Assembly: GCA_021841935.1 (NCBI GenBank)
Contig: JAKCDL010000001.1
Span: 195,679 to 259,678, forward strand
DNA: 64,000 nucleotides
Origin: Actinomycetes bacterium
Lineage (GTDB): Bacteria > Actinomycetota > Acidimicrobiia > Acidimicrobiales > Acidimicrobiaceae
Direction: 5' to 3'
Shown piece after piece: positions 1-64,000 of this stretch. The notes beneath the pieces are model-generated. The model was given only the letters and a program-made list of their open reading frames with translations. It was not told where the DNA came from and made no database searches. The position numbers were made by a program, and so were the translations under genes. Position 1 is the first letter of the stretch. Every line of letters starts with the position of its first letter.

Positions 1-483
1 AAAGAGCCAAAGGAGCTGATCGACTAGCGAAACCGAATCCTGAGTTTGATCCATAGAGGTACCGACGAGGACAACTTCGTTGGACGCACTCGACGCTGGT
101 TCAACGAGTAATAGAAGCTTGCTCCTACCGTTACGAATTGAGACCTCTTGAAAGGTAGGGTGGGAAATATCTTTGACTGTCATTCGAGAGATCAAGGGGA
201 GACCTCCCGCGGCGGCGGTGGTGTACTGAAGCTCTCCACTACGGTTAATGATCTGCACAATCGACTGGTCCTCCTCAGGTTTTACCTGACTCCCAGAAGT
301 TGCAAGAACGAATTTGTTACCCTCAAGCAACTGTTGCGCACGATAGGCACGAGCATTTAAGATTCTCTGCAGTGTTGCCACAGTGGCCGAGCCGACATAG
401 ATGTGAAATCCAACACCAAAGATCACCACTAGCAAAAGCGCCATTGACGCCATTGACGCCATTATTCGAATGCGCAATGTCAT
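1..483 (-). CDS. Sensor histidine kinase, N-terminal part (cut by window edge)
   Basis: An uninterrupted minus-strand frame of 161 codons starts with ATG at 483 and runs off the left edge. The ATG directly follows the stop codon of the response regulator gene, so the two are almost certainly co-translated. The visible part has one N-terminal hydrophobic helix (about residues 8-28) and then an extracytoplasmic sensor region; HAMP, HisKA and ATPase domains would lie outside the window. The sensor region resembles that of the kinase at 17248-18660: both carry a YTT turn in the middle and a VLVGTSMDQ or AVGGSIDQ type segment before the expected second helix. It presumably phosphorylates the regulator beside it. 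The family assignment rests on position and on this similarity, because no catalytic motif is visible. A 9-bp in-frame tandem repeat lies in the first helix. Confidence 0.8.
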   Translation of the reverse strand, partial: MTLRIRIMASMASMALLLVVIFGVGFHIYVGSATVATLQRILNARAYRAQQLLEGNKFVLATSGSQVKPEEDQSIVQIINRSGELQYTTAAAGGLPLISRMTVKDISHPTFQEVSIRNGRSKLLLLVEPASSASNEVVLVGTSMDQTQDSVSLVDQLLWLF

Positions 484-1251
484 CTACGATCCTTCCCTTG
501 GAGCTCTCACGCGCCAGCCAAGGCCATGTACTGTCTCAACTAAACCGTCACCGATTTGATGATTTAGAGCATTACGAAGTTCATGCACGTACCAATCGAC
601 CGTGGCAGAGGTAACAGCTCTCGTGCGTTCTTGAAAATATCTTTCAACGTACTTTCGGGTAAGTACAACGCCCGGCGCCCTTAAAAGAAGGCGAAGAAGC
701 TCCTCTTGACGATTTCCGATATCGAGCATCTTACCGTCGCACATGACCCCCTTTGCCGTGAGGTGGAAGACCATCCCTCCAGATTGAACCAGAGTGACGT
801 GAATTCGCTTTTCTTCCACCCCATCCCATGTGCTCAATTCGCTACGCCGTCTGAGTACGGCGTGTACCCGAGCGCGCAATTCGGCAACCCCGAACGGCTT
901 TACCAGATAGTCGTCGGCACCTGCTTCGAGTCCCCTCAGGGTGTGAGGTAAACTGCCCAGAGCGGTGATCATTATCAAACCAAGGTTAGGTCGCATTGCA
1001 ATTAGAGACTCGCAAACCGAAAAACCCGAAATATCTGGCAGCATTAAATCAAGCAGCACGATATCGAAGTTTTGGTTATCAAGTATCCCTATCGCCGATT
1101 TACCGTCATGGACGGTCGTTACGTTATAGAAATCACGACGTAGCTCAACAGCGATAGCACGCGCAAGCTCTACGTCATCTTCTACCAGGAGGATATCAGC
1201 GACCTTTTCCGACTTCGACGATAATTCCACTCTTTGCAGGTTACGCTCCAC
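484..1251 (-). CDS. OmpR-family response regulator
   Basis: DNA-binding response regulator of 255 residues. The receiver domain (about 17-130) has the acidic pair D25/D26, phosphoacceptor D68 in LLDLMLPD, T96 and K118 in VKPF. A C-terminal winged helix of the OmpR/PhoB type follows, ending in the ETVHGLGWRVR signature. The start is GTG at 1251, and its ribosome site (GGGAGAG) overlaps the stop codon of the upstream binding-protein gene. There is no room for a separate promoter in the 9-bp gap, so it is read as part of the sugar ABC operon, followed directly by its kinase. The likely role is control of this uptake system or of a related response, by inference from context. Confidence 0.93.
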   Translation of the reverse strand: MERNLQRVELSSKSEKVADILLVEDDVELARAIAVELRRDFYNVTTVHDGKSAIGILDNQNFDIVLLDLMLPDISGFSVCESLIAMRPNLGLIMITALGSLPHTLRGLEAGADDYLVKPFGVAELRARVHAVLRRRSELSTWDGVEEKRIHVTLVQSGGMVFHLTAKGVMCDGKMLDIGNRQEELLRLLLRAPGVVLTRKYVERYFQERTRAVTSATVDWYVHELRNALNHQIGDGLVETVHGLGWRVRAPREGS

Positions 1252-1260
1252 GATCTCTCC

Positions 1261-2622
1261 CTAAAGTGCGCTAGCACCACTCATATAAGAGTTACCTTGA
1301 CTTTGAAGTTGTGTAAGCGCTGCCGAAATCGACTGTGAACCAGTTACGGCTTGTTGGAACGCTGAATCGAGGACCGCTTGGACCTGAGCATAGCTATCAC
1401 TTACCGGTCGGGGGTAAGAGTACTGAGAGCTCATCGCTACGATCGACTGCTGAAGTCCTGGGTGAGAGGAAAGGAAGCTTTGTGGAATCGCGGCCGCACC
1501 GGCTTTTGTCATCGGAGCAAAACCAGTGTGCTCAGACCAATATACCTGTTGAGCAGGCTGGTACCACCAGTTCACAAATGTAAAGGCTGCATTATCCTCG
1601 GCTGCTGAATGCCCCTTAGGAAGAACAAAGCCAAGACCTTGCACCAAGTTTGCAGCATGACCGGTTGAACCAGCGGGCTCAACAAAAGCACCCACTTTGA
1701 ACTTCCCGCCGACCGCGGCAAGTACTTTTGCCTCTCCGGCTGAAGTACCGTCAATCATTGCCATATGCCCCGAGGCAAGATCAGCCCTCAAGGTTGAACC
1801 GTGATCAAAGACCAAATCACCGGCTGAGTAAAGATTCCTGAAGTATTGAAAGGTTGCAGTAGTCGCCGCGTTGTTGAAGTTGACTGAAGTGCCTACAGTA
1901 TTAGAGCCGTTCAGCATGCTTCCGCCATTAGATAGTATGGCCGGAAGAATGTGGGCAGAGGAGTCCTTCCATCCAAGTGGGATCACGTTCGAAGACTTCA
2001 ACTTGGCAGCATCGCTCGCAAGTTCGGCCCAAGTCGTCGGAGGTGTTGTTATGCCAGCGGCTTGGAACATACTTTCGTTGTAGAAGACTTCGGAGACTTT
2101 CGCACTCGCAATCAGTCTGTAGTGCTGATTTCCCACTAAACCATTCGACCAGACAGAGGGATAGAGATTTGATTGACTAAAGGTTGGATCATTTTTCATG
2201 TACTGATTCCAAGAGTTGAGTGCAAGTCCTTTTACAAGAGTTCCATCGTAGTGAGAAATCTCAGCCAGGACAGGAGGATCTCCTGCGGCAACGGCTGCTG
2301 GGAGCTTTGAAGAGGCCTTCGTAACTACGATCGACACATGGATATTCGGATGACTCGAATCAAACATGTTTACCAGAGCAGTTACAGCATCGCCAACGGG
2401 TCCTCCGTTATGAGACTCCCATAATTGAAACGAGATCGGTGCATTCGAAGCAGATGTGGTCGTTGTAGGAGCGGCAGCGGCAGATCCACATGCACTAAGT
2501 ATCAGGGAACCTCCAACAAAACCAACTGAAACCCTACGTACGGATTGAAGTCGGGATTTATAACGCGACTGCGGCGAGCGAGAGCCCCCGAGGTATTGTT
2601 GAAATCGGTTACGTGCTAGCAT
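1261..2622 (-). CDS. ABC transporter substrate-binding lipoprotein (CUT1, family 1)
   Basis: Extracellular solute-binding protein of 453 residues for a carbohydrate ABC importer. A basic N-terminus is followed by a hydrophobic stretch and the lipobox LILSAC, so it is anchored through lipidated C45 on the outer face of the membrane. An Ala/Thr/Ser-rich linker precedes the two-lobed binding domain of the SBP_bac_1 type. The YDG and FVNWWYQP elements recall UgpB/MalE-like proteins, and the partner subunits are also of the Ugp/Mal class. The substrate could be a sugar, an oligosaccharide or glycerol 3-phosphate, and the sequence does not settle which. It lies 121 bp after the permease genes and 9 bp before the response regulator gene. 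The long N-terminal region before the lipobox is unusual, and a later start is possible. Confidence 0.9.
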   Translation of the reverse strand: MLARNRFQQYLGGSRSPQSRYKSRLQSVRRVSVGFVGGSLILSACGSAAAAPTTTTSASNAPISFQLWESHNGGPVGDAVTALVNMFDSSHPNIHVSIVVTKASSKLPAAVAAGDPPVLAEISHYDGTLVKGLALNSWNQYMKNDPTFSQSNLYPSVWSNGLVGNQHYRLIASAKVSEVFYNESMFQAAGITTPPTTWAELASDAAKLKSSNVIPLGWKDSSAHILPAILSNGGSMLNGSNTVGTSVNFNNAATTATFQYFRNLYSAGDLVFDHGSTLRADLASGHMAMIDGTSAGEAKVLAAVGGKFKVGAFVEPAGSTGHAANLVQGLGFVLPKGHSAAEDNAAFTFVNWWYQPAQQVYWSEHTGFAPMTKAGAAAIPQSFLSSHPGLQQSIVAMSSQYSYPRPVSDSYAQVQAVLDSAFQQAVTGSQSISAALTQLQSQGNSYMSGASAL

Positions 2623-2743
2623 TCAAATATCCTTTCAAAGCTGAGTTAGCCCAAGAGGGAAGCTGGCGTTGAATCGCACTTCAACGTCAGCCATTTTTTT
2701 CGTTCGACGCCACCCTCATTCTGGAGTCGAAACTCTGAGTAGA

Positions 2744-3586
2744 TCAGAGATTTATGCCTCCGTCCCTACCAGCGACTCCCGCAACGATGTAGCGCTGAAG
2801 TATCAGGAAGAGGATAACAATTGGCGCGAGCGCAATAATTACAGCCGATGTAAGCTTGCGCCAATTAGCTTCAAAAGTCTGTGTGTAGTGGCTCAATGCA
2901 ACTTCAATTGGCTGCACAGAGTGAGATTGGGTCATGATCAATGGCCACTGAAACTGATTCCACGACGATATAAAAGTTAGTAGTGCAACGGTTATAACTG
3001 CGGGCCTTGCAAGCGGAAGAGAGACTCGCAAAATGTAACGAAGATGTCCAACCCCCTCGAGACTGGCTACCTCCCAATACTCTCGCGGCAGACTTTTAAA
3101 GAACTGCCGAAAGAGAAAGATTCCGAAGGTTGATGCCGCAAATGGCAGTATCTGGATCGCGTAGCCATTGAGCAAGTGCAGATGGAGAGCTAGCGCATAC
3201 TGAGGAATCAATAGAGCTTGAGTCGGCAGAAGCATTACGCCAACGGTGAGAAGCAAGAATAATCCAGATCCTCGAAGGTTCAGTTCAGCAAGTGCATAAC
3301 CCGCCATTGCTGAAGTAATCAACACAAGGAGAACTGTTACACCTGCAATAAAGACCGTGTTGAGTAGATAATGCAGCCAGTGCGTATGAAGAAGTACATA
3401 CCGAAAAGCGCCAGCATGCAGAGCAGGAACGAAGTTCGGTGGAATCGAATAGACACCGCCTTTGGTGTTGAAAGCCGTCACCACCACCCAATAGAGCGGA
3501 AATGAAAATCCAATAGCAACTACGAGAACGAAGAGAGTTCGTACCACTTTGCGAAAATTAAGAGATAACAGTTTTGCCCCGCTCAT
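2744..3586 (-). CDS. ABC transporter permease, MalG/UgpE type
   Basis: Inner-membrane permease of 280 residues with about six transmembrane segments. It carries the EAA loop that docks on the ATPase, seen as EVASLEGVG followed by LPLARPA. The N-terminal part (FNTKGGVYSIPPNF) is typical of the second permease of CUT1 carbohydrate importers. It overlaps the preceding permease gene by 4 bp (ATGA), which implies translational coupling. With the other permease, the ATPase and the lipoprotein it would form one importer that moves a sugar-type substrate into the cytoplasm. Confidence 0.93.
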   Translation of the reverse strand: MSGAKLLSLNFRKVVRTLFVLVVAIGFSFPLYWVVVTAFNTKGGVYSIPPNFVPALHAGAFRYVLLHTHWLHYLLNTVFIAGVTVLLVLITSAMAGYALAELNLRGSGLFLLLTVGVMLLPTQALLIPQYALALHLHLLNGYAIQILPFAASTFGIFLFRQFFKSLPREYWEVASLEGVGHLRYILRVSLPLARPAVITVALLTFISSWNQFQWPLIMTQSHSVQPIEVALSHYTQTFEANWRKLTSAVIIALAPIVILFLILQRYIVAGVAGRDGGINL

Positions 3587-4575
3587 CGATAAAACACAAT
3601 CCGATCAGATATCCACTTCTGGACCACTGTCAAAGCCAAAATGATAAGGAATAGAACCAAGCTCATAGCCGCCGCGAGTGAGAAGTGAAAATAGGTAAAC
3701 GCAGTTTGAAACACAAGAAGTGCATCAGTAGTAGTTGAGAAAGCTGGTCCTCCTGCCCCTCCGTGGGCACCACCGGTCATCGTATATATTTGCGAAAATG
3801 CCTGCCAAGTATTCACCGATGCGAGCACTATCACAAAGAAGGTTGTAGGTGATATGAGCGGCCAAATAATCCTTCGAAATATCCGGGGTGACTTCGCGCC
3901 ATCAAGCGACGCCACTTCTATGATCTCCCTCGGTACCCGTGAGAGTCCCGCAAGAAATATTAGGACATACAAACCGAGCGAGTGCCAGAGTGAATCGATC
4001 ATTACCGCAGGTAGAGCCCAAGTTGTACTCTCCAACCAGCCCAGTTGTGGGAGATGGAGCGCGCTAAGCACAGCGTTGGCGAGACCGAAGTGAGGATTGA
4101 AGATCCAAACCCAAATGATTGAAGTTGCGACCACCGGTGTGACGTGAGGCAGGAAGACTGCTGCCCTCCAAACTCCTCCGCGTCGCGCGCTCAACCCGTC
4201 TCTCAACAACATGGCTATGCCAAGCGAAAGAAACGTTATCGCAGGAATCATTACGATCGTGTAGTAGAGAGAGTTTTCTAGCGATCTCCAAAATAGGGGC
4301 TGCGCAAGTAGTGTTCGGAAGTTCTTGAGCCCCACAAATTGTTGGAAGGGCGAAAGAATACTCCAGTGGTAAAACGCGATATAAAAGAGATATAGCGCAG
4401 GTAGGTAGAAGAAGAGGATGAAGACTGCAGCTGCGGGAAGAAGAAGACCGTACCCTACGAGCTTGTTCTTCACATTGAATAGCGAAGATCGGACTCCTAC
4501 CCTTCTAACTAGGTCACTTTTATCATTAGATCGATAATCGTCGTGGTCCAAAGCGGGATCGAGTTGTTTTGTCAT
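3583..4575 (-). CDS. ABC transporter permease, MalF/UgpA type
   Basis: Inner-membrane permease of 330 residues with about six membrane helices after a polar N-terminus of roughly 35 residues. The EAA-loop motif appears as EVASLDGAK followed by IWPLISP. It is the first permease of a CUT1 importer (UgpA/MalF family). It overlaps both neighbours by 4 bp, the ATPase gene before it and the second permease gene after it, so the three are tightly coupled in translation. The substrate is not known. Confidence 0.93.
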   Translation of the reverse strand: MTKQLDPALDHDDYRSNDKSDLVRRVGVRSSLFNVKNKLVGYGLLLPAAAVFILFFYLPALYLFYIAFYHWSILSPFQQFVGLKNFRTLLAQPLFWRSLENSLYYTIVMIPAITFLSLGIAMLLRDGLSARRGGVWRAAVFLPHVTPVVATSIIWVWIFNPHFGLANAVLSALHLPQLGWLESTTWALPAVMIDSLWHSLGLYVLIFLAGLSRVPREIIEVASLDGAKSPRIFRRIIWPLISPTTFFVIVLASVNTWQAFSQIYTMTGGAHGGAGGPAFSTTTDALLVFQTAFTYFHFSLAAAMSLVLFLIILALTVVQKWISDRIVFYR

Positions 4576-5747
4576 TGCTGTTCCCCGATTCGAACGCCAT
4601 GCGAATTATCGCCCGAAGTCGAATGCAACGAGACAATTCGCTCGCTTTTATTTGCCAAGCGACCGAGGTGCAATTCGGTTTCGTCGTCAAAACGATGAAT
4701 CAAGTGCGCCGGCGATCCCAAGGTGACCACATCACCGACGGCTACGCCGCAGTTCACGTCAAGCTTGGCAATTATATTCGACGATAACTTATCGCTGTCA
4801 ACTTCAAGATGCACCTGAAGATGAGTCCCCAACTGCTCAATGAGCACTACACGACATCGAATCCTCAATGGAAATCCGCCATTATGAAGCGCAAGATCCT
4901 CAGGTCTTATCCCCAATCTCACTGCAGAACCAGTCGATTCAACTATCGATTGTGTAATTTGTTCATCTAAATAAAAGGGGCTATCAGGGTCAATTAGCAT
5001 ATCTTTTTCGATCCTGAGTACGTTCATACCTGGTGCACCTATGAATCGCGCAACAAAGATATTCGCGGGCTCATCATAGAGTCGTCGAGGACTCGAAACC
5101 TGCTGAATCTTGCCCTCGTTCATGACCACAATCCGATCCGCCAACGTAAGGGCCTCAACTTGATCGTGCGTAACATAGACAGTCGTAATGCGAAGTATGC
5201 GATGAAGTTTTGCAATCTCCATTCGCATCTGTTCCCTTAGGTTCGCATCCAAATTTGAAAGTGGTTCATCCATCAGGAAAACCGAAGGGCGACCAATCAG
5301 GGCACGTCCAAGTGCCACTCGTTGGCGCTGGCCTCCAGAAAGTTCCCTGGGACGACGCTTAGCGAGATCCCCGAGACTTAGCATTTCAAGTATCTCATCG
5401 AGGCGCTTTAATATTTCTCCCTTTTCAACACCGCGAGACTTGAGTCCAAAGCACAAATTGTCCGTAACTGTCATATGAGGATAGAGGGCGTAATTTTGAA
5501 AAACCATACCGATATTTCGATCGCGTCCCTCGACTCCGTTAACTACCGATTTTCCAAAGCGGATAGTTCCGCCCGTCGGCGTCTCAAGTCCGGCAATCAA
5601 TCGAAGTGTGGTTGACTTTCCGCATCCTGAAGGACCAAGCAGCACAACAAATTCACCGTCTGCAATTTCGAGGTCAATCCCGTCAAGAGCTGAGCCCGCC
5701 GTTCCACCAAAGCGCTTTTCGAGAGCCTCAAGCGTGATAGCAGTCAT
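4572..5747 (-). CDS. ABC transporter ATP-binding protein (MsmX/UgpC/MalK type)
   Basis: Cytoplasmic ATPase of 391 residues that powers the importer encoded downstream. The Walker A motif GPSGCGKST, the Q-loop, the signature LSGGQRQRVALGRAL, Walker B VFLMDEP, the D-loop NLDA and the switch His in THDQ are all present in order. A C-terminal TOBE/OB region with GIRPED is typical of CUT1 ATPases. The ATG at 5747 is preceded by GGGAGAA. It is the first gene of a minus-strand operon (ATPase, permease, permease, binding protein, response regulator, kinase). Placing the ATPase first is less common than placing the binding protein first. Confidence 0.95.
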   Translation of the reverse strand: MTAITLEALEKRFGGTAGSALDGIDLEIADGEFVVLLGPSGCGKSTTLRLIAGLETPTGGTIRFGKSVVNGVEGRDRNIGMVFQNYALYPHMTVTDNLCFGLKSRGVEKGEILKRLDEILEMLSLGDLAKRRPRELSGGQRQRVALGRALIGRPSVFLMDEPLSNLDANLREQMRMEIAKLHRILRITTVYVTHDQVEALTLADRIVVMNEGKIQQVSSPRRLYDEPANIFVARFIGAPGMNVLRIEKDMLIDPDSPFYLDEQITQSIVESTGSAVRLGIRPEDLALHNGGFPLRIRCRVVLIEQLGTHLQVHLEVDSDKLSSNIIAKLDVNCGVAVGDVVTLGSPAHLIHRFDDETELHLGRLANKSERIVSLHSTSGDNSHGVRIGEQQ

Positions 5748-6811
5748 CTATATTTTCTCCCGCTGTAGCGATTAGACGAAATACTTTTTATCGTCGCCCA
5801 TAACACGTACCGAATCTACAAACACCGCATATACAAGGGCTAAAGCAAGTTCGAACGATTCATTAACTCTTACTTACAAAGGTCTTGGAGTCCACATGCA
5901 CCGAATAGCCAAGGATTATTTCCGTGAACCAAAGGGCAATTTAGGTAAACTCAGGCGTATTGCTTTGTTGGCAAAGAGGGTTGCCACTACAACTTCATAT
6001 CTTTGAGATATCTCAATTATTCATCGTTCAAGAGCTCGTGAAGCTCGACCCTTATTTTCGTGGTTTCCAGGTGAGTTTCGCTTTTGACTTAGATTAAATG
6101 ACAGGATCCCCCTTTTATTTGATGTGCTCAAAAGGCAAAGTAGCCGTATCGTAAGATCAAGCCAACGTATTGATACAAAGCCTTGTCGGCGATGGGCATA
6201 ACTCGAGAATTTGACGAAGGCAACTCGCCATCGAAGCACCGAGTGGAGGCCACAGGCAGATTCCATTAACAACCCTTAATAGGCCTAACGTGCCTCGCCT
6301 AGCACGTTAGGCCTCGACCACCGCTCTTGAACAATAGGTCGTTGGTCGGGATATGACTACCTCTACAACAAAAAAACACGCTGGGGCGATCCCGATCGAG
6401 CAAGATAAACGGATTCAATGCCGGAGTTAACTTGAGAGTAACCTCAGAAGTGGCTCGTTTCTTCGCTACCTAAGATCTACAAATCGCATCCATCGGCTAT
6501 TCGCATCACTGGCAACCCTCAAATTTAACAAGCGTGAACTCCTTCATAAGAGATCATTTCCAACTTGCTTCACGTTGTAGTGCCAAATTTTGCCGTCAAG
6601 GTTGGACCGCGGGTCAAGCCTGAACGAAGTTATGGGTAAACATGGGCCAACTGTAGCAACCAAGACTCTCTTACTATCGGCCCTGTCCCAGCTCCTGATC
6701 GTCGAAAAAGGCAGCTGGATGTGGTTCTTCAACAATCGTCTCGCAAATTAAGGCCTAATCAACTACAGCTCATATCAAGCAGGAAAAGATAATTACCAGA
6801 ATCGCAATACA
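5748..6811. other. Long intergenic region, no supported gene
   Basis: About 1.06 kb between the ABC operon and a secreted-protein gene. No frame shows a recognisable protein, and no tRNA-like sequence was found. It must hold the promoter of the ABC operon near 5750-5850. A perfect hairpin lies at 6281-6314 and is listed separately. Confidence 0.6.
6281..6314. repeat. Perfect 13-bp inverted repeat (hairpin)
   Basis: The arms AGGCCTAACGTGC (6281-6293) and GCACGTTAGGCCT (6302-6314) are exact complements around an 8-nt loop. No T-run follows on either strand, so it is not a classic intrinsic terminator. It lies inside a 1-kb gap without genes. It could be an operator, a remnant of a mobile element, or the terminator of an unannotated RNA. 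Confidence 0.8.
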
Positions 6812-7834
6812 CTACTGGTACTCAACGACATCGGGTTGAGGGACAAGGGCGAGAACGTCTGAGGGAGGATGCAGTGGCGTGTCTTGTTGATAAAAGAGCT
6901 TCATACCGACGCCAAAGCTCGCCTCAGACGCTATTAGGTGATAAGTCGAGACCTTGACGGGCCAACTCCCAAACCCATCCATATTGAAGACAAGCCCCAG
7001 ATTCGGCTGAGGTAGTATCTCCTGCTTGTCCTGAATCATACTTTGTGTGAATTGATGAATGAGCAGCAGCTTTTGCGGCAACTTATAGGTAGTCGTGAGG
7101 ATCTGAAGCCAGCTTGCGACCTGATTGACTTCAGTCGCAGTTGTTTGGCCAATAACCTCCCCCGGCACTTGAGTACTATTAACTTCCCACTCTGGATCTA
7201 GACCTAACGCAACGTCAGGTAGCTCCAGAAAAGGAGCAAGGGCCTGCGCATCAGCCAAAAAGCTCCCACGACCTGGTTGAATATCGAGAATCAAAAGTCC
7301 ATCATGTTCCTGCACAACGTTTAGGTACTGTTGAATGTCCGAAGTAGGGATCTTCTTAGAGTAAGTGCCATCTGGACCAGGTGAATGTTGAGCCACATAT
7401 GTGATCAATTCAAAGGCCGGAATAACTTGAACTCCTGGCTGTGCATATGGCACCACCTGTTGCATAAGTGCAGTCCATGCATCCTCAGGCGAAGTCTTTC
7501 CGAGTACTCCGAGCGCGCCCCCTCCTGGAGCACCGTAGAAGGCAACGATGCGCTTGCCAGGGAACAGAGCAAGACCGCCTCCTGGTTCTTCTTGAGGTGT
7601 TGTCGTTGTTGTAGTTGGCGGAATCGTTGTTGTGGTTGACGACGGGGCTGGAGTAGTAGTGGCAGGGAGTGAAGTGGCGACGCTGGTCTGGCTCTGAGGT
7701 TGATGCTGCACCGAAGCTGGCGCACCGAAGCTAATTCCCACTCCAATTGCTGCGATGACGATTGCAACCAGCAAGATCTCAGCGGCGACTGCGCGACGGT
7801 TCGATGAGATCAGTTTTGAGAATAACAGCTTCAA
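6812..7834 (-). CDS. Secreted or membrane-anchored protein with Thr/Pro linker, unknown function
   Basis: Protein of 340 residues. An N-terminal hydrophobic helix (about residues 17-38) acts as a signal anchor. A low-complexity Thr/Pro/Ser linker follows (about 48-80), and then a globular domain of about 250 residues on the outside of the cell. The globular part starts with RIVAFYGAPGG and contains LLILDIQPGRG, LGLDPEW and LLLIHQF. These look like successive beta-strand ends of a TIM barrel, as in glycoside-hydrolase-like surface proteins of actinobacteria. Acidic residues at several strand ends could be catalytic, but no specific family can be assigned. It is monocistronic, with long gaps on both sides. 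Confidence 0.8.
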   Translation of the reverse strand: MKLLFSKLISSNRRAVAAEILLVAIVIAAIGVGISFGAPASVQHQPQSQTSVATSLPATTTPAPSSTTTTIPPTTTTTTPQEEPGGGLALFPGKRIVAFYGAPGGGALGVLGKTSPEDAWTALMQQVVPYAQPGVQVIPAFELITYVAQHSPGPDGTYSKKIPTSDIQQYLNVVQEHDGLLILDIQPGRGSFLADAQALAPFLELPDVALGLDPEWEVNSTQVPGEVIGQTTATEVNQVASWLQILTTTYKLPQKLLLIHQFTQSMIQDKQEILPQPNLGLVFNMDGFGSWPVKVSTYHLIASEASFGVGMKLFYQQDTPLHPPSDVLALVPQPDVVEYQ

Positions 7835-8350
7835 ACCTGCCTGACCTTACACCTTCCCTTGGCGCTAATGTTGAAAGCAAACTCCGGAACTCAAACTTTG
7901 TCTTGAATCACGGTAACTATGAAAGCAACCGCTTTATCAAGCGGCCTTCAGTGGAACTCGGCAACGATTTCGCTACTTATATCTCCAACCCTACCTCTGT
8001 AACAGCTTCCGCATCACAACAGTGGTGCTCACCTGGCGTCTCTGTGCTGCGAAATTCACGCGTTCTCGCATCGGCGAAAGACCTATTTCGTCATTCGCTT
8101 GGGACGCTAAGTAATCACTTTGACATTCCTAGGAACTACTTACTAGCCAAAGTTCAGGAGATGACATATAGCTATCGGCATCCCTTGCGCCAGCATATGT
8201 ATTGGAGTGCATATTATGGGAGTGATAATTTACCGCAGCGCTGAGACTGCTCTCCACTACGGCAAATTCCCGAATGAAAGCTTCACAAGACTACGCCTTA
8301 TCGACGTGCTAAATCGCTTGACTAGAGTCGCTGTCGTCACGCACATAAAG
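7835..8350. other. Intergenic region, nothing recognised
   Basis: About 0.5 kb upstream of the secreted-protein gene and downstream of the LLM oxidoreductase gene, both on the minus strand. A plus-strand open frame crosses it, but its composition is random-looking and it overlaps the start of the secreted-protein gene, so it is not called. The region presumably holds the promoter of the secreted-protein gene. Confidence 0.5.
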
Positions 8351-9283
8351 TTAGCTAAATTGACTCTTCACTCCGTCGCTGATATCACGCAGATGATCTA
8401 AATCATCCAAGTCGAGGATTTGAAGGTAAACCCTTTGGGCTCCTATCTCTTGATAACGAGAGATCTTTTCGACTATCTGCTCAGCCGATCCACACAGGCC
8501 ATTCTCGGTCAAATCATCTATGGACCTGCCAATTGAACTAGCTCTGCGCGTTAGGGTTTCGCTGTCGTTTCCTAGGCAGGCTACGAGCGCGACCGAGTTA
8601 ATAATCCCAGAGGGAGACCGACCTGAACTCTCTGCGGCAACGCTAACTAATTCAAATTGCTCCTTGCACTTTTCAATCGATGCAAAGGGCACGTTGTACT
8701 CTTGTGCAAATGCTCCCGCTAATGCTGGAGTCTTCTTTGGACCACGTCCACCGATAATGATCGGCGGATGTGGGTCACTAACGGGCTTCGGTAATGCAGG
8801 AGAGTTCTCAAGCTTGTAGTACTTTCCGTCGTAGCTAAAACCATCGCCGATCTTCGTCTTCCAAAGTCCCGTGATAATCTCCAACTGCTCTTTCAGGCGA
8901 TCAAATCGTTCGGAAGTATCTGGGAACTCTATGCCATAGGCTCGGTGCTCCGCTTCAAACCATCCTGCTCCGAGGCCTAGCTCTATTCGACCATTCGACA
9001 TCTCGTCGACCTGAGCTACAGAAATCGCTAGAACTCCAGGAGCACGAAACGTAGCCGAAGTAAGCAGAGTTCCGAGACGAATTGTAGACGTCTCACGAGC
9101 GATCGCGCCAAGAGTAACCCACGAATCCGAAGGTCCGGGATATGGCGAACCATCCCCCATCCTTAGGTAGTGGTCCGATCTAAAGAAAGCATCGAAACCA
9201 AGCTCTTCAGCTTTTTGAGCTACCTTCAATTGCTGCGAATAACTAGCTCCCTGTTGGGGCTCTATAAAGACTCTTAACTTCAT
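8351..9283 (-). CDS. LLM-class F420-dependent oxidoreductase
   Basis: Cytoplasmic TIM-barrel oxidoreductase of 310 residues, of the luciferase-like monooxygenase superfamily. The N-terminal KLRVFIEPQQG, then AEELGFDAFFRSDHYLRMG, GTLLTSATFRAPG, and LGLGAGWFEAEHRAYG followed by SERFDRLKEQLEI are the typical order for actinobacterial members that use coenzyme F420 (TIGR03560-like). Substrates of such enzymes vary widely and cannot be read from sequence. It starts with ATG at 9283 and stands alone. Use of F420 rather than FMN is inferred from the subfamily. Confidence 0.9.
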   Translation of the reverse strand: MKLRVFIEPQQGASYSQQLKVAQKAEELGFDAFFRSDHYLRMGDGSPYPGPSDSWVTLGAIARETSTIRLGTLLTSATFRAPGVLAISVAQVDEMSNGRIELGLGAGWFEAEHRAYGIEFPDTSERFDRLKEQLEIITGLWKTKIGDGFSYDGKYYKLENSPALPKPVSDPHPPIIIGGRGPKKTPALAGAFAQEYNVPFASIEKCKEQFELVSVAAESSGRSPSGIINSVALVACLGNDSETLTRRASSIGRSIDDLTENGLCGSAEQIVEKISRYQEIGAQRVYLQILDLDDLDHLRDISDGVKSQFS

Positions 9284-11093
9284 TACTCTAAGTTACTAGA
9301 CCACCAAGGCCAAGAGTTACATTTTCGAACCCTCTCTCAATAGGTAGTGACACAATGAATTTGTCGCGGTAAATCAAAATCTGATAGATGAAATTCTTGG
9401 GATAGTCCGACCCTAGGATGACACCCTTTCGGCGAATCAGGGCAGTGCCACTCGAGATATTTTGCATCGCCCCTTCTAAAACACATTTAAGAATTAGGAG
9501 TCGACTTTAACCTCCTGGATTTAATCGAGTTGACGCAACTCAGATACGAAAATCTTCTTTCTCAGTTTCGGCTTAGATATGTTCCGCTCTTTTCCAATCT
9601 GGATCGCAATCTAAAAGCATAGAGAGAGTAATTAAACGGCTACGAAAGGCAAAAAGACACTTTACTTCTCGCAAGAGTCACTCAACTTATGGTTGGTTGA
9701 AGCAAAGGCGGATGCAACGCTTGCGTTTTCCGGTGGACTCGTTCCTAAATTTATGCTTTATTAATCAACTTCTGGAACGCCAGTAAGTACCACTGGACTG
9801 AATGGACCGCACCATTTCAGAGTAGTTATTGCACACCGCATGAGCACTAGTGTGCTCAGCGAAAATGTAGCACGTCTAATCTTCGCCGCCCTCGTAATTC
9901 TACAGATCACTGTTGTGGTTTCCCTATATCGGTCCCCCAGCCACTTAAGGAGTGCACCGCTTGAATCTTAACTGCGTTTGGCTATATTCCAGAAAAAGGG
10001 ACTAATGGATTCAGATATTTCTACGAGCATCGGCGGCACTGTTGGGTAGATTAGTTGCGTCAAGCGCGGTGGAAGCATATGCGTAGAGTGTTCCCAGGCG
10101 ATAATCGCTCACTAAAATCAGGAATAATTGAAGCGCATTTCAACGGTCAAACATAAATGGCAAGGAGTGACGATCTTCACACCTACGACCAGACCATTCT
10201 GCCGCGCGCCCGACGTTTCCGCGGACGACATCGCCAATAAGCGGCACGTTAACGAACTTGTTGCCCGGCATGGCATCCGCTAAAATTCTAATGGAGCCAA
10301 TTGTAGTTATGAAAACGAACGATCGCCTGAATTCAACACGGTCAAATACAGATCCTGGTCGGAAAAGTAATGAGCAGAGTGGCTCAGCGAGGGGATCCTC
10401 TGGTTCGGCGATCTTACGAAGGCGAACACAAACATCCTAGAAAGCGCCAACAGCTTTGCGGAGTCCAAACACCTCAAGCGAGTCCGGAATGAACGCGGCG
10501 GTCAATGTGCACTGAGTGGTGAACCGGAAGTGAAGATGCGCCAACGGGAAGAAACCAAACACTAGCGCTGCGCAGATCCCATCGCTGAAATCGTCGAAAG
10601 CGTCGTCGGCACCTCAGCGACGCTAGATTCGCTCAAATTCGAGATCAACCAAATGATGTCGACGGGGCCGACTTGCCAAGAATGACCGTACGACCCAGTG
10701 AGGCACAGCGACTGATTGGGCGGCACCACCGATCATGTTCTCGGCCCGGGCCGGTCGGATGCATTTGGTCGCCTAGGTCAACGAAGTGGAATTCTCAGCA
10801 GATACAACCGGTTATGGTTGGGGGATGGGTTGGTTATCTGGCTCGAACTACCGATCAGAGCGCCAACCTCGACATCGAGTTAGTCGAGGACTTCGATCCA
10901 CCTTCTCACTGCAATCGGAACGGTATATCCTCATTGGTCACTGGGTAGCCGCCCATGTCAGCTCATAGCAATGTCGGCTCAAACTTCATCCCGGCACGAT
11001 GTCGTTCACTCCTCGGGTCGCCTCCAGTGCGATGAATTGACATTCATTCTGGCCGGGTCTATGGGATCAGCCAAATAACAACAACCTTGGTAG
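9284..11093. other. Gene-poor region leading into a decayed island
   Basis: About 1.8 kb without a supported gene. The left part (to about 10140) is AT-richer and holds only a candidate 43-codon membrane ORF at 9840. From about 10140 rightwards the DNA is visibly richer in GC. Short open stretches there look protein-like but lack starts and are interrupted, for example a plus-strand stretch near 10565-10675. They read as remnants of genes that cannot be identified. Confidence 0.5.
9840..9971 (+). CDS. Candidate 43-residue small membrane protein
   Basis: ATG at 9840 opens a 43-codon frame ending with TAA at 9969-9971. A central stretch (about residues 11-31) is strongly hydrophobic, with a basic residue on each side, as in single-span small membrane proteins. 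No good ribosome-binding site precedes it and there are no neighbours to support it, so this is only a candidate. Confidence 0.25.
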   Translation: MSTSVLSENVARLIFAALVILQITVVVSLYRSPSHLRSAPLES

Positions 11094-11327
11094 GTAGGAC
11101 ATAGCAGTGCGTTTCAAACCCGGGATTCAGGAGCGGATCGCCTCGTTGATCTGAACCAGCGGATCGAACAGAAGATTCGCCACGGTCGGGAAAGAGATAG
11201 CAAGTTCATTGCGCACAACGACGATAAGTCGAGCGACCGGGCCCACTTCGAAGCAGCAGATGCAGCTATGTGTACTCTTCTAGTAGGACGAAACTCCGTG
11301 ACTCGGCAACGCTACGCTTCTTTATGA
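11094..11327 (+). pseudogene. Gene fragment with a possible HEPN-type motif
   Basis: An open plus-strand stretch of 77 codons lies between stop codons at 11091 and 11325 and has no evident start. It encodes a charged, helical-looking segment including IEQKIRHGRERDSKFIAHND, in which R-x6-H fits the R-x4-6-H motif of HEPN ribonuclease domains, followed by an AADAA helix. A second protein-like stretch continues in another frame to about 11458, which suggests frameshift decay. Together with the HsdR remnant and the Mrr gene downstream, this is consistent with a decayed defence cluster. The HEPN assignment is tentative. Confidence 0.3.
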
Positions 11328-11630
11328 AGGTCGTTTGCGATATGCCTGATCGATACGCCGTTTATTTTGAGAATTCACCTCGATATGTTGGCGTGTCGAT
11401 GCATTCAATAGGTAGCGTCTCGTACGAGCCGGCTGGTCCCGGTGCGTCAGATGCCTAGAACAGTAAGTTGCCACTGCAGTCGTCACTCAGTGGCAGCGAC
11501 ACGGTGGAGGTGGCTCGCTAGCAGCTATGGATCTCGATATATTTTGGAATGTCGGTTGCGGCTCAGATCAAGACTAACCAGAGTGACAGGCGAGTTCCGC
11601 TGATTAATGGTGCATCAATGAAGGATAAGA

Positions 11631-12047
11631 ATGAAGAGTAAAGCGACGACACGCATCCGTCTGATCGACTCGAAGCTATGGACTGCGAGATGGTCGGCCT
11701 CGGACTACGCACCGGCGCCGGCAGAAGCACCCCTGCGGCCGTCGGCTGTCCGAGAGTTGTCGACGAGTTCTGGCCCTGCCGACTTTGCGTCGACAAACGA
11801 TTCTGCTGTGCACGGTATGTTTGGCGCCGATAAGGTCACTTTCGGTCTCCCGGGCGCATTGACTCAGGCAGAGAGCTACTCGCGCGGCATTCCTTCAACG
11901 CCGACAATCCGCGGAGAGTTCGGCGTGCCGTTCCTTTTATCGACCAACGGCGAACAAATTCTTGCGCGAGTGGGCGCTATATCCGGACTTCTAGACGGCT
12001 TAGGGAATGTATTTCTTGCTATTGCGTTCCAGGAAGAACTCTCGTGA
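11631..12047 (+). pseudogene. Degenerate N-terminal nuclease domain of type I restriction subunit HsdR
   Basis: Open frame of 138 codons. It begins TTRIRLIDSKL, like the HsdR opening 'TR..LID..L..AGW', then has TSSGPADFAS, GALTQAESYSRG and GVPFLLSTNGEQI. These match in order the HsdR_N elements around PADYAL, the catalytic strand, LTQAERYSRG and VPFLY-TNGE. The catalytic strand, normally G-V-V-E-A-K-K, reads GMFGADK, so the E-x-K residues of the PD-(D/E)xK nuclease are lost. The helicase and translocase parts (most of a roughly 1000-residue protein) are missing. Its stop overlaps the start of the Mrr-like gene (GTGA), so translation of this remnant could still be coupled to that gene. It could instead be a repurposed small protein. 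Confidence 0.6.
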
Positions 12048-12643
12048 GCGATGGAATGAGCGGTGAAACAAACCATGAAGATGTCGCGGACCGGTGGCCG
12101 ACGTTTACGCTAAGCCCAGGCGAATACGAACGCGCAGTAGCTGATCTTGTTCAGGACTCAGGCCACGAAATTACTGACTGGCAGGTTACACTACTTGATC
12201 AAGTCGAAGGGGTTGACGGGACGTATGTAATCGACGTGACCGTGCGCTTTAGACTGATGGGCGCCGACTTTCTCATGCTTTTTGAATGCAAGAGACATGC
12301 CTCGCCGGTAAAGCGCCAACACTTGCAAGTGTTGGCGGAAAAGATGCAATCAAATGGGGCGCACAAGGGTGTAGTAGTGGCTGCCACTGGATTCCAGCGC
12401 GGGGCGTTAGAGTATGCCAGAATACACGGGGTCGCGTGCGTCCGCCTATTAGACGGAGCATGGATGCATGAGTCGCGTGACTCAAAATCGGATACTCGAC
12501 GGACGACCGGAACCTATGTGGCTTACTCTAATGAACTTTTCGAGCGTGGATATAGCAACACGCTACTTACCAAGCAGCAAGGGTATGTGCGAGAACTGTT
12601 GTTCGGAACATTTCAGGAAGCGCGGCAAAAGGATCACGACTAG
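12044..12643 (+). CDS. Mrr-like restriction endonuclease domain protein
   Basis: Protein of 199 residues with a type IV restriction (Mrr-family) PD-(D/E)xK nuclease fold. D64 and the E81-C-K83 pair in LFECKRH form the likely metal-binding site. LQVLAEK and HKGVVVAATGFQRGALEYA follow, the conserved order in Mrr_cat domains. Such enzymes cut foreign, often modified, DNA. The start is GTG at 12044, overlapping the stop of the HsdR remnant; ATG at 12056 is an alternative. All nuclease motifs look intact, unlike its decayed surroundings. No partner methylase, specificity subunit or N-terminal modified-base-binding domain is visible nearby, so its activity alone is uncertain. Base composition is richer in GC than the housekeeping genes. 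Confidence 0.8.
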   Translation: MSDGMSGETNHEDVADRWPTFTLSPGEYERAVADLVQDSGHEITDWQVTLLDQVEGVDGTYVIDVTVRFRLMGADFLMLFECKRHASPVKRQHLQVLAEKMQSNGAHKGVVVAATGFQRGALEYARIHGVACVRLLDGAWMHESRDSKSDTRRTTGTYVAYSNELFERGYSNTLLTKQQGYVRELLFGTFQEARQKDHD

Positions 12644-13569
12644 GCGGGGCCTTTGATGACAAGAAGGCGCAAATTGCATATCACGCGTGCGCATGACATA
12701 GCGGTGCGTTCGAATGAACTCCGATAGGCCTATATTGGTGTCGACCGCTAAATCCTCCCGACATCGGGTTTCCATCGTCGAAGGTGCGTGACCTTACTGT
12801 GATACATGCGCCGTTCGCTGTTGTTTTTGAAGGCGTCCACGTCCTGCCAATATATGCGTGAGCCACCAAGGCACACGTCATCGACAAGTTCTAGAGGCTT
12901 GCTTCTTTTAGCATTGACGAGAATCTGGTTGGCGTCGCTTTCTCCCGCCATTGCAGCACGACCCAAGAATTGCACCCTGCCTCGCCGATTGCTCACGGCT
13001 CGCAGGGACAGGCCCGTCACTCGAGGAATTGCTGAGCCGCCGAACTAGATTCCGGCACCACTCCCGCGTGAATACTCGGCTGCTGCTTTCTGCGAGAGTT
13101 CGGGGCTAAAGTATGTTCGCGCGGACCAAAGTCCGAGATTTGGAGTCGGAATCGAACCTGCCGAAGCAGATCTTTGAAAAATACGCTTCGTACTGTACAC
13201 TGCGGCACCTATTAAAAGAGTCCATCAATGCCTTGACCGCAATCTCCGGGAACAACACCCTGCATTCCTCGGAAGAGCCGATAGTGTTCCGTCCTCGTCG
13301 ATCGTGAAGCCAGGAGCTCTCTAAGCGGCAGTATTCTCGGAACAGGTCCGAAAGCTCGAAGCCACAGGCGTTCAAATCACGGGTTATACGGAGTTCCGCA
13401 CTTTCTTGTCGATGCTTGAGCTTGGGCCAAGGCAATCCTTACGCTGAACCCGCTCCTACTAGATGCCAATAACAACAAAGGTGTCGTTGATTACAAGAGC
13501 CCACTCGTCACCGCATCGACATCATTTGGCAAGTCCATTGTCGGCGAACTTGCAGCACAACGCGGTATC
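12644..13569. other. Decayed island DNA between Mrr gene and recombinase remnant
   Basis: About 0.9 kb with no supported intact gene. Protein-like stretches occur on both strands but are short and interrupted. One on the plus strand, near 13335-13440, contains LEATGVQITGYTEFRTFL and ends at a stop. A minus-strand frame at 12748-13020 is listed separately as a weak candidate. The pattern suggests several truncated accessory genes joined by deletion. Confidence 0.45.
12748..13020 (-). CDS. Hypothetical protein, doubtful
   Basis: A 90-codon minus-strand frame (GTG start) with a plausible amino-acid mix, including LELVDDVCLGGSRIYWQDVDAF. No family is recognised, no ribosome-binding site stands out, and the surroundings are decayed, so it may be a fragment or chance ORF. 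Confidence 0.25.
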   Translation of the reverse strand: MTGLSLRAVSNRRGRVQFLGRAAMAGESDANQILVNAKRSKPLELVDDVCLGGSRIYWQDVDAFKNNSERRMYHSKVTHLRRWKPDVGRI

Positions 13570-13974
13570 GTGGACCGCAAGCAGATGGAGATTCTACAGA
13601 TCGAACTTGGAGCCCAGCGCCAAAAGCTGCTGTATGCGCACTATGCGGGGGCGATACCGATCGATCTGTTGAAGAGCGAGCAGGCCCGGATCGCCACTCA
13701 GCTCAACCGGATCCACGAGCAGCTCACAGCCGCTGATGCCGACTTCGAACAGGCACGCTCGATGCTATCGGACACCTTGGATCTGACCAGGGACTGCCAC
13801 AGTGCATACATGCAGGCCGATGACAACACGAGACGGCTCTTCAACCAGGCGTTCTTCGCTAAGATCTACATTGACGAAGACGACGAGACCAGGGAACGGA
13901 GCGTTCGAGTCGACTACAACGAGCCCTTCGACCACCTGCTCTCACGGCTTGTTCCCGCCCGGGCGCATCATTAA
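13570..13974 (+). pseudogene. C-terminal fragment of a serine site-specific recombinase
   Basis: The frame encodes 134 residues that match the end of large serine recombinases. A coiled-coil-like helix contains QRQKLLYAHYAGAIPIDLLK, then RIATQLNRIHEQL, then RRLFNQAFFAKIYIDEDDE. The catalytic resolvase domain and the DNA-binding recombinase domain (about 300-400 residues) are absent, and the open frame extends only to a stop at 13417-13419. The N-terminal stretch upstream of GTG 13570 is unrelated in appearance, so this is a truncated remnant. It ends about 100 bp from tRNA-Ala, which fits an old integrated element next to a tRNA gene. Confidence 0.75.
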
Positions 13975-14074
13975 CTTAAGACAAAGAAAAGCGCTCATCC
14001 AGTTGCACCGAAGGGTGGGTCTGAGGCCAGAACCGAGGGCACCGAGGGGGTGCAGGGCTATCATACGGATACTT

Positions 14075-14150
14075 TGGTGGAGGTGAGCGGACTCGAACCG
14101 CCGACTTCTACGATGCGAACGTAGCGCTCTTCCAGCTGAGCTACACCCCC
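14075..14150 (-). tRNA. tRNA-Ala (anticodon CGC)
   Basis: A 76-nt cloverleaf on the minus strand. The acceptor GGGGGUG pairs with CACCUCC and includes the G3:U70 pair that marks alanine tRNAs. The anticodon stem CUACG/CGUAG encloses the loop UUCGCAU, giving anticodon CGC (codon GCG). The T-loop is GGUUCGAGUCC, the discriminator is A, and the 3' CCA is encoded. The gene forms the right boundary of the decayed island. Confidence 0.97.
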
Positions 14151-14255
14151 GTAATACTTACTGAGTCTAGTGTGACCGAGCAAAGGGTAGCCACAAGTCA
14201 GTCAAATTCAATCCACCCAACGTTCAACAATTGAGCGGCGAGCAATATATCTGCG

Positions 14256-14930
14256 CTAGCGATAGTTCGCAACTCTAGCTCTCTCATAACCACCTATGAA
14301 ATCGTTGGCCTTAGCCTCGAGAACTGGTTGATCGTACCGACCCCCTTGCACCATGGTTGGGTGGTGGCGAGATATGCCGTAGCTCTTCGTCGCCATATCT
14401 CGCATGCCCGCTGTTGCAAAGAGGGCAAGGATGTAGGCACCAAGGAGCGATAGCGTAAGCAGCGCAAGAAGGCTCGCAGCCGCGACAAAAAGAGAGAGCA
14501 GCCCCGACACTACAAATGCAACAACTAAGAGTGCAAGGATTTGGCGACGTCTATGAACTGCATTTGACGGCATTGGGAAGCTCTTCGTACTGCTACCTCT
14601 GATCGCATCAGCGCCATGTGTTATGTGATGCCCCTTTGCCAACCTGAGCTTTTCCCTCGACTTGGTGGCAGTGACAGTAGTGCCATTCGAAGAAATGGCT
14701 ACCGTCGTCCTAGTACGCTCAAGAACCATCAGTTGGCTTCGAAATCTATTTACAGATAGCTCTACGGTTCCGGTCACGTATCTATAAACGCCAACCGAAG
14801 AGATAAGGAAAGCCCAGACAGCTAATACGATTACAACAGCCATAACGAGCTCCTCGCCATCCATCGCGGGAATTACATCAATGTATTTTATCAGCCAATC
14901 CGAAAGATTGCTAGCAGTAACTTGCTTCAA
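14256..14930 (-). CDS. Hypothetical membrane protein, divergent from marR
   Basis: Protein of 224 residues with one hydrophobic helix near 28-50 and a helical pair near 130-175. A basic, Ser/Thr-rich cytoplasmic loop lies between them and a polar C-terminal tail follows. No family is recognised. The longest frame starts with TTG at 14930, at the edge of the palindrome shared with the marR promoter; M23 (ATG near 14864) is an alternative. No good ribosome site precedes either, so the transcript may be leaderless. Its first codons lie within the segment duplicated at 20698-20707 and 20713-21466. Divergent pairing with a MarR regulator commonly means that MarR represses the membrane gene, which is an inference here. 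Confidence 0.6.
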   Translation of the reverse strand: MKQVTASNLSDWLIKYIDVIPAMDGEELVMAVVIVLAVWAFLISSVGVYRYVTGTVELSVNRFRSQLMVLERTRTTVAISSNGTTVTATKSREKLRLAKGHHITHGADAIRGSSTKSFPMPSNAVHRRRQILALLVVAFVVSGLLSLFVAAASLLALLTLSLLGAYILALFATAGMRDMATKSYGISRHHPTMVQGGRYDQPVLEAKANDFIGGYERARVANYR

Positions 14931-14959
14931 AAAGATCTTAAAGTTTTCAAGTGATCTTT
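14931..14959. promoter_or_regulatory. Palindromic operator candidate for MarR (copy 1)
   Basis: The arms AAAGATC (14931-14937) and GATCTTT (14953-14959) flank an inner imperfect palindrome, CTTAAAGTTTTCAAG. It lies between the divergent membrane gene and marR, as expected for an autoregulatory MarR site. The same sequence is at 20721-20749. Confidence 0.5.
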
Positions 14960-15048
14960 GAGTAGAGTCGATGCTCTTTTACAGGAAGTTGGACCTCTGG
15001 CATATGGAGAGTCAAATTATCGACTAGAAGGCATGGAGGCTTTCGATC

Positions 15049-15552
15049 ATGAAATTACATCAAGTACCAACAGAGCAAGAGATTGTTACTTGGAGGGCAT
15101 TCCTAAGGGCAAATCTGCTCCTTGAAGCCTATCTAGATGCTGGTCTTCAAAGTGAAATTGGAGTAACTCACAGTGGCTTTTTAGTCATGACTCTTCTGTA
15201 TGAAGAGGGAGAAGAAGGCTTATCGATGACAGATATTGCTGCTCTAACTCAGTTCTCTAGGAGTCGACTATCACATCTAATCTCACGCCTTGAAGAAGAT
15301 AAGTATGTCGTTAGGAAGTCTTCTACCTTTGACCGTAGGAGCCAGATTGCACTTCTAACACTTGCGGGCAAGAAGACAGTAGAGATTGCTACTCCGTACT
15401 ACCACTCAATCCTTAGGGACCTCTTTTTAGATCGTATGTCTAATCAAGAGCTAAACACCATTCAAAAGTTCATGGTTTCAATTGTGAACAATACCGGCAA
15501 GATGGTAAATGAACTAGATCGAGATCGCCCTACTCGAGAGATTGCTATCTAA
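15049..15552 (+). CDS. MarR-family transcriptional regulator (copy 1)
   Basis: Winged-helix regulator of 167 residues. Helices for dimerisation flank a central DNA-binding region (about 60-110): LSMTDIAALTQFSRSRLSHLISRLEEDKYV is the recognition-helix part, and DRRSQIALLTLAG is the wing with the conserved DxR. The ATG at 15049 is preceded by GGAGG. The protein is identical to the one encoded at 20839-21342. It probably represses itself and the divergent membrane protein through the palindrome upstream, perhaps released by a small aromatic ligand as in other MarR proteins; both points are inferred. Confidence 0.93.
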   Translation: MKLHQVPTEQEIVTWRAFLRANLLLEAYLDAGLQSEIGVTHSGFLVMTLLYEEGEEGLSMTDIAALTQFSRSRLSHLISRLEEDKYVVRKSSTFDRRSQIALLTLAGKKTVEIATPYYHSILRDLFLDRMSNQELNTIQKFMVSIVNNTGKMVNELDRDRPTREIAI

Positions 15553-15563
15553 GAGATAGCAAT
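15541..15563 (+). repeat. Hairpin overlapping marR stop codon (copy 1)
   Basis: ATTGCTATCT and AGATAGCAAT form a perfect 10-bp stem with the 3-nt loop AAG, and the TAA stop lies across the loop. It stands just before a longer hairpin at 15581-15619. The same structure recurs at 21331-21353. Confidence 0.75.
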
Positions 15564-15580
15564 CTATAATGACTCTTACC

Positions 15581-15619
15581 GGCATACCCCATCGAAGCAC
15601 CGCTTCGATGGGGTATGCC
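15581..15619 (+). terminator. Perfect 18-bp hairpin after marR (copy 1)
   Basis: GGCATACCCCATCGAAGC (15581-15598) and its exact complement at 15602-15619 enclose the loop ACC. It is very stable and lies 30 bp after marR. It is probably a transcript end or stability element, although only CTTAATT follows rather than a T-run. In copy 2 one base of the left arm differs (21372). Confidence 0.6.
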
Positions 15620-15676
15620 TTAATTGCGTCACAGGCTCGTATCGCTAGCTTCGATACTGTACGTGGGTTGGAATGG

Positions 15677-16534
15677 AGCGACTGCACGATAACAGAGTGA
15701 GTTGTTCCTTAGCTGACGTAGCCGATTTATAAGAGCACTTTGCCGAAAACTGATTTGCGAACAAAGGTATTTTTACTCCCCTAAATAGCTCGTGGCCGGC
15801 CCCCTTGCTAGTTGCATGGGTTGTCCGCAACCAAAGAAGAGCTCCCTCGCCTTGATTTCTAAGAAAGTCCCACTTGAGTTTGAAGGGATTTAGCCAGATC
15901 GATAAAGTGCTGAACTTGACGCAAAGAGACCGATTCGAAAGCGTAGAGGCTAAAAGCAAATGGTTAGGTTGAGAAGGATTCAAATAGAGAGTGGACAAGC
16001 AACCGAGGCTCAAAAAAGCAGCGTCATCGATGATTCAAATCTAATCGTACAAACGGCAAGTTTTGAAAGAGTTCGCGGCAGCTAAACAGAAATCACGAGC
16101 GAGCAGATATCTTGACCGAATCTTCTCCCTACTGTCGGGCTCGATGAGAAAAATCCGGACAACTAACGGCATCGGGAGAGCTCAAGTGACTCTTGGGACA
16201 AATAATTTGCCTGTTCAAAAATTAAATTCAAAGACAACTAAAGAAGTTACAAGAGCGGTAGGCCGAGAGACGACCGGAAGAAAATTGCGCTCACAGGCTA
16301 CCATAGGAGTCAATTCCCAGCGTTGATGTAACCGACAATAAAACGTCGTCTCTTTGGTTAACAATCGCTCAACGATCCGTTAATTCTCGAAGTACAGATG
16401 CAAGGGCTTAATACTCGAAATGTAACATATATCTTCAAACGCCCTATTCGATTATCCAAGATCGCGGACTTTGATGTTCGTCTTGGGGATGACGATCATG
16501 GCTAGTTGCACAAATAGAAGATGAAGAGTCGTTA
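15677..16534. other. Intergenic region, no supported gene
   Basis: About 0.86 kb between marR copy 1 and the second response regulator. A 122-codon minus-strand frame (TTG start at 16013) and an 87-codon basic plus-strand frame (TTG start at 16063) cross it, but neither resembles a family or has a ribosome site. The promoter of the two-component operon should lie near 16430-16530. Confidence 0.5.
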
Positions 16535-17233
16535 ATGACAGAATTAGCCTCGCAACCGAAGATACTTTTTGTCGAGGACGACGCAGAGCTTGCAGCCTCA
16601 GTGGCACAATTTCTCACCGAGAATAACTTCCAAGTTGACAGTTGCTGCAGCTATGAAAGAGCGGTATCGATTTTAGAGTCGAGCGATATTTCAGCGGCAA
16701 TTGTCGACGTTATGTTGCCATCGAATAGTGGCCTCGAGCTCTGCTCATTCATAACATCGAAGTTTCCTACCATCCCTGTCATAATTGTCACTGCCTTATC
16801 GAGCGAGCGCGATCGACTTTCTGGATTTGAGGCCGGCTCTGACGATTATCTCGTGAAGCCCTTCTTGCTGTCGGAACTACTTGCACGGGTTCGAGTATTG
16901 ATTAGAAGAAGCAGAAGTACAACCTCAATCTCGACATTGAAGTTTGCAAACGTCGAGATTGATACGGTTCAAAACATCGCTTTCGTCAACGGCAACGAAG
17001 TAAGGCTCACTCTACGTGAGATACAAATTGCTAGCACTTTGATTCGCCGGGCGGGCATCGTAATATCGCGATCCACTTTGATTGCCGAAGTTTGGAACAA
17101 CGATGTGACTATCTCACCAAATAATGTTGACCAGTACATCAGAAGGCTCAGAGCCAAATTGTGCACAATAGACAGCAACTGCGAGATAGAGACTATTCAT
17201 GGCATAGGCTACCGAATTAAATTAGCTAGCTAG
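16535..17233 (+). CDS. OmpR-family response regulator
   Basis: Regulator of 232 residues with a receiver domain (acidic pair D15/D16, phosphoacceptor D58 in VDVMLP, T86, K108 in VKPF) and a C-terminal OmpR/PhoB winged helix ending ETIHGIGYRIK. It lies 14 bp before its kinase gene and forms a two-gene operon with it. It is a paralogue of the regulator at 484-1251, and the kinases are also alike. The target genes are unknown; the LCP gene that follows in the same direction is one possibility. Confidence 0.93.
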   Translation: MTELASQPKILFVEDDAELAASVAQFLTENNFQVDSCCSYERAVSILESSDISAAIVDVMLPSNSGLELCSFITSKFPTIPVIIVTALSSERDRLSGFEAGSDDYLVKPFLLSELLARVRVLIRRSRSTTSISTLKFANVEIDTVQNIAFVNGNEVRLTLREIQIASTLIRRAGIVISRSTLIAEVWNNDVTISPNNVDQYIRRLRAKLCTIDSNCEIETIHGIGYRIKLAS

Positions 17234-17247
17234 CGTAGGGTTTACCA

Positions 17248-18660
17248 ATGACCATTAGATCACGCATTGCCCTCATATTCGCACTAATGGCGGTGATCTT
17301 CTTCGCCGTAGCCGGAACAGTTCTCTACAGAAGTAACGACAACGCAATCATAAATACTCTGAAAAATGATCTCAATAAGACGAGCGCACGCATCATTGAT
17401 CAGCTCGACTCCAAGGTGATCCATCTTCGCCCATTGAACGAAGGTCCGATCTTAGTCAGAGAGCAAGAGTTCATACAAATATTCGATTCAACAAACCACC
17501 TCCGTTACACAACCCAGGGGGCGGGTAAGAGGCCATCAGTATCGGCCGCACTAGTAGATGGTGCGAAGATAAGCGCTCCCAGTTACGTGTCGTTTAGGAG
17601 ATCAGAGAACGATCGCTACCTAATCTTGGTTATTCGCGATGACACGACCAACGACGTCATCGCCGTCGGAGGGAGCATCGATCAGCTCATCGACTCGAGG
17701 AGCAACATCATCCTCTACATTCTGATCGGAATTCCCCTAACGGCGATTCTGGCATTTTTAGCGGGATACTACCTAGCAGGACGAGCACTCGAACCTGTCG
17801 AACAGCTAAGACGGGAGGCAGAAAAGCTCAAAGAGCTTGGAGAGGGTGATCTAGTCTCCGTACCCGCAACCAAAGACGAGATTGCAGATCTTGCCAAAAC
17901 GCTCAATTCAATGATTATCGATATCCGCAAGTCGATTGCAGAGCAAAAGATCTTCATCGCATCAGCAAGTCATGAACTGCGCACTCCACTAGCGCGCGTT
18001 TCAGCCGACCTAGAACTAGCTCTTCTAGAAGGTCGTACCCTGGAGGAGATTGAAGTTCTGATTCGAAAGGCAGACCGCAATATTCGAAAACTTGTAGTCG
18101 TATGCAACTCCTTACTCACGATTGCAAAGCAGGAGCGAGGAGAGGCCGACTTCCACTTATCCCCGCAAAGTCTCGATGACTTTATATCAGAGACGGTCGA
18201 GGGTCTTAGGCGAGAGGCGGACCACAAATCAGTTAACCTCGTACTCGACCTTACGTGCAAACCGCTCGTTGCAATCGACCCCTATCACTTGTCGCGGGCA
18301 CTTGAGAATGTCGTTGAAAACGCCCTTAGATACTCTCCTCCAAACTCGTTTCTGACGATTCGCCTAGTACCTCTAGGCGATGACAAAGTTCAGATTGATA
18401 TTCTTGACCAAGGACCCGGATTTCCTAGCGACTTCATCGATGATGCCCTCAGGCCATTTGCTAGAAGTGAAAAGACGACTCTTGACGTAACGGATAACAC
18501 ATCAGCTGGGGGCGCTGGTCTTGGACTTTCAATTGCAAATATGATCACCGAAATGCACGGTGGACGAATCGATATTTCGAATAACCCCGAGGGTGGAGCA
18601 AGGGTTTCCATCGTTTTACCGAAATTAACCGACGCTAAAGCCTTGAATGCCGCCCGATAG
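17248..18660 (+). CDS. Sensor histidine kinase
   Basis: Membrane kinase of 470 residues. Transmembrane helices near 8-27 and 153-174 enclose an extracytoplasmic sensor domain of about 125 residues. A HAMP segment (about 175-228) follows, then HisKA with the phosphorylated H242 in ASASHELRTPL. The ATPase domain has an N-box (ENVVENALRYSP), a G1 box (DQGPGFP) and a G2 box (GGAGLGLSI). It phosphorylates the regulator encoded just upstream. The sensor domain resembles that of the partial kinase at 1-483 and may sense a related signal. Confidence 0.95.
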   Translation: MTIRSRIALIFALMAVIFFAVAGTVLYRSNDNAIINTLKNDLNKTSARIIDQLDSKVIHLRPLNEGPILVREQEFIQIFDSTNHLRYTTQGAGKRPSVSAALVDGAKISAPSYVSFRRSENDRYLILVIRDDTTNDVIAVGGSIDQLIDSRSNIILYILIGIPLTAILAFLAGYYLAGRALEPVEQLRREAEKLKELGEGDLVSVPATKDEIADLAKTLNSMIIDIRKSIAEQKIFIASASHELRTPLARVSADLELALLEGRTLEEIEVLIRKADRNIRKLVVVCNSLLTIAKQERGEADFHLSPQSLDDFISETVEGLRREADHKSVNLVLDLTCKPLVAIDPYHLSRALENVVENALRYSPPNSFLTIRLVPLGDDKVQIDILDQGPGFPSDFIDDALRPFARSEKTTLDVTDNTSAGGAGLGLSIANMITEMHGGRIDISNNPEGGARVSIVLPKLTDAKALNAAR

Positions 18661-18880
18661 CTTGCCAAAGACGTAACTGATCGAACTACTAGGTAATCTG
18701 GCAAAATAAGCAACTAGCAACTACAACTGATCGATCATTTTGCGTCCCCTGGCCTTCAACGAGAGCGGAAAATATCACATGGGCCTCTCAAAAGTTGCAT
18801 TTGAACAGGCATAGCTACCGATGTGAGTAGATATTTGAGATCAAATTTTCAGCTCTCGGCTATGATGATTTAGGTTATAG

Positions 18881-20506
18881 GTGCTTGCAGAAAAACGCTT
18901 TCGCGAGCTTTTCAGGAGGAGCGAGTCTTTGGCGGAAGTAGGTGGCGCTAAAAACCCCGTCCACAGTCACAGCTCTCAAAGATCAAAAACGAATGGATCT
19001 AAAAGAATGAAACGCTCGGCGATAGTCGTTGGAGTTCTTGTGGCTGCCCTTCTTCTCGGAGCGCTCGGTTCGTATCTCTACGGACAGTACCTCTTCTCAA
19101 AGGTGAAGAAGGTTAGTGTCTCTTCCGAAACCACCCAGGTAGCTGGTCAACCATTGAATATCCTACTCATCGGGAACAATACACGAACAGGATTGAGTCC
19201 TGCGGAGGCGGCGGCATTTGGAACTGCTGCCCAGGTCGGTGGTGGACGAGCCGATGTTTCAATGATCGCCCACTTTGATCCTAAAAATAAAAGTATTACA
19301 CTTGTCTCAATTCCGCGCGACCTGTTTATGCCAATACCGGGTACCAAGAAGCTGCAGCGAGTTGATGCCGCCCTGAATCCAACTGCTGCGACTGGAACTG
19401 CTGAAGACCCAAATCAGCTAGTCAAAACGATCGAATACGACCTTGGAATCCCAATTCAACACTATGTTGAGCTCAACTTCGACTCGTTCCAAGGTATCGT
19501 AAACGCGTTAGGCGGAGTCAAGATGTACTTCCCGACTCCAGTAAAAGACGCCTACTCCGGACTCAACATAACTACGACAGGATGCCTCACGCTAAATGGC
19601 TCACAGGCTCTTCAGGTAGTTAGGGCTCGCCATCTTCAGTATCAACTTCCAAATGGAACTTGGGGTTACGACGGATTAGGTGACCTTTCCCGAACTAGGC
19701 GAGACCACATATTCCTACAAGTACTCGCATCACAAGTAAAAGCATCGGGAATCTCAAATCCGGTAAAGGATCTCTCTTTACTTAAAAGCGTTTTGCCATT
19801 TCTAACGATCGATAGCCAGTTCACAGAGTCAGAGATGCTGTCACTAATTCTCACCTATCGACATTCAAATCCAGCGGCAACCCCAACTGGCACCCTGCCA
19901 GTTGCATTTGGACCCGCCTCTGGGTACGTCTTTGACGGAGTAAATTACAACTCAATAGTTCTTCCCCAAGAGCCAGCCGACACAACGATGCTAAAAAGCC
20001 TCATTGGCCTGTCCCAACCGAAGATCTCACCGTCGCAGGTGAGCGTCACAGTCGTCAATGGTTCTCACACCTATGGCGTTGGCTCGCAGATTGCAAGTGG
20101 CCTTTCAGGACTTGGCTTCAACGCAATCAACGGACCTTCAGTGCCACCAAATGCAAATCCGGTTGAGTCTGTTATTTACTACACTCCCGGAAACATCGCA
20201 AAGGCGGAAGCCTTAAAAAGCACTCTAACTGGCGAAGTGATTATGGGACAAGTTCCATCTACTGGTTACTCCACTCCATTAGAGCTGCTAGTCGGAGACC
20301 AGTTGGCCGTCGCCGTTGCCCCAGTGACTACTACTTCGACTACTCAGGTTGCAACAACCCAACAATCTACAACCAGCACAGCCGCTACCGCTTCGTCGTC
20401 TACGGCAACTTCGCCATCGACGACGCTGGTCAGTATCACTGGCGCAACGCAAGTAAACGTCTCCCAGCAGCCACAGCCGTGGGATCCACGAGCTTGCCCA
20501 GCCTAA
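18881..20506 (+). CDS. LytR-CpsA-Psr (LCP) family cell-wall ligase
   Basis: Protein of 541 residues that would attach secondary wall polymers to peptidoglycan from undecaprenyl-linked precursors on the outer face of the membrane. A cytoplasmic basic tail is followed by one transmembrane helix (about 45-67) and then the LCP catalytic domain (about 90-310), with RADVSMIAHFD, SIPRDLF, NALGGVKMYF and the conserved Arg pair in LSRTRRDHIF. A LytR_C domain (about 385-475) and a Thr/Ser-rich tail close the protein. The longest frame starts with GTG at 18881; ATG near 19007 would remove 42 residues of tail. It lies inside the segment bracketed by the two marR repeats. Confidence 0.92.
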   Translation: MLAEKRFRELFRRSESLAEVGGAKNPVHSHSSQRSKTNGSKRMKRSAIVVGVLVAALLLGALGSYLYGQYLFSKVKKVSVSSETTQVAGQPLNILLIGNNTRTGLSPAEAAAFGTAAQVGGGRADVSMIAHFDPKNKSITLVSIPRDLFMPIPGTKKLQRVDAALNPTAATGTAEDPNQLVKTIEYDLGIPIQHYVELNFDSFQGIVNALGGVKMYFPTPVKDAYSGLNITTTGCLTLNGSQALQVVRARHLQYQLPNGTWGYDGLGDLSRTRRDHIFLQVLASQVKASGISNPVKDLSLLKSVLPFLTIDSQFTESEMLSLILTYRHSNPAATPTGTLPVAFGPASGYVFDGVNYNSIVLPQEPADTTMLKSLIGLSQPKISPSQVSVTVVNGSHTYGVGSQIASGLSGLGFNAINGPSVPPNANPVESVIYYTPGNIAKAEALKSTLTGEVIMGQVPSTGYSTPLELLVGDQLAVAVAPVTTTSTTQVATTQQSTTSTAATASSSTATSPSTTLVSITGATQVNVSQQPQPWDPRACPA

Positions 20507-20720
20507 AAAAGCTCGCTTTAATCAACCAGAGCATTAATCGACCTGTATGTCACCTAAGCAAGTTATCGCCCTCTGACCTTCGATAGAGGAGGCAATCGTG
20601 CCATAACACCGACGGCCACGTCAAACAGAAGTTAGCAACGCCTTCAAGAGCAACCCGTCCCCTTCACGCCAGCCGCAATTAGTTCTAAATTGGCTGTCCA
20701 ATCCGAATAACATGCTTCAA

Positions 20721-20749
20721 AAAGATCTTAAAGTTTTCAAGTGATCTTT
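20721..20749. promoter_or_regulatory. Palindromic operator candidate for MarR (copy 2)
   Basis: Identical to the site at 14931-14959: AAAGATC and GATCTTT arms around an inner palindrome. No divergent gene remains on its left. Confidence 0.5.
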
Positions 20750-20838
20750 GAGTAGAGTCGATGCTCTTTTATAGGAAGTTGGACCTCTGGCATATGGAGA
20801 GTCAAATTATCGACTAGAAGGCATGGAGGCTTTCGATC

Positions 20839-21342
20839 ATGAAATTACATCAAGTACCAACAGAGCAAGAGATTGTTACTTGGAGGGCATTCCTAAGGGC
20901 AAATCTGCTCCTTGAAGCCTATCTAGATGCTGGTCTTCAAAGTGAAATTGGAGTAACTCACAGTGGCTTTTTAGTCATGACTCTTCTGTATGAAGAGGGA
21001 GAAGAAGGCTTATCGATGACAGATATTGCTGCTCTAACTCAGTTCTCTAGGAGTCGACTATCACATCTAATCTCACGCCTTGAAGAAGATAAGTATGTCG
21101 TTAGGAAGTCTTCTACCTTTGACCGTAGGAGCCAGATTGCACTTCTAACACTTGCGGGCAAGAAGACAGTAGAGATTGCTACTCCGTACTACCACTCAAT
21201 CCTTAGGGACCTCTTTTTAGATCGTATGTCTAATCAAGAGCTAAACACCATTCAAAAGTTCATGGTTTCAATTGTGAACAATACCGGCAAGATGGTAAAT
21301 GAACTAGATCGAGATCGCCCTACTCGAGAGATTGCTATCTAA
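20839..21342 (+). CDS. MarR-family transcriptional regulator (copy 2)
   Basis: Identical in protein sequence to the 167-residue regulator at 15049-15552, with the same GGAGG ribosome site, operator and downstream hairpins. Identity at the DNA level through the coding region points to a recent duplication or continuing gene conversion. Both copies look functional and would bind the same operators, so dosage or cross-regulation is the likely consequence. Confidence 0.92.
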   Translation: MKLHQVPTEQEIVTWRAFLRANLLLEAYLDAGLQSEIGVTHSGFLVMTLLYEEGEEGLSMTDIAALTQFSRSRLSHLISRLEEDKYVVRKSSTFDRRSQIALLTLAGKKTVEIATPYYHSILRDLFLDRMSNQELNTIQKFMVSIVNNTGKMVNELDRDRPTREIAI

Positions 21343-21370
21343 GAGATAGCAATCTATAATGACTCTTACC

Positions 21371-21409
21371 GACATACCCCATCGAAGCACCGCTTCGATG
21401 GGGTATGCC
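21371..21409 (+). terminator. Hairpin after marR (copy 2)
   Basis: Same 18-bp stem and ACC loop as at 15581-15619, with one mismatch because of A at 21372. Confidence 0.55.
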
Positions 21410-21823
21410 TTAATTGCGTCACAGGCTCGAAGCGCTAGCTTCGATACTGTACTTGGGTTGGAATGGCCGGGAAAAGAGCACCAGCAGGTAAACCAACACT
21501 ATCTTTTACCATAAAGACCCAGTTCAGGTTGCACTTAATTTATCCCCAAGTGGTCTTCCAAATTGGAACCTTGGTAGGTACTCGAAGTTATTTGTCCGAC
21601 CAAAGTCGATTTTTTCAATCTTCCAGGTTTAGAAGGAACCTTTTGATCTATCAAAACTTTGGCGAAACCGATGTCATCCTTGTCGAAAATCCTAGAGTCA
21701 ATCTCACCATTTTGTTTGAGACACGGCTACTAATGGCGTTATCAACTCCGCCAGAGGAAGTGCGATCATTTTGAACTTCACTCATGTCCACAACGTCGAC
21801 GCATCGCCATTGCTTTCTCATCG

Positions 21824-21879
21824 CACCAAAATTGGGGGGTTTTGGAATAATAGAGCACCAAAATAGGTGGGTTTTGGTG
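21824..21879. repeat. Two tandem imperfect palindromes (CACCAAAA-n8-TTTTGG)
   Basis: Two copies 32 bp apart: CACCAAAA at 21824-21831 with TTTTGG at 21840-21845, and CACCAAAA at 21856-21863 with a full TTTTGGTG at 21872-21879. The second is a perfect 8-bp palindrome around an 8-nt spacer. They lie 43-98 bp before the ATG of the broken ATPase gene and look like a double operator for it. Confidence 0.55.
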
Positions 21880-21921
21880 AGTTTAGATACCAGATTCCCA
21901 AATAAAGGATAAAGTACAAAA

Positions 21922-23256
21922 ATGCGCGATGATGAGATTCGATTTCGGCTCCGTGAGAACAACCCATAGTGGCAAGCTGCAGCAGGCGGAAAGGATCCTA
22001 CTAGCTGGGCTAATTACGATTAAGCACTGAAAACCCGACAGTTATCAGATCTAGGATATCGTTCTAAGTTACTTGACGACGTGGCTACAGGAGACCTAGA
22101 TGACAAGCTGGTTGTTCTTCGGGGTCCGCGTCGCCCAGGAAAGTCGGTACTCGTAAAAGATACTGCGATAGCACTTTGTAGACGCCGTAGTATCGATCCG
22201 CGCCAGATAATTTATCTCGCCTTTGACGGTATGGACTCGTCGGATCTTCGACGAGCTTTACATCTTGGACGAGAGTTGACGAGATCTATGAAAGATGCTC
22301 GTCGCGTTTGGCTACTCGATGAAGTTACAGCAATCACTGGCTGGACGAAAGAGCTGAAGTACCTCAGGGATAATACCCCTTTCGGAAATGATACCGTAGT
22401 GTGCACTGGCTCGTCATGGGATGCTACGTCAAACGTAGAACGAGATCTTATGGCAGGCAGATCAGGTTACCGATCCGAACAACGCATTCGAACTCTTCAT
22501 CCAATGTCATTCCGTGAAGTTATCCACGCGACAAATCGAGACATACCAACCTTTGAAATGGTAAAACCGTGGGATCTGCAATCTCCAACGGCCCTGAACA
22601 TCGCGGAATCGCTCGAACACTTCGTCAATGAACTCGATGATGCGTGGCAATCCTATCTCACATCCGGCGGTTTTCCTCGCGCAGTTGCTGAGAGCTATAC
22701 AACTGGCTTTGTGAGCGACTCGTTCTTGGAAGATCTTTCGTCGTGGTTATTTCGAGATATTGATCCCGATGCAGGTGTAGGCTCAGTTCCAAGGTTACTC
22801 GCATCCATTGAATCGCACAGCGGCTCACCTCTTACAAGGAGTAAACTAGTCCAAGAGTTGAACTACTCTGACAAAAACACCTTCGAAGTACGATTGAACC
22901 GACTTTCGCACGCTTATGCGGCAATCTGGTGTCACCAAGTTGATTCAGACGGAAACCGATTCAGAGGATCCCAATCAAAGTTTTACCTCGCAGATCCCCT
23001 ACTGGCCTGGATAGGACACCGCCTAACGCCAGGCTCTCCGTCTCCAGATTTTTCAAGGGTCCCAATTCAGAGTCCAGACCGTATCATGATGAGCGATCCT
23101 ATTGAATCCAAATGGGTGGCTAATGCCTGGCAAGGAGAGGCTCGAGTCATCGAAAACTACTTTTCGGGCGGAATTGTAGCTACACGATCCATTACCGATA
23201 CATCAAAACCTTCTTGGGCGCTTCCGGCTCCGGTGGTTGCACTTCTTTTGGAATAG
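21922..23256 (+). pseudogene. AAA+ ATPase of the AAA_14 type, broken by two in-frame stop codons
   Basis: From ATG 21922 the frame reads a conserved opening (LRENNP, then W, DPTSWANYD, ALKTRQLSDLGYRSKLLDDV) that joins in frame to the ATPase from 22081. It is interrupted by TAG at 21967-21969, where related proteins have Trp (NPWW), and by TAA at 22021-22023. The remaining 391 residues are intact: Walker A GPRRPGKS with an unusual Pro where V is normal, Walker B RVWLLDE, a sensor-like CTGSS, and a C-terminal region with FYLADPLLAWI. Such proteins are stand-alone P-loop ATPases of uncertain role, often linked to mobile or toxin-like genes. A restart at GTG 22081 could still yield the ATPase core. 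It is more likely a pseudogene in an early stage of decay. Confidence 0.8.
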
Positions 23257-24478
23257 GCGCCCATAGTTACAAAAGTTGCGATTTTCTCGACAGACAAATC
23301 ACGTTCCCTCAAAAGATACAACAGTAAAGACAACCTGTCTCTTTGCTCTAAATTACTTACGACTCAATCCGTCAGTTGGGGAGAAAATAAAGATCGTACC
23401 CCTGCATATTTGCATCCTCGAAAAGATTGCAGTCAATTTGGTGAGTAACTCCATAAATTCATGGAAGCTATGTAACAGAAACACGGCCTATGCGTCTCAA
23501 TTGCCGAACGATCACAATAAAGCAAAACATTGCCCCTCTTCAAATGTCTATAGTGTCAGAGAAAATTCCTAGGGGTCCAAAGACCCGACGGCTGACGCTT
23601 GTTCGGCAATGAGGTCGGAGTTGGCGGGCTCGGTCCTTCATACGATCAAGTAGTTGCCTTCATAGATCTCACTTGGGGATAAGGCTAAATTTCAAAATTA
23701 AAGAGAACCATAGAATCAACTCTTTTTGAGCCATAGGAGCTCATATGTCATCGATTATCAAGACAACCTTTCGAAGTTCAGCTAAGGAGCGGATAGATAC
23801 AATTTCGCTTGGATGGGTGAAGCTATCCAACTGACGAATCCAAAAGGATCATCAAAGGGCGAAAGCATAATCGAAGTATGGAAATCCGAAAGATCTCTCT
23901 AAATACCCACCTTCGACTTCCCTGAACCTATCTTTGACTACCTCCTTGACATTTTCTACTCAATACAAACATTAAGGCGAGTTAATCAGATCGATATTTA
24001 CGTGGTCCAAACGTTTCGCACTGGTCCAAACGCTTCGCGCTGGTCCAAAGATCGTGGAAGAGTCATCGTTCACGCAAATGGCGTCTTCTTAGATTGTCGA
24101 TCAATGCGGAAAGGTTGCAGTTAAAGCGATTTCCGGGGTACAAGAAAAAGCTTCCGCAGATCCAATAAGCACCTCAGTCGATGCATCTGGCAAGCGCTAT
24201 ATTCTCAAATTTAGCTCTCCTGAGTCCAAGCAGGAAATATAAAACCGAATTATTCTTCATCGACTTCGCAAAATCCATCACAATCCCGACCGATGAAGCA
24301 ATGGTTGTTACAGTTCGAGTTGGCGAAGGGGGATCTTTAATAACTCGATTCGACCGACAAAGTTCGAACGATAGGAAAAAAATCGCATAGCCATGCATAG
24401 GTACATGACAACTGCTCAATACTTCGAAACCTCAGCCGCGGATAGGTGTTACTGGACTGAGTCAGGATCAAAGACTCT
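23257..24478. other. Gene-poor region with a short tandem repeat
   Basis: About 1.2 kb between the broken ATPase gene and prmC. Several short frames occur on both strands, none with a family match or ribosome site. A 19-bp tandem repeat at 24003-24049 is listed separately. In related genomes a Sua5-type gene often follows prmC; none is seen here. Confidence 0.5.
24003..24049. repeat. 19-bp tandem repeat, about 2.5 units
   Basis: TGGTCCAAACGTTTCGCAC (24003-24021) and TGGTCCAAACGCTTCGCGC (24022-24040) are followed by a partial third unit, TGGTCCAAA. The units differ at two positions. No coding frame explains them. Confidence 0.8.
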
Positions 24479-25420
24479 TCAAATTGACATCTTGACGTAT
24501 CGATCGTGTGCGGCGAAGTCTTTTATTACCTCGATCTTGCCAAACCCACTACTCTTTCCAATCGCGATCAGGTCATCGCCTTGGTCAAAGCCGATCTCGA
24601 AGTAGACGACGCCTCCGTCATTTAAATACTCCTTGGCGCTCGAAATAATCTTTCGATATGGATCAAGGCCATCTTCTCCGCCATCGAGTGCAGATCTAGG
24701 CTCCATAGCTAATTCAACCTGAAGCGAGGCTATCTCCGCACTCCTAATATAAGGGGGGTTGGATACGATCACGTCAAAGCTCCGATTCGAAAGTTTTTCG
24801 AACCAGTCACTTTGAATCACCTCAACCAAGCAGGCAATCTTTCCGCTATTTCGAGTTAGATTTTCTAAGGTAAGGGCACACGCCGCTTCGGAAAAGTCGA
24901 CCAAAACAACTGATGACGCGACTTTCGATGCTGCAATTGACAGACCAATAGCTCCTGTACCGGCTCCTAGGTCAAGGACCCTTAATTGGTTGGAGCCATT
25001 CCTTCGACAGTCGCTTATAACCAGTTCAACCAAGCCTTCGGTCTCAGGTCTTGGGATAAGTGCTCTCGAATCGCATATAAGGTCAAGTTCGAAAAATGGC
25101 CAATGGCCAAAGATGTATTGAAGGGGCTCGCCTTGGCTTCTTCGCATGGCCCAGCCATCCAATATCGATCTAAGAAGAAGATCAGATTCATCACTTTGAT
25201 CAATTTGACGATCCCCATTTGGATGCACCCCTTCGATGCGCTCCAACAAAATATCAGCGACCAATAGTTGCGCCTCGTCCACGGCCCAATCGATCTCTTT
25301 TTTAGAGTCAAAGAGTTCCAGATAACGGTCGTAGAAAGGTTTCATCTTCTGGCTATCGCTGAACATATTGAAGGTAAGCTCAGTCGTCGTCTTCAACGGA
25401 GAGTTGACGGGATCGCTCAT
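24479..25420 (-). CDS. prmC: Peptide chain release factor N5-glutamine methyltransferase
   Basis: S-adenosylmethionine-dependent enzyme that methylates the Gln of the GGQ motif in release factors. It has an N-terminal helical domain with QGEPLQYIFG and IPRPETEGLVE, a SAM-binding motif I (VLDLGAGTGAIGLSIA), and the catalytic NPPY in VSNPPYI. The longest frame (313 residues) overlaps the end of prfA by 41 bp; internal ATGs at residues 19 and 26 are plausible starts and would leave a normal-sized protein. It is the last gene of the argS-to-prmC block, next to its substrate gene prfA. Confidence 0.93.
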   Translation of the reverse strand: MSDPVNSPLKTTTELTFNMFSDSQKMKPFYDRYLELFDSKKEIDWAVDEAQLLVADILLERIEGVHPNGDRQIDQSDESDLLLRSILDGWAMRRSQGEPLQYIFGHWPFFELDLICDSRALIPRPETEGLVELVISDCRRNGSNQLRVLDLGAGTGAIGLSIAASKVASSVVLVDFSEAACALTLENLTRNSGKIACLVEVIQSDWFEKLSNRSFDVIVSNPPYIRSAEIASLQVELAMEPRSALDGGEDGLDPYRKIISSAKEYLNDGGVVYFEIGFDQGDDLIAIGKSSGFGKIEVIKDFAAHDRYVKMSI

Positions 25421-26474
25421 CTAGAAGTAGCGCGTCTGATATTTCGTCCAACTCACCAAAGAGAACTCTGTCGAGCTTGTAGATGGTCAAACCTATGCGG
25501 TGATCTGTAACACGGTTTTCTTTGAAGTTATATGTTCGAATCTTTTCCGAACGCCCGCCCCCACCAACTTGACTACGCCTAGCGCTAGACATCGCCTCTT
25601 CTTGCTTATCTTGTTCCATCTTCAAGAGGCGAGCGCGCAGAACTTGTAGCGCTTTAGCGCGGTTTTGAATTTGGCTCTTCTCATCCTGCATGGCTACTAC
25701 GAGTCCGCTAGGGATGTGAGTGATTCGAACAGCTGAGTCTGTAGTGTTCACCGATTGGCCGCCTGGACCAGTGGACCTATACACATCGATGCGAAGATCG
25801 TTAGGGTCGATGTGAACGTCAACTTCGTCTGCTTCGGGTAATACTGTAACCGTAGCCGAAGAGGTATGAATGCGTCCTTGCGATTCAGTTACGGGAACAC
25901 GTTGAACTCGGTGCGGACCACCTTCATGCTTTAGACGTCTCCAAGCGTCCTCACCCTTTACGAGAAGGGTCGCCTCGTTATATCCTCCCCGTTCAGATGG
26001 ATCTGCGCCAAGCACCTCGTTCTTCCATCCCATGCGATCGGAGTAACGGATGTACATCTCGAAGAGGTCTTTAGCAAAGAGGTTCGCCTCTTCGCCACCT
26101 TCAGCTCCTCGAATCTCCAAGATAACATTCTTGCCGTCGTTCTCATCGCGAGGAAGAAGCAGCACCTCAAGTTCTTCATTGAGCTTGCTTTGGAGCTCCT
26201 CTAGACGACCGATCTCCTCTCGTAATTCAGCGATCTCATCGTCACTATCTGCCATCTCAATCAATTCATTAGCAGAGGCAATATCACCCTCGACTGACTT
26301 GATGTCAGTGGCGCAATTTACGATTGCTTCTAGCTCTTTATGGCGTCTAGATAGCTCTTTGAAGCGCTTCTGATCCGAGTAGACAGATGGATCAGCCAAT
26401 TCGGCCACCACCGCGTCATACTCCGTACGCAAAGTGTCAAGCTTTTCAATAAACCCCAACGTCAACAACTCCAA
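25380..26474 (-). CDS. prfA: Peptide chain release factor 1
   Basis: Release factor of 364 residues that ends translation at UAA and UAG. The stop-codon recognition tripeptide is PVT (residues 194-196, in RVPVTESQGR), a variant of PAT. The GGQ at 238-240 in STGPGGQSVN enters the peptidyl-transferase centre, and a PCRF domain with a coiled coil lies at the N-terminus. It overlaps the unknown gene upstream by 29 bp and prmC downstream. Recognition of UAG is notable because a nearby gene carries an in-frame TAG. Confidence 0.96.
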   Translation of the reverse strand: MELLTLGFIEKLDTLRTEYDAVVAELADPSVYSDQKRFKELSRRHKELEAIVNCATDIKSVEGDIASANELIEMADSDDEIAELREEIGRLEELQSKLNEELEVLLLPRDENDGKNVILEIRGAEGGEEANLFAKDLFEMYIRYSDRMGWKNEVLGADPSERGGYNEATLLVKGEDAWRRLKHEGGPHRVQRVPVTESQGRIHTSSATVTVLPEADEVDVHIDPNDLRIDVYRSTGPGGQSVNTTDSAVRITHIPSGLVVAMQDEKSQIQNRAKALQVLRARLLKMEQDKQEEAMSSARRSQVGGGGRSEKIRTYNFKENRVTDHRIGLTIYKLDRVLFGELDEISDALLLDERSRQLSVEDDD

Positions 26475-27705
26475 TATCTTCTTTGCTTCGCCACTCTTCG
26501 TCGACCGTCAAAATACGAATCGGGAAGTCGAGGCGGGTAAATAGTTCTCTTACGCGTTCAAACTTCATTAGTCCCGCTGAAGTTATCAGTACAACGCTGC
26601 CGACACTTCCAAATTGCGAACTGGCGCTCTCTACAATCTCGCCCATCTTGACAGCCACGGAGATATCGAGGCTCAAGGAGACAAACAAAAGGTCCACTCC
26701 TTGGCTGTCGCGTTTCAAAGCAAATGCAAGGGGGTCGCCAGAGTGACCATAGAATCCACTAGTTGGCCTTTTAAGATCGCCAAATGGATCAACGCCCACA
26801 TTGCCAACCCTAAAGTAGTCACCTAGTTGATACTTCTGCGCATCGACCGATACAACATCATGTGGTTCATAGGCGAAGGCTGCGGTTATAGATATTCCAC
26901 CTCGTAGCGCCCTATCCAGCAATGAGCGCGACCACATTGAGGTAAAGATCTCGTAGTACTTTTTATCGCTACGGCAACTCATTAGGCTAACTCTCAAGTT
27001 GGCAAGAAGACTTTCAAGGGATCGTCCTTCGTGTGACAGCTCCAGAAACTCTGCTTCAGCAAAAGAAGTACCCGTTAAGATCTCACCGCCATCTTGGACC
27101 TTAGCATAAGGGACTCCGTCGAATTCAAAGAAGAGATCTCCGAAGCGACTTCTCAATTCCAATTCATACGGCACTGAACTGAGCCCAAGTTCACCAACGA
27201 TAGATTGCCTCCGCGCTAGGGCTTCTTCCGAGCTTGAGAGGATCAAAGGAGAGTTTGCCGGTGAAACCTCCAAAACATCGTCGGTACCCAATAGCTCTAA
27301 AAACGTAGCTTCAATTCCAAATGAGAGAAGCTGCCTCGACAGCGCTCCAGCTAGTAGTGGGCGTCTTTCAATCGGTTTGGCACCGCGACTGCTGACAAGT
27401 GGGGCCGAATTTACCTCCGAGCCAACTTGGTTCTCGACCTCATCAACTGGCTTTGGTCTAGATAGCTTCTTCCCTAGAAAAATACATACAGCTCTATCTG
27501 CACCTGGAGCCTTTGATGAAAGGGCGAGTATCGAGGTGGCATCAAGCTTCCACTTCTCATCGACTACGAGATAGTAGGCATCCTTAGCGGTAGCAAAAAA
27601 ATCTACCCCAGCGGAAGCGGGGTAGATTTCAATCAATATATCGCCCCTCGCTTCTGCAAGTCGACCGACAACTTTTGCCATGAAATCGGGTGGGAGTGAA
27701 ACCAT
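26446..27705 (-). CDS. Conserved-looking protein of unknown function inserted between rpmE and prfA
   Basis: Protein of 419 residues with no recognised family. Long alternating alpha/beta segments, an Arg/Lys-poor acidic composition and the absence of transmembrane helices point to a cytoplasmic protein. A low-complexity stretch near 100-115 separates an N-terminal domain of about 90 residues from the main body, which includes GFYGHSGDPLAF and a final RILTVDEEWRS. It overlaps prfA by 29 bp, so it is co-translated with the release factor. Most actinobacteria have rpmE followed directly by prfA, so this gene is an insertion and could be lineage-specific. No function is suggested beyond its link with translation genes. 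Confidence 0.75.
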   Translation of the reverse strand: MVSLPPDFMAKVVGRLAEARGDILIEIYPASAGVDFFATAKDAYYLVVDEKWKLDATSILALSSKAPGADRAVCIFLGKKLSRPKPVDEVENQVGSEVNSAPLVSSRGAKPIERRPLLAGALSRQLLSFGIEATFLELLGTDDVLEVSPANSPLILSSSEEALARRQSIVGELGLSSVPYELELRSRFGDLFFEFDGVPYAKVQDGGEILTGTSFAEAEFLELSHEGRSLESLLANLRVSLMSCRSDKKYYEIFTSMWSRSLLDRALRGGISITAAFAYEPHDVVSVDAQKYQLGDYFRVGNVGVDPFGDLKRPTSGFYGHSGDPLAFALKRDSQGVDLLFVSLSLDISVAVKMGEIVESASSQFGSVGSVVLITSAGLMKFERVRELFTRLDFPIRILTVDEEWRSKEDIGVVDVGVY

Positions 27706-27753
27706 ACGACGGCCGTTATCTGTCTATAGAAGCGCTGAACTTGATCTTAAAAA

Positions 27754-27969
27754 CTAAGCTGAGGTCGTCTTGCGGACGCCGTAACGACGCTGGAATCTCT
27801 CGACACGACCACCAGTGTCAACTAGCTTTTGCTTGCCAGTGTAAAAAGGGTGGCACTCATTGCAGAGTTCAACGTGAACCGAAGCCTTGGTGGACTTGGT
27901 GGTAAAGGTGTTGCCACATGAGCATACTACCTGTGATAATACATAATTTGGGTGAATTTCCGGTTTCAT
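27754..27969 (-). CDS. rpmE: 50S ribosomal protein L31 (zinc-binding form)
   Basis: Ribosomal protein bL31 of 71 residues starting MKPEIHPNY. Cys16, Cys18, Cys36 and Cys39 form the zinc ribbon of the C+ type, which lets the ribosome act as a zinc store. The ending VERFQRRYG is typical. An open frame continues 17 codons upstream of ATG 27969, but the family start and an AAGG site before this ATG decide for the shorter form. It lies between rho and the unknown gene. Confidence 0.96.
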
Positions 27970-28070
27970 AGCCTTAAAGAGTATAGTTCGTAACCAATAA
28001 TTTAAAGCAACCATCTCCAAGAGACCAGTTGATTAGCCTCAACGAAGCTGCAGCAAGAAGAGTACCCACT

Positions 28071-30098
28071 CTAGATACCTGGGCTTTTCGCTATCTCTGC
28101 CAAGAAGTCAGCATTCGACTTTGTCGACTTGATCTTGTCGATTAGCAGTTCAAGACCGGGTGCACTTGAACCCTCTTGCGCCAAAGCATTCAAGACTCTC
28201 CGCAGCTTCCAAACTTGATTCAGTTGATCTCGCTGAAAGAGTAACTCTTCGTGTCTAGTTGAGCTAGAGATTACATCAATTGCCGGATAGAGTCGACGCT
28301 CTGCCAGCTTTCGATCGAGGCGAAGCTCCATGTTACCAGTACCCTTGAACTCTTCAAAGATGACTTCATCCATTCGAGATCCGGTCTCAACGAGCGCCGT
28401 TGCAAGGATCGTGAGGGATCCACCCTCTTCTACGTTTCTTGCGGCTCCAAAGAACTTTTTCGGAGGATAGATCGCACCTGAGTCGACACCACCTGACATG
28501 ATACGCCCCGTTGCAGGTAACGCTAGGTTATAGGCACGTGTCAATCGAGTGATACCGTCGAGCATGATAACTACGTCGCGGCCAACCTCAACCATCCTCT
28601 TAGCCTTCTCGATAGCCAACTCAACGACAGCAACGTGCTCTTCACTTGGTCGATCGAAGGTAGATGCGACGACTTCACCACGCACCGAACGACGTATGTC
28701 AGTAACTTCCTCTGGTCGCTCATCCACAAGGAGGACCATCAGATAAACCTCTGGGTTGTTGGCCTCAATACAGTGAGCTATATCTTTCAGGATCGTTGTC
28801 TTTCCGGCCTTGGGTGGCGATACAATTAGACCTCGCTGCCCTTTGCCAATTGGGGAAACTAGATCGATGATACGAGCAGTGGTATTCGCTTGATCATTGC
28901 GCGACTCCAGTTGAAGCTTTTCATCGGGAAAGAGCGGTGTAAGTTCATCAAACTTGGGACGTAGTCTCGCAGCCTCTGGATCTAGGGAGTTGATTCGATC
29001 GACCCTAACAACAGCGGCATACTTTTCAGAACCCATAGCACTACGGGCTCCACCTTCTACGATATCACCCTTGCGAAGTTGAAACTTTCTGACCAAGTTG
29101 GCCGATACATAGACGTCTTTGGGCGAGGGAAGAAAGCCGTTGGCTCTGATAAATCCAAATCCTTCATCCCTAAGGTCGAAGAGGCCACCAAAGTCAATCA
29201 GCTCAGCATTTGCAATCTCAGCCTGGCGACTATCGGACTGTCCGTCACGGGAGTCGCGTCGACCGTCACGTTGATTCCGTCGCTTATCGCGTCGGCGTGA
29301 GTTTTGATCCCCGCCATCTCGATCGCTATCCTGGCGTGAATCGACTCGCTCTCCACCTTGACTTTGCCCTTCACGACGCGGTTCGCTCGGCGCATCAGCT
29401 ACGGCTGCACTTCGATCACGAGGAGCTACTCTTGGCTCCTCGCTCTGTGCGCCCCTTGGTGCTTGGCTCTGATTTGACCCTACTTCGACGACAATTGGAG
29501 GAAGAATCGCAACAGGCTCGAATTTAACTTGCGAAACTTCACCATTCCAGACCGGTGCCGTCTCGGGATTTTCCTCTTCGCGCTGAACTTGTCGCTTCGA
29601 CCGAATGAGACGCTTCTCATTACGTGAGTCTTCGCCTTGAGGGGCAACGGTCGTAGTAGGTGCCTCGCCATTCAATGGAGCAGCGTCATGGTCTGTTGAA
29701 GCTGCTGGTTGAGCCTCTGTAGCCACCGAAAAGAGAGGAAGCTCGTCGGCACGTTCGCTCTCGGCCGTAGAACCACTTACCTTTCTTCGTCTACCACCAC
29801 GAGATCGAGACTCTTGCTCGCCTTGTACATTTTCCGACTTCGTCGCTACTGAATCGTTCTTGACTACCTCAGTGCGATCTGGAGAAGAGTGGGCCGCCTC
29901 CATTCGCCCACTAGCTGCCGCTGATTCACTAGTCGATGAGCTTTGTGAGGCATCGAACTTGCCAACGATTAAGTCGACCAAGTCGGCCTTGCGGGGCCTA
30001 GTGGGAAGTGGAATTCCGAGGGAGTTCAGTATAAGGATAAGTTCATCGTTGCGCTTCTTTTCGAGAAGACTTCTATCTGTATTTGCAACAGTGGCCAA
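28071..30098 (-). CDS. rho: Transcription termination factor Rho, with long N-terminal insertion
   Basis: Hexameric RNA helicase of 675 residues that ends transcription at Rho-dependent sites. It has an N-terminal helix bundle (about 8-50), then roughly 230 residues of low-complexity charged sequence ending in Arg/Asp/Gln-rich repeats. An RNA-binding OB fold with GFGFIRANG follows, then the ATPase with Walker A PPKAGKT, Walker [12 protein letters not shown] and Q/R loop regions. The insertion is typical of high-GC actinobacteria such as Mycobacterium and Micrococcus; E. coli Rho has 419 residues. About 500 bp without a gene precede it, room for a long leader. Confidence 0.96.
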
Positions 30099-30604
30099 TT
30101 AGTGGACCTCTACTTCGTATTTTACGCCGCGTGTATCGCAAAAATTCATACCATTAGTCAGATTCACGGCTGTGGCTTGCTTTAGAAAACTATTTTCAGG
30201 CATTCAACGGGTGAGTTTTCGAGAGAGGGTATTTCTCAGTTTCATCCTTGCGGACAATCTTCTCCCGAGTGGAAGAATCCTGTAACTATGAATATAACAG
30301 CGTTTCGGAGAAAAACCACATCTCGCGAAATTATTTTGGCTTCACAATGCAATTACCGCACATTAGATGCTTTAAATCTACTTAGCTCAATGCAGTATAG
30401 GATTTAATCCACTTCGTCTTGGGGACTATCAAGATTAATCAAGGCGATATCTATCCCATAAAAGCTCGCCAAAGCGGGCTTCGATCCCTTCTAATACGAA
30501 CCGTATTACTTATAATTTTGGGGTTATTTGAAAAAAATTTTCCATAATTAAACCATCTTCAGACGCTCTGTACCAGGCTTTAACTTCGTCGATGGTCGCG
30601 CTGT
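30099..30604. other. Gap where thrB is usually found; rho leader region
   Basis: About 0.5 kb between thrC and rho, on the same strand as both. In many actinobacteria this place holds thrB; no frame here resembles homoserine kinase. The region is AT-rich and must carry the rho promoter. A short TAATACG/CGTATTA palindrome at 30492-30508 lies in it without a proper T-tract for the minus strand. Confidence 0.5.
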
Positions 30605-31675
30605 CTATATCCCTACAGACTCTGAAATTGCCTCTATAGTAGCCTCTATTGCGGTAGGAACTTCAATCTGTGAGATAGCGGTATCTGGGTCTTTCAATCC
30701 GTGGCCCGTAAGTACACACACAACCGTTGATCCAGGACTTACCTTAGTCTTTAGAAGTCCAGCAACCGACGCTGCAGAGGCTGGTTCACAGAAGACCGAC
30801 TCACGCTGAGCGAGGAGGCGGTAAGCAGCCAATATCTCGTCGTCCGTAGCAGATGTTATTGATCCACCAGAGCTATCGCGAGCCTCCAGGGCACTCTCCC
30901 ACGAGGCTGGCTTTCCGATACGAATTGCGGTGGCGATGGTATCTGGCGCCTCTACTGGATGGCCTAGCACGATTGGAGCAGCTCCAGCAGCCTGAACGCC
31001 ACACATCACTGGGAGAGAGTCGCTCAGTCCAGCTTTGTAGTACTCGTCATATCCCCGCCAATAGGCAGTAATGTTTCCAGCGTTGCCAACAGGAATGAAG
31101 TGGTAGTCGGGAGCGAAGCCAAGTTGGTCGACTACTTCAAAGGCTCCCGTCTTTTGACCTTCGATACGATATGGGTTAATTGAATTTACAACCGTTATGG
31201 GCTTAGCCTCACCTAGCTCGCGAACGATCTCGAGTGCTCTGTCAAAGTTGCCCTTGATTTGCACGACTTTCGCACCATAGATAAGTGCTTGCGCTAGTTT
31301 GCCCAAAGCTATGTATCCAGCGGGGATTAGGACCAAGCAGCTCATCCCAGCCTTAGCTGCATATGCCGCTGCCGCCGCCGAGGTATTTCCTGTCGATGCA
31401 CATACGACGGCCTTTGACCCCTCTTCGAGGGCCTTGGTGATCGCCATAGTCATGCCGCGATCCTTGAAAGATCCTGTTGGATTCGCACCCTCGTACTTTA
31501 AGTAGACATTTGCGCCAGTTACTTCGGAGAGATATGGTGCCGGGATCAATGGAGTTCGCCCCTCTTGAAGAGTAACTACCTTCGAGCCATCGGTATATGG
31601 AAGAAAATCCTTATACTCAAGGATCAAACCACGCCAATTCAGTCGCTCACCTAAGCTACTCATACCAGCCACCAT
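30605..31675 (-). CDS. thrC: Threonine synthase
   Basis: PLP enzyme of 356 residues that converts O-phosphohomoserine to threonine. The PLP lysine lies in [11 protein letters not shown], the phosphate-binding loop in [16 protein letters not shown], and the GNAGN loop of the short actinobacterial threonine synthases is present. It lies 40 bp after hom in the lysA-hom-thrC operon. It needs homoserine kinase for its substrate, and that gene is not in this cluster. Confidence 0.95.
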
Positions 31676-31715
31676 CTCTAATTGCTCCTACTTGGCACTA
31701 CTAAAAATCAGATCT

Positions 31716-33005
31716 TCAGGCGTCAAAGACTCGAATGAATCCAGCAACACGCTTTACTGTCTCCAACTCTTCTAGCTCTTCTAAGGTACTATGCAATGCT
31801 GCTTCAGGGGCGGTATGGGTAATGAATACGAGGCGTGCTTCGTCGCCCTTGCCCTCCTGCTCCATCGAATAGATCGAGACGAGGTTGCGACCAAATATTG
31901 ATGCCACTTGAGCCAAAACCCCTGGGCGATCTTCGACGTCGAGTGCGACGTAAAAACTATTCGATGTAGTGGCGATGTCGACGATCGCGGCGGAGTCCCT
32001 ACTCAACTGACGTTCAGTCACCCCGTAAGATAAGTTATGTGCGGCGTCGATAATATCACCTAAGACAGCGCTTGCCGTTGGTGATCCACCTGCGCCACGG
32101 CCATAGAACATCAACTCTCCCACGGCATCACCGGTCACGAAAACTGCATTGAATGAGTCTCTGACTAGAGCCAAGGGGTGACTTGCAGGGACCAGACTCG
32201 GGTGGACGCGCACCGATATCGTCTCAGATCCGCCCGCATTTTCGTCGAGTTCGCATATAGCAAGGAGCTTAATCTCAAAGCCATGACGCTTGGCGAAAGC
32301 TATATCGTCACTCGTAATCTTTGTGATACCCTCGCGGTAGACATCCTCAAACCGAACCAATTTGCCAAAGGCGACGGTCGCTAAAATTGCAGCTTTAGCA
32401 CGTGCATCGTCACCTTCAACGTCGGCCGTAGGATCTGCCTCGGCGTATCCAAGGTCGGTAGCGATTCGTAGAGCCTCCGCATAGGACGCGCCGCTATCTG
32501 ACATCGACGAGAGGATGAAGTTCGTAGTTCCATTTACGATTCCAGCTATCCTGCGGACCCTCTCACCAGCTAGAGATACCCTAAGTGACCGGATCAATGG
32601 AATTCCGCCAGCAACTGCCGCTTCAAAGAAGATGTCTTTACGCGAATCATCTGCCAACTTGGTCAATTCGGCACCGGCCACGGCCAAAAGCGCCTTATTT
32701 GCAGTAACCACTGACTTCCCAGCTGAAATGGCACTTTCAATTAAGTGGCGAGCTGGATCGATACCACCCATAACTTCAACGACGATATCAATATCGGGGT
32801 CGTTGACAACTTCATTAGGGTCGTCGGTAAGGATACTACGATCCACCCATTCACCCCTATCGCGCGTTAGATCACGAACAGCAATTCGGCAAACTTGCAA
32901 CTCTTCACCGGTTTGAGCCTTGATCTGGTGGCCACCGGCCGATATTAGTCGCACCAATTCGCTTCCGACATTGCCACAACCTAGAAGGCCGATACGAACT
33001 GAAAT
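31716..33005 (-). CDS. hom: Homoserine dehydrogenase, apparent ATT start
   Basis: NAD(P)-dependent reduction of aspartate semialdehyde to homoserine. The dinucleotide-binding motif VRIGLLGCGNVGSE is encoded upstream of the first conventional start (TTG 32957), so that start would delete it. The frame is open only back to a TAG at 33006-33008. The sole position that keeps the motif is ATT at 33003-33005, which would give 429 residues, a normal length. A GGTGA ribosome site (33011-33015) lies 5 nt before this ATT. The catalytic domain (NGTTNFIL, GYAEADPTADVEGDDARAK) and the C-terminal ACT domain (DVEDRPGVLAQVASIFG) look intact. Alternatives are a nonsense change after a GTG at 33012-33014, or a sequence error. 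Confidence 0.9.
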   Translation of the reverse strand: MSVRIGLLGCGNVGSELVRLISAGGHQIKAQTGEELQVCRIAVRDLTRDRGEWVDRSILTDDPNEVVNDPDIDIVVEVMGGIDPARHLIESAISAGKSVVTANKALLAVAGAELTKLADDSRKDIFFEAAVAGGIPLIRSLRVSLAGERVRRIAGIVNGTTNFILSSMSDSGASYAEALRIATDLGYAEADPTADVEGDDARAKAAILATVAFGKLVRFEDVYREGITKITSDDIAFAKRHGFEIKLLAICELDENAGGSETISVRVHPSLVPASHPLALVRDSFNAVFVTGDAVGELMFYGRGAGGSPTASAVLGDIIDAAHNLSYGVTERQLSRDSAAIVDIATTSNSFYVALDVEDRPGVLAQVASIFGRNLVSIYSMEQEGKGDEARLVFITHTAPEAALHSTLEELEELETVKRVAGFIRVFDA

Positions 33006-33015
33006 CTAACTCACC
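33003..33015 (-). promoter_or_regulatory. Ribosome-binding site and ATT start of hom
   Basis: Read on the minus strand: GGTGA (33015-33011), a 5-nt spacer containing TAG, and ATT (33005-33003). GGTGA can pair with the 16S 3' end. A GTG-AGT-TAG mini-frame (33014-33006) overlaps it in the same phase. Confidence 0.5.
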
Positions 33016-33155
33016 GCCTAAAACGTGACACTATCTGAGTGAAGAGCACAAAGCACGCAAAACTCGTAAGTGTTAATTACTAACTTACATCGTATCGTCT
33101 GAGCCACAAAAGACATTTAAACAACGACCATTCATTGCTTTTAGGTGTCCTTTGG

Positions 33156-34436
33156 CTAATCAAAATTTTCTAGACGCAATAGATCATCGTAGGTCTCGCC
33201 TCGAATGGCGAGACGGTGACCGTTGGAATTTACAAATACAACCGGGGGTCTTGGAACTCTGTTGTAATTTGAGGCCATTGAATAACCATATGCCCCAGTA
33301 ACCGGTGTCGCTATAACGTCACCGACTGACGTACTACCAGGCAGATAGGCATCCTTTATAATTACATCGCCGCTCTCGCAGTGCTTGCCCACAATTCGAA
33401 AGTTTCTATCGCGATCCGCCCCTAAATCTCGAGGCAGAAATGCTTCATATCCAGAGTCGTAGATCACTGGACGAGGATTATCGCTCATTCCGCCATCTAC
33501 AGCTAGATAGGTACGGATACCTTCAATCTCTTTCAATGTCCCAACGGTATAAAAGGTCAACGCCGAAGAGGCAACGATAGCTCTACCTGGCTCCACTATT
33601 ACCTGGTATGAGTAGTCGAGATTGAGCTCGTCGATCGATTTCGTAAGAGTTCGAGCCCATCTCTCAAAGTCACCACTCTCCTCGTCGTTGAGATAGGCGA
33701 CCCCAATTCCACCACCCAAATTAATGACTTCAGGGCGATAGGTACGAAGAAGCAGAGCGAGCGCTTCGACCTCTTTGCGATACGACTCAAGTAAAAAGAT
33801 CTGCGACCCGATATGGGCATGAATACCGGCAAATTCCAAATTAGCGTCGTCGATTACAGCCTCAATTGCCGCCTTTGCGGCCCCGCTTGCGACCGAAAAT
33901 CCAAATTTTGAATCCTCTTGTCCAGTCATTATGTACTCGTGTGTATGAGCCTCTACCCCAGGGGTGACGCGCACCAAGAGTCGCGGTAGCGCACCTTGAA
34001 CCTTTGCAATCTCGGAGAGTCTAGAGATCTCGTCGAATGAGTCGACGACAATCAAACCTACGCCATAGGTAAGAGCGTCAGTTAATTCAACGCTGGACTT
34101 GTTATTACCGTGAAAGATCAGTCGACTTCCAGGAAACTTTGCCGCCTTCGCAACTGCTAACTCTCCTCCAGATGCCACATCTAGAAGAATGTCGTACTGC
34201 ATCAGGATCTTTAATAGCGCCACCGAAAGAAAGGCCTTCGATGCATAAGCTACCCTCCAGTTGGCAGCTGCGATCAATCGCCTGACCTTATCCTCGATGT
34301 CGTCGGTGTCATAGACAAACAGCGGTGTACCGTATACTTCGACAAACTCTTCAAAGTCAACGTTGTGAAGTTTCAACCTTCCTTCGTCGTCACTTGAGGC
34401 TCCCAATGGTAGAAGGTGGCGGCTTAGTTGATTCAA
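33156..34436 (-). CDS. lysA: Diaminopimelate decarboxylase
   Basis: PLP enzyme of 426 residues catalysing the last step of lysine synthesis from meso-diaminopimelate. The PLP lysine is in VAYASKAF, GIHAHIGSQI and NLGGGIGV follow, and GKHCESGDVI is the active-site loop contributed to the partner subunit. The start is TTG at 34436, supported by GAGG six bases upstream and by the usual 40-residue lead-in to GTPLFVYD. It follows argS by 40 bp. Confidence 0.95.
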   Translation of the reverse strand: MNQLSRHLLPLGASSDDEGRLKLHNVDFEEFVEVYGTPLFVYDTDDIEDKVRRLIAAANWRVAYASKAFLSVALLKILMQYDILLDVASGGELAVAKAAKFPGSRLIFHGNNKSSVELTDALTYGVGLIVVDSFDEISRLSEIAKVQGALPRLLVRVTPGVEAHTHEYIMTGQEDSKFGFSVASGAAKAAIEAVIDDANLEFAGIHAHIGSQIFLLESYRKEVEALALLLRTYRPEVINLGGGIGVAYLNDEESGDFERWARTLTKSIDELNLDYSYQVIVEPGRAIVASSALTFYTVGTLKEIEGIRTYLAVDGGMSDNPRPVIYDSGYEAFLPRDLGADRDRNFRIVGKHCESGDVIIKDAYLPGSTSVGDVIATPVTGAYGYSMASNYNRVPRPPVVFVNSNGHRLAIRGETYDDLLRLENFD

Positions 34437-34476
34437 AGTAGACCTCGATCAATCTCAATAAAGTCCATAGGCATAG

Positions 34477-36090
34477 CTACATCTGCTCCGGAGCAGTAAC
34501 ACCAACTAGCGCCAAGCCGACTCGAAGCGCCACTTGACAACTTCGTACTAACAAGATACGAACAGCCGCGATCTCGCTGGTGGCGCCGAGAATCGAGCAA
34601 TCGTGGTAGAAGCCGTGAAAGGCTGAAGCAAACTCCTTGAGCCAACCCACAATCTTGTATGGAGCCCTCTCCCTCGCTGCAAATTCGATAGTCTCATCGA
34701 GGCGAGCCATGACCTTCAATAGCTCGATCTCCCGTGGATGCTCTAAGAGTCCGAGATCTACCTTTTCCAGTGATGGGTCATCGATGCCTCGTTCAATGCG
34801 CATTCGTTCGACAGCTGCCATTCGAGCGTGTGCGTATTGAATGTAGTAGACTGGATTATCCATAGACTTCGAGCGAACCGACTCGAGATCCACCGTCGTA
34901 GCTCGATCTATAGAGGTCGACAGCGACAGCAACCTCATAGCACTCGATCCAATCTCGTCGGTCACTTCACCTAAATCGACTACATTACCCTTGCGCTTTG
35001 AAAACTTAACGACCTCATCATCCCTAACTAGCGATACCATCTGTCCAAGGAGTATCTCTAAGCGCTCGCTAGCTACACCAAGTGCCACCATTGCGCCCTT
35101 CAGCGACGGCACCTGCCCCTGATGATCAGCTCCAAATATGTCAATGGCATAGTCGAAACCACGCATAACTAACTTGTTGTAGTGATATGCGATATCGCCT
35201 GCCAAGTAGGTGAAGTCGCCATTTTCTTTAGTAAGGTAGCGATCCCTGGTATCTCCAAAGTCAGTTGCGCGGAAGACCTTCTTGCCATCGATGATATCGA
35301 TGACACCCGCACCCTCCATAACGGAGATTACCTCAGCCACAAGGCCCGACTCTTCGATCGATGCTTGGCTATACCAGTTATCGAATTCAATCTCTAGTTT
35401 GGAGAGACTATCTTTGATGAAGACCAAAATCCTCTCAGCTGCCCAACGACCCGCCTCAGTGACGTCATCACTGCCATCGTAGGACTTAGCCAAATCAGCT
35501 ACGTATGCACCAGAGTATCCCCCTTCAGGGACATCTTCACCCTTTCTTAGGGCCACGATCGAACTACCAAGAGCTCGAATTTGACCACCGGTGTCGTTTA
35601 CGTAGTATTCAGTAGAAACGTGGTAGTTGACAAATCGAAGTAGTCTCCCGAGGGAATCTCCATAGGATGCCCACCAACCATTTCCTAGGTGAAGAGGACC
35701 GGTAGGATTGGCAGAGACGAATTCAAGAAGCAGCTTCGCCCCTTTGCCAACGTCAACTCTTCCATAACCCTCTTCTCCAAGGTTGATCGCTAGGCGAACT
35801 TCATCGTGAAGCCACTTACGGTTGAGCTTGAAATTTATAAATCCAGGACCTGCTACCGAGATTGACTCTATATTCAAATCTTTCGCACCCTCAATCTCTT
35901 TGACGAGTGTGTCGGCAAAGGCACGAGGATTCATCGAAGCCGCTTTGGCGCCAATTAGGGCAGCATTAGTTGCAAAGTCACCGAACTCTGGACGTGCTGG
36001 TTCGGTTATATCGAAGCTGAGGTCCAAATAACCGAGTCTTTCGGCTGCGCTACTCACTACCGAGTGTAAGTGCCTCTTAATCTCCAACAC
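34477..36090 (-). CDS. argS: Arginyl-tRNA synthetase
   Basis: Class I synthetase of 537 residues that charges tRNA-Arg. An N-terminal Add1 domain (about 1-105) leads to the HIGH-like PTGPLHLGNGWW, and the KMSKS counterpart is VKFSKRKGN. A C-terminal helical anticodon-binding domain with YYIQYAHAR ends the protein. It heads the minus-strand block argS-lysA-hom-thrC. A tRNA-Arg gene lies divergently 130 bp upstream. Confidence 0.96.
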   Translation of the reverse strand: MLEIKRHLHSVVSSAAERLGYLDLSFDITEPARPEFGDFATNAALIGAKAASMNPRAFADTLVKEIEGAKDLNIESISVAGPGFINFKLNRKWLHDEVRLAINLGEEGYGRVDVGKGAKLLLEFVSANPTGPLHLGNGWWASYGDSLGRLLRFVNYHVSTEYYVNDTGGQIRALGSSIVALRKGEDVPEGGYSGAYVADLAKSYDGSDDVTEAGRWAAERILVFIKDSLSKLEIEFDNWYSQASIEESGLVAEVISVMEGAGVIDIIDGKKVFRATDFGDTRDRYLTKENGDFTYLAGDIAYHYNKLVMRGFDYAIDIFGADHQGQVPSLKGAMVALGVASERLEILLGQMVSLVRDDEVVKFSKRKGNVVDLGEVTDEIGSSAMRLLSLSTSIDRATTVDLESVRSKSMDNPVYYIQYAHARMAAVERMRIERGIDDPSLEKVDLGLLEHPREIELLKVMARLDETIEFAARERAPYKIVGWLKEFASAFHGFYHDCSILGATSEIAAVRILLVRSCQVALRVGLALVGVTAPEQM

Positions 36091-36222
36091 CGTCTATGTT
36101 CCTTTCGCCCAATCTCTACATCCTAATTGAATTTTTTCACTCCAACTTTTTCATGACTTCGCGCCCACTTCGAAAAAAGGTACTTATTCAAGGAGGTAGC
36201 GAAACTAGATTGTATGTCGTAC

Positions 36223-36294
<72 letters not shown>

Positions 36295-36374
36295 CGTAAT
36301 CCAGCTCCACTTCGAACCACGGCAACAATAACTTCCAGGAACTCCAATTTGCATCTTGGCGCCTTGGTTTGAAT

Positions 36375-36402
36375 AGAGCCAAAGGACGATACCTTTGGCT
36401 CT
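36375..36402 (+). terminator. Perfect 11-bp hairpin after tRNA-Arg
   Basis: AGAGCCAAAGG (36375-36385) and CCTTTGGCTCT (36392-36402) pair around a 6-nt loop, 80 bp after tRNA-Arg and before murE. It is a likely transcript end for the tRNA, although no T-run follows. Confidence 0.5.
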
Positions 36403-36509
36403 GTGAATTCCGATTCGATTTCACAGAGCATTGACATTATTTTCAGGAAACGTTAAATACCAGCGATAGGCTTAAGGATAAGTTTTGTCTAGAGGACGTC
36501 ATTAGAAAA

Positions 36510-38027
36510 GTGAAAATTACACTGACCCAATTGGCAAAGGGGCTCCCCGATTCGTATGTGGTGGGTCAAGACGTTGCCATCATCGGCGTCACACACGACT
36601 CCCGAAAGGCAAAAGCCGGCTTTGCATATGCCGCTATGACAGGATCGCATTCAAATGGATACGACTTTATAGAGTCAGCAGTTTCACTTGGAGCTAACGC
36701 AATCATCTGTTCTGAGCCATCTCTAATCTCGCCAGAGCTCAAAGAAAAAGTCTCGCTTCTTGTAGTGCCTTCGGTGCGCCAAACCCTCGGACTTATCGCC
36801 TGTGAAGTCTATGGACATCCAAGTTTGAAGGTTTCGTTAGTTGGGGTCACTGGAACGAACGGCAAGACTACAACTTCATTTCTCCTAGATGCAGCTCTCT
36901 CGCATGGCTCACTTGCGACTGGAGTAATTGGAACTATCGAAGTCAGGAGCGCAAATAAGCGAATTGGCTCAACGTTTACAACTCCAGAGGGTCCAGATCT
37001 TCAATATCTCCTCAATGAGATGGCAAACGGAGGAGCCGACGTCGTAACCATGGAGGTCTCCTCTCACGGCCTTGATCAATATCGTGTAGACGGGACGTTC
37101 TTTAAAATTGGAATCTTTACCAACCTCTCCCCTGAACACCTCGACTACCACGGAACTATGGAACAGTACTTTTACGCTAAGTCAAAGCTCTTTGATCGCG
37201 AGCGATGCGGAAAAGCCATCGTAAATGTCGACGACCCTTGGGGAAGACGCCTCTCGAACATCGTCTCAATTCCTGTCACTACCTTCGGTCACGCTGATGA
37301 CGCCGACTACCGGATATCTAATATCGAAGTCGATATGTCTCAAACGACATTCACTCTATCTAACGAAGAGAAGAACTATAAAATCTCGACGAAGATCATA
37401 GGTGGAATCAACGCCTATAACGCCGCGGCAGCATTCATCGCAGCCCTCAATCTTGGGGTAACTCCTGAGGATGCAATTAGAGGGATAGAGGAGTGCGAAT
37501 CGGTCGATGGAAGGTTTCAAATCGTCAAAGCAGGACAACCTTCGATGGTGGTCGTGGACTATGCTCACACGCCTGACTCTATTGCAAATCTGATTGGAAC
37601 TGTAAGGTCCCTCATACCTCACCATGGCAAGGTATATGCAATCGGCGGGGCGAGGGGAGGGCGAGATCGCCTCAAACGGCCCAGCCTCGGTTCGAGCCTC
37701 TCTTTGGCGGACGTCGCCATCCTAACGACCGACAACCCAGGAGATGAAGATCCAGAGGCAATAGCAATGCAGCTATTTCTCGGCACACTCGACTCCCACA
37801 GCTGTGATGTGAGGGTTATCATAGACCGAGCCGAAGCCATCACATTCGCAGTGCAAAATGCAACACAAGACGACGCCGTCGTGATAGTGGGGCGCGGACA
37901 CGAGACAAACATCCGAATCGGAACGGCTATTGTGCACTTAGACGATCGGGAAGAGGTAGCTAAAGCTGCAGCTAAATTCGCTGACCGTGATGCTCCCGAG
38001 TCATCGCTAGAAAGTTTGGCGATCTAG
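36510..38027 (+). CDS. murE: UDP-MurNAc-tripeptide synthetase (MurE), DNPG variant
   Basis: Cytoplasmic Mur ligase of 505 residues that adds the third amino acid to UDP-MurNAc-L-Ala-D-Glu. The ATP site is GVTGTNGKTTTS (about 113-123), with TTPEGPDLQ, the NLSPEHLDYH region, and the C-terminal domain starting near DGRFQIV. The substrate-recognition motif, DNPR in diaminopimelate-adding enzymes, reads DNPG at residues 408-411 (TTDNPGDEDP). The Arg that binds the free end of diaminopimelate is therefore absent. Lysine-adding MurE proteins have small residues there, for example DNPA in Staphylococcus. The start is GTG at 36510. The gene stands apart from any dcw cluster and is followed at once by a glycosyltransferase gene. 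Confidence 0.9.
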   Translation: MKITLTQLAKGLPDSYVVGQDVAIIGVTHDSRKAKAGFAYAAMTGSHSNGYDFIESAVSLGANAIICSEPSLISPELKEKVSLLVVPSVRQTLGLIACEVYGHPSLKVSLVGVTGTNGKTTTSFLLDAALSHGSLATGVIGTIEVRSANKRIGSTFTTPEGPDLQYLLNEMANGGADVVTMEVSSHGLDQYRVDGTFFKIGIFTNLSPEHLDYHGTMEQYFYAKSKLFDRERCGKAIVNVDDPWGRRLSNIVSIPVTTFGHADDADYRISNIEVDMSQTTFTLSNEEKNYKISTKIIGGINAYNAAAAFIAALNLGVTPEDAIRGIEECESVDGRFQIVKAGQPSMVVVDYAHTPDSIANLIGTVRSLIPHHGKVYAIGGARGGRDRLKRPSLGSSLSLADVAILTTDNPGDEDPEAIAMQLFLGTLDSHSCDVRVIIDRAEAITFAVQNATQDDAVVIVGRGHETNIRIGTAIVHLDDREEVAKAAAKFADRDAPESSLESLAI

Positions 38028-38906
38028 TTGACCGTTAAATTCAACGTATCCGTCGTAGTGACATGTTACAACGGCTCCGAAACTATCTCAGAGACTATCG
38101 ACTCGATACTAGACCAAAGCATTAAACCAACTGAAATCATCGTCGTAGATGACGGCTCGACCGATAGCTCTATCGAAGTCCTAAAGCGATACGAGGGACA
38201 AATTCGCATCATCGAAAGGGAGAACGGCGGTCCATCAAGGGCGAGAAACACCGGAATAGAGCTAGCTAACGGTCCATGGATCGCCCTTTGCGACGGAGAC
38301 GACCTATGGCATCGCGGAAAGCTCGAACAACAGATCAACACTGCCAAGGAGAACCCTGACATATCGATCTTCGCAACTTCATGGCGTCGAAGCTTCCATG
38401 AGCTTTCTTTGGATAACAAAAAACACCACTTGGTCGACAGGCAAAGGCTACTAAAACTCAACCAATTTCAAACTTCAACTGTCCTTATCAAAAAGTCGAT
38501 CTTTGACGAGGTCGGATTCTTTGACCCTACCGTAGACGTTGCTGAAGATTGGGAGATGTGGATCAGAGCTGCGCTGATATCGAAGATCTACGTCGACGAT
38601 GCACCCTTAGTAATGTATCGCGACTCCCCAAAGGGTGTCTCAAAGGATCTCACGACTCTATTCAAAAAGTGCTCACTCGTTATGGAAAAGGCATTTGACT
38701 CCGGCGGGGTTTCACCGAGCCAACTTGCAACTCTATTGGCGTGGCATCGTCAACGCATACTGATTGGGCAAATTCTAACCAAAAACATCAAACCAGCTAT
38801 TGAGATGGCTACCATTACACTCCGATCGACGTCTCCGCTCCACAACGCGACTGCCCTTACGAAGTACACAATCCCATTTCTGCTCGATCGATTTACATCA
38901 AACTAA
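38028..38906 (+). CDS. Glycosyltransferase family 2
   Basis: Inverting GT-A glycosyltransferase of 292 residues. The N-terminal nucleotide-sugar fold has SVVVTCYNGSETI, EIIVVDDGSTD, GGPSRARNTGI and the metal-binding motif CDGDD. The acceptor part carries EDWEMWIRA, typical of enzymes that build surface polysaccharides or glycolipids. The start TTG at 38028 directly follows the murE stop, so the two genes are co-translated. The sugar and acceptor are unknown; no transmembrane helix is seen. Confidence 0.9.
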   Translation: MTVKFNVSVVVTCYNGSETISETIDSILDQSIKPTEIIVVDDGSTDSSIEVLKRYEGQIRIIERENGGPSRARNTGIELANGPWIALCDGDDLWHRGKLEQQINTAKENPDISIFATSWRRSFHELSLDNKKHHLVDRQRLLKLNQFQTSTVLIKKSIFDEVGFFDPTVDVAEDWEMWIRAALISKIYVDDAPLVMYRDSPKGVSKDLTTLFKKCSLVMEKAFDSGGVSPSQLATLLAWHRQRILIGQILTKNIKPAIEMATITLRSTSPLHNATALTKYTIPFLLDRFTSN

Positions 38907-38967
38907 CAGCGATCAACCTCTAGCCAACTATTGCGCGCCCAAGAAGAAATTCTGCGACTCAAAAGGC

Positions 38968-39636
38968 TTATACTTCTCCCTCGGTCGAACCCTCTGAGCT
39001 CTTTGCGCCCCCTGAAGAGAGCTCTTCAAGCCTCTCGCGTCGCTTACGTCGCACGATCAAAAGAACAATCACCAAGATAATGATTGCCATCAAGGCGTAT
39101 CCAGCGACACTCGAGTACGACTGCACCTTTTTAAAGCTTGCTCCCGCTAGATAACCGGCGACCGAAAATCCAGTCGCCCAAGTAACTCCGCCAAGTACAT
39201 TAAAGACAAGGAAGGTTGGATAGTGCATTCCTCCCATTCCAGCTAATCCCGGAACGAAGGCTCTAAGTGCAGCTGCAAACCGACCTAGAAAGACCCCAAA
39301 TCCACCTCTCCTAGAGATAAAGGTCTCAGCTAACGAGAGGTGATTTGGTTTTAGAATCCGCAGACCCAACTTTGAATTCAAAATTCGACGGCCATAGATA
39401 CGACCAACAAAATAACCGATGGTATCGCCTAGTATCGCACCGAAGATCGCAGCACCAATAGCAAGTGTAAGAGAGATACGATGCTCGTAAGCGAGTACGC
39501 CACCTATAATTACTGCGGTCTCACCAGGGAAGACAAAGCCCAAAAAGACGGACGACTCAAGTGCTGGAAAGAGAAAGATCAAAAATGCAGCAGTCCATCC
39601 ACTTAGAGACAGCAGGTTGTTTGTAATAAACGACAT
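38968..39636 (-). CDS. DedA-family membrane protein
   Basis: Integral membrane protein of 222 residues (SNARE-associated/VTT domain). It has the conserved FPGETAVIIGG loop, GDTIGYFVGR, and the amphipathic FLGRFAAALRAFVPGLAGM motif with the two functional Arg residues. A basic tail (VRRKRRERLEE) ends in the cytoplasm. Family members act as lipid carriers, for example in undecaprenyl phosphate recycling, and support proton-motive-force homeostasis. It follows the cytochrome oxidase genes, separated by a hairpin. Confidence 0.93.
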   Translation of the reverse strand: MSFITNNLLSLSGWTAAFLIFLFPALESSVFLGFVFPGETAVIIGGVLAYEHRISLTLAIGAAIFGAILGDTIGYFVGRIYGRRILNSKLGLRILKPNHLSLAETFISRRGGFGVFLGRFAAALRAFVPGLAGMGGMHYPTFLVFNVLGGVTWATGFSVAGYLAGASFKKVQSYSSVAGYALMAIIILVIVLLIVRRKRRERLEELSSGGAKSSEGSTEGEV

Positions 39637-39675
39637 AGCTAGATCATATAACCCATTGCTTATCTTTAAATGAGA

Positions 39676-39702
39676 GATGGGAGGGGATTAGCCCCTCCCA
39701 TC
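39676..39702 (-). terminator. Hairpin after the ctaF gene
   Basis: GATGGGAGGGG (39676-39686) and CCCCTCCCATC (39692-39702) form a perfect 11-bp GC-rich stem with a 5-nt loop. It lies 35 bp beyond the ctaF stop, between ctaF and the DedA gene on the same strand. No T-run follows. Confidence 0.6.
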
Positions 39703-39736
39703 AATAGAGAAATGCTACACCAGAGAAGAAACCTCT

Positions 39737-40129
39737 CTAAATAACGCCTCCACGACGACTCTCTAGAGTTACTGAAGCTGCGGCAAATATCAAGAGGGCA
39801 CCACCAATAACGAGCGTCCACTCCCCAAATACCAATGAGAGGCCAGATAGAAAAGCACCCATTCCCAGCACAAAAGGCCAGATCGTATTGCTCGGGAAGG
39901 CACCGATTGCCCCCTTGCTCTCAGCAAGGGTAGCCGTCTCCGAGTCCTCAGGTCGAGGGTCCATGCGCTTTCTCCACCATCCGAAGTAAAGAGCAGGCAT
40001 AATTCCAAGTCCGGCGGTTCCAAAGAGCATCGTGACTCCACCGTACTCTTTAGCCCAGAAGAAGTAGACCGTGGTAACAAGGAGTACAAAGATCCCGATA
40101 CCCATGTAGATACGGTATTCTACCTTCAC
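39737..40129 (-). CDS. ctaF: Cytochrome c oxidase subunit 4 (actinobacterial type)
   Basis: Small membrane subunit of 130 residues with four hydrophobic helices, two on each side of a polar loop containing WWRKRMDPRPED. This matches the actinobacterial CtaF family of the aa3 oxidase. It directly follows ctaD with no gap, and is the last gene of the respiratory cluster. Confidence 0.9.
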   Translation of the reverse strand: MKVEYRIYMGIGIFVLLVTTVYFFWAKEYGGVTMLFGTAGLGIMPALYFGWWRKRMDPRPEDSETATLAESKGAIGAFPSNTIWPFVLGMGAFLSGLSLVFGEWTLVIGGALLIFAAASVTLESRRGGVI

Positions 40130-41836
40130 TTACTTTTGCTCCTCTCTCTCGCGCGGAACTGATCCGTGTCCCTGATTCTTATAGTCAGCATGCTCGGGGT
40201 GGTTGGCATCCCACAGTGGCCTAGCTGAACGAATTGGGGGGAGTGACACAAAGTTGTGGTGTGGAGGTGGAGAAGAGGTAGCCCACTCCAAGGTATGGCC
40301 ATCCCACGGATTATCACCTGCGGCGACCGGCTTCTTCCAAGAGATCCACATATTGATCAACCAAACAATAAAGGATGCACCCGTCAAGAAGGCTCCTACA
40401 GTCGACAGTTGATTCAAGAAGGTAACGTGGTCCGAGACCAAGTAGACAGGAACTCGTCTTGGCATTCCACGAAGGCCGATCAAATACTGCGGGAAGAAGG
40501 TAAGGCTAAACCCTACAAAGGCCATCCAGAACTGAAGCTTCCCGAGACTCTCTCGGTACATCCTTCCTGTAAGTTTTGGATACCAGTAAAAGAAGCCAGA
40601 GAAGCCACCGAAGACCGCAGTACCAGCTAGCACCTGGTGGAAGTGGGCAACCACAAAGTAGGTGTCGTGTACTGCGAAGTCAATCGGGGGCGCTGCCAAC
40701 ATAACGCCAGTTACGCCACCCATGACGAAGGTGAACAAGAACCCGATCACAAAGAGCATCGGGGTCTTGAATTCGATGTCACCGCCCCACATCGTAGCTA
40801 TCCAGGTAAATACCTTCACGCCAGTTGGTACCGCAATCAAAAGCGATAGAGCCGAGAAGAAGGGCAGCAAAACAGTTCCTGTGGTGAACATATGGTGAGC
40901 CCAGACACCCGTTGAAAGACCAGCGATTGCTAGTGTCGCAAAGACAAGACCCTTATATCCAAAGATTGGCTTCCTCGAAAAAACAGGAATTACCTCAGAG
41001 ACGATACCAAAGTAGGGCAATGCAAGGATGTAAACCTCAGGGTGGCCGAAGAACCAGAAGAGGTTCTGCCACATAACCGGAGACCCGCCCCCAGAGACTG
41101 TGAAGAAGTGAGCTCCGAAGTGCCTATCTGCATAGAGCATGATCATCGCGGCGGTAAGAATCGGAAATGCGATCAATATGAGCATTCCCGTTACGATCAT
41201 GTTCCACGTGAAGATAGGAAGTCTAAACATTGTCAAGCCAGGCGCTCTGAGATAGAAGGCAGTTGTAATCAAGTTAACTGCAGTAAAGATGCCAGAAAAA
41301 CCCGTAAGCGCTATAGCGACAATCCATAGGTCCGGACCAGCACCTGGTGCATTTGAGTAGCTAGAGAGCGGTGCATAAGATACCCATCCGAATGCTGCTG
41401 CTCCCCCCGAGGTGAAGAAGCCAGAGAGCATCGTAATGCCTCCAGTAACAAATAGCCAGTAGGAGAGGGCATTCAATCGCGGAAATGCCATATCCGGCGC
41501 CCCAATCTGAAGCGGCAGAATGTAGTTAGCAAATCCCCCGAAGGCAAATGGGCCAGCGAAGAGATAAAGCATCATTGAACCGTGGATTGTAAAGAGTTCG
41601 TTGTAGGTCTGCTGGGAGACGATGTGGTTATTAGGACCAGTCAACTGAGCCCTAATGAGCATCGCCATCGCTCCTGCGATAAGCATGAAGATTAGGGCGG
41701 TGTACATGTACGACTTCCCAATCACCTTGTGGTCCGTGGATGTCAACCACAGATATATCCCCCTTGGCCCACCGTGCTCGTGCTCGTGGCCACCCTCTTC
41801 GTTAGAGAGATCGTTTCTCTCCTCTGCTATGGTCAT
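40130..41836 (-). CDS. ctaD: Cytochrome c oxidase subunit I (aa3 type)
   Basis: Catalytic subunit of 568 residues that reduces O2 to water and pumps protons. About twelve membrane helices are present. The haem ligand His is in TIHGSMM, the CuB site and cross-linked Tyr are in FGHPEVYILALP, the two CuB histidines are in GVWAHHMFT, and the haem a/a3 ligands are in HDTYFVVAHFH. The N-terminal His/Glu-rich stretch (HEHEHGG) is a variable tail. It overlaps ctaC by one base. Electrons would come directly from the bcc complex encoded upstream. Confidence 0.97.
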   Translation of the reverse strand: MTIAEERNDLSNEEGGHEHEHGGPRGIYLWLTSTDHKVIGKSYMYTALIFMLIAGAMAMLIRAQLTGPNNHIVSQQTYNELFTIHGSMMLYLFAGPFAFGGFANYILPLQIGAPDMAFPRLNALSYWLFVTGGITMLSGFFTSGGAAAFGWVSYAPLSSYSNAPGAGPDLWIVAIALTGFSGIFTAVNLITTAFYLRAPGLTMFRLPIFTWNMIVTGMLILIAFPILTAAMIMLYADRHFGAHFFTVSGGGSPVMWQNLFWFFGHPEVYILALPYFGIVSEVIPVFSRKPIFGYKGLVFATLAIAGLSTGVWAHHMFTTGTVLLPFFSALSLLIAVPTGVKVFTWIATMWGGDIEFKTPMLFVIGFLFTFVMGGVTGVMLAAPPIDFAVHDTYFVVAHFHQVLAGTAVFGGFSGFFYWYPKLTGRMYRESLGKLQFWMAFVGFSLTFFPQYLIGLRGMPRRVPVYLVSDHVTFLNQLSTVGAFLTGASFIVWLINMWISWKKPVAAGDNPWDGHTLEWATSSPPPHHNFVSLPPIRSARPLWDANHPEHADYKNQGHGSVPREREEQK

Positions 41837-42591
41837 TATGCCGCCTTCTGTTGTGTTAGCCAGCTTTGAAATTGAGATGGTGTTACGACCCTGACGCTAA
41901 ATAGCATCTCACCGTGGTAGAGGCCACAGAGTGCGCTGCAACGCCCCACGTAGGTTCCGGTAGATGTTGGCGTAAGGTCAAAGTAGTTCGTTACTCCCGG
42001 AAGGGCGTAACGAGAGAAGTTGAATGCCGGGACGTAGAACCCATGAACTACATCCTGTGAAACAAGGGTAACCTTGGTCGTCTCATTTGCCGGAAGAACC
42101 AACTGCGGATAGTTAGCTCCTTGAGAGACGATGGAGACACCATTCGAATATGTAAATCTCCAACCCCACTGAAACGCAGTAATGTCAACAGAGACGTTTG
42201 GATTCGAAGAGACTTGCGTGATCTTGTTCTCGGATCGAACCGTAAAGACAAACAATCCGATAACTATAAGAACTGGAATCACCGTGTAAATGACTTCTAC
42301 GGGGAGATTTGAGTGGCGCTGCGACGGAATCCTGTTGGTTCCCTTACGACGCCTGTACCTCACTAGAACGTAGAAGAGCCCCAAAAAGGTAACTCCTGCG
42401 ACCACTATTCCGGTGATCATAAATCCTTGGTATAGCGACGCCTCGGACTGGCCTTGAGTCGTCGCACCCCTGTAACCTCCAAAGGTACTTGAACACGACG
42501 ACAGTACGACCGCGAAGAAGGCAAGCAATAAGCCTTTACGTCCAACGCGTCTTTCTCTAACTGACTTGAAGTTACTCATAGTAGGGTCCAT
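41836..42591 (-). CDS. ctaC: Cytochrome c oxidase subunit II
   Basis: Electron-entry subunit of 251 residues. A signal peptide with lipobox LSSC makes it a lipoprotein. Two transmembrane helices follow, and then an extracellular cupredoxin domain. The CuA ligands are the His in DVVHGFYVPAF and the cluster C-S-A-L-C-G-L-Y-H-G-E-M. No cytochrome c domain is fused, which fits electron delivery from the dihaem QcrC. ATG at 42591 or at 42579 could be the start. Confidence 0.95.
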   Translation of the reverse strand: MDPTMSNFKSVRERRVGRKGLLLAFFAVVLSSCSSTFGGYRGATTQGQSEASLYQGFMITGIVVAGVTFLGLFYVLVRYRRRKGTNRIPSQRHSNLPVEVIYTVIPVLIVIGLFVFTVRSENKITQVSSNPNVSVDITAFQWGWRFTYSNGVSIVSQGANYPQLVLPANETTKVTLVSQDVVHGFYVPAFNFSRYALPGVTNYFDLTPTSTGTYVGRCSALCGLYHGEMLFSVRVVTPSQFQSWLTQQKAA

Positions 42592-42612
42592 TCGTTTAAG
42601 AAGCCAACGCGA

Positions 42613-44247
42613 CTATTCATCGATGTCACCATGGCCCTCTTGCTCGTCAATTCGACCATTCGGCGCAGATCCACGAGGCGATCTTGGAATCTGATACACA
42701 CCACTACCGCCAGATGGAAGTGGACCGAGGTCTACGTCCACCGAAACGTTGTTAATTACAGTTGCGACAGAGGAGACAGCAGAGGGCATAACGTACTCTT
42801 CAGTACCTTCAAGAACATTATGGTATTTGACCTCTTCGGGCAACTCCTCAACGGTCTCTTCGTGAGTAGCACTGCGCGGAGCCGACTCAGAGGTCGAAAA
42901 TGCCCCCTCTTCGCTCCTCGAGATGATGAGAGCCCTCTTTCGTCGGCCAATGCCTGGAACGTCTGATGCCTCAGCAGCGAGCTTGTAGGCAATGTAGGCC
43001 GCTATCGGCGGAACAACAAAGAGGAGAATACGAAATGCCCAAAGAACGAAGTTCAAAGAGAGGGAGAATGAATTGGCCAAAACGTCGGTTGAACTCGCGA
43101 AGAAGAGAACAACGTAGAAGGCAAGAATACCGACTCCAAGTGAGGTTCTCCATGGAACATCTCTTGGATTGTCGAGTAAATTGTGCTCAAGATTGTCCTT
43201 CGTGATCTTCTTCTCAATAAAGGGCCATGCCCCCAGGAGCGTAAAGGTAATTCCCGGAAGCAGAACGGCGGGGAAGAAGACGTTCGGGATCATATGTCCA
43301 AATGCCTGAATCTCCCAGCTAGGCATAAGCCTAAGCGCACCGTCCAACCAACCCATGTACCAGTCAGGCTGCACTGCATATGAAACCCGGTATGGCACGT
43401 ACTGCCCGTAAAGCCAAATTGGGTTTATCTGCACGAGGCCACCAAGAATAGCAATCACAGCAGCCGTAACGAAGAAGAAGCCACCGGCCTGAAATGCATA
43501 CGCCGGCCACATGGCAACTCCAACGACGTTTCTATCGGTCTTACCCTTGCCCTTGAACTGAGTGTGCTTTTGATGCCACATGATCGCTAAGTGCGCAGTA
43601 AGCAGTCCAACTATAAGAGCAGGAATAATCAAAATATGGAGGCTGTAAAAGCGTGGGATAATGGAGTCGCCAGGGAAGTTTCCACCAAAGAGGAGGAAAG
43701 CTAGGTAGCTTCCAACTACAGGAACTGAAAGAACGATCGAGAATGCGATTCGGATTCCAGTGCCTGAGATTAGGTCATCTGGAAGTGAATACCCAAGAAA
43801 TCCATTGACGATCGCTAGCACCAAGAGGCCAGTTCCAACGATCCAGTTGATCTCACGGGGCTTACGAAATGCACCTGTGAAGAAGATACGGCAGACGTGG
43901 ACCACAATTGCTGCGATGAATACGTTTGCAGCCCAGTGGTGCATTTGACGCATTACGAGGCCAGCTCGCACTGAGAATGAGATGTTCAGTGTTGAGGCAA
44001 ACGCCTCAGAGACCTTCGTCCCTCTCAATGGGGCGTATGCTCCGTTATAGATAACGTCCTTCGAGCTTGGCACGAAAAAGAGCGTAAGGAATACTCCTGT
44101 GAACAGAAGAACAACAAAGGAGTACATAGCGATCTCGCCCAACATGAAAGACCAGTGGTCAGGGAAGATCTTGTTGAGCGACTTTCTTGTGAACTTCGCA
44201 ATTCCAAGTCGCTCGTCAAACCAGTCGGTTGCCTGAGTAACTATCAT
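42613..44247 (-). CDS. qcrB: Cytochrome b subunit of the bcc complex
   Basis: Integral membrane subunit of the menaquinol-cytochrome c reductase, carrying the two b haems and the quinol sites. The N-terminal part has MHHWAANVFI and a later WHQKHTQF; the C-terminal part has FFPAVLLPG. A hydrophilic tail of about 110 residues ends rich in Gly, Arg and Glu, as in other actinobacterial QcrB. The ATG at 44247 overlaps the qcrA stop (ATGA), so it is chosen over the longer TTG start at 44259. Confidence 0.95.
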   Translation of the reverse strand: MIVTQATDWFDERLGIAKFTRKSLNKIFPDHWSFMLGEIAMYSFVVLLFTGVFLTLFFVPSSKDVIYNGAYAPLRGTKVSEAFASTLNISFSVRAGLVMRQMHHWAANVFIAAIVVHVCRIFFTGAFRKPREINWIVGTGLLVLAIVNGFLGYSLPDDLISGTGIRIAFSIVLSVPVVGSYLAFLLFGGNFPGDSIIPRFYSLHILIIPALIVGLLTAHLAIMWHQKHTQFKGKGKTDRNVVGVAMWPAYAFQAGGFFFVTAAVIAILGGLVQINPIWLYGQYVPYRVSYAVQPDWYMGWLDGALRLMPSWEIQAFGHMIPNVFFPAVLLPGITFTLLGAWPFIEKKITKDNLEHNLLDNPRDVPWRTSLGVGILAFYVVLFFASSTDVLANSFSLSLNFVLWAFRILLFVVPPIAAYIAYKLAAEASDVPGIGRRKRALIISRSEEGAFSTSESAPRSATHEETVEELPEEVKYHNVLEGTEEYVMPSAVSSVATVINNVSVDVDLGPLPSGGSGVYQIPRSPRGSAPNGRIDEQEGHGDIDE

Positions 44248-45125
44248 CCGCGCTCCCAATATCCTGGCCCAACCGGCTCGAGATAGCCCGATTGCGCCCT
44301 TAGGTTTCCATTTGAATCGAAGTAGATCGGCAACTGGGGAAGTGGCCTAGGTGCCGGTCCGAATACCTGAGTTGCTCCCGTTAATACATCAAAGAGACTC
44401 TGATGACAGGGGCAAAGTAGCTGCTGCGTCAACTCCTGATATAGCCCGACGGGGCACCCTGCGTGAGTACAGATCTTCGAGAACGCCAAGTAACCTTGGG
44501 GACCCCAGGTTTCGCGCCCCGGCTTAGTTGTCCAGTTCTCATTCGCAACGCGAACTAAAACCGTCTGCGAAATCGCTCCACCTACGTCATAGCTTGGGAA
44601 GACTGTCAAGATACCGCCGACCTCGAGCGTGGAAGTCGTCACTACCCGACCATCAGGACCCACGATGAGGGCATCCTTCTTCCATGGCGTCGTTGTCAAA
44701 GCCTTCTTAGGAACCGGTCCAAGGGATCGCAAAAATGGGAAGAGGTTGATGGCGCCGAAGAGGCCGATAGAGGCTCCAAGCATCTTTCCAAGGAAAGGCC
44801 TTCGCCCAAGCTGCTTTTGGCCACGATCAAGGCTCGCCAACATCGCCTGCTTCTCGACGATCTCTGACTTGAGAACCTCTCGCTCTTGGACAAATGGGCC
44901 TTGAGGGACAAGGTACTTTCCCCAAGCAACCATTCCAATTCCGATTCCCCCCAAGGTGACAAAGAGAAGTCCGCCTTCAACTTGAGGCTGTCCACCAACC
45001 CAATAGGTGATAGCTAGACCAATGGTTCCAAGCACCGAAAGCAGAAAGCAAATTCCGACAAAGACCTCGGCGGCACGGCTCTTTGGCGATGCATCGATTG
45101 CGGAACTTTCGTGGAGCTGTGTCAC
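44244..45125 (-). CDS. qcrA: Rieske iron-sulfur subunit of the bcc complex
   Basis: Subunit of 293 residues with three N-terminal membrane helices (the actinobacterial form) and a C-terminal Rieske domain. The 2Fe-2S ligands are in CTHAGC and CPCHQS, with FDVLTGATQVFGPAPRPL after them. It passes electrons from quinol to cytochrome cc. It overlaps both qcrC and qcrB by 4 bp. Confidence 0.96.
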   Translation of the reverse strand: MTQLHESSAIDASPKSRAAEVFVGICFLLSVLGTIGLAITYWVGGQPQVEGGLLFVTLGGIGIGMVAWGKYLVPQGPFVQEREVLKSEIVEKQAMLASLDRGQKQLGRRPFLGKMLGASIGLFGAINLFPFLRSLGPVPKKALTTTPWKKDALIVGPDGRVVTTSTLEVGGILTVFPSYDVGGAISQTVLVRVANENWTTKPGRETWGPQGYLAFSKICTHAGCPVGLYQELTQQLLCPCHQSLFDVLTGATQVFGPAPRPLPQLPIYFDSNGNLRAQSGYLEPVGPGYWERG

Positions 45126-46000
45126 TTAGCTTTTCCTCCTATCCACAAACCTGCAAGCATCAAAAGACCAAGTCCAATCAGAATTCCTACAAAACCCTCC
45201 GTAACCGGTCCAACGTGACCCAATGCGATACCACCCTGGTCGACAGGCTTTTGGAGGTAGGTAACATACTTAGCGATATCAGCGACCTGCTGATCAGTTA
45301 AGGTGTTTGAGCCGAACCGTGGCATGTTGCCGGGGCCGCTACGAATTGCTTCAGCGATCTGCGTAGGTGTTGCGCTCAAGAGGCTCGGAGCATAGACACC
45401 AGCCGCAAGAGCATCACCGGCGCCAGTGATAGTGTGGCATGCCGCGCAGTTGGTCGCGAATAACTCCGATCCACTCGCTTCGTTTGCCATCTGAAGGTTG
45501 ACATTGGGGATGGCTGGACCGCCACTTGCGAGAGAAGATACATATGCGTCAATTGCAAGAGTCTCACTCCTTGAAAAGCGAGCCGGCTTGCGAACGGCTT
45601 GTACGGTCGGGTCCGCGAGCGGCATGCGACCGGTCGAAACCCAGAAGTCAATCGTGGCGGCGCCAAGACCCTGAAGGTTGGGCGCCCGACTCGATCCTTC
45701 AGCGTTATTGCCGTGGCAGCTCGCGCAATTTTCCACGAAGAGGCTTCTACCGAAAGGAATCGTCGATGGATTGAGATTCACGTTAGTGATGGGGCCGTTA
45801 TTGCCATTTCCTTGGCCACTCGATCCATAGATATACGAACCGGTGTAACCGTAGTTGCTCAACGAGGAAGGGTTGTTGGATTGGGCGTAACTAGCCGTCG
45901 GAGCAAATGCTAAAAAGGCAGCTCCAACAGTAAGCGTCCCAACGGCAATAGGCAACAGGGCAGCTCGACGCGCCTTTGCAGGGCGTTTGAATATCGACAT
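45122..46000 (-). CDS. qcrC: Dihaem cytochrome c subunit of the bcc complex
   Basis: Protein of 292 residues with a signal or anchor helix, two c-type haem sites (CASCH at 92-96 and CAACH at 185-189) and a C-terminal membrane helix (about 270-288). The methionine ligands lie in GRMPLAD and GNMPRFG. Both haems together replace soluble cytochrome c, as in actinobacterial supercomplexes. AGGAG precedes the ATG by seven bases. Confidence 0.96.
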   Translation of the reverse strand: MSIFKRPAKARRAALLPIAVGTLTVGAAFLAFAPTASYAQSNNPSSLSNYGYTGSYIYGSSGQGNGNNGPITNVNLNPSTIPFGRSLFVENCASCHGNNAEGSSRAPNLQGLGAATIDFWVSTGRMPLADPTVQAVRKPARFSRSETLAIDAYVSSLASGGPAIPNVNLQMANEASGSELFATNCAACHTITGAGDALAAGVYAPSLLSATPTQIAEAIRSGPGNMPRFGSNTLTDQQVADIAKYVTYLQKPVDQGGIALGHVGPVTEGFVGILIGLGLLMLAGLWIGGKAK

Positions 46001-46009
46001 TCAAATCTC

Positions 46010-46618
46010 CTAGTGCGTGAGGAATAGGACGCTGTAGAGTGCAATCCAAACAACGTCAACGAAGTGCCAATAGTAACTGAGAGATTGGATTACCGGAAGT
46101 TCACCAGGATCGTCCGTCCGGCCAGCAAGACGACCGATTAGAAATATCATTCCTACGAGTCCCAGGATCACGTGAAGGCCATGAAGTCCAGTCATGATAA
46201 AGAAAAGCGATCCGAAGGCATTGGTCGAAGCCGAGAAGGCGACGTGAGTCCATTCGACAACTTGGTTTGCCACGAAGGAGCCACCCATCGTCAAGGTTAG
46301 AACAATCCACCAGATGGCTGACTTTCTGCGGCCGTGCTCAGCTTCAAAGACAGCCTTTTGCATCGTCACCGAAGACATAACGAGGATGAGGGTGAATATA
46401 CCCGACTGCAGAACGTCTAACTTTATCCCCGCTGGCGGCCAAGGACCTTTGGCTCCCGACCGGAGCGTAAAGTATGCTGCGAAGAGTCCAGAGAAAAACA
46501 TCAACTCCGAAGACAACCAGACCATTGTGCCCACGCCAAGCATGGACGGTCGGTTGAACCGGATTGGTTCGCTCTCTCGACTGTTGTGCGAAACAATAGT
46601 CTGAGACATATACCCCAT
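46010..46618 (-). CDS. ctaE: Cytochrome c oxidase subunit III
   Basis: Membrane subunit of 202 residues with five helices, the short form found in actinobacteria. FFSGLFAAYFTLRSG, HGLHVILG and YYWHFVDVVWIALY are conserved. It is the first gene of the cluster, 9 bp before qcrC, and an upstream gap of 165 bp should hold the promoter. ATG at 46618 or 46609 could be the start. Confidence 0.95.
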   Translation of the reverse strand: MGYMSQTIVSHNSRESEPIRFNRPSMLGVGTMVWLSSELMFFSGLFAAYFTLRSGAKGPWPPAGIKLDVLQSGIFTLILVMSSVTMQKAVFEAEHGRRKSAIWWIVLTLTMGGSFVANQVVEWTHVAFSASTNAFGSLFFIMTGLHGLHVILGLVGMIFLIGRLAGRTDDPGELPVIQSLSYYWHFVDVVWIALYSVLFLTH

Positions 46619-46783
46619 TCTTACCCGTGCAAACCTACATTGCAGAGCATTTCCGACATCTCTTGAAATCTAAAGCTTCGCTTCGACTCTAGAAACGTTT
46701 CAGAAAAGCTCCTTCGATACCTTAATGTCTATCAAAAGACCGACAAAATTGCATATCGACCACTTCAGAGGCTCGATCAACCA

Positions 46784-48928
46784 TTAAAGGATAATTCCCC
46801 AAGAATTCAAAGTTCGAACCTCATCACTTTCAACGATAATACTCAACCGCTTCGTAGCACGTGTCACGGCTGTAAAAAATGCAGCTTTTTTAGTTCTCTT
46901 TGACGCTACTAATCGAGAGGGATTGACGACAATAACTCCGTCAAATTCCAGTCCCTTTGATTGATCAAAGCCTCTGACATCGACTTTTACATCAGGAAGG
47001 TCATTGAGTAGTAAATCTATAGACCGATATATGAGACTTTCGTCGCATTGAGAATGATTCGGAATAACTACTCCGATAAGACCAATTTTTAACTCATTGG
47101 CCATCTCAATAACCGCGTTGATAGCACATTGTGTAACGTCACTATCACAATTTATGATATTCGGACTGACCCCCGTAGAGCGAATTGCTCGCGTTGGCAT
47201 AAGTCCCATGGACTTTGGATCGTAGAGGCGATTTGCCACTTCAAGGATCTCGCTAGGCGTGCGGTAATTGATACTCAACTGTTCGTAGCGCCACTCTTTT
47301 ATAGAGATTGCGATCGGCTCAACGATCTTTGACCAATCTCCCACTGCATAGGGTGCCGTGCTTTGAGCTAGGTCTCCAACCAATGTCACCGATGAAGACA
47401 GGGTTCTACGACCTACCATTCGAGACTGCATGTAGGAGAGCTCCTGGGCTTCGTCAACAACGATATGGCCATACTTAACCGGCAATTGTTGTCGTTTGCT
47501 AAACGGACCGAGATGTACGAGTGCTTCATCTAGGAGAGGAAGATCGGCGTCACTTAGTTGACCTTGGACGTATGTCTGATTCAATATTGACACTTCGTCA
47601 CTACTCAGAATGTCACGAGCTGCCAACTTTGTAAGGGCCCCATGCGAATACAAATCGTCAAGTAGATCTTCAGGTGAAAGCCGTGGCCAAATTCGTCCTA
47701 CCGCCCGCAAAAAGGTCGGATCGCTTCGAATCTCCCGCGCAATCTCAGCCACTTGATCTACCTCATCTTGATCAATTTCAGTAGAGACAGCCTTTGCATC
47801 CTCCTCGCTTTCCTTCTCGTCAATTCTGAGTGATGCGTAGTATTCACTCTTTTTGACATACTCAGCCGCTAGCTCATTCGCTAGAAAGTTCTCGACCAAT
47901 CGAACCCGCTCATTGTGAGTCCCGGAGCGTCGTTTGCCCCTTCGAACCGCCAACGCAGAGAGCTCTTTTGTTATCGATACTGTCACCGAGCCAATGGATA
48001 TTTCAATCGGAGAACTAAGTGGCCTTTGTCGATCAAGCACTGCCTTTTCTATAAAGCGCACCATCCTGCGGTCGGCTTTAATAACTGCCTCTGCCTCTTG
48101 CGCAGTCCTCAATTGACGACTTACATCGACCATCCTCGTGATGGTGGTTAATTCCACTCCACTTTCACCAAGCGAAGGAAGTACGCGTTCTATGTACTTC
48201 AAAAAAGTAGGGTTCGGTGCAATGACTAGCACTCTCTGGCTCTCTAAACGCGCTCTGTGTGTGTAGAGCAAGTAAGCGGCACGATGAAGTGCAACGGCGG
48301 TCTTACCTGTTCCTGGCCCCCCTTGCACTACTAAGACTCCAGCTAGTGGAGATCGAATTATCCGATCCTGCTCTCCCTGAATCGTTGCGACGATATCGCC
48401 CATTTGGCCACTGCGCGCTTTGTCGATTGCGCTATAGAGAGCACCTGGCCCAACGAGTTCATTACTCGTATCGACATCACCCGATAGGGGTTCATCCTCG
48501 ATCGATATCAGATCTTCACCATGAAGTTGGAAGTGACGTCGCAATTTAAGCCCCATTGGGTTTAGAGCTGTAGCGCGATAAAAGGGCTCCGCTACAGGTG
48601 CTCTCCAATCCACTACGAGGGGCTCCATGGAATCGTCAGCAACGGCAATTCGACCCAAATAGAACCGGTCGCCATTGCTCATTGGGCCAACTTCGTGGTC
48701 AATTCTCCCAAAGCATAGGGCTAACTCGCCAAAATCTAGGTGGTTCAGACGCTCAAGGGTGGTATTGACGACAATGTCTCGCTCCGCCCTGGCTTGATGC
48801 GTCCCTCCTTTTTCTTGAAAGTACATCTCTTGAAGGTTGCTTGATAAGCTACTCCTAAGTTTACGGACCTGTTCATAGGCACCCCTGATGTACTGACGCT
48901 CAGACTCTAGCTCTGGATGATTATCCAA
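46784..48928 (-). CDS. helD: HelD-like RNA polymerase-recycling ATPase
   Basis: UvrD/Rep-type ATPase of 714 residues. The N-terminal coiled coil (about 1-70) inserts into RNA polymerase in known HelD proteins. VVDWRAPVAEPFY follows, then Walker A GGPGTGKTAVALHRAAYLL, Walker B HIVVDEAQELSYMQ, and a C-terminal domain with LSINYRTPSEIL, VDVRGFDQSKGLEFD and TRATKRL. HelD removes stalled polymerase from DNA and can give rifampicin tolerance in some actinobacteria. It is single and divergent from hemE. Confidence 0.9.
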   Translation of the reverse strand: MDNHPELESERQYIRGAYEQVRKLRSSLSSNLQEMYFQEKGGTHQARAERDIVVNTTLERLNHLDFGELALCFGRIDHEVGPMSNGDRFYLGRIAVADDSMEPLVVDWRAPVAEPFYRATALNPMGLKLRRHFQLHGEDLISIEDEPLSGDVDTSNELVGPGALYSAIDKARSGQMGDIVATIQGEQDRIIRSPLAGVLVVQGGPGTGKTAVALHRAAYLLYTHRARLESQRVLVIAPNPTFLKYIERVLPSLGESGVELTTITRMVDVSRQLRTAQEAEAVIKADRRMVRFIEKAVLDRQRPLSSPIEISIGSVTVSITKELSALAVRRGKRRSGTHNERVRLVENFLANELAAEYVKKSEYYASLRIDEKESEEDAKAVSTEIDQDEVDQVAEIAREIRSDPTFLRAVGRIWPRLSPEDLLDDLYSHGALTKLAARDILSSDEVSILNQTYVQGQLSDADLPLLDEALVHLGPFSKRQQLPVKYGHIVVDEAQELSYMQSRMVGRRTLSSSVTLVGDLAQSTAPYAVGDWSKIVEPIAISIKEWRYEQLSINYRTPSEILEVANRLYDPKSMGLMPTRAIRSTGVSPNIINCDSDVTQCAINAVIEMANELKIGLIGVVIPNHSQCDESLIYRSIDLLLNDLPDVKVDVRGFDQSKGLEFDGVIVVNPSRLVASKRTKKAAFFTAVTRATKRLSIIVESDEVRTLNSWGIIL

Positions 48929-49009
48929 AAGTTCTCCATTTCATCCGTGACGAATGCCAAAAAATTCGAAAAAAACGCGCAATAAAGGCTAATCGTAATT
49001 CTCGTGATA

Positions 49010-49035
49010 GAAGATGTGCCCAAGTCAACATCTTC
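49010..49035. promoter_or_regulatory. Inverted repeat in the helD-hemE divergent region
   Basis: GAAGATGT (49010-49017) and ACATCTTC (49028-49035) form an 8-bp inverted repeat with a 10-bp spacer, between divergent helD and hemE. The spacing suits a dimeric regulator; the protein is unknown. Confidence 0.4.
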
Positions 49036-49091
49036 TAAGATCATCGTCTTCACCGCGGTTAGCTCGATAGCTACCTAAGATATAGAAAGTT

Positions 49092-50126
49092 ATGAAAACT
49101 TCACCCTTTATCTCTGCCCTGACTATGGGGACAAATCTGACTACTCCCGTCTGGTTTATGCGTCAAGCTGGACGAAGTCTTCCCGAATATCGGGCTACAA
49201 AGGGGACAACAAATATCCTCGATGCGATCGCCGAGCCGGAACTAGCAGCCAAGATTACGATGCAGCCCGTGGAGAGATACGGAGTGGACGCCGCTGTTCT
49301 CTATAGCGACATTATCGTTCCAGTTAACTCAATCGGCTTTGGTATAGAGATCGAAGCTGGAATCGGCCCAGTAACTAAGAGTCCATATCGATCAGAACGT
49401 GACCTTACAAGGCTTGAAGGCTTTGATCCATTCGTGTCAACACCATATGTTCTTGAGACCATCAGGTTACTCAAAAGTAGGCTCGAGGTACCACTAATCG
49501 GATTTGCTGGCGCACCATTTACGGTTGCGAGCTATTTGATTGAAGGTAGACCAACCCGAACCTTTGAAGCAACAAAGGCGATGATGTACGGTGATGGCGA
49601 GACATTCAAAAGACTCATGGAGCGGCTATCAGAGATCACCTACCTTTCTCTAAAGGGTCAAATAGAAGCAGGTGTAGACGCGGTTCAGATCTTTGATTCA
49701 TGGGTAGGAAACCTCTCCGTATATGAGTACGCCAACTTCGTGGCGCCACACGTTCGCTATGTGGTTGAAAGGGTCAAGGAACTCAACGTCCCCATCATCC
49801 ACTTTGGAACCAACACCACACACCTACTCGGTGAATTTGCAAAAATACCTACTGACGGCGTCAGCCTTGAGAACCGAAGTTCGATCCCGGAGGCGATCGA
49901 GATTCTTGGATCAGATCGTGCTATTCAAGGAAACCTCGACCCCATTCTCTGTCTTACCAACGAACAAGTCATGATTGATGGAGCCAAAAGAGTCTTGCTC
50001 GAATCACGCGCAGCGAAGAGGTATGTCTTCAACCTAGGACACGGTGTACTTCCTTCTACAGATCCAATAATGCTTGAAAAACTAGTCAAATTTGTACATG
50101 AAAATGGACCTGAACTTAGATCATAG
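49092..50126 (+). CDS. hemE: Uroporphyrinogen decarboxylase
   Basis: Cytoplasmic enzyme of 344 residues that removes four carboxyl groups from uroporphyrinogen III, giving coproporphyrinogen III. The signature PVWFMRQAGRSLPEYR is at the N-terminus, and APFTVASYLIEG and FNLGHGVLP are the other conserved blocks. It lies 35 bp before the oxidase gene, in a two-gene haem operon. Haem is needed for the many cytochromes encoded nearby. Confidence 0.96.
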   Translation: MKTSPFISALTMGTNLTTPVWFMRQAGRSLPEYRATKGTTNILDAIAEPELAAKITMQPVERYGVDAAVLYSDIIVPVNSIGFGIEIEAGIGPVTKSPYRSERDLTRLEGFDPFVSTPYVLETIRLLKSRLEVPLIGFAGAPFTVASYLIEGRPTRTFEATKAMMYGDGETFKRLMERLSEITYLSLKGQIEAGVDAVQIFDSWVGNLSVYEYANFVAPHVRYVVERVKELNVPIIHFGTNTTHLLGEFAKIPTDGVSLENRSSIPEAIEILGSDRAIQGNLDPILCLTNEQVMIDGAKRVLLESRAAKRYVFNLGHGVLPSTDPIMLEKLVKFVHENGPELRS

Positions 50127-50161
50127 ATAGACAACTGGTAGCTAAAAAAGAGGTTTCATCG

Positions 50162-51550
50162 ATGACTGTGGCGATAATTGGCGGAGGATTAGCGGGGGTT
50201 GCGACCGCTGCTTATCTCGTCGAAGGCGGCGTATCTCCCTCGGAGATTGCAATATTCGAAAGGGATGCTCGCCTTGGAGGAAAGGTAGAGACTGCTTTCT
50301 TTGGTGATCGTCCTGTTGATCTAGGACCAGACGCCTTCCTAACACGTACCCAAGATGCCATAGGGTTCGCAGAGATGGTAGGAATTGGTGACCGACTAAT
50401 TCGTCCATCGGTCTTTAGCGCATCGATCTACGCAAAGGGTCGTCTCCATAAAGTGCCGTCGGGAATAATGCTAGGGGTACCCGTTAACTTTAAAGAGTTC
50501 TTCTCGAGTGCCTCAATGATCTCCTTGGCGGGCAAGCTTAGAGCTGCTGCTGACTTTGTTCTACCCAAATCTCAACTAGGAGAGGACTACACCGTCTCTG
50601 AGTTAGTAGGAAAGCGCTTCGGCCGAGAGGTTGAGGAGATGTTAGTTGAACCTATGCTCGGTGGAATTAACGCTGGCTCTACCAAAGATCTAGGGATTGA
50701 GGCGGTCGCCCCGATGATTAAGAACGCCTACAAAAAATCTCCCGGACGATCTCTTACAAAAAATCTTGTTTCAGCATCACCAAAGAGCAGCACCGCAACT
50801 CCCGCACAGGTCCCCTTCGGTTCATTTTCAAATGGACTTTCAGAACTCATAGATGCCACTATCAAATACGTTGACGGTATTTCGATCTACGAGGGAGTAA
50901 CGGTCGCCGAAGTGACAGAAGATCCTAATGGTGTCAGAGTTCAAACTACAGATGGCACAACCTACAACTTCGACAAAGTGGTGTTGGCATCTCCCGCATT
51001 TAGTGCTCATCAAATTCTTCAAAATATCTCCTCCGAAGCGAGGAGGGGATTGAGCAGCATCGACTTTGCATCCGTAGGAGTAGTGCTACTTCGTTATCGA
51101 AAGGATTCAATCCGGGCTCAAATGAACGGGAGCGGGGTGCTTGTTCCGATGTCAAACAACTTCCTTATGACGGCGACCACCTATGCATCTCGAAAGTGGG
51201 GCCATATCTCAAGCGATGAATATGAAATATTCAAAGTTTCAGTTGGGAGATTCAGGGATACTAGGTTCTTGCAGATGAACGACGAGCAGATAGTCGAAAA
51301 GGTATCCCGCGAGATTGAGGAGATCCTAAAGATTGACTCATCACCCGACCTAACCCTTCTAAAGCGATGGGATAAGGCACTTCCACAATTTCGGCCTTAC
51401 CACCGCGAGATGGTTGCTTCGATACGAGGCGCGGTCGAAGCTAATCAAAGAGTTGCCCTTGCGGGTGCAAGTTACGACGGCGTTGGAATTCCCTCGTGTA
51501 TCGCCTCAGCCAGAAGTGCAGCTCAGCGTCTCTTAGACTGGACAAAGTAG
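50162..51550 (+). CDS. cgoX: Coproporphyrinogen/protoporphyrinogen III oxidase (HemY/CgoX type)
   Basis: FAD enzyme of 462 residues with an N-terminal dinucleotide-binding motif, VAIIGGGLAGVATAAYL, then GGKVETAFFGDRPVDLGPDAF. The C-terminal FAD contact is in VALAGASYDGVGIPSCIASA. In actinobacteria this family oxidises coproporphyrinogen III to coproporphyrin III in the coproporphyrin-dependent pathway; that assignment is by lineage. Its stop codon abuts the stop codon of convergent disA with no gap. Confidence 0.93.
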   Translation: MTVAIIGGGLAGVATAAYLVEGGVSPSEIAIFERDARLGGKVETAFFGDRPVDLGPDAFLTRTQDAIGFAEMVGIGDRLIRPSVFSASIYAKGRLHKVPSGIMLGVPVNFKEFFSSASMISLAGKLRAAADFVLPKSQLGEDYTVSELVGKRFGREVEEMLVEPMLGGINAGSTKDLGIEAVAPMIKNAYKKSPGRSLTKNLVSASPKSSTATPAQVPFGSFSNGLSELIDATIKYVDGISIYEGVTVAEVTEDPNGVRVQTTDGTTYNFDKVVLASPAFSAHQILQNISSEARRGLSSIDFASVGVVLLRYRKDSIRAQMNGSGVLVPMSNNFLMTATTYASRKWGHISSDEYEIFKVSVGRFRDTRFLQMNDEQIVEKVSREIEEILKIDSSPDLTLLKRWDKALPQFRPYHREMVASIRGAVEANQRVALAGASYDGVGIPSCIASARSAAQRLLDWTK

Positions 51551-52657
51551 CTAATTTCGTATCGATACAAGGGACCGAAAGTGTTGCGCTACCACGCTCG
51601 CCCAAGTCGGATTAACCCCGTGAATTGCCACAAGATCCTCTTCACTCGCATCGAGAAGGGAGATATTGCTCGGGAGACCATTGAGGATCGCTGTCTTCAC
51701 ATTTACAGGCACATCTTGCATTCGTGCAAGTTCTCTCATGCCCCTACCTGGAAGACCGTCACCCTCTGACCTTCGCTCCCGAGAGGATCCCCCGCCGTCA
51801 ATTCTCTTCCATACTGCCGAGCAAAGCGGGATCTCAAGTAGTGCCTTTCCAACTCTCTCCATAATCAAGAGGTCTTCGGTTTCAAGGCTTCCCAAAAATT
51901 CAATAACCTGATCGGCCTCCATTATCGAGCATGCGCCCATGTAATCTTCAACCATGGATCGATACTCGAGCTCAAAACCGCTAGTCAACTCATTTAATTG
52001 CAAAGAGACCAAGCGGCCATCGCTTCCGAGCTCCACCAACGAAGCCTCAATCTCTTCCGAGATCCTCCTGACCATCTCAAATCTCTGCAAGACTAAAACT
52101 ACGTCACGAAAGTTAACCGACCTTGCAGACTCCAAGTTGTCAAGCCTGTTAATAACTTCTTCTAGCCGATTCTTATACCGCTCTAAAGTGGCAAGTGCCT
52201 GATTTGACTTTGAAAGTAATGCGGTTATTGCGCTCAAGGAGCGGCGAAGCTCACCCTTGTATACGGTAATTACACTCTGCTCCTCAGATACCGATAGAAC
52301 TGGAATCCGTAACGACCGTGCAACGCGCTCTGCAGTTCTGTGGCGTGTACCAGTTTCAGAGGTCGGAACCTTGGGATCTGGCATAAGGTGTACGTTTGCC
52401 CTAGCTATTCTCCGTCCATCAGAAGAGAGTATTATCGCCCCGTCCATCTTTCCTAGCTCATAAAGCCGCTGAGGGGAGTACTCGGTATCGAGCAGGAATC
52501 CACCGGTACAGATCGAAAGAACCTCCGGCCCGTCACCTACGACAACCAGGGCACCCATTCGAGCTTGAAGTATCCGATCGAGGCCATTTCGAAGTGGTGC
52601 ACCAGGTGCTACCAAGGCAAGCGTTGTGGAGATTTCAGGGCCGCGACGAGTGAACAT
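51551..52657 (-). CDS. disA: DNA integrity scanning diadenylate cyclase
   Basis: Octameric enzyme of 368 residues that makes c-di-AMP from ATP and scans DNA for branched structures. The cyclase domain has DGA (72-74) and RHR (105-107, in TGTRHRTAERVA). A central helical linker follows, and a C-terminal helix-hairpin-helix domain has AIHGVNPTWASVV. It lies 9 bp after radA in the clpC-radA-disA group, a common arrangement. Confidence 0.95.
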   Translation of the reverse strand: MFTRRGPEISTTLALVAPGAPLRNGLDRILQARMGALVVVGDGPEVLSICTGGFLLDTEYSPQRLYELGKMDGAIILSSDGRRIARANVHLMPDPKVPTSETGTRHRTAERVARSLRIPVLSVSEEQSVITVYKGELRRSLSAITALLSKSNQALATLERYKNRLEEVINRLDNLESARSVNFRDVVLVLQRFEMVRRISEEIEASLVELGSDGRLVSLQLNELTSGFELEYRSMVEDYMGACSIMEADQVIEFLGSLETEDLLIMERVGKALLEIPLCSAVWKRIDGGGSSRERRSEGDGLPGRGMRELARMQDVPVNVKTAILNGLPSNISLLDASEEDLVAIHGVNPTWASVVAQHFRSLVSIRN

Positions 52658-52666
52658 AGTTAGATC

Positions 52667-54028
52667 CTAGACGTTTTCATTGTGCGATTTAATCAAACGC
52701 CCTGCTAACAACGCCTCACTCACGGTGCGAATATCTATTTGACCTGGCACACGTACCTCATCTATATCGCTTGACCTTGGAGCAATCACAGTTGAAAAAC
52801 CGTGGCGCTCCAGCTCTAAATATCGCTCATATGCAAGTGGAACCCTACGCACTTCTCCCGTCAATCCAACTTCACCAAAGAGCGCTACCTCCTTAGCAAT
52901 TGGTAGTTTTGTGATTGCCGAAGTTATAGCTGCTGCTAAAGCCAAATCAGAGGCCGGGTCGTCGATCGATACTCCTCCAGCCACTGATACGAAGATGTCA
53001 AATCTCTCAGAGCGAAGTTTAATATAGTGATCAAGTACACCGATTATCATTCCACCTCTGACCGAAGCGATTCCATTGAAGATTCTCTTGGGACTCTCCT
53101 TAGCGGTTGGAACTACCAGAGTCTGAATCTCCACAAGTCGAACTCGAAGTCCATCACGTATAGCAGTGACTGCAGAACCATACGCTCCACTCCTACGATC
53201 AACTAGAGCTGACGCGACAAAGTCTTGATCGGCTCTAATTCCCTTACTAGACATCTTCAAGTAACCAACTTCGGAGACTCGCCCAAAACGATTCTTCAAC
53301 GAGCGCAACGACCTAGAGGAACCACTTCGTTCACCCTCGAGAACGAAGACTGAATCAACTAAGTGTTCGAGCTGCTTTGGACCGGCGATTGATCCGTCTT
53401 TAGTTACGTGGGAGAGGATTACCACAGGAGTCTTAGTTCGTCGCGCAAATGCGGAGAGAAGTGACGAGCATTGCCTGACTTGGTTGATCGATCCAGGGGG
53501 AGATTCAATCGAAGAGTCAGAGATGGCCTGAATCGAATCGACAACCACAAGAGCGTATTTTACTTTAGTAGATACAACTTTCTCAATATTTGAAGTCGCG
53601 ATCACCTCTAAGCCATCAGTATCTAATCCGCACCTTACAACCCTTGCGGCCACTTGCTCCTTAGACTCCTCACCGGTCACATAGAGAACACGACCACCAC
53701 TGCCCACGGCATCCTTAGCTAACAAGAGCGCCAGAGTCGACTTGCCTATGCCAGGTTCGCCGCCGATCAGCAGAGTAGAGCCCGCTACAACTCCTCCGTC
53801 GATAGCACGTGATACTTCAGGGTCAGATATGGCTACCGGCGCTGTATCAAAGTTGGCGACGACCTCTTCGATCGGTTGAGAGAAGCTCTCCATCGAATCA
53901 TCGAGAAGTTCATCGGATATTTCTACGATCATGTTCCAACTTTCGCACTTAGAACACTGTCCCATCCAAGTTGGAAATGTTGCATCACAGACGCTGCAGA
54001 TATATGAGTTACTCTTCTTCTTCGCCAC
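52667..54028 (-). CDS. radA: DNA repair protein RadA
   Basis: RecA-like protein of 453 residues that helps process recombination intermediates. It has a zinc finger (C11, C14, C25, C28), Walker A GGEPGIGKST (89-98), the diagnostic KNRFG in LKNRFGRVSEVG, and a C-terminal Lon-like domain with DPASDLALAAAI. The gene sits between clpC and disA. Confidence 0.96.
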   Translation of the reverse strand: MAKKKSNSYICSVCDATFPTWMGQCSKCESWNMIVEISDELLDDSMESFSQPIEEVVANFDTAPVAISDPEVSRAIDGGVVAGSTLLIGGEPGIGKSTLALLLAKDAVGSGGRVLYVTGEESKEQVAARVVRCGLDTDGLEVIATSNIEKVVSTKVKYALVVVDSIQAISDSSIESPPGSINQVRQCSSLLSAFARRTKTPVVILSHVTKDGSIAGPKQLEHLVDSVFVLEGERSGSSRSLRSLKNRFGRVSEVGYLKMSSKGIRADQDFVASALVDRRSGAYGSAVTAIRDGLRVRLVEIQTLVVPTAKESPKRIFNGIASVRGGMIIGVLDHYIKLRSERFDIFVSVAGGVSIDDPASDLALAAAITSAITKLPIAKEVALFGEVGLTGEVRRVPLAYERYLELERHGFSTVIAPRSSDIDEVRVPGQIDIRTVSEALLAGRLIKSHNENV

Positions 54029-54080
54029 ATTCGTTCCTTATTCAATATTGCCGATGAGGCTAGCAAACGCCTGTATAAAT

Positions 54081-54112
54081 AACACTGGCGAACCCGCAGG
54101 TCCGCCAGTGTT
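54081..54112 (-). terminator. Hairpin between clpC and radA
   Basis: AACACTGGCG (54081-54090) and CGCCAGTGTT (54103-54112) form a 10-bp stem. Read on the minus strand it follows clpC by about 40 bp and is followed by ATTTAT, so it is probably a (partial) terminator or attenuator within the clpC-radA-disA group. Confidence 0.6.
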
Positions 54113-54153
54113 CTACAACGAATTGACTTATACGACTCTTTGCCGTTTAGTTG

Positions 54154-56652
54154 TTAGTTATCTTGACCAGTTCCAGAACCAGTTAGTTCTATCTCTGGTG
54201 GCTCAAAGCCTTCAACCTTGCGGAAGACAACCTCCCCCTCTTCAATATCGACGACGATAGTGTCGCCGACGTTGAACTCCTTCCAAAGGAGCTTCTCAGA
54301 GAGCGGATCTTCAATGAGTCTCTGAAGCGCACGACGCAGAGGGCGGGCGCCGAGAGTCGGATCATATCCCTTTTCACCCACGTAATGCTTAGCCGCAAGA
54401 GTAAGGACCAATTCGATACCCATAGTTTCGAGTTGGCTCTGAACCCTAGCCACCATCAAATCAACGATCTCCGTCATTTCTGCCTGGGTAAGTTCATGGA
54501 AGACGATTACATCGTCGATCCTGTTGAGGAACTCAGGCTTGAAGTGAGCTCGCAGTGCATCGTTGACTCGTCGCTTCATCATCTCATATGTAACGTCTTC
54601 GCTCGACTTCGAGAATCCAACGCTCGACTTTCTAAGGTCAGCAGTTCCCAAGTTCGAGGTCATGATAAGAACGGTATTCTTGAAGTCCACTGTCCTTCCT
54701 TGCGAGTCCGTTAGTCGACCGTCTTCAAGAATCTGTAGCAGTGCGTTGAAGACGTCGGGGTGAGCCTTCTCAACTTCGTCAAAGAGAACGACTGAGAAAG
54801 GCTTACGCCTTACGGCCTCAGTTAGCTGACCGCCTTCGTCATAACCCACATATCCTGGGGGGGATCCAACCAGTCGAGAGACCGTATGCTTTTCCATGTA
54901 CTCGCTCATGTCGAGCTGGATCAACGCATCCTGATCTCCAAAGAGAAACTCGGCGAGAGTCTTGGCGAGCTCGGTCTTTCCAACACCAGTTGGGCCTAGG
55001 AAGATGAATGAACCACTTGGCCTCTTTGGATCCTTCAAACCGGCTCGAGTACGACGAATCGCCTTCGACAATGCCTTGATTGCTTCGTTTTGTCCAATGA
55101 CCCTCTTATGGAGCTCGTCCTCCATGCGTAAGAGTTTTGCAGTCTCCTCTTCGGTCAACTTATAGACGGGAATGCCAGTCCAGTTCGAGAGGACCTCCGC
55201 GATTACATCTTCATCGACTACATCAAAGAGATCTTTTCCAGAGGCCTTCCACTCACTTTCGAGAGCAGCTTTGGCTTCTAGACGCTCCTTCTCCCGGTTG
55301 GCGATCTTCTTCGCATCTTCGAAGTTCTGGCGCTCAATAGCTGACTCTTTATCGCGTCGAAGATTCGTAATTTCATCTTCAATCGTCTTTAGCTCTGGTG
55401 GCATAGACATACGACGAATTCTCAGGCGGCTTCCCGCCTCGTCAATTAGGTCGATAGCCTTATCCGGAAGAAAACGATCTGCGATATAGCGATCGGCCAG
55501 ATTAGCAGCCGCAACAATTGCCTGATCAGTAATGGTCACGTTGTGGTGTGACTCATACTTATCACGAAGGCCCTTGAGGATCTCGATTGTATGTTCGAGA
55601 GCTGGCTCACCGACCTTGATTGGCTGGAATCGTCGCTCAAGAGCAGCGTCTTTCTCAAGGTGCTTACGGTACTCATCTAGCGTGGTGGCGCCGATTGTTT
55701 GGAGCTCTCCACGTGCAAGCATGGGCTTGAGGATTGAGGCGGCATCGATTGCGCCTTCAGCGGCCCCAGCACCAACCAAAGTATGGAGCTCGTCGATGAA
55801 AAGGATGATATCGCGACGAGTCTTGATCTCTTTGAGAACTTTCTTCAAACGCTCTTCGAAGTCACCTCGGTAGCGGCTGCCTGCCACGAGAGAACCTAAA
55901 TCCAAAGTATAAAGTTGCTTACCACGGAGTGTATCGGGCACATCGTTCGCGATGATCTTTTGAGCGAGACCCTCAACGATGGCAGTCTTTCCAACCCCAG
56001 GCTCACCAATTAGCACAGGATTATTTTTAGTTCGACGTGATAGAACCTGCATTACGCGTTCAATTTCATTGTCGCGCCCTACGACAGGATCAAGTTCCTT
56101 GTCTCGCGCCATCTGAGTTAAATTTCGACCAAACTGATCGAGCACCGGTGATCCGGCATTGTTTTCAGTTTGAGCCGATTGACCTCCGACACTAGCTCCC
56201 GCGGTGTCACGATTCTGGTAGCCAGAGAGTATCTGGATAACTTGCTGTCTAACTCGGGAGAGATCGGCACCGAGGGAAATAAGAACGCGAGCAGCTACAC
56301 CTTCGCCCTCGCGCACTAATCCCAAGAGCATGTGCTCCGTTCCGATGTAATTATGGCCGAGTTGTAGCGCTTCTCTCAGTGAGAGCTCAAGAACCTTCTT
56401 AGCTCGAGGTGTGAACGGAGGCGAACCAGCGGCTGGAGTAGTTGCTGGGCCAATTAGCTCATCGACCTTCTCGCGAACGGCCTCAAGCGATATCCCCAGA
56501 GACTCCAAAGCCTTTGCGGCTACACCTTCACCCTCGTGGATCAGTCCGAGCAGAATGTGCTCGGTTCCGATGAAGTTATGGTTGAGAAGGCGCGCCTCTT
56601 CCTGAGCGAGCACTAGAACTCGTCGGGCCCTATCAGTGAATCTTTCAAACAA
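54154..56652 (-). CDS. clpC: ATP-dependent Clp protease ATP-binding subunit ClpC
   Basis: Hsp100 unfoldase of 832 residues that feeds proteins to ClpP. An N-terminal double ClpN repeat ([32 protein letters not shown]) precedes the first AAA+ module ([15 protein letters not shown]). A UVR-like middle coiled-coil region ([16 protein letters not shown]) and the second module ([19 protein letters not shown]) follow. The ClpP-contact region and a short acidic tail end the protein. A 390-bp gap upstream holds the promoter, divergent from the prenyl synthase gene. Confidence 0.96.
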
Positions 56653-57044
56653 GACTTTGCCTCCTCGCTACGGCAGATAGAACACTCTTAATTGTAATTT
56701 CAATTTCTCCAAATCGCATATCAGTTCAGTTCATTTACCTTTCAGTAACCTAAACGTTTTCGAAGCTGATTTACTTCCAAGTTGCCTCGGATAACAACTA
56801 TTGAGCATCATCGCACCCTACTGCTCTATTGAACCACATAAACCTGAGATTTACCTCTATATCGGACAATCTCAGCGCTAAGTTGAAGCCAATACCCAAT
56901 CAAGTAAGTTTTCAAGCATTTCAATAGGGTTGATCTCGGCAAAACCCTCTCTCTGTGTGTCATTTGTCGCAGAATTGGGTATTAATGCCTTTTTTTACTT
57001 GGTAGTTACAAAGTTAACTCGACATTGACATAGCCTATTAGGTA
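56653..57044. other. Divergent promoter region, clpC and prenyl synthase
   Basis: About 390 bp, AT-rich, with no gene seen. It must carry the promoters of clpC (minus) and the polyprenyl synthase (plus). No clear CIRCE or CtsR-like repeat was recognised. Confidence 0.5.
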
Positions 57045-58046
57045 GTGCAACTTTTTACAGAATCACCAATTCAAGAGATCGATCAATACCTAGCGCGCCT
57101 CGAAGTGCTCCTAGGTCAGGCGGTGGCATCGGATGACCCACGATTGTCAGAGGTTGCAGCCCATCTTATAAAGGCTGGCGGGAAGAGGATTAGACCCACT
57201 CTGACCATAACTTCCGCACGCGCAGCAGGTATTGAAGTTGACGATCGCCTTTTAATGGCTGCAGTCGCAGTCGAACTTGTTCACCTCGCATCTCTATATC
57301 ACGATGATGTCATGGACGAAGCAACCACAAGACGCAACGTCCCCAGCGTCAACAGCAGGTGGGGTAATCTAGTCGCGATCGTAGCAGGTGATTTCCTACT
57401 TGCAAGAGCGGCGGCAATAGCGGCAGATCTTGGACAAGATGTGGCCAAGTTACTCGCAACAACTCTTGCGCACCTATGTGAAGGACAAATTCTTGAGGTA
57501 AATGCAACCTTTGATTCAAGTCGCAGCGTAGCTAGCTACAACGAAGCAATAGCGGGTAAGACTGCCAGCCTCATGGCTACGGCATGCCGAATTGGTGCTT
57601 TGAGCGCAGGTGTGGCCAGCGAACAACTCGATAAGCTCGAGAGGATTGGTTTTCTCTTTGGTATGGTCTATCAAATTCGCGACGACGTCCTAGACATCAT
57701 AGGAACCGAAGAGGAGCTAGGAAAGCTACCGGGTCAAGATCTCATTGAAGGCGTCTACACCCTGCCTACAATCATTGCGATTCAATCCCAAGGGTCAAAT
57801 TCAGAGATCGCATTGCGCCTCAACGAGGTAGCAAAGAATGAAAATGACTTGACTATTGCGAAGAAGCTCATCGTAGGTTCAGGATCGATAGAAGAGTCGA
57901 TTCGGATTGCACAGGAGTATTGCGACGAGGCGTCGAGAATCGCTCAAGAGTTTGGAAATGCCATAGGCGACTACCTAGGTTCACTCGCAAACTCACTTCT
58001 TTCGACGGTCAGCGACATAGCAGATGAGCGAGTCCGGTCGGCGTGA
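57045..58046 (+). CDS. Polyprenyl diphosphate synthase
   Basis: All-trans prenyl chain elongation enzyme of 333 residues. The first aspartate-rich motif is DDVMD (87-91) and the second is in QIRDDVLDIIG; GGKRIRPTL binds the allylic diphosphate. It likely makes the isoprenoid tail of menaquinone, the electron donor of the bcc complex; chain length cannot be read from sequence. The start is GTG at 57045. Confidence 0.93.
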   Translation: MQLFTESPIQEIDQYLARLEVLLGQAVASDDPRLSEVAAHLIKAGGKRIRPTLTITSARAAGIEVDDRLLMAAVAVELVHLASLYHDDVMDEATTRRNVPSVNSRWGNLVAIVAGDFLLARAAAIAADLGQDVAKLLATTLAHLCEGQILEVNATFDSSRSVASYNEAIAGKTASLMATACRIGALSAGVASEQLDKLERIGFLFGMVYQIRDDVLDIIGTEEELGKLPGQDLIEGVYTLPTIIAIQSQGSNSEIALRLNEVAKNENDLTIAKKLIVGSGSIEESIRIAQEYCDEASRIAQEFGNAIGDYLGSLANSLLSTVSDIADERVRSA

Positions 58047-58141
58047 GACATCTCTGTGGCACACCGATTATCTGGGCAGTCTCTAAGAAATAAGTCCAAC
58101 CTTAATTCCCAAGATAATCGCCTGCCGCTGACTACCTAATT

Positions 58142-58624
58142 TCAAGCAGTTTCTAACTCAGGGATATCACTTCCTGAGAACATAAATCTGTTGAAGATGA
58201 AGTACTTTCCGACCCAAAGAACTCCAAAAGCGAAAAGCGAGGCAAAATTCACTGCCAGTGCGGCCCCAAGGTGAGAAAAGCTATGACTCTTGGCGAACTT
58301 ATCTGCAAAAGATACTGTAACCAACGACACTGCTAGCCCCAAAAAGGCTAACGCCCAAAAAGGAAAGACTTCCTTCCAAAAGTGCGACTTTCCACTCTTA
58401 CCCCACGCCCAGTTACGATTCATGTAGTATGCCGGAACTGCCGATACGCCCGTGGCAATCACATTCGAAGACGTCGCACTGAACTTACGAAAGACCCCGT
58501 AAAGGACGAACAGAGTGACTTGACCAACGACGACAGAGACTCCAGAAGTTACCATATACCGAAAGGCCTTTACGTACTTGCCATCAGTGCGGAACTCGTT
58601 GATCAACCCTCGACTATCCAACAA
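58142..58624 (-). CDS. GtrA-family membrane protein
   Basis: Protein of 160 residues with four predicted membrane helices. The conserved FRYMVTSGVSVVVGQVTLF start and AVPAYYMNRNWAWG loop mark the GtrA family. Members help flip or present polyprenyl-phosphate-linked sugars for surface glycosylation. It is a single gene between the prenyl synthase and tesB. Confidence 0.9.
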   Translation of the reverse strand: MLDSRGLINEFRTDGKYVKAFRYMVTSGVSVVVGQVTLFVLYGVFRKFSATSSNVIATGVSAVPAYYMNRNWAWGKSGKSHFWKEVFPFWALAFLGLAVSLVTVSFADKFAKSHSFSHLGAALAVNFASLFAFGVLWVGKYFIFNRFMFSGSDIPELETA

Positions 58625-58838
58625 TTAGATCTCCAGCTTCGGTGCAGTGTAACCCTTTAACACTATACGGTTCTATCGGCGTGTGTAGCATAGTGCTAAA
58701 GGCGGACACAAGAGCATCATAAATAGGCAGATACACGGGCTAAGGTGTAGCAAAATTCACACACTTAGATTGAAGGCGACACATTGGCACTTAAAATTTC
58801 TCGAGGAGAGTTGCGCTAGAGCGTGACAATAAAAAAAC

Positions 58839-59702
58839 ATGACTGAAAGCCTTGATAACTTAATTTCGATTCTTGACCTCGAACAAATCGAGGTCAACAT
58901 CTTTAGAGGGTATACACCCGACGAAAAACGTATAAGGGTGTTTGGTGGACAAGTTGCTGCTCAAGCTCTTATTGCGGCCGGGCGTACCGTGGATGGACTT
59001 TCGGTGCACTCCCTCCATGCCTACTTCTTGCGACCAGGGGATATGAAGGTTCCGATAGTCTACGTGGTGGACAGAATCAGGGATGGCAAGTCATTTGCAA
59101 CTCGCAGGGTTGTTGCCTTCCAGCACGGAGAGGCGATCTTCAATCTCTCGGCATCTTTCCACAAAGAAGAGGTCGGTATCGATCATCAAATCAAGATGCC
59201 CGAGGTACCGCCTCCTTCGTCTCTTCCCACCTTCAAAGAGAAGATGGCACCATTCGCAAAACGTATGGGCGAGTGGTATTCGCGACCCCGACCTCTCGAT
59301 CAACGTTACGTAACTGAACCTAATATGTTCAAGACCGATTCGCCTAGAGAACCATTACAACAGGTCTGGGTCAGAGCCGACGGCACGCTCCCTGACGATC
59401 CGCTTCTCCATGCGTGCGTAATTGCGTATGCATCGGATATGACCCTCCTCGACTCCATAATGCTTCCTCATCAAATTTCGTGGGACCAACCAGGGATAAT
59501 GGTAGCGAGTCTCGACCATGCAATGTGGTTTCATAGGCCCTTTAGGGCCGACGAGTGGTTTTTATACGACCAACAAAGCACCAACGCATACGGCGCTCGG
59601 GGCCTCGCTCGTGGCGAGATCTACTCAGAGAGTGGCACTTTATTAGTCTCGGTGGTTCAAGAGGGTCTCATAAGAATCACCGACCAATATCGACCGGATT
59701 AA
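58839..59702 (+). CDS. tesB: Acyl-CoA thioesterase II
   Basis: Double hot-dog thioesterase of 287 residues that hydrolyses acyl-CoA. RVFGGQVAAQALIAAGRTV, SLHAYFLRPGD and DGKSFATRRVVAFQ form the N-terminal fold, while SLDHAMWFHRPFRADEW belongs to the second, with the catalytic Asp in DHAMWFH. It has no operon partners. Confidence 0.95.
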   Translation: MTESLDNLISILDLEQIEVNIFRGYTPDEKRIRVFGGQVAAQALIAAGRTVDGLSVHSLHAYFLRPGDMKVPIVYVVDRIRDGKSFATRRVVAFQHGEAIFNLSASFHKEEVGIDHQIKMPEVPPPSSLPTFKEKMAPFAKRMGEWYSRPRPLDQRYVTEPNMFKTDSPREPLQQVWVRADGTLPDDPLLHACVIAYASDMTLLDSIMLPHQISWDQPGIMVASLDHAMWFHRPFRADEWFLYDQQSTNAYGARGLARGEIYSESGTLLVSVVQEGLIRITDQYRPD

Positions 59703-59708
59703 AAAATA

Positions 59709-59740
59709 TGTGGGGTCGTCACGACTTTGACGACCCCACA
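59709..59740. terminator. Intrinsic terminator between tesB and gltA (probably bidirectional)
   Basis: TGTGGGGTCGTCA (59709-59721) and its exact complement (59728-59740) form a 13-bp GC-rich stem with a 6-nt loop. On the minus strand it is followed by TATTTTTTAA, a proper U-tract for gltA. It also ends the convergent tesB transcript. Confidence 0.85.
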
Positions 59741-59770
59741 CTATGTGCAGCTTCAACTAGGTGCTGGAGA

Positions 59771-61039
59771 CTACCTCTGCTCCATGGAAACATACTTTCG
59801 CTCTCCTACGCCAGTGTATAGCTGACGAGGGCGGACGATCTTCAAATCTTGATCTAGAAGCTCGGACCAGTGAGCGAGCCACCCCGAAATACGCGGTATC
59901 GCAAAGAGTACCGGGAACATATCGACCGGGAATCCCATTGCTTGATAGATAAGGCCCGAGTAAAAGTCGACATTTGGATAGAGCTTACGAGAGACGAAGT
60001 AGTCGTCCTTGAGGGCTACCTCTTCTAGCTTCAAAGCTATGTCAAGTAACGGGTTCTTGCCTGTAACATCAAAGACGTCATAGGCAACCTTCTTGATGAT
60101 ACGAGCACGGGGATCGTAGTTCTTATATACTCGGTGTCCGAAGCCCTGGAGACGACCACGACCCTCTTTGACTCCTTGAATGAATGAGTCGACGTTGTCG
60201 ATCGAACCAATCTCTGTCAACATCTTTACTACTGCCTCATTAGCACCGCCATGGCGTGGACCATAGAGTGCCGCAGCTGCCGCTGCCGCCGAGGAGTAGG
60301 GGTCCGCGTGGGCCGAACCAGCAGTGCGCATCGCTGTAGTTGAACAATTTTGCTCGTGGTCGGCGTGAAGAATAAAGAGAACGTCGATCGCCTTAGTTAG
60401 CGCTGGATTCGCCTCGTAACGGGGTTCTGCTACCTTCCACATCATTGAAAGGAAGTTAGCAGCAAACGGAAGTTCGTTATCTGGATAGACAAAAGGCATA
60501 CCCACGCTGAAACGGTGGGCTGCAGCTGCCAAAGTCGGCATCTTGGCGATCAATCTTACGATCTGCTTCTCTCTTGACTCTACGCTGTAGATGTCCTTTG
60601 CATCGCTGTAGAAGGTCGACAATGCCGCAACCGCGGAGACGAGCATTCCCATCGGATGGGCATCGTAGTGAAAGCCCTCGAGGAATCGTTTGCGAACGTT
60701 CTCGTGAATAAACGTATGGTGGGTAACTTCTTTGACCCAAGCGTCATATTGTTCCTTGTTTGGCAACTCACCCTTGAGCAAGAGGTAAGCCACTTCAAGA
60801 TAGGTTGACTCTTCTGCCAATTGTTCGATCGGATATCCGCGATACCTAAGTATTCCCTCGTCCCCATCGAGATATGTGATCGAACTTTCGCACATCGCAG
60901 TAGTTGTCAAACCTGAATCGTAAAACCACAGTCCTGGCAGCAGCGAACGCCACGCGTCACTTGATACTCCGCCTTCGGTAATTGGAATCTCTACGGACTT
61001 ACCGGTCCGGTTGTCCGTAATAGTTATTGACTCTGGCAC
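59771..61039 (-). CDS. gltA: Citrate synthase
   Basis: Enzyme of 422 residues that joins acetyl-CoA and oxaloacetate at the entry of the TCA cycle. It has ILRYRGYPIEQLAEES, the catalytic His in ILHADHEQNCST and in YGPRHGGANEAV, GFGHRVYKNYDPRA and RPRQLYTG at the end. The N-terminal small beta domain marks the hexameric Gram-negative-like type that is common in actinobacteria. Confidence 0.96.
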   Translation of the reverse strand: MPESITITDNRTGKSVEIPITEGGVSSDAWRSLLPGLWFYDSGLTTTAMCESSITYLDGDEGILRYRGYPIEQLAEESTYLEVAYLLLKGELPNKEQYDAWVKEVTHHTFIHENVRKRFLEGFHYDAHPMGMLVSAVAALSTFYSDAKDIYSVESREKQIVRLIAKMPTLAAAAHRFSVGMPFVYPDNELPFAANFLSMMWKVAEPRYEANPALTKAIDVLFILHADHEQNCSTTAMRTAGSAHADPYSSAAAAAAALYGPRHGGANEAVVKMLTEIGSIDNVDSFIQGVKEGRGRLQGFGHRVYKNYDPRARIIKKVAYDVFDVTGKNPLLDIALKLEEVALKDDYFVSRKLYPNVDFYSGLIYQAMGFPVDMFPVLFAIPRISGWLAHWSELLDQDLKIVRPRQLYTGVGERKYVSMEQR

Positions 61040-61250
61040 TTTCTATTGGCCTCCATCATTCGAGCGATTCTTTATTTCTTTTCCGACCCACCTTGGCCTT
61101 TTGCCAACTCTGATCGATACTCTCTCTAAGACTAAACAACTTTGTTCGTCAACGACAAATCTTAGGATCTAAAAGTATCAATAGGTATGTCATTCGAAGT
61201 TCTTCGGCTCACCTTGACGATAAAGTGAATTTCCACTAGGGTGACTTCTC

Positions 61251-61691
61251 ATGGGTCGACGCGTTAGCACATATTTAAATTTCGAAGGAAACTGCGAAGA
61301 GGCATTCAACTTCTACGCTCAAGCCTTCTCCGTTGACTTTTCCGACCCAATAGTTCGCTTTGACGACATGACATTTCCAGAAGGTTCGCCAGCCCTGGAC
61401 TCTCATGAAGCAAACTTAGTCATGCACACTCAGCTTGAGATCGTCCCAGGGCACCTGTTACACGGAACTGACATGTTGAGGTCGATGGGCCACGAACTTA
61501 GGGTGGGTAACAACACCACTATTAGCGTCGACTTTGATAACAAGGAGGACCTCGATAGTGTCTTTTCTGCCCTCGCACCGGACTCTACTGAGCGAGTAGA
61601 TCCAATTCCACAGATGTGGGGTGCCTACTGGGCTGTCCTTCTAGACCGTTACAAGATACGTTGGATGTTCAACGCGCCTTTTGGTAACTAG
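61251..61691 (+). CDS. VOC-family protein (PhnB/glyoxalase-like)
   Basis: Protein of 146 residues with the start YLNFEGNCEEAFNFYAQAF and the ending DRYKIRWMFN, which match PhnB-like members of the vicinal oxygen chelate superfamily. Their function is mostly unknown; some bind metal and resistance or signalling ligands. It is a single gene, divergent from gltA. Confidence 0.9.
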   Translation: MGRRVSTYLNFEGNCEEAFNFYAQAFSVDFSDPIVRFDDMTFPEGSPALDSHEANLVMHTQLEIVPGHLLHGTDMLRSMGHELRVGNNTTISVDFDNKEDLDSVFSALAPDSTERVDPIPQMWGAYWAVLLDRYKIRWMFNAPFGN

Positions 61692-61742
61692 CGCTACTTT
61701 GCAAGACTGAACTAATTGAAGCAAGTGGCTCGATCTTCCAAG

Positions 61743-62177
61743 CTATGAATTTGGAGTGTAGCGATATACATTGGTCTTTCTAAGTTCAAATCCCTCTCGA
61801 ACATAGAGGCGATTCGCGGCCTCACGATCCGGCCTTGAAGTTAGGTCGATACTCTTTGCTCCCTTTGCTGAAGCTATTGAGTTTGCCCTTCGGACCAGAT
61901 AAGAACCTACGGACTTACCCCTTGCTCTCTCATCGACTACGACGTCTTCAATCCATGCCCTTATTCCAGTTGGGATGCGAAAGACGATCAACGTAAGCAT
62001 CCCTAGAGCAGTTCCAGCTTCATCTCTTGCGACTATCAAAGTTGCATCCTCATCAGAAATTATCTCCGAAAGGTCTTCCTTTGACATAGGTCCCGAAGAT
62101 CGTGAAAGCTGCGGTATCAAACGATTGAGCTCCGAAAGTAACGTCTCTGAGAATTCTGTAGCAACTTCGATTTCCAA
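61743..62177 (-). CDS. GNAT-family N-acetyltransferase
   Basis: Protein of 144 residues with the acetyl-CoA-binding motif A as VVDERARGKSVGSYLVRRA and a preceding AWIEDVVV strand, then RPDREAANRLYVREGFELRKTNVY. The substrate is unknown. The ending is typical of small GNAT enzymes that act on amines. Confidence 0.9.
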   Translation of the reverse strand: MEIEVATEFSETLLSELNRLIPQLSRSSGPMSKEDLSEIISDEDATLIVARDEAGTALGMLTLIVFRIPTGIRAWIEDVVVDERARGKSVGSYLVRRANSIASAKGAKSIDLTSRPDREAANRLYVREGFELRKTNVYRYTPNS

Positions 62178-62270
62178 AACACTTCTCCCACGGTAAAAGA
62201 CAATTGACAGGGTATTGCCTATTCGTCACCTTCTTAAACTTCCTTTAGAGTAGTGCCCTAGCTGCAAGGA

Positions 62271-63071
62271 TCACACTTGACAATTGGGACAGTAGAAGAT
62301 CGGTCTCGGAATTCTCTCATTAGGCGATCCGAGCGTTCGACGACGAACCGCATTAGTACAGATCCGGCATGGCAGTCCCGACCTACCATAGACGAAGGTT
62401 CCTTCGATATCACTATCAAAGACTCGCTTTACGTTGGCGTTTTGGGTGGCGTTGAATTTCAGATCTGACCGAGCAACCTCAAGCATCTCTGCTAATTCTT
62501 CTATTGCGACATCCTTTGCAGGTCGATATGGAGACATCCGGACTTTAAAGAGAGTCTCACATCGGTAGATATTGCCAATTCCTGCAACAATTCTTTGGTC
62601 CAAGAGCGCTTCACCGATCGAGACGTCACCCGAAAATTGCCTCAACTTCATAAAGGCAGTTTCAACTTCTAGCTCGTCTCGAATAAGGTCCGATCCAAGT
62701 TCAGACCTAAAACTCCCGAGCGTCCTCTCAACTCCCAAACCAAGCTGTAGCAAGGGGACGTCAAATGCGACCGCTACAACATCACCTGTCTCAATTACGC
62801 AGACCGCATGGCGTGCTGAGCGTTTCCACCGTACGCCAGGAGAATAAAGATGCCAACTTCCAAACATCTTCGAGTGCGCACGAAGGATACGGTCATCTTC
62901 AAAAACTATGAAGAGATTTTTACCGATTGAAGTGACATCTTCAATTACCTTTCCAACGAGGAGTTCTTCGCTGTAGGGGATCGGGCGGAGGTAGCTTTTG
63001 GCGACCCTCTTTTGGATCAGGTGGCGACCTAGATTCTGCGAAATTCTAAATATCGTGTCACCCTCGGGCAC
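62271..63071 (-). CDS. DNA-formamidopyrimidine glycosylase family protein (Nei type)
   Basis: Base-excision repair enzyme of 266 residues. The start MPEGDTI provides the catalytic Pro2 and Glu3 of the Nei subfamily. A helix-two-turn-helix (about 150-185, IGEALLDQRIVAGIGNIYR) and a C-terminal zinc finger (CRIC and CPNC) follow. It would remove oxidised pyrimidines. It lies 6 bp after the Lhr gene, a pairing common in actinobacteria (lhr-nei2). Confidence 0.94.
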   Translation of the reverse strand: MPEGDTIFRISQNLGRHLIQKRVAKSYLRPIPYSEELLVGKVIEDVTSIGKNLFIVFEDDRILRAHSKMFGSWHLYSPGVRWKRSARHAVCVIETGDVVAVAFDVPLLQLGLGVERTLGSFRSELGSDLIRDELEVETAFMKLRQFSGDVSIGEALLDQRIVAGIGNIYRCETLFKVRMSPYRPAKDVAIEELAEMLEVARSDLKFNATQNANVKRVFDSDIEGTFVYGRSGLPCRICTNAVRRRTLGSPNERIPRPIFYCPNCQV

Positions 63072-63077
63072 TTTGAC

Positions 63078-64000
63078 CTACCTCGTCGAGACGTTAAAGT
63101 TTTTGCCCGGAACAAATCCCCGTGGAGTTTCAACCAAACCCACAGCGACGCAAAGAGGGCGCAGAGGGCTATCCGGATCCAATTTAACGTGCGCATCTCT
63201 TCGCACATCTCCTATCCTCTGAAAAAGTCCCGCGAGCGCTTGAGCAAAGATCTGTTCGTCGAGATCTTCGGGCGAGTAGGTGTCGAGGAGTGTCGAGGAG
63301 ACGAGGTTGTAGAAGATCGTAGGCAACCCATCGTCTAAAAATACCAAGGAGCGTCGCCTATATTGAGCGCTCGTACGCGAAAGTACCAGCTCAGGGTAGT
63401 CAATGACCTTGCCATAAGGATTAGCTGAATCTCTTTCAAAGATCCACTTCAAAGACCTTGAACCACGTGAAGTTCCACCCACTTCACTACGCATCAGATC
63501 CAATAGTGTTGGTCTCATAAATTGAAGGTGGCCTAGCTTTTCGACAAAGACACCCTTCACCAGATGTCCACTAGCAACCAAGGTATCCAATGATCGCCTG
63601 TACTTTGAGAAGCCTCCTTGAAGCGACAAAAAGTTGAATGATCTTGGCGTAACTACGGTCTGCCTATCGACTATCGAAAGCAAAAAATCGATCTCGGTGC
63701 CGTTCGATCTAATCGAATCTAGGCGACGAAATCGAGCTGTGGCAAGACCGTCGCGCTCCCTTTCAATTGCAGTCGCTATCCCTCTTCTCAAACCTCCCCT
63801 CGAGGGCAACGCCTTCGATGAACCGAAGTTTTTGCCATAAACTCGCGAAAGTCCGTTGCGCAAGAGCTTCATAGAGTCACAGGTCAAAGTAGCGGACTTC
63901 AAAGCCTCGATGACCTTTGAAGTAGCGCTGAAACCCTCCTCTAGGTCACTTATTGAAAAGAGATCGCCGACTCCATCTAGCCACGAAAGGTCTTCACTTG
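63078..64000 (-). CDS. lhr: ATP-dependent DNA helicase Lhr, C-terminal end (cut by window edge)
   Basis: An open minus-strand frame reaches the right edge, so only the last 306 codons or so are visible. RYRRSLDTLVASGHLVKGVFVEKLGHLQF, shown here as the segments YRRSLDTLVASGHL and GVFVEKLGHLQF, then ANPYGKVIDYPE and the ending ETPRGFVPG match the C-terminal domain of actinobacterial Lhr. The ATPase core would lie outside. In some bacteria this C-terminal domain has uracil glycosylase activity. It overlaps functionally with the Nei gene that follows. Confidence 0.85.
   Translation of the reverse strand, partial: SEDLSWLDGVGDLFSISDLEEGFSATSKVIEALKSATLTCDSMKLLRNGLSRVYGKNFGSSKALPSRGGLRRGIATAIERERDGLATARFRRLDSIRSNGTEIDFLLSIVDRQTVVTPRSFNFLSLQGGFSKYRRSLDTLVASGHLVKGVFVEKLGHLQFMRPTLLDLMRSEVGGTSRGSRSLKWIFERDSANPYGKVIDYPELVLSRTSAQYRRRSLVFLDDGLPTIFYNLVSSTLLDTYSPEDLDEQIFAQALAGLFQRIGDVRRDAHVKLDPDSPLRPLCVAVGLVETPRGFVPGKNFNVSTR

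Follow-up and report, generated by a model that had tools for sequence, protein, structure and literature searches.

Two copies of a marR repeat enclosing two-component and LCP genes: a duplication probably older than a species split and kept uniform within genomes

The window, that is, the whole 64,000-nt stretch of DNA that was analysed, contains a complete marR locus in two directly oriented copies that enclose a two-component system together with an LCP gene, as the initial annotation had described (Table 1). The copies are 754 nt each, lie in gapless register at an offset of 5790 nt, and alignment reproduced the five differences reported earlier, which are exactly 14982 C/T, 15582 G/A, 15640 T/A, 15642 T/G, and 15663 G/T. 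The MarR proteins are identical, again as claimed, and so is their coding DNA, with 0 differences in the 504 nt of 167 codons; the marR ATG lies 126 nt from the left repeat edge. This was the sole direct-repeat family of at least 40 nt found across the 64-kb window, and a search for further copies, which had been proposed as a check, found no third copy in the 2.53 Mb and 30 contigs of this genome (86.6% complete), the two extra matches being the hairpin pairing with itself.

Table 1 Features of the marR repeat locus (window coordinates)
Feature	Coordinates	Strand	Description
Repeat copy 1	14923..15676	+	Upstream region, marR, hairpin; five differences vs copy 2
Repeat copy 2	20713..21466	+	Five differences vs copy 1
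marR copy 1	15049..15552	+	167 aa MarR-family regulator; Pfam MarR_2 (PF12802) 40.4 bits, cut-off 27; PF01047 29.1 bits, cut-off 24.6
marR copy 2	20839..21342	+	Identical to copy 1
Hairpin 3' of marR copy 1	15581..15619	+	18-bp perfect stem, 3-nt loop
Hairpin 3' of marR copy 2	21373..21407	+	16-bp perfect stem, 3-nt loop
Response regulator	16535..17233	+	Receiver and Trans_reg_C DNA-binding domain
Sensor histidine kinase	17248..18660	+	HAMP, HisKA, HATPase_c
LCP-family (LytR-CpsA-Psr) glycopolymer transferase	18929..20506	+	Domain match
SepX/GlpR-like membrane protein gene, left neighbour	14256..14930	-	NCBIfam NF050099 E 1.6e-6; G008 homologue 59%
prmC-like gene, right neighbour	24479..25420	-	Directly adjacent to marR in G008 and G002

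A MarR domain over cut-off was likewise present in the proteins of three relatives (G008, G001, and G002), and the start of the LCP gene was picked to agree with the reading-frame starts of G008 and G001. The left neighbour is named SepX/GlpR-like only, given its score of 28.3 bits (22.2 bits in G008) against a cut-off of 150 for the SepX/GlpR divisome model NF050099. The names prmC and prfA are presumptive and follow gene order, with the prmC-like gene beside a prfA-like gene. Judged from position only, MarR is, as a guess, probably a self-regulated local repressor of this cluster of envelope and division genes. In a search for a wider regulon, the stretch upstream of marR matched only its own two copies in the genome at up to 3 mismatches, a result that fits self-regulation but is no proof of it, and scans for promoters and terminators returned fewer sites than in shuffles. 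At the 3' end, the marR stop codon of each copy lies within a perfect 12-bp inverted repeat (15539-15565 and 21329-21355), and the long hairpin follows just after this repeat, the copy 2 hairpin being the shorter owing to one difference. The differences at 15640 and 15642 sit within a quasi-palindrome (15638-15653 and 21428-21443) that folds as a 7-bp stem in copy 2 and has no stem in copy 1, a pattern such as template switching would leave.

The absence of a transposase and of terminal inverted repeats, reported earlier, was confirmed, as domain searches turned up no transposase in the locus and the edges of neither copy are bracketed by an inverted pair of at least 12 nt; the pairs of this length within each copy are the hairpins or otherwise internal. 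A mobile element was rejected as an explanation, since the one gene of the repeat encodes MarR and its edges carry no such bracket. In composite transposons, direct repeats bracket a gene set, as the marR repeats do here, but those repeats are insertion sequences with a transposase and terminal inverted repeats, and the marR repeats encode MarR and showed neither. A Campbell-type insertion, by one crossover of a circle carrying marR and the gene set, would leave exactly this layout and is a possible origin only; the unit showed no integrase, and neither an empty site nor a proven circle was seen. No relative was confirmed on viral contigs, and the seven plasmid records found were all distant MarR-type matches at 29-34% identity.

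The same layout was found in a congener, G008 (contig JAJZFV010000002.1, stretch L027), with two repeat copies 5349 nt apart and the gene order SepX/GlpR-like, marR, response regulator, kinase, LCP, marR, and, directly to the right, prmC. The G008 copies have no differences across a 632-nt core and three across 924 nt (8334-9257), and their marR genes are identical. The three differences make up the loop of a 43-nt palindrome found after each marR copy (L027 9177-9219 and 14526-14568); this loop is inverted in one copy relative to the other. The stretch of unbroken identity falls just short of prmC, with 4 nt left to its stop codon, a limit to be expected if longer tracts were purged. At the left edge, the sequence TGCTTCAAAAAGA stands at the same place in five sequences, namely both window copies, both G008 copies, and the single G001 copy; it occurs nowhere else in the window, L027, or the G001 stretch L028, and stretch L029 is without it altogether. 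Similarity had been described as continuing leftward to 14895/20698, and a 10-nt match (CCAATCCGAA) together with a gap does exist there. This extension is weak, as local alignment of the window left flanks was equalled by 0.75% of shuffles at 40 nt and 1.4% at 100 nt, and it is not seen in G008, where the alignment of the 40-nt left flanks is at chance level (equalled by 95% of shuffles). The statement that the opening codons of the divergent membrane gene lie within the repeat could not be upheld, because the TTG start at 14930 is not common to the G008 homologue, the reading frame of which opens at 8306, ~30 nt outside the repeat (repeat start 8334-8336), and similarity between the two proteins starts near window 14894, also outside the repeat.

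Divergence between species was compared for marR and its neighbours. The marR coding DNA is 85.6% identical between the window and G008, 85.0% between the window and G001, and 87.8% between G008 and G001, while the window and G008 MarR proteins are 96.4% identical. Silent-site counts by a Nei-Gojobori script gave 0 differences of ~117 sites within each genome and 64.5 of 117.8 between the window and G008, with a silent pS for marR of 0.49-0.59 between species. Protein identity between the window and G008 was 71% for the response regulator, 82% for the kinase, 86% for LCP, and, for the outer neighbours, 59% for the SepX/GlpR-like protein, 55% for prmC, and 97% for prfA. Silent pS for the six other genes compared was 0.69-0.90 (prfA 0.70-0.76), at or near saturation, and marR lies below all six, prfA included, a difference that an explanation by concerted evolution does not predict. 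Among the 632 core columns of the four copies in the window and G008, 106 group by species, none by copy, and one otherwise. The tails past the marR stop are identical or nearly so within species and have no detectable likeness between species (shuffle fractions 0.10, 0.79, and 0.21). Copies in one species are thus closer to each other than to their orthologues, as in a concertedly evolving pair, and since silent and non-coding sites are homogenised as well, more than protein constraint is at work. A long hairpin is present in each species' tail, with 16-21-bp stems in the five stretches folded; hairpins were considered as break sites and set aside, as stems of this length seem too short.

The initial annotation had called the duplication recent. 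This was rejected as probably wrong on the G008 layout, the between-species divergence, and the grouping of columns by species: the same two-copy layout and left breakpoint occur in G008, where neighbouring genes have diverged to or near silent saturation, so the duplication is most likely older than the split of the two species, and the identity of the copies is what is recent. Layout, left breakpoint, identity within species, and divergence between species are all seen in two species, and the placing of the duplication before the split accordingly refers to these two genomes, the window and G008. The reading we prefer, at a probability of roughly 0.7, is that the duplication predates the species split and that gene conversion or unequal crossing-over has kept the copies uniform, in other words, concerted evolution. 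Before the window species and G008 separated, and probably before G001 did so too, marR with its upstream region would have been placed on both sides, in direct orientation, of the response regulator, histidine kinase, and LCP genes. The copies would then have been made identical repeatedly by homologous recombination, either gene conversion or unequal crossing-over by way of tandem states, so that the pair changes in concert within each species as the species diverge. By analogy with tufA/tufB, we infer RecA-type gene conversion or unequal crossing-over as the mechanism, and selection as what keeps both copies. The 5 kb between the copies had been described as open to loss or amplification, and we agree that the structure invites homologous recombination; a deletion between the copies would remove the two-component system and the LCP gene.

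Separate recent duplications of marR in each species, landing at one and the same site, are unlikely. Such events would give zero silent differences within a genome with no need of conversion, yet two of them would have had to agree in the left breakpoint, to the base, as well as in the genes enclosed and in orientation, and the copies stand 5 kb apart instead of in tandem.

The G001 contig (JAKAZZ010000099.1, 5950 bp, coverage 3.4; stretch L028, of which L025 is the reverse complement) bears on further readings. It reads LCP, marR, response regulator, kinase, so that a single marR touches both ends of a unit of ~5.8 kb, and its first 126 bases (L028 1-126) recur at 5816-5941, 9 bases from the other end. 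These terminal 9 bases differ, with no clean continuation of the match, perhaps through strain variation in the kinase-LCP spacer. The contig is most simply read as a locus with two copies that the assembler collapsed, and a tandem array or circle is possible. In G001, no contig ends overlapping the repeat were found (besides the contig itself only short matches, at E 0.078 or worse), the prmC contig carries no marR relative in the 3.1 kb from prmC to its end, and no SepX/GlpR-like gene was found. The comparison of one-copy and two-copy states proposed earlier thus yielded two copies in G008 and one marR on the circle-like contig of G001. In a bolder and distinctly improbable extension, the marR pair would be a maintained recombination handle, by which some members of the population amplify the ~5.8-kb two-component/LCP unit into tandem arrays or circles. 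If true, this would set the dose of an envelope-stress module, the same recombination would keep the marR copies identical, and the G001 contig would be a real junction instead of a collapsed repeat. Slightly less credible still is that a marR-bounded unit, amplified or excised, was assembled into the present layout, with either a chromosome A-R-B and a separate circle R-X or a tandem array written out as A-R-X-R-B. In principle, A-R-B with a circle and A-R-X-R-B share one assembly graph, and the gene order, the 126 identical bases near the ends, and the unit length on L028 would fit. The same contig, however, results if the assembler simply collapses a repeat present in two copies, the 126-nt repeat is not exactly terminal, with 9 differing bases beyond it, and the occurrence of an LCP gene of this kind in 11 of the 12 genus genomes (E <= 1e-20) speaks for a core chromosomal gene.

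Equally improbable is that the second copy is an assembly artefact: repeats of 750-920 nt are longer than usual short-read inserts and two of the source genomes are metagenome bins (contig coverages 6.7 and 3.4), but the same layout occurs in two separate assemblies, the copies differ at five positions in the window and three in G008 with unlike flanks, and in G001, too, marR links the two ends of the unit. Both copies are seen outright in two genomes only, the window's and G008, all of these being draft assemblies and the evidence from G001 indirect. Near-identical copies can be merged in metagenome assemblies, so the exact identity may be overstated; merging could hardly hide a 15% difference between copies. 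A long-read study of Mycobacterium tuberculosis describes short reads in general as serving repeats poorly (PMC12046097).

Close relatives of MarR outside this genome were found only in G001 (97%) and G008 (96%), followed by G002 (56%), while a MarR match at E <= 0.001 was present in 38 of 41 genomes (its own and 40 relatives). At the DNA level, the repeat matched in three of the 12 genus genomes, its own included, and nine were without it. In G002, the 56% marR is convergent with prmC at a distance of 114 nt, the place of copy 2, and the LCP (83%) and SepX/GlpR-like (31%) genes are on contigs other than that of marR; the SepX/GlpR-like gene adjoins moaC-, moaA-, and moeA-like genes, with MoeA domains found. 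This makes it doubtful that copy 1 is the source, as had been proposed, and favours copy 2 as the putative older position, judging from one outgroup and a distant protein. The only core site that can be polarised, 14982, has the G008 and G001 state in copy 2 and a derived state in copy 1, which says little about which copy was the source. Relatives of the kinase were found in G002 (41%), G009 (39% and 34%), and G007 (32%), with no marR relative around them (L054, L038, L040, and L039; tblastn E <= 1e-4), nor was there one on the G009 stretch with prmC. The LCP genes of G002, G003, G005, and G010 have different neighbours and no marR relative in those stretches, and at tblastn E <= 1e-4 none was found in L074 (G007) or in L075, which holds a second LCP of G008.

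Concerted evolution as proposed here resembles that of tufA/tufB and other long-lasting concerted pairs in its near-identity within a genome and divergence of orthologues, silent sites included (PMC5485169, PMC6053082). For tufA/tufB in repair-proficient Salmonella, conversion is reported at 2e-8 to 1e-5 per cell per generation and as lower in recA strains (PMC5485169). The marR pair differs from tufA/tufB in that it encodes a transcription regulator and encloses other genes, its directly oriented copies being separated by 5 kb. The second study reports long-lived concerted evolution to be rare in prokaryotes, with 22 of 26 concertedly evolving genes coding for parts of stable complexes, and the terms "MarR" and "transcriptional regulator" are absent from its main text (PMC6053082). 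Among the literature matches listed, none described a MarR pair under concerted evolution. A regulator pair kept identical around signalling and cell-wall genes, in species that are ~15% apart even within marR, would be out of the ordinary and well suited to a clean dating of conversion. The locus also shows that near-identity of repeats within a single genome may be misread as the mark of a recent duplication if no comparison with relatives is made.

Several features of the surroundings were also recorded. To the left of the SepX/GlpR-like gene lies a tRNA-Ala(cgc) (14075-14150), near a fragment (13570-13974) that resembles the C-terminus of a large serine recombinase, with 35% identity over 117 aa to a G002 protein. 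A full Resolvase/Recombinase reading frame adjoins the SepX/GlpR-like gene in G002, and the place has the look of an integration site. Between marR copy 2 and prmC (21467-24478), the window has an AAA_14 ATPase gene (22081-23256) and other DNA, a possible insertion hotspot; the corresponding gap is 294 nt in G008, and other reading frames follow prmC in G001. A Mrr-type restriction endonuclease domain (PF04471) is encoded at 12044-12643.
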